Shown in pieces: positions 1 through 64,000 of a stretch of 64,000 nt of DNA. The position numbers were made by a program, and so were the translations under genes. The notes below the pieces were generated by a model that did not search any database, was not told where the DNA came from, and worked only from the letters and a program-made list of their open reading frames with translations. Source of the DNA: Polytrichum commune (taxonomy: Eukaryota > Streptophyta > Polytrichopsida > Polytrichales > Polytrichaceae); assembly GCA_950295325.1 (NCBI GenBank), contig OX485808.1:34309180-34373179 (forward strand), written 5' to 3'. Each line of letters opens with the position of its first letter. Positions within the stretch are counted from its first letter, which is position 1.

Positions 1-496
1 CACAGGTAGATCACTCTAAGGCGTTTTTGTGCACCACGTGCGGCTCGAGTTTTTTTGTTTTGGGGCTATTTACTTTCAAGGGCTGAATTAAAGCCTCCCT
101 ATAATTACTTGAATTTCAAAAATGGCTTATTTTTTTGCACCCTTCCATTACTTATATTGTCCAAGTCATTGCAATTTTTTGTACTCTATATTCCTTTTAA
201 GTAATTTTGGACAGACAGAAATCCCAATTATCATCCATCCCTGTGAGTCCTAAACCCATTTACATACCATACTAAACATACCTTCTAGGATCCTTATCTT
301 CAGCCCCTATATTAATTTTACAAAAAATAATGGCCCATGTTTTATATCCATCTAACTTACTTATAATAGGACTGTCTACATTTAATGACCCCTTCATTAT
401 TTGGAATTCCTTCATAATTTTTATTTCAAATGATTTTAATCCTCTCTATATTATGCTGCACGTCGTTTTTAAAATGCACTAAGTGATCTACCCGTG
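1..496. mobile_element. hAT-like non-autonomous element, copy 1
   Basis: The window opens on a terminal inverted repeat, CACAGGTAGATCACT, and the matching end CTACCCGTG lies at 488-496. The interior matches the copy at 57000-57537 closely along most of its length, with one short replaced stretch near position 210. No coding capacity is visible. The left flank lies outside the window, so its target duplication cannot be read. The hAT-like assignment rests on the 8-bp duplications flanking the two other copies. It sits directly against, and probably inside, a copy of the FB2 fold-back repeat. Confidence 0.75.
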
Positions 497-836
497 TATC
501 GAGTTTCCATTATTAATTTAAGGCGTATTATATATTTAGATTTTTTTTAAATGATCGACACTTTACCTAAAACCTTGCATTTGAACCGGTCATTTCTCAA
601 ACTCACCCAACCCTACGAATGGGGAGATCCGGCTGGTAGTTACAGATGGGCCGGTTGGGTATGAGAGATGACCGGTTCAAGTTCAAGACTTTGGGCAAAT
701 CGCCCATCATTTTAGAGGAATCTATAGATTATACCTAATTGAATGAAGAGAGGAAAACCCAAAGATATCAACATGTAACTCGGTTGTGCTTGGAAAAGCT
801 CGGATCTCGACTGATCGTGCCCTAAATCTCCCCAAA
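497..836. repeat. FB2 fold-back repeat, partial copy
   Basis: This stretch is a close match to 5396-5733, including AACCGGTCATTTCTCAAACT and its inverted partner around 600-700, so it is itself partly self-complementary. The left end is missing, cut by the hAT-like element at 1-496. Other partial copies are at 8053-8170, 25690-25905 and 26130-26345. Confidence 0.65.
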
Positions 837-975
837 GCAGCCCATCTGGAACCAGCGGTCAGATGTCCTCATTCGTAGATTGGGGATCAATACATGCCTG
901 GGATGTTGTCTCCAGAATGGTACTCAAGTTTTCAATTCTCTATGGTGGGTGCAGTCCATTAGTGGCAATAAGGTA
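837..975 (+). pseudogene. Duplicated aldolase intron/exon edge
   Basis: These bases match 5734-5865, the intron end and exon start of the aldolase relic, up to the acceptor-like GTGCAG and the first codons of the exon (ISG); the match then stops. It is a separate duplicated scrap of the same locus about 4.9 kb upstream, carried together with the adjoining FB2 repeat. Confidence 0.5.
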
Positions 976-1134
976 TCAATAAGGTATGTGGCAATTTTGT
1001 TGTTGGGTCAGATTGGGAATTGTCTCTTTTGATTAGCAATTATGAATAGGGCAATTCGTCATTTTAAGGGTCTAAATCAAAGTTGCGATGCAATGTTGTA
1101 GGAAGAAAAAGTGATGAATCTCTTCTTTTTTAAG

Positions 1135-1531
1135 TGATTGCTTAGGCCCTCCCAAATGTGTTCACGATTGAACCTAAAACGATGTCTAAATTGAGCATAT
1201 AGCCTAGTCTCAATGGAGTTATCCTATCTCGACACAACATTTGAACGAGAATTAGTTGATGTGCATACAAGACCTTTCATGTTCAATAATTTTTTGGTAC
1301 ATGCTTGGAGGTAGTGTGGGAATTTGAACAGAGAATATTCTAAATCTATCCATTGAGGGTCAAACTCACACTGAAATGAGTTTGGCCCTTAATGAAGCAA
1401 ACTAGGTTGCTCTTCATTTAAATTCAAAGTTCACTACATACCTCCGAGCATGCATTGTCACAAGTAGAAATATATTATTGATTTTTTTTTATGCAAAACA
1501 ACCAATGGAAAATCATAAAGGATCAACTTCC
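1135..1531. repeat. Degraded family-D repeat and TA-type fold-back relic
   Basis: 1135-1205 resembles part of the dispersed family D (gene-poor repeat seen near 7.4, 14.8, 50.7, 52.0, 54.5, 56.7, 58.7, 62.2 and 63.4 kb). 1215-1531 has the arms of the GAGTTATCC fold-back family seen intact at 59928-60263, with an inner hairpin near 1365-1405. Both are strongly diverged and no target duplication is clear. Confidence 0.45.
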
Positions 1532-3480
1532 AATGAAAGGTCCCAATGAGTAAATATTACTTTAATGCAACACATGTCTTTTTTTTGTGTTACTTCTTAA
1601 TTATAAGTGGGTTGCCCATTAATATCACAATTTATTGCCGTTACCACTCGGGGTTATGTTTCCAATCAAAAGAAGAGCAATCACACAAGGTCCACGTACC
1701 TTACATTGGTGACCCACTAAGTGAAAGGGAATTGTTGCACATGAGTGCACCTCTCATTCATCTAGCATAAAAAATAGTTATCCTTAAGGTCTCTCAAAAA
1801 CTCATGTTTTGATAGGGAGATTTGGCCCTTTCTTTGACAATTTATATTGTTTAAGGAGCATTCAAGTGGGGTTGGGACCCTCAATTATGGTGAAGCGCAA
1901 GTGTTTGACTTAGGCCAAGAGATGGTTCTATAAAAATGAATTCATTTTCAAACTTTTGAGGGCACAACTTAAGTTTAAAAAGTTTGACATGAAATTCATT
2001 TTTATACGACTGTCTTTTTGCCAAAGCCTAATGCCTCCCCTTCGTTTCACCGCAGTTGGGGGTTCCATCACCACTTGAATGCTCCTAAAACATTAGAAAT
2101 TATAAAAAAAGGAGCGAAACTCCTTTCCCAAATATGAGCTTTTAAGAGACCTTAAGGCTAACTCTAATCTCAAAAAATATTTCGTTGAAACTATGCAAGC
2201 AATTGACACTAATAGAAATGTGGTACTTACCGGGATGACATGACCACCTAGTAGCAGGAAATGAACAGAATTACACCTCCACTTGTCATCTTGGCGACTT
2301 CCTATTGGATAGTCGTGCCCTGTGAGTAGGTACCACATTTCTACTACACCACTTATAATATTTAGTGTCACATACATTATCTGTGAAGGGCCTAAACCAA
2401 ATGCCTAGAGGTCTCAAAATGTCACGTCCGCTAATTGCCAACATGATACTACAAAACGTCATCGATATAAGTAATTTTTTTTATGAGAATGTTTTTTATT
2501 AGTAACGTTTCTATTAGTTTTTGAGAGATTGTAAGGATGACTCTAATCTCAATAAATCACACACTTATACCATGCCCACCCTAAGGCTACCCATTGCTCC
2601 TAGGCAATACGAGGAGTCCCTCTTGATATGGAAAATGCATCTCTTTCCGAAATTTATTGCTACCAGTAAGGATTCCGCCTTGTACTCACAATAACCTCAC
2701 TGGATGCAACGTACTGTAGTTTCACCGGTGCATACAAGACAAGAACTCTTATCAAGATGGAAACTCTCCCAGTGGTGCAGGCCGGTCGCCTGTCCTAGTG
2801 TGGGCATGGTATGAACAAGGGAATGTGGTTTTGCCACGAGAGGCTCCATCCTAAAATCATAGTTTGAATGTTTTGAACAATCAATGTTTAGAAGATTACC
2901 TATATGACATATTACAATGGAAATTTCATTGAACTTCACCAAACCTTATTCATTAAGTTCCAACATGCATTGCATGGACCATATTACCGCACAAAGGCAA
3001 CCTCCACCACAACGCCTCTATCCCATGACATGGGACATGACCAACAAATCATTTTGTAGAAATGGAGGAGGCAGTTAGGTGTGGATGTGGGTGGCAGGCA
3101 ATGTTCAAGATTGAAGTCTTCAATGCCCTTCAAATGCGATTTGGCCCTTTCAAAATATACCTCTCTCAAAACAACCCTTCAGGACACGACCCCAAATTGA
3201 AAATGGAAACGTCACTTGAAGTCGTCAACATAATTTGCCCACCACAAGAACCAACAAGCATAGGGCATTGTCACTACAAGAAGTGGAGTTTGATGGTTGG
3301 TTCATAATTTTTCACATTGTACTGCAAACATGTACCATAGAATTCATGCACAAGTTTAATATGAGTTTTGTAGTTCCTTTCTATATTCTTAATTTGACGT
3401 CTTGGATTTGAACCAACCCTTCAATTGAAGCGCTGAAATTTGAGAGCCCTTCAAAATGAAACTCATATGAGGGCTTAAAT
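1532..3480. other. Intergenic, mostly unassigned
   Basis: No convincing gene. 2335-2470 is an end fragment of the family-H transposon (ATATTTAGTGTCAC end plus about 100 bp of subterminal sequence, minus orientation). Short open frames here have no recognisable domains and look random. Confidence 0.5.
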
Positions 3481-3499
3481 CTTGAACACTGGTGGCAGG

Positions 3500-3548
3500 C
3501 AGGCAGGAAGGAAGGGAGGAAGGAAGGAAGGAAGGAAGGGAAGGAAGG
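3500..3548. repeat. GGAA/GGCA microsatellite
   Basis: A purine-rich tract of GGCA and GGAA units lies about 200 bp upstream of the aldolase relic's likely start region. It is a simple repeat. On the opposite strand it gives proline- and serine-rich open frames that I do not regard as genes. Confidence 0.8.
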
Positions 3549-4149
3549 TGGGTTAGTAGATAAAGAAACAGGCAGCAGGCGCCTCTCACAAGATTGGCAG
3601 TGTGGCAGCCTCGCTCCGCCACTGCTTTGCTGTGCCGAACTCCCCATCTCCTCTCCTCGCACGACGATCCATGCTTCTTCGGATCGGAAAGGAAAGGAAA
3701 GGAAGAATTCTTCACAAACACGGAACACCCAATCCTCAAGTGAAACGCACAATGGTGATGGCGGCATCCGATCCGCTGGCCTGCAACGGAGCGTGTTCCT
3801 GGGGATTCATGGCTGCACCGCTCCCGCAAGGCCACTACAATTCAGCAGGGCTCCTGCCCATCTCCACAGCAGATTGTGATGACGCCGGAGTTCGAGAGCA
3901 CCAATCCATACACGGAGGAGCTGAGGCGGACAGCGTCCTCCATCTCGCAGCGAAGCAAGGGCATTCTGGCCTCCGATGAGAGCAATGCCATCACTGGCAA
4001 ACGGTCAGTAATTATGCTTACTGCACCAATTGTGCTTTCACTCTCAGCTGCTCACTAAGTTGGATTATGGTGCTCCGATGTTTGTTTTAAACGCTCAAAA
4101 TTGCTCAGGATGGATTAATTGTTGCAAGCCTGGGCCTGGTGAATCGCCG

Positions 4150-4245
4150 GATGTTGTCCCATGATTCGCAATGCTGCCACTGGCGAATGGTCTGTCATCA
4201 GTTCTAAGGTAGGTAATGCATTCGCTCTCACTTGCTCACTGCTCT
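4150..4245 (+). pseudogene. Degraded repeat of aldolase exon 1/intron 1 edge
   Basis: About 95 bp resemble 3972-4060 (the GCAATGCC-ACTGGC segment, the donor region and the following TCGCTCTCACTTGCTCACT), about 170 bp downstream of the original. It suggests a small tandem duplication within the relic. Confidence 0.45.
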
Positions 4246-5315
4246 AAACAGTCCGATTAGTGGGGGTGGAAAATTGGCGTGGACATAATTAGTGGGGTGG
4301 AAATAACAAATAACTTCCACTCAGTCTTCCTTGCGACTTCCGATCAACGCCTTATATGAAATCAAAGAGTCACCTTACACCAAAGGTCAAACCTAGCATA
4401 AACTGAAAATATCCACCCACATCAATTTCCTAGAAAAATAATCAATGTGGTCCACATTGATTCTGAATAATATGAGAATGAGCGTGGGTTCTAGAAGATC
4501 ACCATGGTCCACAGTAACATGATTATTTAGTGGGGTTGGAAATGAGCGAGAATGTTCAAGGAATTTCTCCAAAGTGATTAGGATTGTTCAAATGGAGGAC
4601 CTCTAGTGAGCAGCCTTGTTGGATGTTGTAACATTCAATTTTGGGTTGCCAATTTATTTGGATGTATCCTGGATGCCCAATTCACATTACTGTTGTAGGA
4701 TCACCTCTGATTTGAAGCAAGCCGAGAGAAATCATGGAAAGAGGTCATTGCAATCTGATTTCTGGTGAAGGTCAAGAAGAGTGCTTGTTGAAAAATCGGA
4801 TGTGCCATCTATCTCCTGAGTACTTGATATATTTATTCAGTATTTTCATAAGTTTGTCTACAAATCCTAGGAAATTAAGTAAATTTCTAAAAGTGAAAAA
4901 CTAAATACCTAGGGAGGTTTGGATTTGGATGGTGACCCTTGCTTTGAATGCTTTAAATGCATTGAATTGCAAAACCATCGACATTTGAAAGCGTAATTTT
5001 TTTCTACTCTAAACACAAATGTTCTGATCAATGGATTCCTCTCATTGCCTACATTCTTTCCAAGCATGTTGCTATGGCTCTTTGTGAAATAGCAAGTCAT
5101 TAGTTCTTTAGAAGCATTTAAAGTCGTTTATATAGAATGGAGCCATCATCTCGAGGTTGATCCTTAATGATGAATGCAGACCAAAGCGTCTGAATGTGGT
5201 ACTCAAGATCAAATTCTTTATGGTGGATAGGGGGTGCAATATGTAGTGACCTAATTATGTCTAATAAGACAATGGTTCCTGCACCTAAAGCTCTTATGTA
5301 AACCCGAGATGCAGA

Positions 5316-5733
5316 TCAGTTTCCGGGGAGGTTTTGGGCACAATCGGTTGTCAAGATCCAAGTGTTTCCGAGTCCAACCGGTTACATGTTGATACCTTTC
5401 GGATCTCCATTATTAATTTAAGGTGCATCCTGTAGATTTCTTTAAAACGATCGACACTTTGCCTAGATTCTTGAATTTGAACCGGTCGTTTCCCAAACTC
5501 AACCAGCCCTACGAATGGGGAGATCCGGATGCTAGTTACAGATGGGTCGGTTGGATTTGAGATATGACCGGTTCAAGTTCAAGACTTTAGGCAAATGGCT
5601 GATCATTTTAGAGGAATCCATAGATTATACCTAATTGAATGAAGAGAGGAAAACCCAAAGACATCTACACGCAACCTGGTTGGGCTTGCTCAGATCTCGA
5701 CCCTTCGTGCCCTAAATCTCCCCGAAGCAGCTC
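5316..5733. mobile_element. FB2 fold-back element, most complete copy
   Basis: The two halves are inverted copies of each other: TTTCCGGGGAGG at the left and ATCTCCCCGAA at the right, each followed inward by a GGGCACAATCGG-type segment, an AACCGGTTACATG-type segment and the AACCGGTC segment. Imperfect 9-bp flanks (GCAGATCAG and GCAGCTCAT) may be a decayed target duplication, which would fit a Mutator-like non-autonomous element. It lies in the intron of the aldolase relic. No coding sequence. Confidence 0.6.
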
Positions 5734-6041
5734 ATCTGGTACCAGCAGTCAGATCTCCCCATTCGTAGATGGATGGGGATCAAAATATGCCTGGAATGTT
5801 GTCTCCAGAATGGTACTCTAGTTTTAAATTCTCTATGGTGGGTGCAGTACATTAGTGGCACAATTATGTTTGACGACACCCTGCTTCAGTCATGGCAGGC
5901 AGGAGTGCCTTTTGTGGACATTGTTAAGGAGCAAGGCATCTTGCCCGGGATCAAAGTGGACACTGGCCTTCAGCCCATTGATGGCACTGATGAAGAAACC
6001 TCAACTCAAGGCTTGGATGGCCTTGCCGAGCGTTGCAAAAG

Positions 6042-6850
6042 GTCCATTTAATTTCTGCCCCCTGCCCAAATTTTATGCAGAACAATTACCCAAGTTGTCT
6101 CAGATCTATCCACGCACAAAGAAAAATTCTATTGTATTTTCTTCTTCCAAGTAATCAAATATTGTTTTTCTACTCGAGGTGTTTGTCTTATCTCTCCTGG
6201 TTTCCTTGTGGATACAACAATTTGCACGAGTCTTCCCACCATCTATGGAGATCAGTACTCAGTAGAAACTCAAGACATGGACGCACTTACAGGAACAACT
6301 TATTGTTGTAAATGGCCCATGGTCGAATTGGTGGCTAGCACTTGGGCTATTGCCGCATGTGTGAATTATTTTAATATATTTCATTTTAGCTTCTGATAAC
6401 CGTAGAGTGATGTTTGGTTCAACACTTCCAAGTGTTGAAAGCTAGATTCCATGACGGATTGAGCATGGTTCTGACCAATGCGGATATGTCACATGGCAAA
6501 ATACATCTAACTTGATATTTTGGTGTTGAACCAGGGATCACAGTACGGGGTGTCAATTTGATTGCTTTGTTGGTAAGTGTGGAACTCTTCTTAAAAGCTT
6601 TGGGTTCAACTATTTGTCTACAATTGCTTGCTTTGTGAAGGTGTTACCAACAGGGGGTTCGATTTGCAAAGTGGGAGGGTTGTAATCAGGTGGACTACAC
6701 AATCCATCCCTCCTCCACTGCCGTCCTTGAGACCGCACATGGACTTGCTCATTAGGCTCAAATATGTCACGTATTCCACATTCATGGTTCACCACTTGAG
6801 ACTATATTATGGCAATGTAAGCTGGAGCATGTTGTCTTTGTTAAGCCAGT
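6042..6850. other. Intergenic, nothing recognised
   Basis: This is downstream of the aldolase relic. I see no continuation of the aldolase reading, no domain in the short open frames and no repeat shared with the rest of the window. Confidence 0.5.
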
Positions 6851-6851
6851 A

Positions 6852-7249
6852 GAGTTATTGTTGATTTCAACTGGTATTTTAATCGGGAGTTGGTTGTTTT
6901 GCATACAAAAATTTTGATGTTCGATAAATTTTTAGCACATGCTTGGAGTCAGTGTGGAGGTTTAAACGAACGACATTGGTCCTTGAAGAACCATTATGCA
7001 GTATTTTTTTTCTCAAGTAAAACTATTTATATGAATAAGGAACCTTGAGCCCTCTCATAGCGTGGCACACATAACAATGTGGAATTTGGGTTTGAAATTC
7101 CCCAAAATCACACGATTATATAGCAAGTTCTTCAATGAGAACTCTACATTGATTCCAAGGATGCACCGGAAACTTACTGAACGTGGAAAGTTTTGTATGC
7201 AAAACAACTAACTTCCAACCTAAACTATGTTCAAATTAAAGGTTCACTC
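6852..7249. mobile_element. TA-flanked fold-back element, older copy
   Basis: The left arm begins TA-GAGTTATTGTTG and the right arm ends TTCACTC-TA. The arms share the GGGAGTTGGTTGTTTTGCAT and CATGCTTGGAGT segments with the perfect fold-back at 59928-60263. TA flanks on both sides suggest a Tc1/mariner-type insertion. The arms have drifted well apart, so this copy is old. Confidence 0.6.
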
Positions 7250-7379
7250 TAATGATTTGGAATTGTTGTTAAGGTCCACGAAGCCAAATGACTTATGGGA
7301 CTAGAAGTACATGAAGACGGTGTCAAAAAGCCTTTTTTCGTAATGGACACTTTGTACCTGGCCTACACAATAAATGCAC

Positions 7380-7620
7380 ATTGGTGCTCAAATCATTCCA
7401 CACAACTTCTAGTATACTCACAAGTTTTAAAACTTCCCACTTCTCCTAGAACATTAAAAAACTGAATAGTATAAAATGATCTTAGCAAATCCAATTTGGG
7501 GTTGCAGCCATTCTTCCTCATAGTTTCTGGAGCTCGTATAAACATCTTATTCATTATCAAAGCGGAGATTTGTTTCATCAGTTGCACATGCAACATCGAG
7601 TGAACAGCCTACATTTCCAA
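7380..7620 (-). repeat. Family-D dispersed repeat fragment
   Basis: The segment matches the reverse of the family-D repeat (CTCCTAG..., AAATGATC...AGCAAATCCAA, CCTCATAGTTT). It is non-coding and diverged. Confidence 0.5.
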
Positions 7621-7906
7621 CAAGGTGAACTCACATGTTTCCCGACTTCTGAATGAGTACAAGCTAGCTGTTAACTCCACCTTTGAGGTATTTGATTTCT
7701 TCAAAAATAGAAAAGGGTTGTATGTGTGTAAATGATTTTACAATTTATCAGTAACATGAAGATAGGCGGATCACTTGGGGCGTTCGGTGCTTGCGGTCGC
7801 TTGTTGATGCCAAAACCCTAAGTTTCTCACAGTGTTTGACTCTGACCTTGGGCAACAGGGTGATTCTTGAGGGCATCTTGCACTCACCTCAACCAGACCC
7901 AAAATA

Positions 7907-8046
7907 CAGTAAACTCTGTCTAAACTAATATGCGGGCACATGCCCCGTATTTGTTACCCTCCATATAATTTGTGTAAACTAATATCCTTCACAAACTAAT
8001 ATCTTCCAGCCGGTCCCAAGTATATTAGTTTAGAGAGAGTTTACTG
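7907..8046. mobile_element. pogo-like MITE (140 bp)
   Basis: Terminal repeats CAGTAAACTCTGTCTAAACT and, inverted, CAGTAAACTCTCTCTAAACT (19 of 20 match) are flanked by TA on both sides (7905-7906 and 8047-8048). The CAGT start and TA target fit the pogo branch of Tc1/mariner. There is no coding sequence. Confidence 0.8.
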
Positions 8047-8052
8047 TACATA

Positions 8053-8170
8053 CAAATCAGTGTCCGGGGAGATTATTTCGGTCAAAATTCTAGTGTTTCC
8101 AAGTCCAGCCAGTTACATGTCTTGATATTTCGGTTTGTTCTTTATTGAGGTAAGGTATATTCCATAGATT
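8053..8170. repeat. FB2 fold-back fragment
   Basis: GTCCGGGGAGATTATTTCGG, GTGTTTCCAAGTCCAGCCAG and the following TTGATATTTCGG segment match the left half of the FB2 element at 5316. The right half is missing. Confidence 0.55.
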
Positions 8171-8551
8171 CCTTGAAAATGATGGGTTATTATAGTTAGG
8201 GTTTTGCTATCACTCAAATATTCAAACAAAAATAACCCAAGGTGCAGGATCATAGGGAAGACTAAGCTAGTGTCTGTAAGGGTTAATGTCACATTGGATG
8301 AAAAATTAGAATAACAATCTAGGTCTTTCCATCCCTTCACTCCTTCTCTATTAAGCTTACTCTCCGCTCTTATAATTCCTTGTGTTTTCTTGGTCATGTG
8401 TCAATTCCGTCCTAGATGCATGTGGACTTCTATCACTCTAATTCCATCCTCTAATCAGTCATGAAGCTCAATAACTTGGCAAATTGTCAATGGCTGGTTT
8501 TCAGGACAAAGTCTGGGGTAATATCTTTGAATACCACATCGTTTGTAAATA

Positions 8552-11500
8552 TCATGAATTATGCTTTGCAATATTCTCAAATTTAAATGTCACCAATGAA
8601 GTCAAGTTGCCCAATGTCTTTGGTACTTCCTTCAAGCTCGAGCAACCATCCAAGTCCAATGTCACCAATGAAATCAAGTTGCCCAATGTCTCCGGTAATT
8701 CCTTCAAGCTCGAGCAATAACACAAACTCAATTCTTCCAATGAAGTCAAGTTGCCAAATGTCTCCGGTACTTCCTTCAAGCTCGAGCAACCCATCAATTT
8801 CAATGTCATCAATGAAGTCAAGTTGCCCAATGTATGAGGTACTTCCTTCAAGCTCGAGCAACAACTCAAGTCCAATGTCACCAATGAAGTCAAGTTGCCC
8901 AATGTCTCCGGTACTTCCCTCAAGCTGAAGCAATTACACAAGTTCAATGTCACCAATGAAGTCAAGTTGCCCAATGTCTCCGGTACTTCCTTCAAGCTCG
9001 AGCAACCCATCAATTTCAATGTCATCAATGAAGTCAAGTTGCCCAATGTCTCCGGTACTTCCTTCAAGCTCTTGCACCATCCCAAGTTCAATGTCACCAA
9101 TGAAGTCAAGTTGCCCAATGTCTCCGGTACTTCCTTCAATCTCTTGCAATCATCCAAGACCAATGTCACCAATGAAGTCAAGTTGCCCAATGTCTCCGGT
9201 ACTTCCCTCAAGCTCGAGCAACCATCCAAGTCCAATGTCACCAATGAAGTCAAATTGCCCAATGTCTCCGGTACTTCCTTCAAGATCGAGCAACCTATCA
9301 ATTTCAATGTCACCAATGAAGTCAAGTTGCCCAATGTCTCCGGTACTTTCTTCAAGCTCTTGCAACCATACCAGTCCAATGTCACCAATGAAGTCAAGTT
9401 GCCCAATGTCTCCGGTACTTCCTCCAAGCTCGAGCAATTATACAAGCTCAATGTCACCAATGAAGTTAAGTTGCCCAATGTCTCAGGTACTTCCTTCAAG
9501 CTCTTGCACCATCCCAAGTTCAATGTCACCAATGAAGTCAAGTTGCCCAATGTCTGTCGTACTTCCTTCAAGCTCTTGCACCATCCCAAGTTCAATGTCA
9601 CCAATGAAGTCAAGTTGCCCAATGTCTCAGGTACTTCTTTCAAGATCGAGCAACGACTCAAGTTCAATGTCACCAATGAAGTCAAGTTGCCCAATGTCTC
9701 CGGTAATTCTTTCAAGGTTCTGCAACCACCCAAGTCCAATGTCACCAATGAAGTCAAGTTGCCCAATGTCTCCGGTACTTCCCTCAAGTTCCAGCAACCA
9801 CCCAAGTTCAATGTCACCAATGAAGTCAAGTTGCCCAATGTCTCCGGTACTTCCCTCAAGTTCCAGCAACCACCCAAGTTCAATGTCACCAATGAAGTCA
9901 AGTTGCCCAATGTCTCCGGTATGAATTCCAATGCCTTACAATTAACTAAGGTAAGGTATTGTAACATCTTAAGGGTTCCAATTTCAAGTGGAAATTGTTG
10001 CAAAAGCACACACCTCTCCATCTCCAACACACGCAATTGTTTGAATGGAATGAAAAATGATGGTTGCAACTCTTCCATTTTTTCTCCTCTATATTGGCTA
10101 GAGCTCATGCTTATCCGCATCCACCTCAATTTACTCGCATTCTTCATTGTTTTGTAAAAGTAATCCAAACTCTCACAATCGTTGATATGCAAGAGCCTTA
10201 TGTTTGCCATATCCAAACTTGTAATCATGTCATAATTACAATGAGATCCAGCCACATGAAGACCTTCCACGTTTTGCATCATCTGCATCAACCATGCCAT
10301 AAATCATTGTTTACGGCACTCTTTTAAGTGTGTGGATTTTTTCATATTCTCTCAATTGATTTAAAAACCCTCGAACATAAACATTTATTTCCTTATATTT
10401 TTTCTACAAAGAATCTTATAAGTGCAAACTCAATTTCATCAAAATTGGACGCTTTATGATTATGAAACTAGACAAAGATGATGGATATATTCATTTACCA
10501 TGCTCGCATTAGATTTGGTGGGCTCAAACTCATCCAAATTCCAAATTCTTTGTCCTCCAATATGTTCTTTGCATGCTATCATACGTCCCATGTCACGTAA
10601 ATGATCATGCATTGTCAACATCCCATCCGAATCCATTCGCACAAGACTTCGGTCCATGAGATTCAAAAGTGCAGAATGTGCGTTACTATCATCACAATCC
10701 CATATTTTCAACGCCTTCTCTTCTTCCATCCCTTGCTTGAGAACATCCCGACAAAAAAAACAAGCAATGTCCAAAAACATGTTTTTCTCTTCTTCATCCA
10801 AATTATCGTAGCTTATCCTCAACGTTCTCCATATCCTTTCGTTGTCCCAACTACCACCAAGGCATTGTCCCCTCTGTAATCTTCGCAATGCTTGTTGCCA
10901 TACCCTAAGCCTTTGAACTCCACACAAATAACCTCCCAATACTTCCAAGCTCAAAGGCAGACCACCACATGCTTCGATGACTTTGTTGGCAACTATTTCA
11001 AATTGCGGCCCTTGAGGTCGTTGTTGTAAGAATGCATGCTTGTAGAATAGCTCATTTGCTTGATCTTCCTCCAATAACTCCATGTCCATCTTTCCATTGT
11101 GTGAGATACAAGTTGTTTTTAAGTCTTGCCAATTTCGGCTTGTCGCAATGATCTTGCTACCGTTAGCAAACTTCCACTTAGATGAAACTAGCCCATGGAG
11201 TTGTTCTTGAGAGGCAACATCATCAAAGACAACAAAGACTTTCTTCCTCTCAAATATCTCTTGTAAGTACTTGAACCCCTCTTCTCTGGTGTTTATGTAC
11301 CTCTTGTATTTGAGATCCTCCAACAATTGTCTTTGTATATCTAAGATGTTTTTGGAGTCTCTCATATTTGCCACAAAGCTTGTTGCTTCAAAGCCTCGAT
11401 GCACACGATGAAGAATGGCCTTTGTCAAAGTGGTCTTTCCACTTCCACCCATCCCGACGATGCCTAGAATTTGATTGGATTCTAGTTGAAATAAGACGTT

Positions 11501-13561
11501 TGAGATTTTCTTATCAATATTGACAAAGTGAACCGGGAGTGACGGTAATGAATGTGTGGACCGCACTTGTGATGGAAGTATTCGGTTTGCCCATGACAAT
11601 GGTGCAAAAAGCTGAAAACCCCATACATAAAAAATTTGATATTAGATATTGCTTTGACATGTAAGTTACAATAAATGCAAAAGAGTGTGGTTTCTATGAG
11701 TGCTATCAAAGTACCTTGATTATCTCATTTAAAAGAATACGCTTTTTCTTTTGATTAGATTTCAAATTTGTATTTGGATCCAATATTTGATGAAAATGGA
11801 TACAACAAGATAAATTGATTATATTTGTTAGCCCATTTGAAAGTTGATGTGAACTAATTTCTAAACCATTTAATATATTGGTAGAATTAATACCTTGGTA
11901 TGAATTTGACTTGTATGTTGGGCCTCATTAGCTTCTCTCCCCTCCAAATTCGGTGCCCTCCAAAAGCGTTTGCACAAATACATGACGTCCTGAGGCAAAT
12001 TTGAAATCCTTTGAAACAAGGTTGTCTCATTTTCCACCTTTTGATTTTTAAGTGCAACATTTCCCCGTAAAATGGAACTTCTCAATTCTTTTAATGTTGT
12101 GCAAATCTCCTTGAACTTGGGTCTCTTTGTTCGGTCTAATGACCAACATTCCTTGATCAAGGACACCAAAGCTTCCGGACAATCATCAGGCACCCATGGT
12201 CTCTCACCTGACGTTAGCCTTGTAGGAAGATCATGACCATTGCCTTCAAATGGTTGGTTTCCTGAGAGTATAGTTGCACACATCACACCAAAACTGTATA
12301 CATCGGCTTCATGTGCATTCACTTTTTCCATAAAAGAATATATCATGTTTTCTCTCTTTCGTTTGTTGTTCTGGAATAACTCTGGTGCTTTGTACAACCT
12401 CGTCCCAATACCTTGGCTTAATTTCTCAGAAATGTTGCTATGCGCATCCGTTTTTGAAACTCCAAAGTCGGCCAACTTCACATTCACATAGTTGTCCTTG
12501 TGCAATTCGTCCACCATGATTTTATGCACCAATACATTGGCAGGTTTTAAATCCCGATGTGCAATTTTCTTCTCATGTAGATAACTCATGCCCTTTGCAA
12601 TTTGTAAGATGATGTCTATAGCTACTTGAATTGGGAAGGGTGTTTTTGTTCCGCCATTTGATACCTCCTCCATCAATGCCTCCAAGCTTGTGTCTAGAAG
12701 CTCCATAGCAATGAAACATTTGCGTTTCTCTGGTTTTCGGCCACAACATATGAATTTCACGACATTTGGATGATTGGAACTTGCAAGTATGCCTGCCTCT
12801 TTCTTGAAGTTTTTGTCCCCATCTTCCATATCACCCAAAATTTGAACCTTCTTTGCACAAGGCAAACCAAACCAAGTTGTTTTCTCTACATTGCCACACG
12901 CACCTTCTCCAAGTGGGCTTGAGCCTCGCCAACCCAATCGTGCATCAACCTCCACATGTTGTCCACCATTCACATAGTTTCCTTGATTGTCATATCTTTT
13001 CAACAAGTATGCCGCAATCGTTGACTCTTCGCTAGCGACCTTGTTCTTAGAGGATGAATGTGTGGGTTCTACAGTTGCTTGTAATCGCCTCACCAATTCG
13101 AGATGATCTTCAACTCCCGATTCACTCATGGTGCTTAGTGAAAAACTCATATCATCTTGAAATTGGTCCAACTGTCCAACACATTGGCCTTTTAAATGTC
13201 GATAAATATCATCATGACAATATTTGAGATCCATAAACAAGTCTTGGAACGCCTCTTCATTGTGGATTTGGAGCAATGCTACATGCCACCATTTCTCACC
13301 ATAACACTCTTGTACCAACAACTTGGCCCTTTCAATAACTAGAAACAACTCCTTCAAGAGCAAGTCACAATTGTTAAGAAACTCATTTGTACGGGAGAAA
13401 ATAATATCTATGGTTCTTGTGAAATTTTTGAGCGTTTGTGCAAGACATGTGCATTGGCGTTGATTCAATGCAAACTTGGCACCCCCCTCATGCACAATTT
13501 GTTGTATGTAGTCATTGTTGAACATACAAAGCCCCAAGATATTGGATTGATTAGCCATCAT
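8552..13561 (-). CDS. Helical domain-kinase-NB-ARC-LRR immune receptor (PNL type)
   Basis: I join three exons: 13561-11894, 11611-10499 and 10282-8552. All introns are GT-AG and phase 0, giving about 1503 residues. Residues ~10-150 form a helical, cysteine-containing domain resembling the MCAfunc/HeLo four-helix folds. The kinase (~210-490) keeps LGEGACGNVEK (217-227), a lysine at 237/238, HRD (335-337), DFG (365-367) and APE (392-394), so it should be active. NB-ARC follows with GMGGSGKTT (609-617), VFVVFDDV (681-688), GGLPL (772-776) and MHD (890-892), then 18 LRR units (1052-1483). The family is an intracellular immune switch: LRR sensing, ATP/ADP exchange in NB-ARC, signalling through the N-terminus. 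The start was chosen at ATGATG just after an acceptor-like TATGCAG, so an upstream 5' UTR intron is possible. The last acceptor (TGATGCAG) is weak and is the least certain junction. No break is seen. Confidence 0.88.
8615..9910 (-). repeat. 18 x 72-bp coding tandem repeat (LRR units)
   Basis: Each 72-bp unit encodes LGNLTSLVTL, four to six variable residues around a conserved cysteine, then LKEVPET or a close variant. The backbone residues are almost invariant and the DNA is nearly identical even at silent sites. Units 1 and 2 are identical in protein, as are 6 and 12, and 13 and 16, which suggests block duplications. A partial 19th unit ends the protein. Because the unit is a multiple of three and lacks stops, long open frames also run on the other strand. 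Confidence 0.95.
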
Positions 13562-14890
13562 ACCCTGCATACAAAACAAAAAAAGGTAAGAACTAGAGTC
13601 ACGTCGCATCCACAAATTCAATGCCACATCACAGAAAGGAAAAGACAACATCATTTGGCATAATTTGTATACATATTGCTAGACTTTTTTTATGTTTGAT
13701 GCCCACTTGGTGTCATTGTTGTGTTGTTTTCAAACAATACTTTATATGGAACACACCTAGCATATCAACATCTTAAATTAACACATAACTTGATAGTGTA
13801 CATTGAACTAATATGTCAACCTTGAATTTCACTATGAATCATCACATGGCATTTATTGACAATTTGGGTTTGCAATATACAATACATAACATTGCATTGT
13901 CACAGCTTCATGTCTACAACATAAAAATGAGCCCAAGATGAATAACATGCTTAAACCCTTGCAGATTTAGGTGCTTTATGTATCACTAAATTACTATAGA
14001 CTTCATATGACGTCCAGCATGAGACAAATACCATTTTATTGTGCACACCCAATACGGTTGGAGTACCATGAGGTGCAAATAAGCTCTTCCTAAGTGGATA
14101 TGATATAAAATTCCTTGCTTATCCAAACTTTGTAGAGAATTTTTCAAATCTACTTACGATGTCTTGTAAACCTAAAACATATATAAGAAAGCACATAAAG
14201 CTATGTGTGACACATAAATCAGAGTATTGCTTTGTTCACCACAATTATAAGAGATAAAAATTCCAAGTTCAAATTTATAAAGTCTAATGATTTGTTTCTT
14301 GTATGTGAATAATTTCAAATTTTTAAAATATCCACATCAAATTACTATGGCCTCAATAAAATCATCACTAATCAAAATGTTGTCAAATTCAAGTTTGGAG
14401 GGACAAAAGATGAAAACAATATAACCTATCAGGTGGTGAAATTGAAGTGGAATTTCAACAAGGATTCACTGTTCATCACAACCACAAACCCACTCTTATC
14501 CCTAACGCATTGAGAATCATAGCCAACAAGAAAATATGAGCATAACCCTTGTTATCAACAATGTGATTGACAACTACAAAGAGCAAATAAATCAAATTCC
14601 TTTATTTAACCATTCAAAACAACTCTGGACGAATCAACAATTGGAATTTTAATATTGTGGGTGTTTAACAATACATTGAAGTTAATAAGCACCTTCAATG
14701 TTAACACTAGACATTGAATGAGTAATAGTAAGTCAAGTCAACCTTCCTTTCCTCTATAACTGATCACAGCGGCCCTCCCAAATTCCAATAACAATTCAAC
14801 CTAACATGGTGTCTGTATTTTGAGCACATAGTCCAAATCTCAGCAAAACCCATGTCCTTGTAGTGATTGTTTCAAAACTTTAGCCTTGTT
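13562..14890. other. Intergenic, 5' side of receptor gene
   Basis: AT-rich DNA holding the presumed promoter of the receptor. I could not pick out a convincing TATA box or transcription start. 14760-14850 carries a short reversed family-D segment (TTTTGAGCACATAGTCCAAA). Nothing else is recognised. Confidence 0.45.
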
Positions 14891-14899
14891 ATGTATAAC

Positions 14900-15999
14900 G
14901 TAAATATAGATGTGTAATCTAGATGAGCGACGATATGAGGCCACCATACTTGTGCGTCGGCCACCAACTCACCAAGTTTACCTTTTTTGGAACGGCAAGT
15001 TCGATTCACAAGAGAGGGACCATGTGAGTTTTCCCATGTTTTCCTTCGCTCTCAAAAGAAAATGGGGTTTTAAGGTGAAATATAAGTCTTCAGGATACAT
15101 TGATAAGTCTAAATACAGCGACACGTGCTCTCCAATAATTAAGTCAAATTCCATGAGGACAACGTTCGCCACCAGAGGACATGGTGACTATTATGTTGGT
15201 TTCAAAGTTATGCATCGCAAAGAAGCAGGGATCGTTTTTCTTCACCAGCCAAGATATATCAATGAAGTGCTCAAACGGTTTCACATGATAGATTGCAACC
15301 CCATTTCAACACTTGTTGGCCCTCACGTTCATTCGTCCATGCAGTCAAATGACTCTGAATGCAATGCACCAATTTTAGTTCCCTATAAGGAAGTCGTTGA
15401 CTGCCTAATGTTTGCATCCCTGTTCACTTGCCCAGACATTGTGCACATTCTGGCTAAAAATGCCGAATGTCCTTGACAGATGCACTGGACAGATGCACTG
15501 GACAGCTATCAAACGAACTTTTCATTATCTCAAAGGGACAACCGATTACGGTTTGATATATAAACAATGTGTTTGTGCACCTATACTTGCACGTTATTGC
15601 AACTGGGACTACCGAGGTGACATTGATAGCAGCATATCACAAACAAGATATTTGTTCGAACTCGAGGACAGCTTAATTGTTTGGATCTCACAATCGCAAA
15701 AGTGCACAGCTGTAAGTACTACAGAAGCATAATACATTGCAGCTTGTGAAGCCACGGAAGAAGCTGTCTGGGTCAGGTGATTGCTCGGGACTTTCGGTAT
15801 CAACCTCACCAACCCAACATTGATTCGTAATGATAATCAGTCTGCTATACGTCGTGTGAAGAATCCTGAATTTTACAAGCGTACTAAGCACGTGGACATC
15901 CAATCTCACTTTATACGAGATCAGTTTCAGGATAAGGTCATAGACCTTGAATATATTCCAACAACGTTACAAATTGCTGATATTTTGACAAAGTCTTAA
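14900..15999 (+). mobile_element. Ty1/copia retrotransposon fossil (3' part of pol)
   Basis: The 3' part of a copia-type polyprotein is visible: a piece of reverse transcriptase followed by the RNase H region, ending in the characteristic IADILTKS motif. Gag, protease, integrase and the 5' part of pol are absent, and no long terminal repeats could be recognised on either side. The copy is broken, with several disruptions, and looks old. The reading stops next to the duplicated R block at 16073. Confidence 0.85.
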
Positions 16000-16072
16000 T
16001 ACAGGGGAGACAATACCTGGATGGAGCGAGTGGCAAACTTTACACCAATCGGCGATTGGGACTCCACGCAAA

Positions 16073-16680
16073 ACTCGTTACACGTGGATCACACTTCCCG
16101 ACTACGAAGTCTCCTATCAACACTACCTTGAACAGATCGTCGTACTCATCACCCGTTTGTGCGCCAATCTCTTCACACACTCTTCTTGCTTGCAGAAAAT
16201 TGCTCCCCACTTTCACAAACCCACTGCAAACCATCCACACACCCTTCATCACCAAAACGCATGGCACCTACATCACAGATTCACAAATAGCGTCAAGCTA
16301 CCCCCTCCCCTCACCAAGACCCACACCTGCGCCACGAATCCAACCCCACGCCACCACATGCTACAACAATCACAAAGCATCTCATAACATGGCCCAGACA
16401 ATCCCGGATCCTTCTCAATCCTTCTCGCCGCTATTTCCAACCCAACACACAACACACGACTTCCCCCGCACCCACGGATTTGGAAGGGGAGTGAGCAGAA
16501 CCTCCCCCGGTGGCATTCGAAGCCCAACTGTACCGCAAACCCAGAGCCATAAGCCTAAGTACGTGCTTGCTGCCACACAGAGCAAACCTCACAAACACCA
16601 CATCCACGCACCCGTGTCACTAAATCCTCAAATCCCACAAGCTGCTTGGTGTGGTGTGTGGCATGTTGCGCTACAATACT
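16073..16680. repeat. Block R, copy 1 (carries Rab fragment)
   Basis: About 600 bp repeated at 17743-18335, with clear similarity throughout. On the minus strand it holds a Rab11-like exon start followed by what looks like that gene's 5' leader (C/T-rich on this strand). Together with block B it forms a duplicated R-B unit. Confidence 0.75.
16094..16153 (-). pseudogene. Rab11/RABA GTPase exon fragment, copy 1
   Basis: Twenty codons read GDEYDDLFKVVLIGDFVVGK, the N-terminal strand and damaged P-loop of a RABA-type (Rab11) small GTPase. The P-loop here reads GDFVVGK where the family has GDSGVGK. The similarity stops right after the P-loop lysine; effector loop and G-domain motifs are absent. 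RABA proteins direct trans-Golgi to plasma membrane traffic; this piece cannot. Confidence 0.75.
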
Positions 16681-16700
16681 GGATCAATGAACATGATCAT

Positions 16701-17727
16701 GAACATGTTCATGGCAAGAGGAGGAAGGAGTAACCAGCAGCAAGCAAGCGGAAACGGTGGTGGTGGCTATGGCTCAATAAACTGCAACTTGCCGAGTGAA
16801 TGGGCTCCAGTATCGGAATAGCCCATTATGGTGGCACACAAAATTGTGGGCGATGGTCCGTCCCAGACTTGGCTTCTTCGAGGATTCGGTCCAGCTCAAA
16901 TTTCAACGTCTGCAATATAATTTCTTACATTTTACAGGATTCAAGCCGCCATGAATGTTACATCACTATCTTAGTTATGCCACTTTTATAGTCTATGAGT
17001 TTGCGTGGAACTTAAGCGATGTGGAAATAATACATGTGGACTCGGCGTACTACATACCCCACATGAGCTGCCTAAGGCTCGATGACTCATTGCAATTTGT
17101 CAAGTCCACGTGCACACCGATACATTCTATACTCCATAATAACAACCTCCTTAATGTCACTCCTTCTTTTATATCTTGGAATCTTAGGGAACAAATTTTC
17201 TCAATAGAAATTTCACTCCTTGTTATCACGTTCCCACTTCCGTATATATCACGGGGTTTGACATTAAAATCAAGTACCAAAGAATTCAAACCACACGTTC
17301 AGACACATCATGTTGTCATCGATGTACTTATTGTCATTATTGCAATGTTGAATTTGTGTTAATCCATAATGTCACATGCTTTTACTAACATCACATTTTA
17401 TTAATTCTCTTTTATCATGCATCCGTGTTAACACTACAAAACTCCTTGATATCACATGCACTTTGGTTGTCACAAAGGTGATCTCACAGAGATTGAGTGT
17501 GTCTAGATTACATGACTGTTTGTGGATGAAATCACAATGACTTGTCATCCATTCATTTGCCCGAAGCAAGATGAATCCACATGATAATGTACCTCTTCGT
17601 GATAGAATTTTGCAACCCACGCCTTCGTCCATGCCACACCACTACACTAAATCGTCTATCAGTGTAGGTGGACAATTTGCATGAATATAATCAATGTGAG
17701 CCAAACAATCACCCAAACGAGGTGGAT
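16701..17727. repeat. Block B, copy 1
   Basis: About 1.03 kb repeated at 20457-23006, where it is split by a 1.5-kb insertion. It begins at GAACATGTTCATGGCAAGAG and ends at GAGGTGGAT. The first 230 bp have a coding look on both strands (for instance GYGSINCNLPSEWAPVSE on plus, stop-terminated in both copies), but I do not recognise a family. The rest is non-coding. The uninterrupted CCACATGAG at 17059-17067 is the empty counterpart of the insertion site in copy 2. Confidence 0.75.
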
Positions 17728-17742
17728 CACATGTTACACATT

Positions 17743-18335
17743 ACTCGTTACAAGTGGATCACACTTCCCGACTCCGGAGTCTCCTATCAACACTACCTTG
17801 AACAGACCGTCGTACTCATCACCCGTTTGTGCGCCAATCTCTCCATGCACTCTTCTTGCTTGCAGAAGATTGCTCCTTACTTTCACAAACCCACTGCAAA
17901 CCTCCCACACACCTTCTTCACCAAAACGCATGGCACCTATACCACAGATCCACAAATGGCGTCCAGCTAGACCCCGCCCATCACCAAGACCGACACATGC
18001 ACCACGAATCCAACCCCACGCCACCACATGCTACAACAATCATAAGGCATCCTATAACATGGCCCAGACAATCCCGGATCCTTCTCGATCCTTCTCGCCG
18101 CTATTTTCAACCCAACACACAACACACACGACACACACGACTTCCCCCACACTCATGGATTTGGTTGGGGAGTGAGCAGAACCTCCCCCGGTGGCGATCG
18201 AAGCCCAACTGTACCGCAACCCTAAGTACGTGCTTGCAGCCACACACAGCAAACCTCACGAACACCACATCCATGCACCCGTGTCACTAACTCCTCACAT
18301 CCCACAAGCTGCTTGGTGTGGGGTGTTGCGTTGCG
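17743..18335. repeat. Block R, copy 2
   Basis: Second copy of the 16073-16680 block, following block B directly. It is slightly better preserved in its Rab piece than copy 1. After its end the sequence departs from copy 1 and enters the captured-gene segment. Confidence 0.75.
17764..17823 (-). pseudogene. Rab11/RABA GTPase exon fragment, copy 2
   Basis: Reads GDEYDGLFKVVLIGDSGVGK with an intact P-loop, then leaves the family immediately after the lysine (the usual next residues are SNLL). The preceding minus-strand sequence may be the original 5' leader. It is an isolated N-terminal fragment, not a working GTPase. Confidence 0.8.
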
Positions 18336-18409
18336 GTACTGAGGGATCAATCTGCTACACAATTTGCTGATGTGAAACAGACGTCACTAAAACTCTACTG
18401 CCTCTCTTC

Positions 18410-18725
18410 TGCGCTTGAGACACAAAACAAATACAATCATCTACGAATTGCATCCAAAAACTTGGAGGTGTATGATGCCAATGCACAAAATACAACCATA
18501 CACCCCATTCACTGTTTCTTGAATAACTAAACCTCTGAAGAACGGAATTTATATAGAAACACGTAAAATCACAAGGTTTTAGGTGTTTGCCTCTCTTTTG
18601 TGTGCAAGACACAGACACAAACACATTGCATCCGCTTCTTCTATCTGACAATTTGGAAATGTCAATGCACAAAATACGACCATACAAGCCATCATCATTG
18701 CTGAAATACCTAAACCCTTAATTAA
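18410..18725. repeat. Imperfect tandem pair (~150-bp unit)
   Basis: 18410-18545 and 18590-18725 share the segments AATGCACAAAATAC-ACCATACA, CTAAACC and a TATAGAA-type end. The unit is non-coding and may be intron sequence of one of the captured genes. Confidence 0.45.
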
Positions 18726-18851
18726 AAGGGACTTTCTATAGAAGCAGTGCAACTATATATGACCCTTCCATGTGTCTTTCAGGATGAATTATGCTGCAAC
18801 ACATGGTGTAGGAATGAGTGAAGGCGAGCATAGTAAATGGGTCAGGGTCAT

Positions 18852-19037
18852 GCCTGAGAGGGCGAACCATGATAAAGATGGCCCGAATGTTGCATCATCA
18901 TGGTTTCTGAAGAACGATGCCCATGGAATCATCTAATCCACCATCGGAGCAAGAGCATGCTGCCAATGCATGGTAGCATCATGGTTGGGCAAATTGTTTG
19001 CCGTGATCACGTCCCCCAGAAAGACAACTAAATCTAC
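18852..19037 (-). pseudogene. Purple acid phosphatase (PAP28/29-like) fragment
   Basis: The minus strand reads VDLVVFLGDVITANN, then DATMHWQHALAP and, after one in-frame stop, IPWASFFRNHDDATF and WFALSG. This is the metallophosphoesterase core around the GD and GNHD metal-binding motifs of the PAP16/28/29 plant group; the GNHD glycine is replaced by arginine. Upstream and downstream parts of the enzyme are not present, so this is an internal exon scrap. Confidence 0.75.
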
Positions 19038-19059
19038 ACACAACAAACATGGAGTTCCC

Positions 19060-19800
19060 GTAATGCTCAAATCCCCCAGGATCTCACAAGTAGCAAACAG
19101 ATGTATTGGCTTACATTTCAATTTCACACGAGCACCATTCGTGTCAATATGAGTTATCAAATCTGACATAGGTCAATTGACTCACAAATGCAAGTCAAAT
19201 TATGTGTCAACCTTCCACCTGTCTCCTACTAGTGTCTTCTCTGATAACCCAGCTGATGACCACCTCAGGTTGCTTAATTCTTTGTCCAGTGTGCAAATTG
19301 GGTACTTGTATCAAAACAGACTGATTGTATGAGGTTTCGATTTCAAAAAAGAAAAAATAGAACTCTGGGAAACTGAGGCGCATGTGGTTTAAACACACTC
19401 GATGATTCCTGATCGAGTGGCTTGGACATTACGGCCTCTGTGCCACCCCATGCCCATCATTTTGTCCATCTTCAGACCATCATCCATGAGGACAATTTCA
19501 ATATTGGCCCCACTAAAGCACTTCTCACTCACAGCTTCCAGGCCAATGGCATGCCGATGCTACTGCATAGCATACACATCTATGACCATACAAGTGACCC
19601 AGCTCCTGGAGACTCCTCTATTGACACACAAAATGCAAGCAATCCAAGACCAACTTGGAAGGGACACTGGGGTGCACATGGTAACCTCAAATCATCGATG
19701 TTTGAAGGAATATGACTTTGTTTCTCAAGAATCCCTGCAACAACATATCCTATTTTGAAACTTCTTCGTAAAACCCTGACAAGGAGAGAAGAAGTTACGG
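19060..19800. other. Unrecognised part of captured-gene segment
   Basis: This lies between the phosphatase and Tat-SF1-like pieces. Open frames on both strands at 19402-19758 have no family I recognise. It could be more of the phosphatase gene's introns or a further captured fragment. Confidence 0.35.
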
Positions 19801-19831
19801 AAAGAGGTATGCAAGAATGCTTTCAACTTAC

Positions 19832-20138
19832 CTGAGGCACCCAAGCTTTAAGACCATGGTCCCACTTGTACACAGTCCCGTCATCATCAGTGAATTCTTC
19901 TTCACCTTCAGGAGGAGTAGCTGGCCTCTCCTCGTCTTCAGCTTCAACAGCAGGAGCAGGCTCAATTGGCTCTTCAGCAAACTCAACATGCTTTCGAAAA
20001 TCCTTGCGATACCGATGCGTCCTACCCGCATTCAATGCAGCAGCCTCTTCCTCTGCGAGTCGGATCTCCTCTTGCCATCTCAAGTAATCGTCATCAACAT
20101 CGATTGTTGAGGGCCTGGCCACCAATGCTCTCAGCCAT
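19832..20138 (-). pseudogene. Tat-SF1/Cus2-like splicing factor, first exon fragment
   Basis: The minus strand carries DDDYLRWQEEIRLAEEEAAA, then RPATPPEGEEEFTDDDG and TVYKWDHGLKAWVPQ, the N-terminal signature of the plant HTATSF1/Cus2 family that assists U2 snRNP in splicing. It ends at a good donor, CAG-GTAAGT, at 19832. The likely start ATG (20138, reading MAES) is out of frame with the rest, so a small frameshift is present. The RNA-recognition domains that should follow are absent. Sequence upstream to about 20450 may be its 5' leader. Confidence 0.8.
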
Positions 20139-20456
20139 AGCTGAAAAGTTGGGGCAAGCTTCCAGGGCATCTGTCAGGGATTGTGATGAACGCAGGGAGG
20201 ATTTAGGGTCTGGTCATCGAATGGCCAGGGTCTGGTAGGCCGAAAGACTTCGAGCTATCAATTTCGTCAGCGATCTTTGCAGCAGCAGCAAACAAAGGGC
20301 ATGCCGTTTCGCATTCCCGCCTTCTCCGAAACTCCCTGCCACCTCGTCGACATGACGGAATAATCTCCCATAGCCGCAACCAAGCCAAGCACACAAAGAA
20401 AAAACACGGACACCAAACCCGAGCAACTACGACCCTGGAATCAACAATCTGGCATG

Positions 20457-20824
20457 GAACATGTTCATGGCAAGAGGAGGAAGGAGTGACCAGCAGCAAG
20501 CAAGCGGAAACAGTGATGGTGGCTATGGCTCAATCAACTGCAACTTGCCGAGTGAGTGGGCTCCGGTATCGGAATAGCCGATCATGGTGGCACACAGAAT
20601 TGTGGGTGGTGGTCCCTCCCAGGCTCGGCTTCTTCGAGGATTCGGTCCAGCTCAAACTTCAACGTCTGTAATATTATATTTTTAGTTTTTACAGGATTCA
20701 AGCCGCCATGAATGTTACATTACTATCTTAGTTATGCCACTTAAATAATCTATGAGTTTGTGTGTAACTTAAGCGATGTGGAAATAATACATGTGGACTC
20801 GGCGTACTACATACCCCGCATGAG
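20457..20824. repeat. Block B, copy 2, left part
   Basis: Matches 16701-17067 closely and ends in CCGCATGAG, the target duplication of the Mutator-like insertion that follows. Block B resumes at 22351. Confidence 0.8.
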
Positions 20825-22350
20825 GGCCGGGGATTCGTGGCACTATTCGTGTATTTGCATTAGTGTAAGTTCATTCATCTTCGCGGATGAGATGAACCAC
20901 TTTAAACATTATCTTACGTCTTCGGCTCCTTGTCTCAAGGGTTTCAAAAATACCAAGTTTTAGTAGTTCTAAATAATCCCAATCTAATCTAATACTTAAG
21001 GCAATAATATAAAGGGTGTTAGACATTAAAAAAAAAATGCCTCATATAGAAGCAAGTGGGTGCATCATGCGTTGCCAATCTATCATTACTAGTCCGGTTA
21101 TTTTAAAGAAATTAATATGGGCGTACGTTAAATACCCCCTCACAAACTGTTGGCCATCCCGCCTAATTTCGAAAAAAAACATTGCCCTTGCATTCTTGAA
21201 GGCTACTTGACTACAAATCCCATATTGAATGTACTTCACCTTCAAGGTCTAAAATCCAATATATATATATATGTGCACTTCCAATTAGTAAATAAGCAAT
21301 TGATTGGGATTTCATTCCGGAAGTGAAACCATCAATCAAGCACGTAATTAACTTGGAGGTCAAAAAAATTACAAAATCCTCATTGATATTGAGGTTATAA
21401 TTTTGTGACTTACCGTTTTCCATTGTCTTTGTCATTCTAATAATATATTAGTACAAGTGTTCATAAGATGACCAAAATGAAATAATGAAGATAGAATATA
21501 GAACATATAACAAAAAAATTATATAGAAATTTATTTTATTTTTTAGATAATATAATATGAGGTATAAATAAATGGTATGTTATTTGGCATTAGACTTGTG
21601 GGACAACGTTATGAATGGGGTATACTCAGAAAACCATAAGTTTCTGACTATAGCCTATCTGAATCATTGTAATATTTTATCCTCTAAGTCATCACATATT
21701 GTATAATCTTTAAAATCACATGATGTATATTAATTATTTTAAAATAAAATTTATAAACATAAACATAAACATAATAATATTGAATTGATTTTTGATTTCA
21801 CCAATCTACCATAAGGTGATATATATTATTTTGACATATTACAAATGTTTGAGCAATCAAACCCGTGCAAAATAAATGAATTATGAACAAAAAAAAAATA
21901 TCTATGACAACACATCATAATTATATGTTGCACACGTTCCTCCTCTTGTCCAGTGGGCATCGGGTCATTGGCATTACGAACGGACACTTTATTCACGCCG
22001 GCCCCTTGCTTGAAAGAGGTTGGAGTTTCTATCTATCTTGCACACGTTGATATCTTGCGATATTTATCAAAATAACCATGTGGAATTCAAATTCACATCA
22101 TGGCCTTGGAAACAATTCATGGGAAGTTAGAAAATAGGCTTAGAGTATCCAATGCCACATCATTGCCCCTTGCCAACTAATTGATGTTTACAAAATAGCT
22201 AGTAATTCACAATAGCTATAAATGAGAAAATAGGTCTTACATGCCAACTCGGAGGTGTTTCACTAAAGTTAGCTCCATCCGAGCTTCTTGATGGACTCAT
22301 CCAAATTTTGTCACCGGATGACTTTACTTGAGTGCCACAAATCCCCGGCC
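20825..22350. mobile_element. Mutator-like non-autonomous element (1526 bp)
   Basis: Ends are GGCCGGGGATTCGTGGCACT and, inverted, GGCCGGGGATTTGTGGCACT (19 of 20 match). A perfect 9-bp duplication, CCGCATGAG, flanks it at 20816-20824 and 22351-22359. Block B copy 1 has the same site uninterrupted (17059-17067). A 9-bp duplication points to the Mutator superfamily. The interior is AT-rich with no transposase, and 21200-21445 is a diverged relative of the module inside the fold-back element at 34063. Confidence 0.85.
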
Positions 22351-23006
22351 CCGCATGAGATGCCTAGGCCTTCATGACTCATTGCAATTTGCCAAGTCCA
22401 CGTGCTCTTTTCTCCGTAATATGGACCTCCTTTACATTACTCCTTCTCTTATATCCCAAAACCCTAGGGAATGGATGTTCCCAATAGAAATTTCACTCCT
22501 TGTTGAAACGTTTACATTCCCATATATATCACAGGTTTTGACATTAAAATAAACCACCAAAGAATTCAAACCACACGCTCACACGGATCACTTGTCATCA
22601 TTGTATTTATTGTCAATATTGCAATGTTGAATTTGTGTCATTCCATAATGTCATATGCTTTTACTAATGTCACATTGCACTAATTCTCTTTTATCGTGCA
22701 TTCGTGTTAACACTACAAAACTCCTTGATATCACGTGCACTTTGGTTCCACAAATGTGATCTTACACAAATTAGGTGTGTTTGGATTACATGATTGTGTG
22801 TGGATGAAATCACAACGACTTGCCATCCATTCATTTGCCCGAAGCAAGATGACTCCACATGATAACTGAACCTCTTCCTGATAGAATTTTGCAACCCACG
22901 ACTTCCTCGATGCCACACCACTGCACTAAATGGTCTATTAGTGTAGGTGGACAATTTGCATGGATATAATCAATGTGGGCCAAAGAATCGCCCAATCGAG
23001 GTGGAT
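22351..23006. repeat. Block B, copy 2, right part
   Basis: Matches 17059-17727 with moderate divergence (small indels, scattered substitutions). Non-coding. The end GAGGTGGAT coincides with the end of copy 1. Confidence 0.75.
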
Positions 23007-23166
23007 ATAGTGTGGATTAAAGACCATGGATCTTCTCCTATTCTTCTCAAAGACTTTCCACCAACACCTTGAATGTTAGTTCAAAGACAAAAGTAGCATA
23101 AAATAAAACAATCATTCAAATCAATCTTCTAGAACAACAAATTATGGGATTCACACAAATTTCAAA

Positions 23167-23551
23167 CTGCACCGTTTGTGGTATTTAGTGTCACCTATAC
23201 TATTTGCAAAGGGCTTAACATTATGAGCCTACTGATGGCAAGTGTCATGTCTTTACATTTTAGTATATAAGAGGAAGATATTCTTGATCATACTAATGGC
23301 AAGTGTCATTGTACACGTTAGTCAAGTTCTAGACCGTTCTGTAACAAAGGCATTCACCTTATAACATTATTGAACGTACTCATGTGAAGATATTAGTAAG
23401 CCCACTTGAACACCAAGTGTCATGAGGTGACACTTATGTTGAAGTTGTTAATCATCACTATAACCTAGCATACGCCTCAGAATAGGGTAAGTGACATTAT
23501 TACTCACGTGACACTAAATATCATAAATGATGTAGTATGGGTGGAAAAGTA
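23167..23551 (-). mobile_element. Family-H element, copy A (no insertions)
   Basis: Imperfect inverted ends: CTGCACCGTTTGTGGTATTT and, inverted, CTACATCATTTATGATATTT, each followed by AGTGTCAC. Relative to copy B (30067-31796) it is inverted and lacks both nested elements. It therefore supplies empty sites at 23443-23450 (AGTTGTTA) and 23303-23310 (GTGTCATT). No coding sequence; target duplication not clear. Confidence 0.7.
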
Positions 23552-23690
23552 GTGTGGAAGTCATTCATGTGGGCCACGCTAATAATCTAGTAAAGGTACA
23601 CATAATCGGGACTGAAGACCCGGGGTCTTCTTCTATGTCTTCTTGGAGACTTCCTACCAACTTCTCAAATCAATAAAGTAACTCCACTAA

Positions 23691-24074
23691 ATATGATATT
23701 TAGTGTCACCAATTCTAATTGTCTTGCTCGATACCAATTGTAAACCACGGTATAGTGTCACCAACACCAAATGTTAACCCAACATAATTTGTCATTGCTT
23801 GTAAACTTTTGGGGCGGGGGGGGGGGGGGGGGGATTCTAGATTTATAGTGTTGGAATTACTGTCACTTACAAACTGATTTTTCATCCAAATTCCATCATC
23901 CATGACGATATTTCATCACAAGTTACTGACAAGAGGAGGTAGGGCTTTGGCCAATCAATGAACTCATCCATCATCCATGACAAAAATTGTTCACTTGTTC
24001 ATAGGAAGTGTCATCCAAAAAGTTACCAAAGTGACATAAAATACCACATCACACTAAATATCATATTTAGTGTA
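23691..24074. mobile_element. MITE with CACTAAATATGATATTTAGTG ends, copy 1
   Basis: The same palindromic end motif (about 20 bp) starts and closes a ~380-bp non-coding unit. The unit is repeated at 54929-55295 with colinear interior. A run of about 23 G interrupts it near 23815-23833. The ends resemble those of family H (ATATTTAGTGTCAC), so the two may share a transposase. Confidence 0.65.
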
Positions 24075-24269
24075 CTAGCATGTGAGTCTTATGCATTTGT
24101 CCCACCTCCATGATAGATTTGTAATTTTTCTAGTTACATAGGACAAGTTCCCAGTGACGTAGGTCAATTTCCTAGGACTCATGTGCTTGTAGTGAATGAA
24201 ATGAAATTGATTTTAAAGTCTGGGAAGCCAAAAAGGCTAATGAGACTAAAAATATGTCATGGTGGTTTC

Positions 24270-25622
24270 AAACCAACTAATTCCCTAGAGTGGCAGAGTG
24301 CGTTAGACTCCGTGAGATAGAGGGTAATGTCAACTTGATGGTCCGACTAAAAGAAAGACTCGAGGCTCCCCAAAACTACATTCTCAAGTGGTGATGGAAA
24401 CTTGTCCCTAATGAGGTTATATAGGGGGCATTCCAACACAAAATGTGCTTCATTAATAACTACGGTATAGGAGTCAAAATGGCATAGTCTATTATCTCTA
24501 GAGACATGGATAGTCGTCCTTCGTCCGATTTCATTGGCAAGTCTAAGTTTGAGGTGCAGTAAGCAACAATGATCTTCCGTTGTGGTGGTGTCAATGGTTG
24601 CTTCAAGTATAATTCACATTCGTATTTGAGAAAATCCTTGAGGTGGAGGTAATCCAAGTTTCTTCCCTAAGAAATGGAATGATTTCCTCTCTTCAGCAAG
24701 AAAAGTCTCCTTGATATCATCATATGTGATTCTCGATGTGTTTAGATTGTCACAAGCTTCCCAATGAGATAGATCCCATGATGCCTTCCACATAGTTGTT
24801 GATTTGTGTCAGGTGTTAAATCCTTGTTTGGTAAGGTGTCAAGAAAGTGAGGTTGCTTTATTGACTATTAACCAAGAGGAGGGTAGGTGGACAAGCTCTT
24901 GTTGAAAATCCATAGTGAACTTAAGAGCGTATAGTTCTATAGGAGGTTCTCCAAATTCAGCCACCAAAACATTATAGGTAGTTGAAGAACGCACTTGGAC
25001 GTGAAACATCATCTACACCTTTATGCCCTTATTGAAAACAACATTGTCAACATAAAGAAGAATGGAAACCACTGTGTGAAATAAACACAGAGAATCCATG
25101 TCAATCTCGACCAAAGATGTTCAAGTTCATCGATTTACAAGCCGCATAGTGTGGGGGAGAGGAGACATTCTTGTCTAACAAAGATGTTGAACATTTCTTC
25201 ACCATGTGTGTTAACATTTATTTGTATTTTTGCATAGACTGCGGTACACATTGTATTTATAACTTATTGTAAATGAAGTGGCACACCTAATCGTTGGAGG
25301 CGTTCCCAAAGCATGTCTTATGAGATTGTGTTGAAAGCATTTGGAAATCAACAAAACAAGAATAGAGGCATCGACCTACAAATACTTCTTATTCAATTAA
25401 AGCACATATGTAAGAAATGTGGCCCAAAGTAGATATACCTTCTATAAAAGTTTCTCATCCTCTCGCTCTGACCCCTTTCAATTCCGCCCATCAACTTATC
25501 AAACTCTCCAAAAAAAAACATATAGAGCCTGCCAAATATTGTTCCTAGCATTATGGTCCTCCAGTTCCCATGAAGCGTCTTTCACTAGATTTGAAGATCA
25601 TTTTGGTGATGTTGATAGTCCA
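24270..25622 (-). mobile_element. LINE (non-LTR retrotransposon) remnant
   Basis: Scattered minus-strand frames show reverse-transcriptase-like text (LWERLQRLGVPLHLQ near 25.3 kb, then GEEMFNIFVRQECLLSPTLC near 25.2 kb) and, towards 24.4-24.5 kb, a zinc-binding RT tail (DNRLCHF, INEAHFVLECPLY). Order and orientation fit the 3' half of an L1-type ORF2. The reading is broken by many stops and frame changes, so it is an old dead copy. No poly-A tail or target duplication was identified. Confidence 0.7.
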
Positions 25623-25689
25623 TGAATCTAAGACACCCTCTCGGCCCACTAAATTAAAAAAAGCTTTGTGATTGGTTCACATGGATAAT

Positions 25690-25905
25690 TTGCATATATC
25701 AACGAACGGGGAGAACCGACCACTAGTTACAAATGAACCGGTTGAAGTTCAAAACTGTGGGAAATCACCGGTCATTTTAGAAAAATCTAGAAAATATACC
25801 TCAAATCTATAAAGAAACTTGAAAGATGTCAACATGTAACCGGTTGGACTTGGAAACACTACGGTTTTGACTGATTATGCCCAAAAATCTCCTCAGACAA
25901 TGTCT
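25690..25905. repeat. FB2 fold-back, right half
   Basis: Contains GAACCGGTTGAAGTTCAAAA, AACATGTAACCGGTTGGA and ends in ATTATGCCCAAAAATCTCC, matching the right half of the FB2 element. The left half is not adjacent. Confidence 0.55.
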
Positions 25906-26129
25906 TGAATACTACAGTACTTCAAAGACAAAAGGAGCATACAGTCACATAGTCCTGCAAATCAATGTCCTAAAAAAACAAAAATTATATGGTACACACT
26001 GATTTTAAACTATAGATTTGGCATGGGTTGAGAAATAACATGGCTGAAGTTATTTCTCATTACTAAACATCTCGGTCCATGTGTAAAGCGGCCCCGAGAA
26101 TTCATGTGGGTTGTGGAAATCTTCTGTGA

Positions 26130-26345
26130 CCAGAGTGTTGGGGGAGATTTTTGGGCATAATCGGTCGACAGCCTAGTGTGTCCAACTCCAACCGGTTACA
26201 AACTGACATCTTTTGTGTTTTCTTTTTTTTAATTAATAATTAATCTGCAAATTTCTCTTCATGGATCGGTGATTTTCCTGAAGTCTTGAACGTCAACTGG
26301 TTATTTCTCAAACTCGACTGCATCATCTGTAACTAACTTAGAGGT
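26130..26345. repeat. FB2 fold-back, left half
   Basis: Begins GGGGGAGATTTTTGGGCATA and continues with the CCAACCGGTTACA and AACTGGTTATTTCTCAAACT segments of FB2. It stops just before the Harbinger element. With 25690-25905 the halves are in reversed order, so these are two separate truncated copies or a rearranged one. Confidence 0.55.
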
Positions 26346-26386
26346 TGGTGGTCCCTGTTCATTCATGGAGTAGAACTACAGTCTAA

Positions 26387-27700
26387 GGGACGGTTTACAC
26401 TACGGTGGAGAAGGCCTCCGGTTGGTCAAGAATGCTTGGCCAAGACATGGTTATATGAGGCAAATGGTGGATGTGCTGGAGAAGAATTAAAGGCAATAAA
26501 ATATTTCTTAAGGAGTCTTGACCGGTTGAAGTCTAAACACCTAGAGGAGAAGTTTAGCGGAGAAGTCCACCGGAGAAGTCCACCGGTGAAGAGAAGTTCA
26601 CCTAATGGTGAAGATTTTTTGTGATAAAAAACCATAATTCTCTACATTCACATTGTATCAAAAGATTTCAACAAGAATTGTGTTCATAAGAATTGTGTAA
26701 TATAATGTTCAATTTTATTCAAAAGATAATGAAAATTGCCAAATTGCCAATTGTCAAGTTTGGCCCATGTAGGAAATAAATGTCTCCTTGGGTGTTTAAG
26801 AATAAAGAGGGGAAAACCCATACACATTGGACAAAACACTACTCTTTGGTATTATTTAAGACATGCTCTCCTCTTAATCATCCTCATCAATTTCTCTCTT
26901 CTTATCTTTGATCTTCAAGCATGGATAATCGAAGAAGAGAGATTTTGTGCTCTCTTATGATCTTTATGGTTTTGAAGTATTTTATCATTTCAACTATGGC
27001 GATACAAAAAACCATCTTGTATCACCATAATGCTTCAATTATGATGATGGCATATTTTTTGTTTGGGAGCAAAGAGAGGGTGGTGTGGAAATTTGACCGG
27101 CCAAGTGGATATGTGTCACAATTTCTTCTTAGATCATATAATGCAAAAATATTCAAAGATCGTGTACGGGTGAGTAAGCCTACTTTTATTTATTTATGTC
27201 ATTTGCTTGGACCCATGTTGAGCAAGAAAGATACAAAATTAAGACTTTGTATTCCAATAGAGTGTAGAATTTCTTTGACATTGCATCGATTGGCAACCGG
27301 TGATACTTTACATACATTTGCCGATTTGTATGGTATTTCAAAGTCAAGTGCTTCAATCATAGTGAGAGAAGCTTGCCAACACCTTAGGTTTTGAAAAAAA
27401 CCAGATCTGAAATCTACAGTCCAAATCTGTTTTTGAAAATTAAATTTTTATTGAGTTGGGCTTCTCCGGCCTCTTGAGGCCGGACAAGAAACTCCTCCTC
27501 CGGAGAAGCCCAACTCCAAAAAGTGCCGCCATGTAGGCGGCCATGTCATTTTATCATCCATGAGAAAAGTTCATCACCATTGTTTTCTTCAGCTAGTGTA
27601 AACACCCACCGGTCAAGAGTTGCATTTTCGACCAATCACAATTGAGAAACGCCCTTTTTTCATGACCGGTGGACTTCTCCACCGTAGTGTAAACCAGCCC
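26387..27700 (+). mobile_element. PIF/Harbinger element, internally deleted (1314 bp)
   Basis: Inverted ends share GGTTTACACTACGGTGGAG after GGGAC (left) and GGGCT (right). TAA flanks both sides (26384-26386 and 27701-27703), the classic PIF/Harbinger target. A frame at 26921-27394 resembles the N-terminal part of HARBI1/ALP1-type transposase (the region with VSKPTFIYLCHLL and SRISLTLHRLA-like text). The DDE nuclease part is missing, so mobility would depend on another copy. Confidence 0.88.
26921..27394 (+). pseudogene. HARBI1-like transposase, N-terminal part only
   Basis: 157 codons. From about residue 82 onward (FRVSKPTF-type helix, LATGDTLHTFADLYGISKSS, VREACQHL) it matches the helix-turn-helix part of Harbinger transposases and plant ALP1 relatives. 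The reading ends where the catalytic domain should begin. Whether the first 60 residues are coding is uncertain. Confidence 0.7.
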
Positions 27701-27703
27701 TAA

Positions 27704-30066
27704 GTGTTAATATCTTTATTACAAGGTAATATTTATCTTGTAATAAGAATGTTAACACTCATGGGGTAACACTTATAGACGGCATGTTGTAACTTATGGG
27801 TGGGCCATGGATCCCACAAAAGTACCCGAGCATGAATAGAACAAGCAGTGGGGATCATCTTTTCTTTGGCACATGAACTATTTGTAATTGAGAAACAAGG
27901 TAGAGAGTGCTTAAACCAACAATTGAAGCTATTGTACATACATATGTCTATGTGGTGATATAAAAAAAAATTCATATTAGCTTTTGGGCTAAACATAGGT
28001 ATAAGGATTTTTTTTAAAAAGCCTCAATTGAATATTTGATGAATGTTCAAAGTTAACACTTCTAGCTTCCTTAATCCGATCCCTAGGCTCCATGTACAAC
28101 GACCTCACATATGTTGAGCACCCCCACTTTCATTGCCTAGACTCAACCCAACATAGTTGTGTATTGGACCCAAGCTAGATCAAAAGCCCAACATGGCCAC
28201 CTCCATGACATGGACCTAAACCCGTCATTGCGTTGGCTTGGGCACTCCTTTTCCATGGGGAATGGTTCAAGGTAGTAGAGTGTTGGCGATTGGGATGCGC
28301 TTATAGGTCTTGTTTTTGAGTGGGGTGTTGGTTTAGCACCCTCTACTTTAAGGTATCCAACCCAATTATGGACACTTCCAACTCCACAAACATACTTGCC
28401 ATCATCTGACCGTTGCATTGGCGAAAATAACATGTTTAATTAGCAATTGCCCATCACAAAGATTCTCATTTGAAGTTTCGGAATCAAACTTTAAATGCAA
28501 AAGAGGTAATCACCACAATATATTATTATTGAGTATTTCAATAAGGAAATGTAGACAACAAAATGTGTCGGTCTGGATGTGACCATTAAGGAAAACATAT
28601 TCATTTGACCTCACTCATGTCACTCTTTTGTAGACACCACTATACGAGGGAATTGCATGGATTTGTTAAGTAATTTCACATGGCATAATAATTAGTGAAT
28701 GTAAAATCATCATGATCTAAATTTAGTTTTGCTATTTTGGAGATGTACATGAAAAAAAGAAATTAGTTGGCATTCAACTAGTACCAGAACATCAAATATG
28801 ACATACTTACAAATTACCTCATCACCATTGCTATTCACCTAGTCCCAAAACTTCAACCAATAAGTAGTTTGTGTTCACGGTGATTAGTCATAACTACCAT
28901 GTCATGTGCAAAGGAATCCCATCATTGGTTGGGGACAAAAGGTGTATGCCTCATGGGGGTATTGTTAGTATCGACGTGAATGTGGAATATTGGCCGGTGA
29001 GTGCTTGCCAACATTAGGAAGGTGACTACTTATATATTTGGCCCAATTGTCGCGTGCCAAGCTCTTTCCTAGAAGGAAGAATGCCTAGTGCAATTTTCAT
29101 AAGTAATAATTAAATATTAAAAGTGTTCATGTACATCCATGTAGGGGGGGGGCTTACATGAGGTAGAGTAAAGGAAGCTTTCTAAGCTTCCAAATATCCT
29201 TTTCTATTTGCAGATAAAGCTCATGCATATGTAAGCTAATGTGTGTGTGGGTGTTTTTCTTTTCTTTTTTCCCCTTTTTAGGTTCCCCCCACCCCGGTGT
29301 TGCCTTTATGATGTTAATGTCCAAGCAACTCTAAATTGATAGAACAACCACTAAATGGTCATATGACCTACTTACCTTGGTAGTTTAAATGTCCAAATCT
29401 GAGACCTCTCAAGTGTAAGCACCTTATCTCCATAGGGCCCCAACTAACCTCTAACTCGCACATGATTGTGCTTGTTTGAATATTTTATAACTCTGGTCAT
29501 TTTCTAAGTGGATCCAACTATATTGAAAATATTTATTAATAAACATTGTGTTCACCTTGTCACCAAAATGTATGCCCATAACAAAGAAATTGTTACCCAA
29601 TGGCTACCGTACTTTAAGTGTCTACCTAATGGTTGCTTAGTGTCTACCTAATGGCTACCAAAAGATGTGATGGCTACTATTGGTACCAAAATACATAATC
29701 TTTAGAACATAGACGGATTTAACTTAGTGTCACCCTCTTGTAGTCAAAACAATAGTAGAAATGGCGGTACCAATCAAAATGGTAGTGAACTCAAAAAGCA
29801 ATTGCCAGCACAAGCCATGATTCATTTGGACACAATTTCTTCTAGTGTTATTCCTTAAATTTGGTATGCCTTCTTGACGTCTTACATATTGTAGCTATAA
29901 CACAAGACTGCTCCTTTCCACCCAAAATATCTTCAAAGTAATACCTCTTAAGGAAAGCCAAAGTCTAAAGAACTTTTTAAGGAAGTGGATTTTTTTAATA
30001 AGGAAAATGCTATGATGCCAATCGAGTGGTCTCCAACATCTTTTCTGGTGGGTTCTCACTTCCAAA
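27704..30066. other. Intergenic, nothing recognised
   Basis: About 2.4 kb of AT-rich DNA with no convincing gene. 28050-28440 has short imperfect repeats around CAACCCAACAT and ATTGGGC segments. There are homopolymer-rich patches near 29145 and 29285. The short open frames show no domains. Confidence 0.45.
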
Positions 30067-30160
30067 CTACAATGTTTATGGTTTTTAGTGGCACATGAGT
30101 AATATTGTCACTTACCCTATTTTTGAGGTGTATACTAGGTTACATTGATGATTAACAACT

Positions 30161-30516
30161 CTGCGGGGGGGGGGGGGTAGTCATTGGTTGGAGTAGCAAT
30201 ACACGTGTGAACAAAGGATAGGGTATTTAAAAAACATGAGGGCAAAAAATTATAATTGGACTTAAGAGTAATATAGGGTATCAAAAATGGCATTGGACAT
30301 CTTTAAAGTACTATAGGGTATGAAATAATAGGTAATTTGGAATTATAAGTAAGGCAAGCCATTTTTCTATTAACTCAAAGTAGAAGTTTACATAATGATA
30401 GCATGTGAAAAAAAGAAGAGAATTGAAAGTAATACCCCCCTATAAAATAGTGGTTGTTCGCACCTATATCCTTAACTATTTAACACACTGCCCCCCCCCC
30501 CCCCCCCCCCCCCGAG
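30161..30516. mobile_element. hAT-like MITE with G-rich ends, copy 1 (356 bp)
   Basis: Begins CTGCGGGGG and ends CCCCCGAG, with long G and C runs at the two tips. A perfect 8-bp duplication, TAACAACT, lies at 30153-30160 and 30517-30524. Copy A has this site uninterrupted at 23443-23450 and copy D a diverged one at 32703-32710. The subterminal CGTGTGAACAAAG segment also occurs in the element at 37336-37573. There is no coding sequence. Confidence 0.85.
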
Positions 30517-30651
30517 TAACAACTTCACCATAAGTGTCACCTCAAGTGGGCTTACTAATATCTTGGCGTGAGTATGTTCAATAACATCATAAGGTGCATG
30601 CCTATGTTACACAATGGTCTAGAACTTGACTAAAGTGTACACAAATGACAC

Positions 30652-31469
30652 CTCAAGTAGGTCACTCTGTAGGATTTTGTGCTTCACATGCAGCTGAGAG
30701 GTATTTGTGTGGTCTATTATCTCCACAACATGATTTAATAGCTCCCTATCATATCTTAATACTCTAAAATTACCTATTTTATTCCACCCTATCATTAGTC
30801 TTATTCCCAATGTTATTGCATTTTTTTATAGTCTATATTCCTTATGATAAAAATATGTAATTCAAAGTTTACACATTGAAAAAGTGGCCCAAAAAAGCAT
30901 GATCCGTACTTACCGTTGCAGAATCATACAAGTGCAACACTTCATAAAGACACAACCTATAACTATAACAACCTGAAGCAAATTATTCCAAGAGTATAGC
31001 ATGAATGAAAATTGCAACAAGAAAATTAAGCACAATCTAAAAACGACTTGCAATTTTGTAGATTTAGGGTTTAATATTACATTATCATCATGCATCACAA
31101 AAGTAGGCTTAGGGTGAAAATACAACAAGAATTAACATGTGTTACATATACACAACACCCACTCCATGGCAATCTAGCTATAAGCCACAATGCATTGTCA
31201 ACCTATGTTTTGTGTTATGTAGCAAACTTGGTCAATTGCCCTACATCATTCCTATCTAAGGTGTACAACATTTGTAGAATTGCCACTCATAGGTTCAAGG
31301 GATATAATGCAATCTACCTCGATCCATGTGCTACTTGTAATGGGATTATACATTTTTATGGTCCCTAAATTATGTAGAAGTTTTTTATAAATGTTATGTC
31401 AAATAAACTTATTCCTGCCTATATGAAGTCACATTTCGTTTTTAAAATGCACTAAGCAACCTACCCGAG
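30652..31469. mobile_element. hAT-like element, CTCGGGTAGG ends (818 bp)
   Basis: Ends CTCAAGTAGGTCACT and, inverted, CTCGGGTAGGTTGCT. A perfect 8-bp duplication, AATGACAC, lies at 30644-30651 and 31470-31477. The uninterrupted site is present in copy D (32846-32853) and copy A (23303-23310). Subterminal GCATTTTAAAAACG links it to the copies at 1-496 and 57000-57537. No transposase is seen. Confidence 0.88.
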
Positions 31470-31850
31470 AATGACACTTGCCATTAATATGCTCAAGAAT
31501 ATCTTCCTCTTCTATACTGAAATGTAAAGACATGACTCCTACGATTAGTATGCTAAAAAGTATCTTCCCTTTGCATACTGAAATACAAGACTATATCATC
31601 TAAAGTATCCCAATGTGCTACTCTAAGTGTCACAATGTGGATATTTTTCACTTAAAGAAGTTACTTATGTGGACGAATGTAATCATATTGACAATTAGTG
31701 GGCATGACACTTAGATTCCTCTAGGCCTCCTCTAGGCATCTAATTCAGGCCCTTCGCAAATAATGTACACGACACTAAATATCATGAACGTTGTACGACA
31801 CTAAATACCATGAACATTGTACGACACTAAATATTGTTAAATATTAAATG

Positions 31851-32687
31851 ACACTAAATGACACTAAATGACCTTAAATATCATACTAAGTGTAATGATC
31901 CCAATGGCATAATCTCATACTCTCCTTGCAATTCTAAAATTCGAAAACATATGTAAAATGGTTTGCAAAATGTTGTTGACACATGCATCATTTGCAATCA
32001 GCCTCTATGACAAATTACCTAGCAAACCAAAAGTTCATTGCAACAATGATGTTCCAAAGGGACCAGATGATGGCTCCCTCTTCCTTGTTCATAGCTTTAT
32101 CCCACATATTTTCCCATTTAAGCTTGAGACTAAGCATGAGCATACACCATGAAACATTGATTCCATCAACTAGAAAAAGAAAAAGAAAAAGAAAAAGAAA
32201 GCTATCTACAATGTCATACATAGTCTTCCAAAAAATATGGTGTTTCATCCTTATATGGGGTATCAAGGCAAAAGTGATCAAGTAACTAGAGCAACTTCAC
32301 CACAAAATTTGAATGATCATGAACTTGATAACTTTCCAAGGGTTTTCATCTACTCTCCTCTCTTTGACTATGTAGTCCATAATTTCATTGTATACATCAT
32401 TGAAGACTTTTGTAAACGAAGATCCATATGACATATTTTGAATGAGGTGGATGTGTTAGAATTTGTGGCCCACCATAAGGAGCTTCAAGAGGAAGTCTTC
32501 AATCTCACTTTACAACTTAGTATTCAATACACATGATTTTGAAAATGCTCTATCAATCCATGGTGTGTAGTAACAACAATCATTTATCCCTGTTATTCAA
32601 ATTGAATTTGCTGTCTCTAGAATTAAAGAACTTTGCTGCCAATCTGGTAAAGAGTTACACTCCCCGACAAGCTTACAAACTTGATAG
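31851..32687. other. Intergenic with an (AAAAAG)n tract
   Basis: No gene recognised. A short (AAAAAG) microsatellite lies at 32173-32200. Overlapping short open frames on both strands at 31958-32431 have no domain I can name. Confidence 0.45.
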
Positions 32688-33155
32688 AGTTATGTTGATG
32701 ATTAACACCTTCACCATAGGTGTCAACTCATAACACTTGGCGTTCAAGTGCGCTTACTAATATCTTGACATGAGCATGTTCAATAGTGTTATGATGTGCA
32801 TGCATATGTTACACAATGGTTTACAAGTTGATCAAAGTATACACAAATGACACTTGCCATTAGTATCCTTAAGAATATCTTAAGCTTGCATACTAAAATA
32901 TAAACTTGTGACACTTGCCATTAGCACGCTCAAAAAATTTCTTCCCCTTGCATACTAAAAAAGCAAGATTATCATTTACCAATGTGCTACTCTTAATGTC
33001 CAAATTTACATATTTTTCCACTTAAAAAATTTATTGATGTTGACAAATGGAATCATATTGACAATTGGCGGGTGTGACATTTTAAGACTTCTAGGCATCT
33101 AGTTTAGGCCCTTCGCAAATAGTGTACGTGCCACTAAATACCACAAACTGTGTAG
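32688..33155 (+). mobile_element. Family-H element, copy D, left-truncated
   Basis: Colinear with copy B from GATGATTAACACC onward, ending CCACAAACTGTGTAG. It lacks the first ~90 bp of the element and both nested insertions. It carries the empty sites TAACACCT (32703-32710) and AATGACAC (32846-32853). Confidence 0.7.
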
Positions 33156-33164
33156 TTTTTTTAG

Positions 33165-34062
33165 CATATTATACATTATGACAAGCATGTACATTCAATC
33201 AACGGAGTCATCTGCATGAAATATCTGCAAGTTTTGTTATAGCGGAGTCTTGGTATTTGATGCATGTGAACTACTTGGTCGTGTGGAAGTTTTTGCACTC
33301 AAGACACGGCACACAAAATAAATTGTCGCAGTATTTGATCACACATGAAAATATGGTTTCTTTGGGAAACTTAGTAGTGTGAGCGTAGAGCGGAGAGCAG
33401 AGAGCGGAAAATTCGAATTATGGTGGGCGATTTTCATAGAAGGAGTGCCTATGACCGTGGATTTTGGAGATACTTTATATTCAATTTGTTGAAAAGGTAC
33501 CCCATTCCCGTGGATTTTTTAACACAATCTAATTCGAGAAACAAATAGAACGTGAAGGAGTGGAAAAATGTATTTGTTATCAAGGATCTTGTAGTGTAGT
33601 TTTCAAAACGTCAAGGGTTAAATTAGGGTTGACGTCAGCAATTGAAATCGAACAACAACATAAGATGAAGAAGGAGTTGAATGGGGTTTGCAAAGGTACA
33701 TGGAATTAAACAAATGAACTTATAGTTTCTTTCACCAAGTTCACCTCTTCTTATCCTCATCATCATTTCCTTGTGGAATCTTGCAATTATGTATGCAAAA
33801 AGAATTATGTATTTCTTTCTTGGAATACATTTAAGAAGATAGCTGAGTCTCTTCTTTTCCATCATCACATTGATTTAAAAAATAAAAAAATAACTAAAAA
33901 TATATATATATTAAAAATTGTTGTTATAACGGTTCTCTGCAATTGGTGTGTGAATGGGACTTGTTGAGATTGGGCTTTAAAACTCATTGCTTGCTTTTGG
34001 CTTCATCCACTGAACGGCTTCCAAAAGAGAACCCCAATTGAAGTTGGCTTGCACTCAAATAA
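33165..34062. repeat. Block P, copy 1 (interrupted)
   Basis: Matches 40545-41045, the 3' flank of UTP21, including CAAGACACGGCACACAAA, CATCATCATTTCC, TTCTCTGCAATTGGTGTGTG and CCACTGAACGGCTT. It is longer than copy 2 because of extra sequence around 33340-33740. It is broken at its right end by the fold-back element and resumes at 36170 (CAAATAACTGTTGTAGCATG). Confidence 0.75.
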
Positions 34063-36169
34063 GGGGAAGGCTAAATCCCCTGTAGTAATGCACAGCTGGC
34101 TCGCGTGTGGCCACTGTGGCACGTGGGCCCCGCGGCGGTGCCTAGCCCATTTTACCCCCTAGGATAACAAATACGGCGGTACCTCGCTAACGCCCGGGAC
34201 ACTGCGTACTGTCCCGAACCCCAGTTGCCAGAACACTGCAATGTCGGAACACTAATGTGTTTGGGCATGGCCGCTTGACTACAAATCCCATATTGAGTGC
34301 ACTTCACCTTCAAGGTCTAAAATCCAATATTTATCTCCACTTCCAATTCGTAAATAAGCAATTGATTGGGATTTCATTCCGGAAGTGAAACCATCAATGG
34401 AGCACATAATTAACTTGGAGGTCAAAAACATTACAAAATCCTCGTTAGCATTGAGGTTATAATTTTTGGGAGAAGGCTAAATCCCATGTAGTAACACACA
34501 ACTGGCTCGCGTGTGGCCTAGCCCATTTTACCCCCCAAGGGTAACAAGTACGGTGGTAACTCGCTGACGCCCGGAACATTATGCAATGCCTCGAACCCCA
34601 AACGCCGGAACACTACAACGCCAGAACACTACAACGCCGGAACACTGCAACATCGAAACACTGCAACGCCGGAACACTAATGTGTGTGGGCATGATTTGA
34701 CATGGTTGCTTGACTACAAATCCCATATTGAGTGCCCTTCACCTTCAAGGTCTAAATCCAATATATATGTGCACTTCCAATTAGTAAATAAGCAATTGAT
34801 TGGGATTTCATTCCGAAAGTGAAACCATCAACAAAGCACGTAAATAATTTGGAGGTAAAAAATGTTACAAAATCCTCATTAATATTGAGGATATAATTTT
34901 TGTGACTTATCATTTGAAATTATCTTTGTCATTCTAAAATGACACTTAAATTAGTGTGTTGATTTAATATGTACATTTTATGATATTTTAGGTAAAGTTG
35001 TCTACTTTATTCATACGCCATTCATTGTAAAATGTACTTACTGGAGTTAATTAATCATTGGAATTAATTCCAGTAAGTACATTCTATATTTAATTAGGCT
35101 CACTTAATTTGGTAATCATATTTTATTTATTTATTTAGGCTTAACTAGGATTAATCAAGATTCATTAGGCTTAATGACATTCAATCACAATTAAATAGTT
35201 TGAATGTGTATGAATACTTGTGAAAGTAGACGGCATTACCTAAAATATCATAAAATGTACATATTAAATCAACACACTAATTTAAGTGTCATTTTAGAAT
35301 GACAAAGATAATTTCAAATGATAAGTCACAAAAATTATATCCTCAATATTAATGAGGATTTTGTAACATTTTTTACCTCCAAATTATTTATGTGCTTTGT
35401 TGATGGTTTCACTTTCGGAATGAAATCCCAATCAATTGCTTATTTACTAATTGGAAGTGCACATATATATTGGATTTAGACCTTGAAGGTGAAGGGCACT
35501 CAATATGGGATTTGTAGTCAAGCAACCATGTCAAATCATGCCCACACACATTAGTGTTCCGGCGTTGCAGTGTTTCGATGTTGCAGTGTTCCGGCGTTGT
35601 AGTGTTCTGGCGTTGTAGTGTTCCGGCGTTTGGGGTTCGAGGCATTGCATAATGTTCCGGGCGTCAGCGAGTTACCACCGTACTTGTTACCCTTGGGGGG
35701 TAAAATGGGCTAGGCCACACGCGAGCCAGTTGTGTGTTACTACATGGGATTTAGCCTTCTCCCAAAAATTATAACCTCAATGCTAACGAGGATTTTGTAA
35801 TGTTTTTGACCTCCAAGTTAATTATGTGCTCCATTGATGGTTTCACTTCCGGAATGAAATCCCAATCAATTGCTTATTTACGAATTGGAAGTGGAGATAA
35901 ATATTGGATTTTAGACCTTGAAGGTGAAGTGCACTCAATATGGGATTTGTAGTCAAGCGGCCATGCCCAAACACATTAGTGTTCCGACATTGCAGTGTTC
36001 TGGCAACTGGGGTTCGGGACAGTACGCAGTGTCCCGGGCGTTAGCGAGGTACCGCCGTATTTGTTATCCTAGGGGGTAAAATGGGCTAGGCACCGCCGCG
36101 GGGCCCACGTGCCACAGTGGCCACACGCGAGCCAGCTGTGCATTACTACAGGGGATTTAGCCTTCCCCC
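34063..36169. mobile_element. 2.1-kb fold-back transposon with ~933-bp arms
   Basis: The arms 34063-34995 and 35236-36168 are exact inverted copies in every stretch I compared (paired coordinates sum to 70231), separated by a 240-bp loop. Ends read GGGGAAGGCTAAAT; the right tip has one extra C. An 8-bp duplication, TCAAATAA, lies at 34055-34062 and 36170-36177. Block P copy 2 shows the pre-insertion site near 41038-41045. Each arm holds two head-to-tail versions of one module, and an array of ~15-bp units built on AACGCCGGAACACT at about 34603-34680. The identical open frames in the two arms are by-products. No transposase. Confidence 0.92.
35028..35092. repeat. Hairpin inside the fold-back loop
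   Basis: AATGTACTTACTGGAGTTAA at the left pairs with an inverted AATGTACTTACTGGAATTAA at the right around a short AT-rich centre. This is a small secondary palindrome within the otherwise unpaired 240-bp loop. Confidence 0.7.
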
Positions 36170-36177
36170 TCAAATAA

Positions 36178-37327
36178 CTGTTGTAGCATGGTCTAAATCA
36201 ACATCAAACTGGCAAACCACCGCAAGTTTAATTCCTTTTGAATTAATCACAAGTGCATTCACGAAACTGTGAGATGCACATTAATACAGGAAGGATTAGT
36301 TAATCCACAATGTAAGTTGTCAAACGCAAAATACAGAAGCTCACATATTGAATATTGTTCAGAGAACTCTGCTTGACTTTTTGATGTGCGGGTCGTTAAT
36401 CATTCACCACAAATTGAAAAAAGTGCTTTGTGCACCAATATGAACTAAAATAGGTAGGCTGTGACCACATTGCGTGCCCACTCATGTTGGACACAACTCA
36501 GTTGAGTTAGTCTTGGCATTCTTATGGCTGGACTTGTAATAATGAGCCAACTACTTTCAAGAAAAGAAATCAAACCTCGCTTGACATACGTAATTCAACA
36601 AGTGGCCATGATGGAAATGGACTTTGCTAAGTGGTCAAGATGCAATGAATTATATCCATTGAAAGGTAGATGGTGCTATAAAAAACTCAAAACCAACACC
36701 TTCAATTCTTGCATAAGAAGTGCATATCAATGGTGAAAATGTCCACCATCTTAACATCAGGGTTTAGTGTCGGTTTTGGGTCATCTACCAACATTACTTT
36801 GAACCCTTGTAAATGTACAAGATTCATGGCATGACAATTAATATCAACTACTTGTGGTTTACATTACAGCCAAAACCAATCCATGAGATGATTTACAAGG
36901 GAAGAAGAAGTTATTTTGTTCACCAACTATGAAGTCATCAAATCTCATACTGAGTCCATTCATTTAATTTCATTATCAAATATGCTTGCAAAATTGGAAA
37001 GACAACCGTGTAGGTAAGGCTTTTCGTAGCTAGGGCTTTTTGGTGGGTATGGAGTCTATTCTTGTAATTTCATTTTAAAATTTGCTTGCACAATTGGAAA
37101 GACAACTGGATCAAATATGGCATCTTTGTCGTCTAACTCGAAGTTGGGTATAAGGTCCATGAAATTGACTCTCATGTAATGAGAATTGTAAGTGTTTTGT
37201 GCAAACCACAACTTGTTTCCAACCATGTCTTGATTAACTATGTTACAACCACAAAACTTAGCAAATCAATATGTTATGTGTAGGTTGATATATGTTATTA
37301 GATCAACAAGTCTGCGTTATGAAACTA
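36178..37327. other. Intergenic, nothing recognised
   Basis: The first ~30 bp continue block P. After that I find no gene and no repeat shared within the window. The short open frame at 36524-36736 has no recognisable domain. Confidence 0.4.
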
Positions 37328-37335
37328 GCTAGATT

Positions 37336-37573
37336 CTCGGGGAGGACACTTAGGAAAATTAGTAAACATGGTGCGTTAAAATATAGGGTGTATTTTATTC
37401 ATGAGCAATAAAATTTAGAAAAATTTAGATGTAATATAGGATGCTTAAAATTCAAGTAAGGAATAATTAGAGAATAGAATATACCTCAAATATTCCAATT
37501 ATGTGATAGCCTCATTTAAATACCCCTTTAACGCACGTGTTCACACAAAGTATAGTGAAGTGTCCCCCCCGAG
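37336..37573. mobile_element. hAT-like MITE with G-rich ends, copy 2 (238 bp)
   Basis: Ends CTCGGGGAGGACACTT and, inverted, CTCGGGGGGGACACTT (15 of 16 match). A perfect 8-bp duplication, GCTAGATT, lies at 37328-37335 and 37574-37581. Both subterminal regions carry GTGCGTTAAA about 40 bp in. It is related to 30161-30516 through the shared GTGTGAAC-type subterminal segment. Non-coding. Confidence 0.88.
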
Positions 37574-37585
37574 GCTAGATTAACT

Positions 37586-37733
37586 AATCTCCCGCTTGAG
37601 TACGCACTTCGTTGATAGATGCGTACTTTACTTCAAACAATAAAGTACAAACCCTGATTTTTTTTGTCAAAAAATTTGCACACTTAGCCGGGATGTGTAC
37701 TTAAACGGGTGCATACCTAAGTGGAAGATTATT
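37586..37733. mobile_element. Small MITE-like inverted repeat
   Basis: AATCTCCCGCTTGAGTACGC at the left pairs with inverted AATCTTCCACTTAGGTATGC at the right. About 150 bp, non-coding. The target duplication is not resolved. Confidence 0.5.
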
Positions 37734-37739
37734 GTAAAT

Positions 37740-38540
37740 AATTAGGGACTCATAAACTCATAACTGATAATCCAATTGAACAAGTACAAAATAATTGTGG
37801 ATCTACATTGATATGTATGGTAGATTGTAGTGAATCAATATAATCATCAGACATAGTAAAATCTCATAACACCACATCAGCTCCCAATACATAATCAAAT
37901 CGAGTGCAATAAAAATACTCATGCACACCTACATATCATGTGAGTATAGGCAAAGCACAAGAGGGCGTATGCACCGAGTTAAAGAATCGTGGCAATCACA
38001 GGCTTAGAGAGGAAGACCACTTGATGACATGCACTATTTGTATGAAATAATTGTGTGCATCAACAAGTTCAGATATGTTAATTTCATTGCAAAACACATT
38101 TATAGACCCGGATTTGGTGCATAATATATTTGTAGATCTTGGTGCATAACACATTCCAAAGATTTGGTGCATAACACATTAGAAGATCTCGTTTTGTTTT
38201 ATTTTGTTTTGTTGTTGTTGTTGTTGTTCTTTTTCTTCTTTCTTTCTTTCTCCATCTTGTCCGTCATACATAACATCATTTAGCATTCAACTCTCATTTC
38301 GTGGGCGGAAATTCTTAACCGACCAGTGCCCTTCTTCACCGTAGTCTAAACCGGCCCGTAGTGGGCTCAAGATCGACTTTCATGTGTATGTATAAGTCTA
38401 TCAATGCTAACTCACTCAACTTGTGTACACCAGGAATGGGTTGACGCTATGGGTAGCTATGCAATGTTTTAATGTTTCAGAGACGTATATCTTGTTGACT
38501 TTGTTTGTGTTTACGCATGGAGATTTGGGGACGGGCATCA
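37740..38540. other. Intergenic with simple repeats and a Harbinger-like end
   Basis: 38190-38255 holds TTTTG, (GTT)n and (TTTC)n simple repeats. 38330-38357 reads CTTCACCGTAGTCTAAACC-GGCCC, closely matching the right end of the Harbinger element at 27700, but no matching left end is visible nearby. No gene. Confidence 0.5.
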
Positions 38541-38550
38541 TGCCCGCCAG

Positions 38551-38862
38551 TGTGTAATTTTGACAAAGTTTTTGCAAGTTTTTGACATTTGACACTCAAA
38601 GACTTGCACAAAAACAAATTGCACGTCAATTCACATGCAAAATTTAGATTTTGACATGTAGTATGACTTGTGAAGGAAAAAAATCACACGTCAATTGACA
38701 CTTCAAAAGTTGAAATGACACGTACTACTAGCCATGAGAATTGAGGTGACATTTTAGAAGAAAATATAGATGTTGATTGACATTCATTTTCGTTTTTGAA
38801 AATATCACGTGACACTTTGGATTTGAATTTGAACGTCAAATGAAATTTGTCAAACACACACA
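38551..38862. mobile_element. MITE with TGTGT-TTTTGACAAA ends, copy 1
   Basis: A ~310-bp unit repeated at 61580-61895. Its ends pair as inverted repeats (TGTGTAATTTTGACAAAG against inverted TGTGTGTTTGACAAATTTC). The interior is rich in TTGACA/TGTCAA motifs. Non-coding; target duplication not resolved. Confidence 0.65.
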
Positions 38863-40544
38863 TTGATGCCCATACAATGCCTTTGATAAGAAGCCTTTTT
38901 TTTTGCTCTTATTTTCAAAAATCTTCTTCTCTCAATGATTTCAATAAGAGAAGAATAAGGAAATTTATTATGCATGGGGCATAGGATATATTGAAGGGTT
39001 TCATGTAGCTTATTAAATATGTGTAGTTTTTATGATATCTTATTATGTCAATTTTACCTTATTATACTTTATTCTTACATCAATACTTTCAACATAGCAT
39101 GTTCAAGCTTTATTATAAAATTTGTAAGATTGTTGGAGCCTTATTTTGCCGATGACCCTTACGTATTAACAAGTGTTGTTGTCCTAGGGCGTAGATGTTT
39201 TTCTCCCATATTGCTTCATATTGCACCATCTTCAAGCCTCTCTTTTGCAAAGTCAAGGACATGACCCTAAAACTTTGGGGCATGTTGATTGAAATTTATT
39301 CAAGGTGGAGGTCATGTGGATCCGGATTTTGGCATGAGGAAAACTGACCTATTTGGCTTGAAGATAGAGCTTGGGAGCATCATGAGTTTGGATGATAAGA
39401 CGCTCAAGCTATGGAAGTCTCTTAAGCTTTAGGATAGGTATTGTACAATCTATTTAGAAGCTTGAAACTAAAATCAAGAACCATTTGTTCATCCTCCTAC
39501 ATCAGAATTTGCAATGCTTCATCATGATGCTCATAAATTAGAGTTGTATATGCCTACTGCCCTTTCAATTCTACCTTCCAATATGTTTCCAAAGTTTTGC
39601 ACATGCAATATAATGATGCAACCATATTGTTTCAAATAGGAATTTTTTAATTATAAGTTTAGAAAAATCAAGATGGTATGACTAGTAGTAGTTAGGTGCA
39701 TCTTTTGACATAAACTAGTACTTCAACTTCAACTTGTTGCATGGACTAAGGGTCAAGTCAGATGGACTAGTCCAACTCATCCACCCATCGAGGAAAAAAA
39801 TGGGTGACATCACCTACTTCTTCACAATGTGTCTCCATGTGGAGCAACCTGTTCATCCATACTTCATATTTTTATCTCTCCTCCCACATATTTGAGGTGA
39901 GTCCATAGGGTAGGCAAGTACCTACAAGTGCCACATGGAAGAAGTCACCATCAAGGGCACTCATCCAAGCTCACCCATTCTTGGACCTCTACGATTATGG
40001 GATGGCTACCAAGGGGGTTAATGGTACTCTTAATTAATGTACTATAGAAACTTCATTATTTTAACAAGAATAATTATGTTACTTCCTTCAAGTTTGCCAC
40101 ATGTCATTCTCACAGTGGCCAAGACCCACTTGATTACATGTGGATATTACACTGAATTGTCCTCTTAATGTGGGTGGAAAGAGTGATTATGGTCACCCTA
40201 ATTGTCTAACCATGATAGACATATGTAACCTTAAACCCTAAAACACCTATCAAAATGATAGCAACATTCAAAAATATGTCAATAGCATGGCATGTGGTCC
40301 ATTAAATGTACCTCTCATCCATCCAACATAAAAACTTAATTCCCTGCAAGTTTATGACCGATTGATACAAATGACTTGGATTAGGCTAATTCATGGTCTT
40401 TAAAACTAGTTCTGGTGTCAAATCAACAAATACTAATAACCTCCGGGTTGCAAACTTAGTTCAGGGCTCCTATTTTGGATGAATGAGAGCTACACTTCTA
40501 TACGATAATTCCCTCAAGTCTCCCATGTGGTCTAGCTCTTTTAT
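38863..40544. other. Intergenic, nothing recognised
   Basis: About 1.7 kb without a convincing gene or a repeat shared inside the window. The 81-codon open frame at 39019 shows no known domain. Confidence 0.4.
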
Positions 40545-41065
40545 CATATCATGCTATTATCCACAAGCAAATGCATTTGATCAATGACTTATCTGAATAA
40601 AATTTCTGCAGGTGCTGTTATAGCTGAGTCCCGGTCTTCATTGATCCATAAGTATCACTTAGTCACATGGAAATATTCTTACTCAAGACCCGGCACACAA
40701 AAAAAAAAATGTTGCAGTATTTGATGACACAAGAACAAATGGCCTCCTCCATTTTCACCTCTTCCCATCTCATCATCATTTCTGTGTGAAATCTTGCAAT
40801 TACATATGCAGGAAGAATTATTTCTTTCTTGGTTGAAGTATGTTTAAGAAGATAGTTAGAGTCTGATATCCATCACCACCTTCAATTTCAAAGGGTTACC
40901 ATTATTATTACCGTTCTCTGCAATCGGTGTGTGAATGACACTCATTAAGATTGGACTTTGAAACACATTGCTTGCTTTTGGCCCCATCCACTGAACGGCT
41001 TTGGAGAAGAGAAAACCCAGATTAAATCAGCTTACTCACAAATAACTTGTTGTAGCATGGTCTAA
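40545..41065. repeat. Block P, copy 2 (uninterrupted)
   Basis: Partner of 33165-34062 plus 36170-36200. It lies just 3' of UTP21 and contains CACAAATAACTTGTTGTAGC, the empty version of the fold-back insertion site. It may include 3' untranslated sequence of UTP21, though no poly-A signal was pinned down. Confidence 0.7.
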
Positions 41066-41296
41066 TTTTGTAATGGATTATAACACACATCCTATGGAAT
41101 TGCATCAAGAGAAATTGCAATGAGGAGATCATATAGTGAAAATACAAACATTGAGGATGAAGAACACTATGAAATCTTTTGAAAGAACAAACATGGTCTT
41201 ATGGCTTGAACTTGATGCCATAAAAGCCTTCTAATTCTGAAGCCTCCTCATACCTGTGCTACCCTTAATACTCTAAGATCTAATTTATAGACACTA

Positions 41297-44200
41297 CTAC
41301 CCCTGCATATTGCTAACAAAATTGATTGTACACCGAACTTTCTGAAATGTATTGTCTAGTCGTTGCCAGGTCTTCAATTGTTGCTCCCACAACTTCCTTG
41401 CCTTCTCTTGGAGTGGCTGGTGACGAATGATAGAGTCTGTATGGATCTGTAAAAGGAGGTTTCCCTTATTAGTCCTATCATTACATTGTATTGCATTGCT
41501 GAAAACCCAAGCAAGGTACGAATGACAGCGATGAGCCTGCAAACATCATACCATTCTACTCAAAAAGTAAACAACTGGACCAAACAACATCACAAAAAAT
41601 CTTATGTACTCCCAACAGCAGTTCATTCACATACCTTCAAAAAGAGTTGCAGAAGTGCCTGAATGAACTGGAAGTTCTTCATAGAAAGCAACTCTGCTAA
41701 AAGGAAGTCCAGCATCATGCCTATTTCTTGGAGTTCCTCCTCATGTATCATGACGTCGTCATCAACAATTTGCATCATCCGCAGTGAAGCATCCACTTCT
41801 GATGCAGTGATACCTTTTAGGTGATCCACTAAGCTTGAATCTGTAATCACACTTCCATTATTAGAGCCCAGAACAAAACCATGATGTGCAGCAAACCAAT
41901 GCAAATCATGCAAACCAAACGAATGCATCATGAAAATGAAACTGCGAAAATGCAAGAAAACATTCCAACTAAATGCTCCTATGTGCCCTAAAGAAGCATT
42001 CCAAAGACAATGAACAAAGAGTCCCATCAATTTCTCCCATTGCAGACAACATTTCTGAACATGATCTTTATGTGAGGAACAGATGAATCAGCCAGAAACT
42101 TACACTCTTTATCATTTGAGCATGAATGAAGATGCTCCAAAAATATGGTTTGAAAATCGCGGTGCTCAGGTTTGTTGTGCCGATTTCTTTTAGCCCCTAC
42201 TACAACTCCTGTTTCTGTTGGTCCAGTTCCACTTGGAGCTATAAACTGATGATCACCTGAAAGTGATGGTACAGTAGGTAGGAAGAAAGGGGCTTTTTCT
42301 GGCTTCTTGGGTGGTGCAGTGGGCTTGTTTCTTACCTGCAAAATGCAATTACAAGTACCCCATTACGATCTCAAACGAGTCATTTCATTGGCCCTTGGAA
42401 TTGGAGGACAACGACATCAACCTCACTAACCCTAAACGTATACTCACCATTATAAAATTCCTCGCAGGGGACAGGAGCAACACCAAACAACAACGTAAGT
42501 TAATCAAGCTCCACATGGAATAGATGAACAAAACAAGTGGCACCTTGATGATGTCCAAGTTGACAAGCCCTTTCCATTGCGTTTTTGGAAGTAAAGTGAG
42601 GGTGATAAGGCTGGGGGTTGATAGGTCCAATGCAGGGATCATCATCTCTTCATCTTCATCAGTGGTCACAGCAGGTATAGCTTCTGAAGCCACAACCTCT
42701 GGCATCTCTTCATCCTCATCCATCCCATCTTCTTTAGTAAGGCCTAAAGTTGGGAGTGCTACAACCCTCATATTATTACCGCTTCCCTTTGTTGCCGAGT
42801 CTCCCAATCCAGAATACATTAACCTGTTTGCCCTGTTTACAAAAACACGGATATTGAGTTGGATGACATTGTAAACCCCAAGCAACCAATATCGTTTGTT
42901 AATGACATGTCCTTTTACTCATATTTGGAATGTTTCCAACTGCATCTTTCAGTAAGTTGATAAGGGGAACTCACCACAAGTAGATACCGTTGCGATTAAC
43001 ATGTGAAGTGGCCAACAAGTCCATGGCTGGTGATAGAGACAAGGCGGTGACAGCGGTGCCCACATGCATTGCATCAATTTGCTTGGAGGCTACCACATCC
43101 CAGACTCGAATCGTGGAATCCATGGCGGACGACAATAACAACTTGCCATCTTCGCTGAAGCAAATATCAGTTATTCGATCAGTATGGCCATGAAACATTC
43201 TCACTAGTCGCACAGCAACCACATCGTAAAGACGGAGCACCTTGTCATCTGCTGCAATGGCAATCAAGCCTACAAAAGAAAGATACATTGTTTGAAATTG
43301 TTAGGATGTGAGCAACCTACAACCATCCATGAATAATCCAGAAAAACAAAGTGGTTCTATACAAGAACCTTACCTCCCATTGAGTACAGGACAACAATGC
43401 CACAGATTCAGGATATCCCAACACCTCAACTATTAGATCAGAGGAAGGACATGAATGTAGTAGAAATAACTGCATACCATTTCCACGGTGAGCAGCAATC
43501 TTCCCAACTGGAGACCCCACTACTAGGGTGGACTTCAATGTCCGTCTCTTAAAATCCCATACCTGCAAGAAGTATCCAATGACACCCCTTATTAATTTAT
43601 GACAAGGACCTCCATGAGGATGTGAGACCAATGACAGGATGGAGGACACAACTACTCAAAGACAAAAAGAAGTGCAAGACAACTGACCTTAAGTAGTCCA
43701 TCGTAGCCACCACTAGTGAGAAGTGTGTTTGTACTATCAGTAGCAAGTCCATTTACAGACGCATTGTGTGCACAGGAAGATCCAACAGCAGGATCTTCAT
43801 AGACACCCCTACTCAATCCTGACTGCAGATTGAATCTCTCTATTAAGCCTCCTTCTGTGCCCAACACTGCGAAATCACCACTCGCTGAAATTGCACAACT
43901 CTGTGACACGTCACAAACAAAATCAGTTCCCCCATGTTCTTTCCATCAGATGATATATATGTTCAAAAAGAAAATAATTTCATGGAAAGGTCTCAGTGAT
44001 AGAGTACTGATTTGTCATAATCAGAGGATGCACAACCCAGTGCAACCATGGAAGCTCAATTTCGAAGGATGGAATGCACAACTATGTGACCAGTAGTGGA
44101 CATAATTATATATCAAAGCTCTTGCATCTGCAAAATGGTGGTGAAGAGCTAACCTTGACAGGAGTTGGGACATCACTGGAGGGTCTAAGGACATGCTCGC

Positions 44201-47200
44201 CTACTGCAAAATTTTGAAGACGCCATGAATATGCCGCACTTTCATCCAAATGACAGGTCACAATGTTACACCAGTCTCGTTCTCGTATCTCCACTGCAAC
44301 CGATTCATCAGCAGTGTCAATAACCAGGTGGAGCACAACAAGCTGGGCAAGCATCACATAATATTGGACAGTGAAAATAATATACCTGCATCAAAGGCAA
44401 TGACAGGTGGCAGTTTCAGGTCTTCCTCCTGCAAATTTGTCCAAGGTTAGCACTTCAGGGCACATAAATAAGACCCTAGACTTGAAGAATGAGGACGAAA
44501 GTTTCAGTGGCGAGGTCAAGCTTAATTCAATATATAGGGCTTATTCTAAAATTTCTCTTCACAGTTGGCTGCTGGGTAGGAAGAGGAGACTGTTCGTGCA
44601 ACCTTCATTTGCAATTTGTCAAGGGTTTGTACTTTTGGACATATTAACACATATTGATAGATTTAGTTGAGAAGCACTAGATTTGGTTGATATAGCTAAT
44701 TTATTTGAGAAGCACAGCCATGTTCAAAATGGCATTGATTCTGCCACCTAAATGGATATATATACATATATACTTGCAGACTATACTCATGCTGATGTGT
44801 AACATTCTTTTTTCACATGCAAAACAAATGCTAGGATTTTGCATAAGCTAGAGCAGCAAAAGAAACACCAGACCTTCATATGCAGTGCACGTGCACGCTT
44901 CTTTATATGTCCTTGTGATAGCTCTCTACTTTGTTGATCCTGGTCAAAACAATCAATAATATAAGGACAAGATTCCGATTTGAGCCACTTTGACCATTTA
45001 GGACATTAAGCAGCAGCCTGAAATAATGATAGAGTATGTAGCAAGGAACACCTGCAAACATACTGAGCTTAATTTGCTTGAAGCCAAGAGAACTCTGAGC
45101 TCTAGCAAGATTATCATAGAGGCCTTGGTCTGTAGGTTCTAATGGACAAGCAATAAGGCTCAAGTAACAACAAGGTCAAATAAGAGGACAAATGAGGTGC
45201 AATCAAAAATGTGCATTACATCTTCAGAATTTCATGAAAGAAACGTCACTGTTGCATAGTAGCAAGGTTTAAATTGAACCTGGATAGTGGAGAAAACACG
45301 AAATGCCCTATCTTGACCAGCAGATAGAATATGCCGCCCATTACCATAGTACCTGCCAAGTCACATATTTTTCAGCAACTTGAAGTGCTACAAAAGTGGT
45401 CCTGCAAACTATGTAGTTATATCTCAGCAAGAATAAACAAACAAACAAATAAAACACTAATAAATGCTGATGCACAACTTAATGGAATTGAACAAAAATG
45501 TAAGGACAATGTGACATGCACAGAAGTGGAATTAGAGAAAAGATAATAACTACGATGATCAACAAGAATGTGAACAATTACCTGACACAGGTGGGGGGTG
45601 CACTATGACCACTTCTGAAACGGAGCAATCTGGCCTCTCCGTCACTAGTGTCAAAGATCCACATCTGCTCAAGAAGCATCCCAGTTGCCAAACCAATCAA
45701 TAACCAGCAACAACTTTCAATTTTCCCAATTTTCTCAAAGAGCAACCACATGATCTATACTACCATTTCACACTCATAAGTCCATTTCTAATTGTATCTA
45801 GCAATAAATTTTGTCAACACAAAAGGCCAAAAAGGAATTGCCCAACTTCCTATGAAGAACAGAGACAGACCTACCTTCAAAGAGTTGTCTGAGCCACTAC
45901 TAAGTAGCACAGGCTCACTGGCCAAGAAATGCAAGGAATTGACTGCTGAAATATGTGCATCCTCAATGACTGCTTGCAGTTTCCGCTTCTCCAAATTCCA
46001 AATGCTGATAACACCTGTTGCACCCCCTGCAGCCAAGAAAGGCTGTCCATCTGCAAAATAAAAGTTCAGTACTTCACTAGTTAAACCTCCAGTACAGTCT
46101 TGATTATAAGATAGGACACTATAGATCAAGAAAACCTACATTGAAGAGAAAGCACCCTGCTCTTTACAATGAATCAAGTGATGTGGAAGAAAAAAATTCC
46201 ACCAAAAATTGGTTACTGAATGAAATCCAACTGAATCAAACAAAGTCCATGGCATCTTTCTCATAAAAACCATCATCTCTTCCTACTTAATTGAGGTGAA
46301 ACTATAAGAAGTGCATCTCTATGGACCAGGGTTTATTAAATATCATTTTTTGCAGCAATGTCAATGGCTATTAGGTAGCCATGTGATGTTTACCTGTCCT
46401 GAATGAGAGAGCTGTGACAGGTCCTCTGCCTGTGTGCAAGAATGTAACAACTGTTTCATCATAACGAAGGTTATGTACATATACTTTCCCATTTGCGCAT
46501 CCAACTGCTACTATATCAAGTGCCGGAGACGATGTGCAGCAGCGAACTGGCGAATTCCAACCCTTGAACTCATGGATCAAGCTGCAGGTCTTAGTATTCC
46601 ACAACTGCAATGAGCCCTCTTCACTTCCAACAAGAATCTGCAAAAAACCAGAAATAATCAGCCTAAACATAAGGCCAAAGTATCACAGTACCAGGAGGTT
46701 CACAAGACAACAGACATGAAAATATCAACTAAATATGCATGTCCAGTCTTCACATCCAGAAAAGAGCGCTCACTTTGTTCAGATAGGTGTCAGGGTGCAT
46801 AATACAAGTTGGTGTGAAAGATTCCCGAAATTTCCATTCGCCTACAGGCTTCACAATGCCATCCGATGCAGCTTCAAAAGCTGCCCATACAAAGAGCTGC
46901 CCATCTGCATCAATGCTCAGAATCTGATGTCCATACTGCAACAGCAGAGTCACTTTGCTGGTGTGGGCACTCCATGTTGCTACCTGTATCAAAGCTTCAG
47001 AGGATCACAAATCTGTACCTTAAGCTTTCCAGACAAATATTATGTAGAATTCAAGAGTCACTGGTTATCTAATGTTCTCCATAAATTACTGCAATTACTT
47101 ACAGAATCTGCTTTACAGAGTCTACATGTACATATATGATAGCAGGGTAATCCAATCAGGAGTAACATAAACTGCCACATTACTTAATCCTTGAGCAATC

Positions 47201-48674
47201 AAAAATAAATTTTAGTGTCCAACAAAAAGAAAATGATCTGAATGAAAGATTCCAGATTTGAGGGTGTACTTGATGGGCTCGTTTAAACACAACAATGTCA
47301 CAGCCTGTTGCAACGTAAGTGAAGTCACGCAGATTGACCAATGCCTGGATTTTCTTTGGCACTTGCGGTCCTGCAATTTTCAGAACATGCAACACAGTAA
47401 ATCCCAAATTGACTTTCACATAACCAATTTAGTCTCGAAACCACATATTTAGAATTTGAGCGATCTCAGAAATGTGTTTAGGCACAAGAAATCTTACCTA
47501 CAAAAATAAGATTAAGCTTCGCACACTGCACATCCAAAACAACAACCCCAACTGTCCCACATCAGAACCATACCAAGTCTCTCCACTTAAATTTCTAAAC
47601 CTTCATTAAACCTCTGCAGTTCTACACACATGACTTCCCGTGGGTTCACAAGTGCGAGTTCTGAATCAGGCACTACAATTCGAAACTAGAACACCCAATA
47701 AAACCCTCCATAGTTCCTAAAGCGACATTACATTGATGTCTAAACTGCCATATTCCAAACTTTCCATACACGCACTAAAATTCAACCCTATTCAGCATAA
47801 TATCTTGTACCAACCCTTCAGCAACGAAGTATGACGACTGCCGTTTTTCATTCTGGCAGTGAGGAGATGCCAAGTTCATAACTAAACCCTTCTTGAAATC
47901 CTTCGTCAACAACCTACAACTGCCATTTTCTCACTTAAAGTGAGAACTTCCCAAAAGCCTGAATCACTCCTTCCACAAAACCTTCATCACAAATTTATGA
48001 AGTCCGATATTTGTCTTTCTTGCAATGAGAAATTTCCCAACCCCTAAATAGAACCCTTCCACAAAATCTAGAGTAATATATCACATAATTGCAATGTTTC
48101 TCTCTTACATTGAAAACATTCCCAATATCCTAACTATCCTCTTCCACAAATCCTCCAACAGCAAACCACACTGCTTCCACAAAACCTTCATCAAAAAAAT
48201 GTGAAGTTTGAAAATTGTCTTTCTTGCAATGAGGACTTGCCCAAACCCTAAACAGAACCCTTCTAGAAAACCTTAATCAACATGTCATGAGGTTCCATTT
48301 ATGTTTCTTTCTTACATTTTTTTTTCCCGAATATCCTAACTATCATCGTCCACAAATCCTTCAACAGGAAACCACAATGGCCATTTCCCTAAGATTGAAA
48401 TTGTGGCAAAACCCTACTTAAAGTCGTCTACAGAATCCTCGAGCAAAAACTACATTGAGGACTTGACATAACCTTAGGATTGAAATTTTCTGAGAATCCT
48501 TCAGCAACAAAGTAATAATGCCTACACCACATTTTTCGTTCTTACATTAAAGATTTGCCAGGCGTTGCCAACGCTAACAGTGACAAAATTCTCAGAACCC
48601 AGGCGTTGGACGGCGAAGGGAGTGGAGTCGGTGAAGTATCCAAGCGCCCTGTAGGGCTCGAACAAACCCCCCAT
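41297..48674 (-). CDS. UTP21: UTP21/WDR36, SSU-processome WD40 protein
   Basis: Eighteen exons rebuild in frame to 920 residues: 48674-48546, 47525-47498, 47370-47270, 46983-46774, 46637-46394, 46050-45875, 45664-45582, 45352-45280, 44939-44874, 44428-44386, 44293-44154, 43900-43688, 43562-43478, 43269-42975, 42832-42544, 42335-42104, 41840-41635, 41446-41297. All junctions are GT-AG. The start MGGLFEPYRALGY matches the family N-terminus, and length is close to plant homologues (about 930). Two WD40 propellers occupy roughly residues 40-640 (GSPVRCC-like, GHTDRITD and SMDSTIRVWD motifs), followed by an acidic linker and the C-terminal Utp21 domain (LLPKTQW, APFFLPTVPSLSGD, LQEKARKLW). UTP21 works in the UTP-B subcomplex during early nucleolar 18S pre-rRNA processing. 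No disruption was seen. It is the best-conserved gene here. Confidence 0.96.
47498..47525 (-). other. UTP21: 28-nt microexon of UTP21 (exon 2)
   Basis: Encodes CAKLNLIFV plus one base of the next codon, between an acceptor ending TGCAG and a donor GTAAGA. The neighbours are exon 1 ending IFN and exon 3 starting PQVPKKIQ, and the join exactly fills the conserved family text. Flanking introns are about 1.0 kb and 127 bp. It is easily missed by gene finders. Confidence 0.9.
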
Positions 48675-48947
48675 GCTCCCAATCCCGATGCAAATGCTGA
48701 TTCGAACTTCAACCTTCTTGTCAATCCTTCATCAAACCCCACCCCAACTCTACAGCCTTCCCGGAGGAGGAGCAGGGTTTAGGGTTTAAGAAACCCGGCG
48801 TTTCCTCGGGTCATGGACCCGGGTCCCCGGGTTACTTGACGTCCTCTATACCGTTTAGAGCAAATCACTGCACCCCTTTCAAACCAATGTAAAGCAGACG
48901 CGCCTAAATCCAACATAGCAATAATCTGGACACTCTGTTTTAAATGG
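48675..48947. promoter_or_regulatory. Presumed UTP21 5' leader and promoter side
   Basis: Only about 270 bp separate the UTP21 start codon from the pogo-like element. The first ~100 bp are GC-richer and read like a 5' leader. I see no clear TATA box. Call made from position only. Confidence 0.35.
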
Positions 48948-49204
48948 TACAGTCAAGACTCTATAAATGTTACAGGTCGGGAGTAGCAAAAAAATAACAT
49001 ATATAGAATTATAACAAGTAACACTTATAGATTTCATACCGATGATTAATAACATATATAGAAATACACTTGAAAATTGCGAAAATGAAGAACATAACGT
49101 TTCATAAAAATAAAAAATGAAAGTACAAATGATAACACATAATTCAACTAAACTAATTGAAAGAAATAATCTATATAGTAGTAACTTGACGAGATTCTTT
49201 CCAA

Positions 49205-49729
49205 CTAAACTAACCGAAAGAAAGAGTCTATAGTAGTATGACGAGAAGTTTCCAAATGATGAGATGAAACTTCCTTCTGGAGTCCTTGAATGCTCCTAAT
49301 GTGTGATAGGCCATCATTTGGTCTTTGTTCAAAGTATTTCTTCAAAGTCTTTAGAGAACGCACAACAACACTAAATCTTACAACTTCTTCTACCACATCA
49401 ACCATGACCTCATCAACATCAATTTCTTGATGTTTTGAGGAATACATATCCAAAAACTCCTCATCGGTAGGTTCATAGGGGTTGTTTAAATCAAACTCCA
49501 TCTCATAATTGAGGTATTCATGAGCATTCATCACGTCACCCACCTCACTATCAAATGACAACAATGTCAGTTGATGAAGTAGAGTAGCAACTTCATCAAC
49601 CTCTACCAAGCGCCTAGCTTCCTTTATCTCCCTCTCAACAGAGATTGAAAGAACACCCATGTGCCTCCAACAATTTTGAATTGTTCGCAAAGAATATGGG
49701 ATAAATGTGATTACATGTATAAAATGCAT
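49205..49729 (-). pseudogene. pogo/CENP-B-type transposase, C-terminal part
   Basis: The frame contains TIQNCWRHMGVLS, an acidic middle section (DNA-poor, DE-rich) and ends LKTLKKYFEQRP...HTTIDSFF, the typical tail of Tigger/pogo-like transposases after the DDE domain. The catalytic aspartates and the N-terminal DNA-binding domain are absent. 174 codons without a stop. Confidence 0.7.
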
Positions 49730-49890
49730 GCTCTCATATATTATTACCTTGGTTTTCTCAAAATTAACACTTAAAGAAGGGAGTAGAGCATGTTATAACA
49801 CTTAACACACAACACTCGCTAGTCTATCCAATTGTGTTTTTGTAAGGGATTAAAAATTTCTTAACATATGGGAAATTATAACGCTTATAA

Positions 49891-50651
49891 GGGGCCATTC
49901 ACGGTTGGGGTACTACTTTTGGCCGTCTAACGGAAAACGGACTTTTTTGGATAACTTCACATGCTTGGTATCCTTAGATTTGTATTGTGAAGCATATTTT
50001 GGATCATACCTACATTTCATACTCCATATCGAGTACACTAACAAAGTTAATTTAGAAAGAATAGTGTCATCTAAGATATCCTTTTGATTCCTTAAAGGAC
50101 ATTCAGGAGTGTTGTCTTAATTGTTCACCTTAGGATCAAGGAATGAAAAGGACAACAAGAATCAATTGAAACAATCCCAAATTTTTTCCTCACACTCATC
50201 GTTCAAGTGTGTACCAATAGAACCAAATATGTATTGAATAGCAATTGCCCAACTTTACATGTGGCACCAAACATGTCCAAATATACATATACTCACGGCC
50301 ACACGTAAAAGGAACGTCTAGTATTAGAATTGGACAAAAAAATTTATATGAATGGACACATGACACTTTTACCAAGGTACCAAGATGCATAACAGGAAAT
50401 AATTGACCACCAATGAACACCTAAATAGCAAAAAAATGCCAGTGCTGTGGCCTAGGGTTTAGGGTTTAGGGTTTAGGGTGATTATTAAATAATAATAATA
50501 AATCTCTCTTGATAAAGCTTATGAACTATCTACTTATTTATGTAAATTTTATTGATCAAATAATAGTAAATCATGATAAAAACCAAGATTAATGCGACAA
50601 AGTCCTTAAGTCCTTTGTCCCGAAAGTAGTACCCTGATCGTGAATGGCCCC
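49891..50651. mobile_element. 761-bp Harbinger-like MITE inside the pogo element
   Basis: Ends GGGGCCATTCACGGTTGGGG and, inverted, GGGGCCATTCACGATCAGGG are followed on both sides by GTACTACTTT. ATAA flanks each end, so the duplication may be TAA or ATAA. No transposase. It contains a short telomere-like tract at 50453-50478. Confidence 0.75.
50453..50478 (+). repeat. Interstitial telomere-type repeat (TTTAGGG)n
   Basis: About three and a half units of the plant telomere repeat, inside the MITE at 49891-50651. Too short and too internal to be a chromosome end. Confidence 0.9.
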
Positions 50652-50683
50652 ATAAGGGTAACACTTATAGAGTCTTAAGTGTA

Positions 50684-52240
50684 TGTGGTTGGATGTGGAT
50701 CTAAGAATGGACATCACAAAAACATATGTTTAAAAGAGTTTGGACTATGTACTCAAAATATGATAATCATTGTATGTTCAATAATCAACATGATTTGGGG
50801 GAGGGGGGGTCAATAGTCAACATTTTTTTTTTCCGAATATCCTAACTATCATCGTTCTAATGTGGAGTTGGAGGGCATATTATGTGACATGCATACATCA
50901 CCAAAAAATGGTGGACTTCTCACATTCCCAACTTTTGTTCAAGGTTTTAAATTACAATTATTCTTTTCGACAGATGACATTGATGTGGATAAGTGCTCAT
51001 ATGCATGGTTGAAAACTTACATATATGGATGAAAGGTGTATATATACATATATATATCCTTTGTTTCGGTGAACTCATCCATCCTTGGATGAATTTATGA
51101 AGCCTACTACTCTAGGTGACATTCATGGCTCATAAATAGATATACTTTGATCCTTTCTAATTGTTAAAGCCCTTGGCCTGCGGCATGACGCGAATTGGGC
51201 CGTCACATGCCCTTATTATTCACATAATGTATTGGGACTCAAACCTTACCTTATACATGAAAGTATACACAATTTTGGGTTGCACCTCTTGTGCACCTCA
51301 TCCCCGCATGAAAGAGAATGTGAGCTATGATCCAAACTTTGTGCTTGGGGGGGGGGGGGGTTTAACAATCTCTTATGAGATATGTCAAGTATAGGGAGGG
51401 TGAACCAATCAATACACCAGTTCCTTGTTGAATGACTGCAACCTTGCCTCCAAGGAACCAATTTATGGGTTGTTTCACCCCAAACTATCAAGTACAACCC
51501 AAAAGAATCGAGACATATTAATTTGCACAAGGAACGAGCGTCATCTAAGACTAGAATTTCATGAATTCATCGAAGCTAGACATAAAATTGTTTATTTGGA
51601 ATGAAATTGCATTCAAACTAATGATATCCATCCAAGCAAATAGATTCTCATCCACCATATATAAGATTCAACCTTTTACTAAGCCAAAAGGAGGTAATTG
51701 TGACTTTGAAAAGCTTGTCAGTTTTTGCGGAAAGAAATCATGCCAAAAAAACCGTCCCTCTAACTAAGGTGCTTAGAGGGACCTCATACCATATGTTTTA
51801 TACACTGAACGCCCCAAAATAGGTTAAAAGTGTTAAATTAAACACCCTCAATACCTTGCTTAAGGTAGACATAGTACCTACTTTGAAAAACTACTTATCT
51901 TGATTAGACACCTATATATTGAGTGGTATGTAATTAGGTGTGCCTCCAAAAATAGATACCAAAAAGAGATACACATTAAAAGAAAGAAGATTGGGCTACA
52001 TGCTCAAAAAATGATAATAATCACACTAGGCTTAATAATCTACACAATTGGGGCTGGAACCTAGACACATGACCACTTAATGAGCACAAGAACCTTCACT
52101 TTGATAATGTCATATAAGATATTGATACGAGCTTCCAAAAACTATGAGGAAAGCAACTACGGCCTCCTCTTTTTGGATTTGCTAACCATCTCGTACTAAT
52201 CGCATACCTAATATTTCATATCCTAGCATAATGTGAAGTT
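50684..52240. repeat. Intergenic with family-D repeats and a G run
   Basis: 50684-50800 and about 51915-52240 are copies of dispersed family D (GGTATGTGGTTGGATGTGG, TTGGACTATGTACTCAAAAT, CTTCACTTTGATAATG, AAACTATGAGG). A G run lies at 51349-51360. No gene recognised. Confidence 0.5.
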
Positions 52241-52340
52241 GGGCCCTAGCCGGAAAAGTGACCATTTAAAGATCCATCTACCTTGAAACCACTAACAAAA
52301 TCACGGCAAGTTCTTCCCAACATCCGCCGGCTACTACGAA

Positions 52341-53003
52341 TTAAGTAGTTGAGCGCACCGTGGCTTTTCCCGGGCGGCCGCACGAGAAGTCGAAGTGGGC
52401 TTCGATCCGCACCGTGTGCTTTGGAGTTGAGTGATCTCCGGTGACGAACGACGTCAACGTGTAGCCACGCGCGAGGTCGAATGAGCCCGTGCCGCCCACA
52501 ATCACCAACTTCCTCACGGGATCGAGCCGGTTCACGGCACTTTGCACTAAGAATGTGCCATTGAGGTTGCGCTCTGGCCACTGCACGTGGTAGTCTTGCA
52601 ACACGAAGATCATGGTGGACGGGGTCGTGCTAGTTCCCGTCCCGTACCAACTTCCCACGGGCTTCGACGACGGGTCGAGAGTCTCGGTGAGAGGCATGTT
52701 GTCCACGACCACCAACGAGCCAAGCGGCGAGTTTGTGATGGCGTGGACGTTGGCGTCTGGTGTGGTTCCCCGGACTTCGTGTTGGTAGAATACGATTGAC
52801 GTTGGCTTCGACCCATAATATTTCATTCCATCCTCCTCCTCATGTGCTATGATCCTTTTGTCACCGCCTTCCGCAACCGTCGACGACGTGATGATCATAA
52901 GCAACAATATTAACAATGTTGGCTTGAAGAAGACGAAGAAGGAGAAGAAAAGCGCACAAGAAGATTGCTTAATGTGATCCGATGCCCCTTCCAAAACTGC
53001 CAT
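52341..53003 (-). CDS. Dirigent protein
   Basis: Intronless, 220 residues. Residues ~14-45 are strongly hydrophobic (FFSFFVFF, LLILLLMII) and act as signal peptide or anchor. The dirigent barrel follows: SIVFYQHEVRGTTPDANVHA, LGSLVVVDNMPLTE, VGSWYGTGTS, VQWPERNLNGTFLVQSAVN, KLVIVGGTGSFDLARGYTL and a C-terminal HFDFSC. Dirigent proteins act in the cell wall or apoplast, steering stereoselective coupling of phenoxy radicals to lignans and related phenolics. GC content is clearly above the flanking DNA. A truncated relative lies at 59049-59472. Start chosen at the first ATG before the hydrophobic stretch; a TATATAA at about 53172 is a candidate TATA box. Confidence 0.93.
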   Translation of the reverse strand: MAVLEGASDHIKQSSCALFFSFFVFFKPTLLILLLMIITSSTVAEGGDKRIIAHEEEDGMKYYGSKPTSIVFYQHEVRGTTPDANVHAITNSPLGSLVVVDNMPLTETLDPSSKPVGSWYGTGTSTTPSTMIFVLQDYHVQWPERNLNGTFLVQSAVNRLDPVRKLVIVGGTGSFDLARGYTLTSFVTGDHSTPKHTVRIEAHFDFSCGRPGKATVRSTT

Positions 53004-53167
53004 GATGTAGGGTTTTGTGCGTAACTCGTTGAGAGAATAAGCCTTTAGCTAGCGTTCACTGGTTTTGCGAGGCAAACTAATTCCTTACCCCCTGCGCACA
53101 TAGCAACCAACAAAACACACTAGTTTCAATTTAGGCTTTCTGTAAGACTAGTAGATATTAAGAAGAA

Positions 53168-53180
53168 GTTTGTTATATAG
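53168..53180 (-). promoter_or_regulatory. Candidate TATA box of dirigent gene
   Basis: On the minus strand TACTATATAACA lies about 170 bp upstream of the dirigent start codon. Call rests on motif and position only. Confidence 0.35.
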
Positions 53181-54430
53181 TACTTGGAAATGATGATGAT
53201 GCTATGATTTAGAAAAAAGAATATAAAGATCTTCGCAGGGACCCGTCCTCTTTGACCTCTCTGATTTGTTTGGATTGCAACAGCCTTCTAATCTCACGAC
53301 CTTCCTAATCATCACGTACTTCTACCTGCTCTTCGTTGTTTACTTTAAAAGACAACCAAGTTAAGATTTCCCGAAGAGATACTTAAAACGTGATGTTTAG
53401 CCTTTGCGAACCCTAGAGTTCACTCCGCTCCATAGAATTTTCATTGTTACAGTTGGCAAGTGGCCTACCCCAACGAAACTATAAAGTGCAAACTTGAGAG
53501 ACGAATAAAAGCACAACAGACGCATGACCACCATAATTGCTTGTGTGGAACCAGCCTCAAACAGGCTTTGCTCATTTCTTTGAAATCAAGCCAAAAGAAA
53601 GCACTGAGTTTCCCACACTAGTGTCAACGAGTCTCCTTCGCACACCGATTGCAGAAAATAAACAAATGATCATGGTAACCATACAAAATACAAGCTGATG
53701 ATGCAAAATTGCTACCTTCATCTATGCATTCCATGCAAGCAAGAAGTTATTACTCTCTGCATTCGGAATTGAGAGAATTTGCACAGAAATGGTGATGAGG
53801 GCAAGAGGAGACGGAGGTGAACCATGGCAGCAATTTTTTGATGTGTCATTAAATAAGTCTGCAGCAAATTCCTTCTTGTGTGCTTGCAGCGCAATGTGGC
53901 TTGAATCAGAAAACTTCCACACGATTAATAATGATAGTACCAGGGCCCGGGAATTAATCCTTGGTGGCATGTTATCCTCCCATTATCCTCCAGAATCAAG
54001 TATCCGGAGATCCTTTTTGTAACTTGTAGGTGCTATGTCAGTATACTTGCCGGGGGCGGATGTTTCAAGTGAGGAAGATGACAATTTTAAGATCCCGAGA
54101 TCATGATACCTATGCAGGGAATAAGCTCACCGGGCACCTGATGTTGATTCTCATTCACCACTTTCGAAGTTGGATCTTCATGTTAAGCAGATGCTTTGAC
54201 AAAGTATTCTCAATTTTGTCACAGCTTGTTGTCATCTTCCAAGCTGGGAAGATTGTCATCTCCTTGGGTCCAAATTTTAGCTCTTGAGCAATAGCATCAC
54301 TCCATTTGGAGTTTTCTTTGGTCTTGGATCCTAGTGTAAACCCACCCTTGGTGTTAATTGGTTTCTTCCCCACAATCTCTGTGCTTATTTCCAAAAGGTT
54401 GTTATAAAATGAGATAAGGCCCAAGGTCTA
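53181..54430. other. Intergenic, unassigned open frames
   Basis: Open frames at 53722-53970 (-), 53789-54022 (+) and 54155-54424 (-) are 77-89 codons long and have no domain I recognise. They overlap each other and may be non-coding. No repeat shared within the window was noticed. Confidence 0.35.
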
Positions 54431-54439
54431 AGGCCCAAG

Positions 54440-54670
54440 CGTTAAAGTAGATGAGTCTTAAGTGACTCGTTTTCTTCATTGCACCATTGTATTTGATTGG
54501 TATGTGGTTTGGTGAGGATCAAAGAGCAAACATAAAATTGACACATGTTTAAAAGATATTGGACTACGTCTTCAAATATTAATAACTACTCGACACTCAA
54601 TAGTGAACACAATTGGGAGGACCTATGTATCTAGTTAAGAAATCAACAAACATGCACTTCCTATAACCAT
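54440..54670 (+). repeat. Family-D dispersed repeat
   Basis: GGTATGTGGTTTGGTGAGGA, ATTGGACTACGTCTTCAAAT and CACAATTGGGAGGACCTATG match the copy near 63360-63520 especially well. Non-coding. Confidence 0.6.
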
Positions 54671-54928
54671 AGATAAATCAGGAGAGGTCCAATTTATAAT
54701 CCGGTTTTTGCATATATTTAATTATCAATTTGCTAATGCGACACACGTTTTGTTGCGTAAATCTAATTGGTAGAAGTTGGAGAACATGAAAAATGAACCG
54801 ACTGTTAAGGTGGAATTTAGCACTATGTTTTAAGAACATGACCTTGGTAAGCCAAACTAGTTGGCCATAGATTGTAAGAATGGCCAAAAATGACATTGTA
54901 GTGATTGATGTCAAACCTATCACTAGTG

Positions 54929-55295
54929 CAACTACACTAAATATGATATTCAGTGTCACCAATTCTAATTGTCTTTCTCAATGTTAATTGTAAATTGTGG
55001 TACAATGTCACCAACACTAAATGTTAACCCAACATTATTTGTCATTCCTTGGAAATTTTTTGGATGATTATAGGTTTACAGTGTTGCAATTATTGTTACT
55101 TACCAAGTGGTATTTCATCCAAATATCAATCATATATGACAATGGTTCATCACAAGTTGGTGACAAGAGAAGGTATGGTTTTGGCCAATGGATGAACTCA
55201 TCCATCATCCATGACAATATTTGTAAACTTATTCATAAGAAGTGTCATTTGAAAAGTTGCCATATTGACATTAAAGATCATATTTAATGTAGTTG
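54929..55295. mobile_element. MITE with CACTAAATATGATATTTAGTG ends, copy 2
   Basis: Colinear with 23691-24074, without the long G run. Ends CAACTACACTAAATATGAT and, inverted, CAACTACATTAAATATGAT. Non-coding. The flanks CACTAGTG and TTAGAGCT do not match, so the duplication is lost or the true ends lie slightly inside. Confidence 0.65.
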
Positions 55296-56700
55296 TTAGA
55301 GCTAGCATTAGTTGGTTTTTTAAAATTTTACTACTGAACACTATGTTTAGTAATGGTAAATGTGTGGCTTTAGTAATTTAACCGGCCAAGAAATTACTTG
55401 TAGGTCCTAAGTTATTAGAATGACATTGTAAACCTTTTACTAATCGATTGTTTTTATGACCTTATGTGACAACTAGTCATGAATTGGACAGGGAGAAAAA
55501 ATGCTTCAGAACAACTAGTTATAGTAAATTTGTCAGGGTGCCTACCAAGTTTAATTGTTTAGAAGGTAGTTGTTTTGAAGTACATAAGGGTGTTCCTAGA
55601 GCCTTGTGGCTCTCATAGTTCATATGTGAGAAGATAGCCCAAAGAGTGTGTGTGTGTGTGTGAATTTTATGAATTTTAGATATGGATGTGAAGTGTCATG
55701 AAACAATGTGGCATTATGGATAGACAACAATCCTTGAAAAGCAAGTAGTACAATGTTGAGAAAGGGGTTTGAAGAGTAGACTCATTGTTGGTATTATTGT
55801 TGCTCTTCTTGTAAGCTAACATGTTCCTTAGGATTGACAAGGCTAAGGGGTTGAATGTGTAAATGGAAGTGCCCCTAAGATAATTTGTGACGTATTACCT
55901 AAAAATGCATCAGAAAGTAAGTAGGGTGTGTGCACGAACGTGATGCACATGGTAGGATGTCTCATGCAAGTGGTTGGAATCACCTGAAAGCATTACCGTA
56001 GGTTGGTAGGAGGTTAGAAAGACCAAATCCGGACTTGGTTTGCGAAAGCCACCTCTGGAAGTTGGCATATCTAACAAGAAACAATAATTAGTCATCAATA
56101 TGAAAGTTGTCAAAATGATGTGAAAACTCTACCATAGGTTGGTGGAAAGTTAGAGACATTAGATTCAAGCTTGGTATATGGAAACAACCTCTGAAAACTA
56201 GCCAATCGAGCAAAAAATGTGAATTGGTAGGTAGGATTTAGAGCATGTTATGGCCCTAACTGGAAAGGTTAGAGTAGATTACACTGAAGGGTTGTTCTAG
56301 CATTGAAACACTAGCCTGGGAGGTGTTTTGACAAAGCTTGGACGTGACTAGCGGCGAACTAGTTAATGGAGCAAGAAAGGAGTGTGAAAACCCATTAAGA
56401 CCAACTAACACCCACATACCTTGGGCGCATAAGGGCCATGGTGCTGATTGAATGTAAAGAATCCATGATTAGGGCTTTCATAAGTTCATCCAACATTGGA
56501 AGATTTTTTTTCTCAGCAGATGATGTTCATTTGAAATGAGGCTTCATCCAAATAAACAACCATATAGGCACATCTGCCTTAACATAGTCTATGTGTTGAT
56601 TACCTCATTGCGTATTTAGTTTTTTGAAGTATATTTGTAAGCAATGGGACTCAAATTATTTGGATCACATCTTGTTTTCTTATGGGATTTTTAGTCAAAG
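55296..56700. other. Intergenic with a (GT)n tract
   Basis: A (GT)8-9 microsatellite lies near 55647-55663. Around 56000-56220 two similar ~120-bp segments occur (GGTTGGTAGGAGGTTAGA-like and GGTTGGTGGAAAGTTAGA-like, each followed by CTTGGT...GAAA). No gene recognised. Confidence 0.45.
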
Positions 56701-56714
56701 TATTCCGGAACCTA

Positions 56715-56999
56715 TATTGGAGTGGTGTAGTATGGTTGGATGTGAAACTTTATAAGATAGAACACCAAAAAGACATGCATTTATAAAGGATTGGAGTAGT
56801 ATGTACTCAAAATTTGTTAACCAATCTAAATGCAATAAATAATGTAATTGGAGGGACCTACGTAATCATTTCTTACTCATAGAATCTTCACTTTGACAAT
56901 GAATAGCATATTCATATGAGCTCTCAAAACTCTAAGGAAAATGGTTACAAGCATGATGGTTTGGATTTGCTAATCATCTCACATTTATTGCGTGAGTTT
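56715..56999 (+). repeat. Family-D dispersed repeat
   Basis: Matches family D (GGTTGGATGTG, AAAGGATTGGAGTAGTATGT, CTTCACTTTGACAATG, TTTGGATTTGCTAATCATCT). It is cut at its 3' end by the hAT-like element at 57000. Confidence 0.6.
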
Positions 57000-57537
57000 C
57001 ACGGGTAGATCACTCTAAGGCATTTTTGTGCACCACGTGCGGCTGGGGGTTTTTTGTTTTGGGGCTATTTACCTTCAAGGGTTGAATTAAAGCCTCCCTA
57101 TAATTACTTAAATTTCAAAAATGGCCCATTTGTTTGCACCCTTTCATTACTTATATTGTCCAAGTCACTACAATTTTTTGTACTCTATATTCCTTTTAAG
57201 TAATAAAAGCTAATCTACTTCCTAACGCAATTGACGAGTGTTGAGGGAATGCATGGAAACAAAGAAGGGTGCAAACATCCCCGTGAGTCCTAAACCCATT
57301 TACATACCATACTAAACATACCTTCTAGGATCCTTATCTTCAGCCCCTATATTAATTTTACAAAAAAATAATGGCATACGTTTTATGTCCATCTAACTTA
57401 CTTATAATGGGATTGTCTACATTTAATGGCCCCTTCATTATTTGGAATTCCTTTATAAATTTTATTTCAAATGATTTTAATCCTCTCTATATTATGCTGC
57501 ACGTCGTTTTTAAAATGCACTAAGTGATCTACCCGTG
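57000..57537. mobile_element. hAT-like non-autonomous element, copy 2 (538 bp)
   Basis: Perfect terminal CACGGGTAGATCACT and inverted CACGGGTAGATCACT. Flanks GTGAGTTT (56992-56999) and GCGAGTTT (57538-57545) form an 8-bp duplication with one mismatch. Close to the copy at 1-496, so this family moved fairly recently. No coding sequence. Confidence 0.85.
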
Positions 57538-57545
57538 GCGAGTTT

Positions 57546-58700
57546 CAAATCCTATGAGAAGTGGATGTAGAGACGAAAGTCTTTGTTTAAGGATCACTAC
57601 CTTCTTTCATTGACACCCTAAAGTGGGAGATGGTTTACTACTTGCTTGGGTGAACTACAAAAAATTAACCATGTTCAACCATGCTAAAAAAATCAAAAAA
57701 AAAATCTAGGTTGTTTTGCATTATTACATTTCAAAATATAGATTAGAAGAAGATTTGATGAAGCTGAAATCTGGCCCTTATAGATATGGTAGTTGGAGAC
57801 TTCATATATGTTTCATAATGATATGTTATGATTCCCATAATTCTAGTTGCTCGTGCAAAGAATACAAATTAGAAGAAAATTCAATGAATATGATGTTTGG
57901 TAATTTTGACATGACCTAGGGAATGGAGTATAAGTAAAACACATGTGGTAGTTGGAGAGATCACATACCTCATGTCTGATAATGATAACTAATGGTTCTC
58001 ATAATTTTTGTAATTTGGTAATTTTGGGGATATATGACAGTTATAAATATATATTATTATATTTGTTAGTGCATAGTGCACATTGTTCTAATGAAGTGCA
58101 CAAGTTTGTGAGTAAAAAAATTCTCTTTGTATACTATTGCCATGCCTATTTTATTGTGGATTATTTGAGACTCTTCAATTATGTCATTTCATTACAACAA
58201 GTATACAAGGACCCTTCAATAAGTTTGACCATAGTTCATGTCATTTGGTATATTGAAATGTTGAAATAGTCTATAAAATCCTATATGTTATAAACCCATA
58301 AATAAATCAATTATAATAATTTGTGATTTATTGATCTTATATGTTACATGTACTATCCATCATCCTTTGGATACTCTTTTCAAATATTATTATATAATGA
58401 GATTTCAATCACAAAGGTATCAACTCTTGCAAAAAAAATTATAAGTGTACAAATCTCAATATCCAAATTCCAACATAATTGTCTCAATTCCAACTTCTCC
58501 CAAACTCAATCAAACCACAACTTCTAGATACATATACCAAAATTGTTTGGATTTTATTTTTCACTACCTAAAATGTATATCATCAATGGTTGAGCAGAGC
58601 ATCGAGGAGCCTTCAATTCTAATTACCCAAACCAATCAAAGGGTATGGAATATTAATGTAGACATGCCTAAATTCAACATAGCAATAATGAACACATGTA
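57546..58700. other. Intergenic, nothing recognised
   Basis: Very AT-rich. 57725-57785 and 57850-57960 share a diverged repeat (TTAGAAGAA-A, GGTAGTTGGAGA-ATCA). The short open frames at 57952 and 58445 show no domain. Confidence 0.4.
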
Positions 58701-58702
58701 GT

Positions 58703-58990
58703 TGAGTGGTATGTGGTTAGGTGTGGGACTAAGAGTGGACACCAAAAAGACCATTTGCTTGAAAGAGATTGGACTACATGCTTGAAATATGCTAACCATT
58801 CTAGGCTCAATAACATCATAGGGGGACCCATATGATCACATGCTTAATTAGCACGAAAATCTTCACTTTGATATTGAATATGATATTCATGCGAACTCCA
58901 AAAACTATGAGGTGAATGGCTACATGCACAATTGAGATTTGCCAATCGTCTCGCACTAATTGTATGTCTCATATCCTATAAGAAGTGCGT
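58703..58990 (+). repeat. Family-D dispersed repeat, well-preserved copy
   Basis: GTTGAGTGGTATGTGGTTAG, GATTGGACTACATGCTTGA, CTTCACTTTGATATTGAATA and AAAACTATGAGG mark the family. It stops about 60 bp before the dirigent pseudogene. The copy near 51915-52240 has the same position relative to the dirigent gene. Confidence 0.65.
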
Positions 58991-59048
58991 GCAATGATAA
59001 AAGTATCTAAATAACACACATGTACCTTAGGTGTGGCATGGTCAATAT

Positions 59049-59472
59049 GAGAAGTTGAAGTGAGCTATGCCCGTATTAGTCGCCAACACCAAGCCTAGTG
59101 CAAGGTAAAACGACCCGGCACCACCCACAATGGCCAATGTCCTCATGGGAAGAGCCACATTGATCACACTTTACATGAAGAATGCCCCGTTTAGTTTGTA
59201 CTTTGGCCCTTGTTTGTGGTTGTCTTGAGAGAAAGAAGAAAATGAGAGCGGTGGAGGAAGATGATTGCATGGACCCGATCCCAAACACTCTTTCCACCGT
59301 CTTTGAGGATGGATCGACCATCTCTATAAGAGCTGGTATGTTGATGACCGATAATCTACCGAGCGAAGAGTTCATGATGGGAAGGATATTTGCATCTGGT
59401 GTGGTTCCAATCACTTCATGTTCATTAAATACAAATTTTGTTGGTTTTGTATCATTTGCTCATGCTACATGA
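59049..59472 (-). pseudogene. Dirigent pseudogene
   Basis: Reads FVFNEHEVIGTTPDANILPI, then LGRLSVINIPALIEMVDPSS and, after a frame change, VINVALPMRTLAIVGGAGSF and a C-terminal HFNFSY. This is colinear with the intact dirigent gene at 52341-53003. The signal peptide is missing and at least one frameshift splits the barrel. A family-D repeat sits at the same downstream side in both, so the locus was probably duplicated as a segment. Confidence 0.85.
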
Positions 59473-59925
59473 TCACCCGTCTTGGGGCGGCAAGACTTGT
59501 ATAATAAACATGGTTCATTGGCAGAATAATGTTCTAACAATTCATGAGAAATTCATAATAAAACATGAAAATTATTACAATAAGACTGTCGACTATAAAA
59601 ATAAGGTACAACATATTATAACATAACAAATTGCAATCCTATTTAATAAGGTTTGAAAAAATGAAGACTACATTGGAAGACTTATGGATAATGAACTTCC
59701 TTCTTCTTATTTTTTTATCCATCGCGCACGGAAACACGGAGGTCAAGTGTATGAAAAAGATACCATTGGATTCATCTTTGTGAGTTCTTGCCAAGACCAA
59801 ATTCATTGAGAAAATAAGATTTGTGATGAACACAATAAACGACAATAAATTGCTTGTGATAAAATGCATGTTGCCACCCTGGGTGGGAAGCATGATCACG
59901 ATGAGTTACAACATCTTGGACATAT
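59473..59925. other. Intergenic, nothing recognised
   Basis: AT-rich DNA upstream of the dirigent pseudogene. No repeat or gene noted. Confidence 0.4.
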
Positions 59926-59927
59926 TA

Positions 59928-60263
59928 GAGTTATCCTTTAACTCAGCCGGAGTTTTAGTAGGGAGTTGGTTGTTTCGCATGCATAACTTTCCATGTTCGG
60001 TAAGTTGTGGGTGCATGCTTGGAGTCAATGTGGAGGTTTGAACGAAGGACATTCCATATTGGTTCATTGGGTATCAAACTCATTTTGGCGTCTCTTGGCA
60101 TGCCAAAATGAGTTTGATACCCAATGAACCAATATGGAATGTCCTTCGTTCAAACCTCCACATTGACTCCAAGCATGCACCCACAACTTACCGAACATGG
60201 AAAGTTATGCATGCGAAACAACCAACTCCCTACTAAAACTCCGGCTGAGTTAAAGGATAACTC
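59928..60263. mobile_element. TA-flanked fold-back element, perfect palindrome
   Basis: 162-bp arms (59928-60089 and 60102-60263) appear exactly complementary, with a 12-bp loop. Ends GAGTTATCC with TA on both sides fit a Tc1/mariner-type target. Related older copies are at 6852-7249 and 1215-1531. No coding sequence. Confidence 0.88.
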
Positions 60264-60265
60264 TA

Positions 60266-60910
60266 TTGATGAACATGAATCGTGGTGCCATATGGGGTTG
60301 CTGATGTTGGCAATTAAGTTTCACAGGCATAGATGATCAAAATCATACAAGAAGGCAAACAACAAAGATCATACAACACTTCTCTTAAAACACTAATCAA
60401 CATTAATTACTATCGCACATGTACACACTCAGGTTGATCAACTTGACATCTGAAATGGAGTCTCTTTGGATGCTAACTCCCTAGATTAAAAAGACGCAGT
60501 CATGCCATGGCCAATGAAATCTGGATTAGATGAAGCTTGCGCACAAAAACAAATCTCTGGTTCCAACATACACTATGGAAGAGGGAAACTAGGGGAGAGC
60601 AAGCTCTAAGTTACAATCCTCAAGAATGTGAGGATTTGCATCACTGCATAACATGATTCAGATCCATGACAATGTTATGTGGGATTGATAGTATTCCATG
60701 GAATATTCCTCACATTTAGTCTGTGGAATACTGTCAATTCCACAAAACACTGTTATGGATCTGAATACTGTTATAATGTGGATTTTGTGAGAGAAGATAA
60801 TTAAGCCATTGTGAGAAAGGGTTAGAGAACGGATAATATTCTGCACGTGCGTACCGGGTGCCAACTCTTTGGCCTTTTAGAATAGTTGCTTCTATCCTAC
60901 GTTGATTATC
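60266..60910. other. Intergenic with an imperfect hairpin
   Basis: 60655-60775 forms an imperfect inverted repeat (TTCAGATCCAT-ACA against TGTTATGGATCTGAA, with an inner ATTCCATGGAATATTCC/GTGGAATAC pair). It is probably an old MITE. No gene. Confidence 0.5.
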
Positions 60911-60916
60911 CCAAAG

Positions 60917-61098
60917 ACTGCGTGTTACTATTCGGAGTTATGCAGTGCCGTAATGTCTTACTCAAGAGGTTTATTTTCACTAATGAAAGTTCAATAGGTC
61001 GTTCAGACATAATCGAACATAAATGACTTTGTTTGGTGAAATGTTACATTCTTGTTAAATAGTTATAGCACTGCGTAATTCCGAATAGTAACACGCAC
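60917..61098. mobile_element. Small MITE (182 bp)
   Basis: TGCGTGTTACTATTCGGAGT at the left pairs with inverted TGCGTGTTACTATTCGGAAT at the right, and the match runs on through GCAGTGC. Target duplication not resolved; non-coding. Confidence 0.75.
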
Positions 61099-61579
61099 TA
61101 ATTGGCATAAGCGGTGTAGTGTACTTCTAATGGATCGATGATTTGTTCTTTCACAAAGAGAAGAAACATGCTTGGAAAGAGGGCATTAAGAGGAATCCAC
61201 TCAAAGGATTTGTGTTTAGTTCAGAAAAGGTTTGCATTTTCATCAAATGCAAGTTTAGAACTACTTAGAAACAATTCTAATCTAATAAACAAGGGTCGCC
61301 ATCCATACCTCCTAAGTGGTGAATTCAATTCTATTTCTTGAAGTAAAAAATCACTTGAAATTTACAGTCTTAAAAGTGTATGTAATGCAAAAGTAGCTCC
61401 AAAGAGAATGCTTCTTAGAAATGGTTTAGCAACTCCAAACCCATCTTTAAGCCAGTGAGTACCCCTATGAGTGGTACAAATAGGTGCCACCATACAATGT
61501 GTATCTAGCAAAATATCTAACACACTAATTAAAAATTGTTTTGAAGTGTTTGAAAGAGCTAGGGGTTACAAAAGACTAG
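61099..61579. other. Intergenic, nothing recognised
   Basis: No gene or shared repeat recognised. 61138-61215 weakly resembles the reverse of 4980-5100 (TTCACAAAGAG, ATGCTTGGAA, ATCCA segments), so a small old repeat is possible. Confidence 0.35.
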
Positions 61580-61895
61580 TGTGTATTTTTGACAAAGTTT
61601 TGGCAAGTTTTTTGACATTTGACATGCAAAAACTTGCACACACACACAAAAATGCATATCAATTGACACACACAATTTAGAATTTGACATGTATTGTGAC
61701 TTGTGAAGAAAAAAACCACATGTCAATTGACACATTAGAGATTGAAATGACAACTACTACCTAGGCATGTGACATTGAGGTCACATTTTAGAAAACATTG
61801 TAGGTGTCAATTGACATTCATTTTTTATTTTGAAAATGTCACGTGGCACTTTGGATTTGAAGTTGAAAGTCAAATGAAATTTGTCAAACATACAT
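61580..61895. mobile_element. MITE with TGTGT-TTTTGACAAA ends, copy 2
   Basis: Colinear partner of 38551-38862, with moderate divergence and an expanded (CA)n patch near 61640. Non-coding. Confidence 0.65.
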
Positions 61896-62029
61896 ATTGC
61901 TAAGAAGACTTACATATGTGGTACATTAACACATCACATAAATCAGAATAAGAAACTCGGCATCACACCCACATGACAATTAAGGTAGATGGGTCTTAAA
62001 CCTCTTTTTTTGTGACTAGCCCACTTCTC

Positions 62030-62380
62030 CTAGGATATGAAAAATACGATCATTAGTACAAAATGATTAGCAAATCCAAATTAACGCTGTAGCCACTTTC
62101 CTCATGACTTGTGTAGCTCATGTGAATATTCTATTCATGGTCAGAGTGAAAATCTCTCTTGCTCATTAAATGGTCACATATGTCACCCCAAAAAAGTTGA
62201 TTGCTGAACCTTGAATGTTTGTCATATTTTGAGCACATAGTCCAATCTCTTTCAAACAAATGTTTTTTGTTTTGTTTATCCATACATGAAGCCACACCTA
62301 CCTGTATTCCACTCAAATATAGCATGTGTCCGATTAAGATAAGTAACCAAATTAGGCACACGTCTACCTTAATATCCATT
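62030..62380 (-). repeat. Family-D dispersed repeat, reversed
   Basis: Reverse match of family D: CTCCTAGGATATGAAAAATA, AGCAAATCCAAATTAACG, CTCATGACTTGTGTAGCTCA, TTTTGAGCACATAGTCCAAT. Non-coding. Confidence 0.6.
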
Positions 62381-62495
62381 GTTCACTTAAACCCACATTT
62401 ATGAAAAAATAGTTACTCAAATGTTGGCATGCATGCATACATTACTATAGTTAAAGTGTTATATTAAGAAGAAAATACCATAATGATCTCAATTA

Positions 62496-62616
62496 GGGTT
62501 AGTTTCCATGTAGGCCGCTCGCCCACCAGAGTCTGGTGGAAATGTAGATTCCACCTAGTGAAATCTACATCTCCACTAGAATCTGGTGGGCAAGCGGTCT
62601 GCATGGAAACTGACCC
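62496..62616. mobile_element. Tourist-like MITE (121 bp)
   Basis: GGGTTAGTTTCCATG at the left pairs with inverted GGGTCAGTTTCCATG at the right; the pairing continues through GCCCACCAGA to form a long hairpin. GGG ends fit PIF/Harbinger MITEs, but the flanks TTA and TTG match only two of three bases. Confidence 0.7.
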
Positions 62617-62740
62617 TTGGCCTACTCAAACACCAACAATTCCAGAAAAATAGGCTGATGGCAACTTACAAGAACTGGTGATGATTTCTGCAGGCTCAGA
62701 TTATATTTATTTCGTGTCTGTGTGTATACAATACATAATA

Positions 62741-63222
62741 GAGTTATCCGTAAAGTGAGCTGGTGTTTTGACAGATTTTGAGTGCACTATTCACACAAAC
62801 CCATGGAAACGCAAAGTAAGGCTCTTGAATTCCGGGGCATAATACACAAGGCCAGGGTTTAGGGTCAGAGCTAGTCTGCTTGTTTTTGGATGAGAGAATC
62901 CGCCTATTCGTGGTTGAGGCCGTCATGCGTGCTTGCTGATTTTGGGCGTGCTTCACTACTTACTTAGTCTTGTCTGCACCCCTAACAAAATTAGCGAAAC
63001 AGGGCGACATAATTAGCACCCTCTGACAAAGCGACGGTAAATTCCCGGGGCGCGCTCGCAACATAGGAGCAAATTTTTTTTTCACCATTTCCGGTCCCTC
63101 AAAAGATTTGTGCCTGTGTTTTTTTATAGCTACAGACACCTGCTCCACTTTTAGGGCCTATCACACAATTTTCTCAAATCCAGGCCCAAAACCCTCTCTT
63201 CAGCTCACTTTACGGATAACTC
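62741..63222. mobile_element. TA-flanked element, GAGTTATCCGTAAAGTGAGC ends (482 bp)
   Basis: The 20-bp ends are perfect inverted repeats (GAGTTATCCGTAAAGTGAGC), flanked by TA on both sides. It shares GAGTTATCC with the fold-back family at 59928 but not its interior. Its interior has moderately GC-rich stretches and no recognisable coding sequence. Confidence 0.82.
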
Positions 63223-63319
63223 TAATGCATCATTTTTTATTTTTTATTTTTTTGGGGTATAAGTGACCATCAGTAGGGCAAAATCAACAGATGCAAGGAC
63301 TTGAATCAGAAAACCTAAG

Positions 63320-63540
63320 GTATGAGGGTGTTATTTGGTTACTTTTCTTGACCACACACCTATAGGTGTGTGGTTAGGTATGGATCAAAGAACAAACACC
63401 ACAATGACCAATGTTCAAATGAGATTGGACTATGCCTTCAATTTTTTCTTAACTACTCCACACTTGATAATGAACATAATTGGGATGACCTATGTATTCA
63501 GTCAAGAAATCATCAATAAACATGCAACACTTCTGATAAG
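63320..63540 (+). repeat. Family-D dispersed repeat
   Basis: TAGGTGTGTGGTTAGGTATG, GAGATTGGACTATGCCTTCA and AATTGGGATGACCTATGTAT match family D, closest to the copy at 54440-54670. Confidence 0.6.
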
Positions 63541-64000
63541 CATAACTAAAAGAAGGAAGTATGAATTTCAAGCTAATTTTTGTTGATGCTTCATCGTAGA
63601 TTTGCTAATGCAACACAAGTTTCTTTGTGTAAATTTAACCAGACGTAGAAGTTGGAGAACATGACAGACGTATTGGATGTTAGCCACATAGCTTTAGGCA
63701 CTTTGTGTGGACTTGTTGTGCCTTTGAATTGAAAATTAGAGCTGATCAAGGAGAGAAAGGCGAAGAAGATTGGCCAAGCCCTATATTAGGTTTATAGTTA
63801 AGAGCTCCCTCACATCATAACATTACTAAGCAATGTGCGTTCTTTCTGTGGGCCCTGAGAATATAATCATGGGATCACAAACCCTCCATAGGGAGACTCA
63901 AATTCATAGCCCGGCCACATCGGGGGGACCAGCCAGGCAGCCCAGCTGGTGCAAGGCACCTCCTGGCTCTGGTGTATGCGCCTGCGCCGGCCGCCGCATG
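63541..64000. other. Intergenic end of window
   Basis: 63590-63700 resembles 54720-54840 (TTGCTAATGCGACACA-type, GTAGAAGTTGGAGAACATGA), so the shared segment extends beyond the family-D core. The last ~120 bp turn GC-rich (CCCGGCCACATCGG, GCGCCGGCCGCCG) and may mark the edge of a further gene or element; nothing identified. Confidence 0.4.

What the first reader, a model, noticed from the sequence alone, without database searches (positions are those of the whole stretch)
8552..13561. Intact receptor joining a helical domain, an active-looking kinase, NB-ARC and LRR in one protein
Seen: all kinase and NB-ARC motifs are present and three exons join in phase. Known: kinase-NBS-LRR (PNL) receptors occur in mosses, and plant MLKL proteins pair a HeLo-type four-helix domain with a kinase-like domain. 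Inference: the first ~150 residues look like an MCAfunc/HeLo-type helix bundle, so the N-terminal half has the layout of a cell-death executioner fused to its own NLR switch, with a kinase that keeps its catalytic residues, unlike plant MLKLs.
Basis: partly seen in the sequence, partly recalled or inferred. Interest (0 to 1): 0.85.

Follow-up and report, generated by a model that had tools for sequence, protein, structure and literature searches.

The report
MLKL-like module fused to plant NLR
One intact moss-type plant gene seems to join a helical domain resembling membrane-killing ones and an active-looking MLKL-related kinase to an immune receptor's switch and sensor, which could put detection and cell death in one protein; the receptor class is known, and its MLKL-like front half, if real, would explain how it acts.

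Summary
On the minus strand, 13561-8552 encodes one 1,503-residue protein in three exons joined by two GT-AG, phase-0 introns: a helical N-terminus, kinase, NB-ARC, and about 18 similar 24-residue LRRs. Domain order and both introns fit the published moss PNL class. The listed catalytic residues are all present. The N-terminus matches RPW8, MLKL_N and DUF1221 in Pfam, all below curated cut-offs, and aligns to a plant MLKL HeLo region better than 300 of 300 shuffles, though two other tests are weak; MCAfunc gets no hit. The kinase's best single-domain PDB relatives are 6lba and 6ka4, recalled as Arabidopsis MLKLs; the NB-ARC's is the TNL Roq1. AlphaFold without relatives failed (pLDDT 42.5, 36.0), so the fold is unproven. 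An intact kinase on an MLKL is not unique: wheat Pm13 has one. Best reading: a PNL receptor with an MLKL-like front half, perhaps sensor, kinase and executioner in one chain. New variant of a known kind. No RNA-seq or plant genomes were available.

The parts
11894..13561 (-). exon 1 (556 aa): helical N-terminus, linker, kinase, C-terminal linker
13190..13507 (-). HeLo/RPW8-like N-terminal region (residues 19-124); residues 1-150 hold no proline
   Evidence: Pfam RPW8 0.001-0.0014, MLKL_N 0.002-0.004, DUF1221 0.09-0.35 over three pieces, all below cut-off; hhalign to two plant MLKL fragments above 300 of 300 shuffles; proline count
12092..12919 (-). protein kinase domain (residues 215-490), catalytic residues complete, best single-domain PDB relatives 6lba and 6ka4
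11612..11893 (-). intron 1, phase 0, GT-AG, between kinase and NB-ARC
   Evidence: conserved position and phase in PNL genes per PMC3352924
10499..11611 (-). exon 2 (371 aa): NB-ARC with TNL-type winged helix
   Evidence: Pfam NB-ARC and WHD_ROQ1; best PDB match Roq1
10283..10498 (-). intron 2, phase 0, GT-AG, between NB-ARC and LRR; weak polypyrimidine tract
   Evidence: position and phase per PMC3352924
8552..10282 (-). exon 3 (576 aa + stop): LRR domain
8586..9921 (-). tandem array, 72-bp period, 18.6 copies, coding 24-residue LRRs; amino-acid changes concentrated at predicted surface positions of the repeat

Best explanation
The gene is a moss-type kinase-NBS-LRR (PNL) receptor whose front half (residues 1 to about 500) is related to plant MLKLs: a HeLo/RPW8-like four-helix domain, a linker and a kinase, fused to a TNL-type NB-ARC and an LRR. 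Proposed working: the LRR binds or monitors a pathogen molecule (inferred); ADP/ATP exchange in the NB-ARC causes oligomerisation, probably a tetramer as in Roq1 (inferred from the TNL-type NB-ARC); the clustered, catalytically competent kinases phosphorylate each other or the linker (inferred); this frees the N-terminal helical domains to attack or permeabilise a membrane and start cell death (inferred). In animal terms, sensor, RIPK3-like kinase and MLKL-like executioner would be one chain. Shown: gene structure, domain order, catalytic residues, nearest PDB relatives of kinase and NB-ARC. Probable, not shown: the HeLo-type domain. Not shown: fold, expression, activity.
For: PNL gene structure. 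N-terminus: in the two trimmed pieces the only Pfam hits among 24,736 models up to E=10 are RPW8, MLKL_N and DUF1221, which passages in PMC10951266 and PMC9815663 treat as one group of HeLo-like domains; 0 of 10 shuffles hit any of the three. Alignment to 6lba residues 28-117 starts at residue 32 here, with NQRQC, L.EL..V, C and a Trp shared; its Smith-Waterman score is reached by 2 of 5,000 shuffles for 6lba and 33 of 5,000 for 6ka4; hhalign 26.0 against a best of 18.0 in 300 shuffles and 14.5 reversed. Kinase, whole-sequence scores: 6lba 137.1 and 6ka4 125.9 bits (133.5 and 125.1 for the kinase stretch) against 91.9 for the best B-Raf and 119.8 summed, 56.6 per domain, for tandem EGFR 9p9u, although the two plant proteins have lost catalytic residues. 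C-lobe: 101.6 to 6lba; with the 6lba C-lobe as query no PDB entry other than 6lba itself and 6ka4 exceeds 73.1. NB-ARC: Roq1 142.8 bits, next 88.5 (7crb), RPW8-NLR and CNL entries 80.6 or less. AtMLKLs are reported to serve TNL but not CNL resistance (PMC9950082 passage), which a fusion to a TNL-type NB-ARC would echo.
Against: Every Pfam hit of the N-terminus is below its curated cut-off, and one of ten shuffles reached E 0.0057 for an unrelated family, about the size of the MLKL_N hit (0.002-0.021). phmmer with the N-terminus alone found nothing in the PDB up to E=10. An HMM of the two plant fragments ranked the real sequence only third of 2,002, level with a shuffle. hhalign gives probability 26% only. 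Linker similarity is at chance level, 259 of 5,000. The kinase N-lobe alone does not favour MLKLs: 6ka4 24.8 bits, LKB1 23.2, KSR1 22.1, B-Raf 21.7, 6lba 20.8. In the C-lobe search the summed tandem EGFR entry (116.7) outranks 6lba. AlphaFold models are unusable and Foldseek found one match at E=9. For the moss PNL PpC24 all transcript variants seen by its authors stop at the end of the NBS.
Confidence: 0.5

Rival explanations
1. A PNL receptor in which the kinase is the output: it phosphorylates downstream signalling proteins, and the N-terminal helices only help it to oligomerise or reach membranes. No pore is made by this protein.
For: Catalytic residues complete. Chia 2024 report that cell death by the wheat Tsn1 kinase domain depends on its HRD motif, and that a moss kinase region gave a modest, variable response (passage).
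Against: RPW8, MLKL_N and DUF1221 similarity of the N-terminus would be unexplained. The Chia constructs ran up to the NB-ARC, so the moss one may have held a helical N-terminus too, and mild ion leakage was seen for all tested kinases but one mutant.
Confidence: 0.27
2. The front half is an integrated decoy: an MLKL-like protein fused as bait for pathogen effectors that target cell-death kinases, guarded by the NLR part.
For: NLRtracker output classed moss kinases as integrated domains, though its authors think they reflect an ancient lineage-specific expansion (PMC8559963 passage); kinases are named among integrated domains known to be effector targets (PMC11218826 passage).
Against: The domains take the place of the signalling domain and no TIR or CC stands in for it; catalytic residues are kept, which a bait need not keep; the class is large in Physcomitrium (45 of 65 NBS genes).
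Confidence: 0.13
3. A decaying or mis-assembled gene, or two genes: kinase and NBS-LRR made separately, the LRR array an assembly or slippage product.
For: No transcripts available; weak polypyrimidine tract of intron 2; retention of intron 1 or 2 stops translation after 7 or 12 further codons; PpC24 transcripts stop after the NBS.
Against: 1,503 open codons, phase-0 GT-AG introns at the class-typical borders, motifs intact, and LRR changes enriched for amino-acid replacement at surface codons compared with the rest of the repeat.
Confidence: 0.1

Closest known systems
Moss PNL (PK-NBS-LRR, kinase-NLR, Pkn-NLR) class; PpC24/PpKNL genes of Physcomitrium patens
   Same: Domain order kinase-NBS-LRR, TIR-type NBS, phase-0 introns at both borders
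   Different: The passages seen speak only of a kinase at the N-terminus; none mentions a HeLo/RPW8-like domain before it or kinship with MLKL. Whether other PNLs have it was not testable here.
Plant MLKL (PDB 6lba and 6ka4; the tool names them 'Protein kinase family protein' and 'F22L4.1 protein', their identity as Arabidopsis MLKL2/3 is recalled)
   Same: HeLo-type region then kinase at similar spacing; best single-domain PDB kinase matches
   Different: In the printed alignments both lack the VAIK Lys, the HRD Arg and the DFG Asp; no NB-ARC-LRR; reported as a family conserved across seed plants
Wheat/Aegilops Pm13
   Same: MLKL_NTD plus kinase with all key catalytic residues (passages)
   Different: No NB-ARC-LRR
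RPW8-NLR (ADR1, NRG1) helper receptors
   Same: HeLo-like N-terminus on an NB-ARC-LRR
   Different: No kinase between; NB-ARC here is TNL-type: Roq1 142.8 bits against 80.6 for RPW8-type entry 8zf0 and 79.1 for ADR1
RPW8-Pkinase_Tyr proteins of angiosperms (strawberry)
   Same: RPW8 domain fused to a kinase (PMC5039405 passages)
   Different: No NB-ARC-LRR is mentioned for them in the passages seen
Fungal HeLo/MLKL-type NLRs
   Same: HeLo- or MLKL-type N-terminal domains, and in other cases kinases, on NLRs (passages)
   Different: Repeats described are ankyrin, TPR or WD40; no HeLo-kinase pair on one NLR in the passages seen
Wheat Tsn1 (kinase-NBS-LRR)
   Same: Kinase at the front of an NLR
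   Different: Monocot kinase-NLRs sit in the CC/RPW8 NB-ARC clade in Chia 2024; here TNL-type

Membership tests
Moss PNL class | kinase - NB-ARC - LRR in one reading frame | tested here: met
   spliced frame inferred from sequence
Moss PNL class | phase-0 intron between PK and NBS (shared with HNL), phase-0 intron between NBS and LRR (shared with HNL and TNL) | tested here: met
   against PMC3352924 (passages)
Moss PNL class | NBS groups with PNL/TNL rather than CNL | tested here: met
   by similarity only: WHD_ROQ1 above cut-off, Roq1 best PDB match; no PNL sequence was available for a tree
Moss PNL class | transcript joins kinase, NBS and LRR | not testable with these tools
   no RNA data; no genome held
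Plant MLKL | HeLo domain (PF06760 DUF1221 or PF22215 MLKL_N) above curated cut-off | tested here: not met
   MLKL_N 15-18 bits against 27, DUF1221 10-13 against 25
Plant MLKL | four-helix bundle fold | tested here: inconclusive
   single-sequence AlphaFold pLDDT 42.5, 36.0; Foldseek nothing at E 0.001
Plant MLKL | sequence homology of the HeLo region to plant MLKLs | tested here: inconclusive
   for: 2 and 33 of 5,000 shuffles; 0 of 300. Against: no hit; HMM rank 3 of 2,002
Plant MLKL | kinase domain of the plant MLKL type | tested here: inconclusive
   best single-domain PDB matches but the N-lobe does not discriminate; no tree with plant kinases possible
Plant MLKL | no NB-ARC | tested here: not met
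   NB-ARC present; so not filed as an MLKL, though the front half resembles one
RPW8-NLR | RPW8 domain above cut-off directly before an RNL-type NB-ARC | tested here: not met
   RPW8 19-20 bits against 30.4; kinase lies between; NB-ARC TNL-type
MCAfunc domain | Pfam MCAfunc match | tested here: inconclusive
   no hit up to E=10, but weak hits are filtered out by the tool and the presence of the model in this library was not checked

The most novel reading that the evidence does not exclude
The moss PNL class as a whole is MLKL fused to a TNL-type NLR: a self-contained 'necrosome' in which recognition, an active kinase and a HeLo executioner are one polypeptide. It would be a Rosetta-stone fusion for the genetic link between MLKL and TNL immunity in seed plants, with the active kinase the ancestral state and the Arabidopsis pseudokinases derived. 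Retention of intron 1 would even make a free MLKL-like protein from the same gene.
Probability: 0.3. Interest if true: 0.85.

Novelty: new variant of a known kind. Interest (0 to 1): 0.6.

Why it matters
How kinase-NLRs, the largest NBS class counted in the moss Physcomitrium (45 of 65 NBS genes in Xue 2012), execute immunity is open according to the review passages seen. If their front half is MLKL-like, they may have a direct membrane-acting output, and the reported link of MLKLs with TNL resistance in Arabidopsis would have a physical counterpart. Both halves are testable with ordinary transient expression and knock-outs.

Tried and rejected
Structure prediction of exon 1 and of residues 1-198 without relatives: pLDDT 36.0 and 42.5, of no use; Foldseek on the better one: one match, USP28, E=9, disregarded. 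Search for relatives in bacterial/archaeal genomes and viral contigs: none, as expected for a plant gene, so no alignment could be built. phmmer of the N-terminus against PDB: nothing. PADLOC with the N-terminus: nothing. NCBIfam kinase and NTPase hits are far below cut-off. No tRNA and no Rfam match at gathering score in the window. Rejected: MCAfunc; simple integrated decoy as first choice; pseudogene. The long plus-strand ORF opposite the LRR (8838-10157) is taken as a by-product of the 72-bp periodic sequence, not a gene (inference).

Literature: that I found no account of an MLKL-like front on PNLs rests on ten searches of an open-licence library without preprints or most subscription journals. 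Four of the ten lists were cut at 20 papers (of 162, 35, 309 and 62 found). Of the papers listed, 13 were opened and only passages were seen: PMC11218826, PMC10952240, PMC3352924, PMC3991678, PMC10951266, PMC5039405, PMC7145615, PMC8559963, PMC9950082, PMC11850516, PMC12512272, PMC8813719, PMC9815663. Mahdi 2020, the founding plant MLKL paper, was not held and is known to me only by recall and citation. One review (PMC11850516) states that mosses lack canonical NLRs such as RPM1 and RPS4 while also listing kinase-NBS-LRR genes of Physcomitrium.

Repeat test: the five codons were chosen after seeing where variation lies, which inflates pN there. A rerun with the five codons given by the recalled LRR strand consensus points the same way.

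Full report
What is there. The minus strand from 13561 to 8552 encodes one protein of 1,503 residues in three exons: 13561-11894 (556 aa), 11611-10499 (371 aa) and 10282-8552 (576 aa and stop). Both introns (282 and 216 bp) are GT-AG, phase 0 and AT-rich. Chance is excluded by the length of the frame and by Pfam matches above curated cut-offs, exon by exon, for kinase (1e-41), NB-ARC (8e-36), a Roq1-type winged helix (5e-12) and LRRs (5e-69). Only one of the 14 AG sites between 10498 and 10200 keeps the frame for intron 2. tblastn of the whole protein against the window at E 1e-3 gave only the gene itself. There is a splice-acceptor-like sequence just before the ATG, so a 5' exon is possible. 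The RPW8 and MLKL_N matches begin near the start of their profiles (positions 16-18 and 8), which argues that little of the domain is missing.

Class. Xue et al. 2012 (PMC3352924, passages seen) describe the moss PNL class as kinase-NBS-LRR with conserved phase-0 introns between kinase and NBS (phase shared with HNL, against phase 2 in TNL) and between NBS and LRR (shared with HNL and TNL); CNLs have no such border introns. The window gene fits. Its NB-ARC is closest in the PDB to the TNL Roq1 (142.8 bits; next 88.5 for 7crb; RPW8-type and CNL entries at most 80.6), in line with the reported PNL-TNL kinship. The source genome is not held.

The N-terminus. Residues 1-150 hold no proline, and residues 1-165 are more amphipathic as helix than shuffles (6 of 1,000 reach the value). 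In two trimmed pieces Pfam returns three families up to E=10, all of the HeLo/RPW8 kind: RPW8 0.001, MLKL_N 0.002, DUF1221 0.09-0.13; the 198-residue piece adds BORCS6 at 0.049; in the whole exon they stand at 0.0004, 0.021 and 0.74. All are below curated cut-offs. Of ten shuffles, three hit one unrelated family each (best E 0.0057) and none hit these three, so a single hit of MLKL_N size would mean little; the weight lies in RPW8 and in three related families agreeing. The PDB search with exon 1 aligned residues 32-115 to residues 28-117 of 6lba, at 2.4 bits only, collinear with the kinase match. Against that fragment the Smith-Waterman score is 56 (reversed 29), reached by 2 of 5,000 shuffles; against the 6ka4 fragment 42 (reversed 33), reached by 33 of 5,000. 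hhalign against the two together scores 26.0 (probability 26%), above all 300 shuffles (best 18.0) and the reversed sequence (14.5). A HMMER profile of the two was less kind: the real sequence ranked third of 2,002, level with a shuffle; phmmer with the N-terminus alone found nothing. These tests are not independent, and shuffles do not preserve helical periodicity, so I rate homology as probable, not shown. AlphaFold without relatives gave pLDDT 42.5 and 36.0, so the fold test that would settle the point is open.

The kinase. It keeps G-loop, Lys238, Glu255, HRD, Asn342, DFG and APE. Over the whole exon its best PDB relatives are 6lba and 6ka4 (137.1 and 125.9 bits), which I recall as Arabidopsis MLKL2 and MLKL3 (the tool names them 'Protein kinase family protein' and 'F22L4.1 protein'); tandem EGFR 9p9u follows with 119.8 summed over two domains of 56.6, then B-Raf at 91.9. 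The two plant proteins have Arg for Lys, HGD or HGE for HRD and GFG for DFG in the printed alignments, so shared catalytic residues cannot explain the ranking. The signal lies in the C-lobe: 6lba 101.6, 6ka4 87.0, best other single-domain entry 67.6, tandem EGFR 116.7 summed. With the 6lba C-lobe as query, 6ka4 scores 223.2 and the next PDB entry 73.1 (Roco4), so the window kinase (101.6) scores higher against 6lba than any non-MLKL entry there. The N-lobe alone does not discriminate, and the linker similarity is at chance (259 of 5,000). PDB is a poor sample of plant kinases, so a tree is needed.

The LRRs. TRF finds 18.6 copies of a 72-bp unit at 88% matches. Nineteen unit starts were found; the eighteen complete 24-residue units (16 distinct) were compared. 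The five exposed strand codons of the recalled LRR consensus (9, 10, 12, 14, 15) have pN 0.374 and pS 0.184, the other nineteen 0.081 and 0.091; 0 of 500 bootstraps over units reverse the first relation. Codons picked by eye gave 0.458 and 0.253 against 0.052 and 0.083, 2 of 500 reversed. Units of one array are not independent, but the pattern suggests selection for diversity on the binding face and a functioning protein.

How it probably works. By analogy with TNL resistosomes, which are tetramers in vitro (PMC8813719 passage), ligand binding would gather four front halves. With active kinases brought together, phosphorylation in trans of the linker could release the helical domains to a membrane. 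The recalled plant MLKL tetramer (four chains in each of 6lba and 6ka4) would fit the same number. AtMLKLs are reported as needed for TNL but not CNL resistance (PMC9950082 passage), and this gene joins an MLKL-like module to a TNL-type NB-ARC. All steps after domain identification are inference. Chia et al. 2024 tested one moss kinase region and saw a modest, variable response, with mild ion leakage for all tested kinases except one Tsn1 mutant (passage).

What differs from what is known. Kinase-NLRs in mosses, HeLo-kinases with an intact kinase in wheat (Pm13), RPW8-kinase fusions in strawberry and HeLo-type NLRs in fungi are known apart. In ten searches of the open library (four lists capped) and in passages of 13 papers, I saw no account of a HeLo/RPW8-like domain ahead of the kinase in a moss PNL, or of an MLKL origin of its kinase. 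I could not check whether other PNLs have it; it may be a class property that goes unremarked because Pfam thresholds are not met. Hence 'new variant of a known kind'.

A caution from the literature: for PpC24, an early described moss PNL, all splice variants seen stop at the end of the NBS (PMC3991678 passage). Here too, retention of intron 2 would stop translation after 12 further codons, and of intron 1 after 7. The latter would yield a free HeLo-kinase protein. This is speculation without transcripts.

Noticed in passing
34063-35008 and 35223-36168: Perfect inverted repeat: two 946-nt arms, 100% complementary, 214 nt apart; a recent hairpin or small-RNA locus, a transposon insertion, or an assembly artefact.
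   Followed up: no
59926-60265: Perfect inverted repeat of 164-nt arms with 12 nt between, MITE-like.
   Followed up: no
41626-42918, minus strand: Two ORFs match the Utp21 WD40-associated domain (30.9 bits against a cut-off of 30.8, and 21.4 below it): probably exons of a Utp21 (ribosome biogenesis) gene.
   Followed up: partly
52344-53048 minus; 59079-59459 minus: Dirigent-like protein gene (E 2e-16) and a second ORF with similar wording (GTTPDAN) but no Pfam hit up to 0.01, perhaps a degenerate copy.
   Followed up: partly
14910-15473 plus; 26912-27391 plus: Weak, below-cut-off matches to a reverse transcriptase (RVT_2) and to the HTH of a DDE transposase: probable transposon remnants near the receptor.
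   Followed up: partly
13565-13590, minus strand: T-rich tract ending in GTATGCAG three bases before the start codon: likely acceptor of an unseen upstream, perhaps 5' untranslated, exon.
   Followed up: no
1-496 and 57000-57537: Direct repeats of 205 and 175 nt at 93% and 95% identity about 57 kb apart.
   Followed up: no
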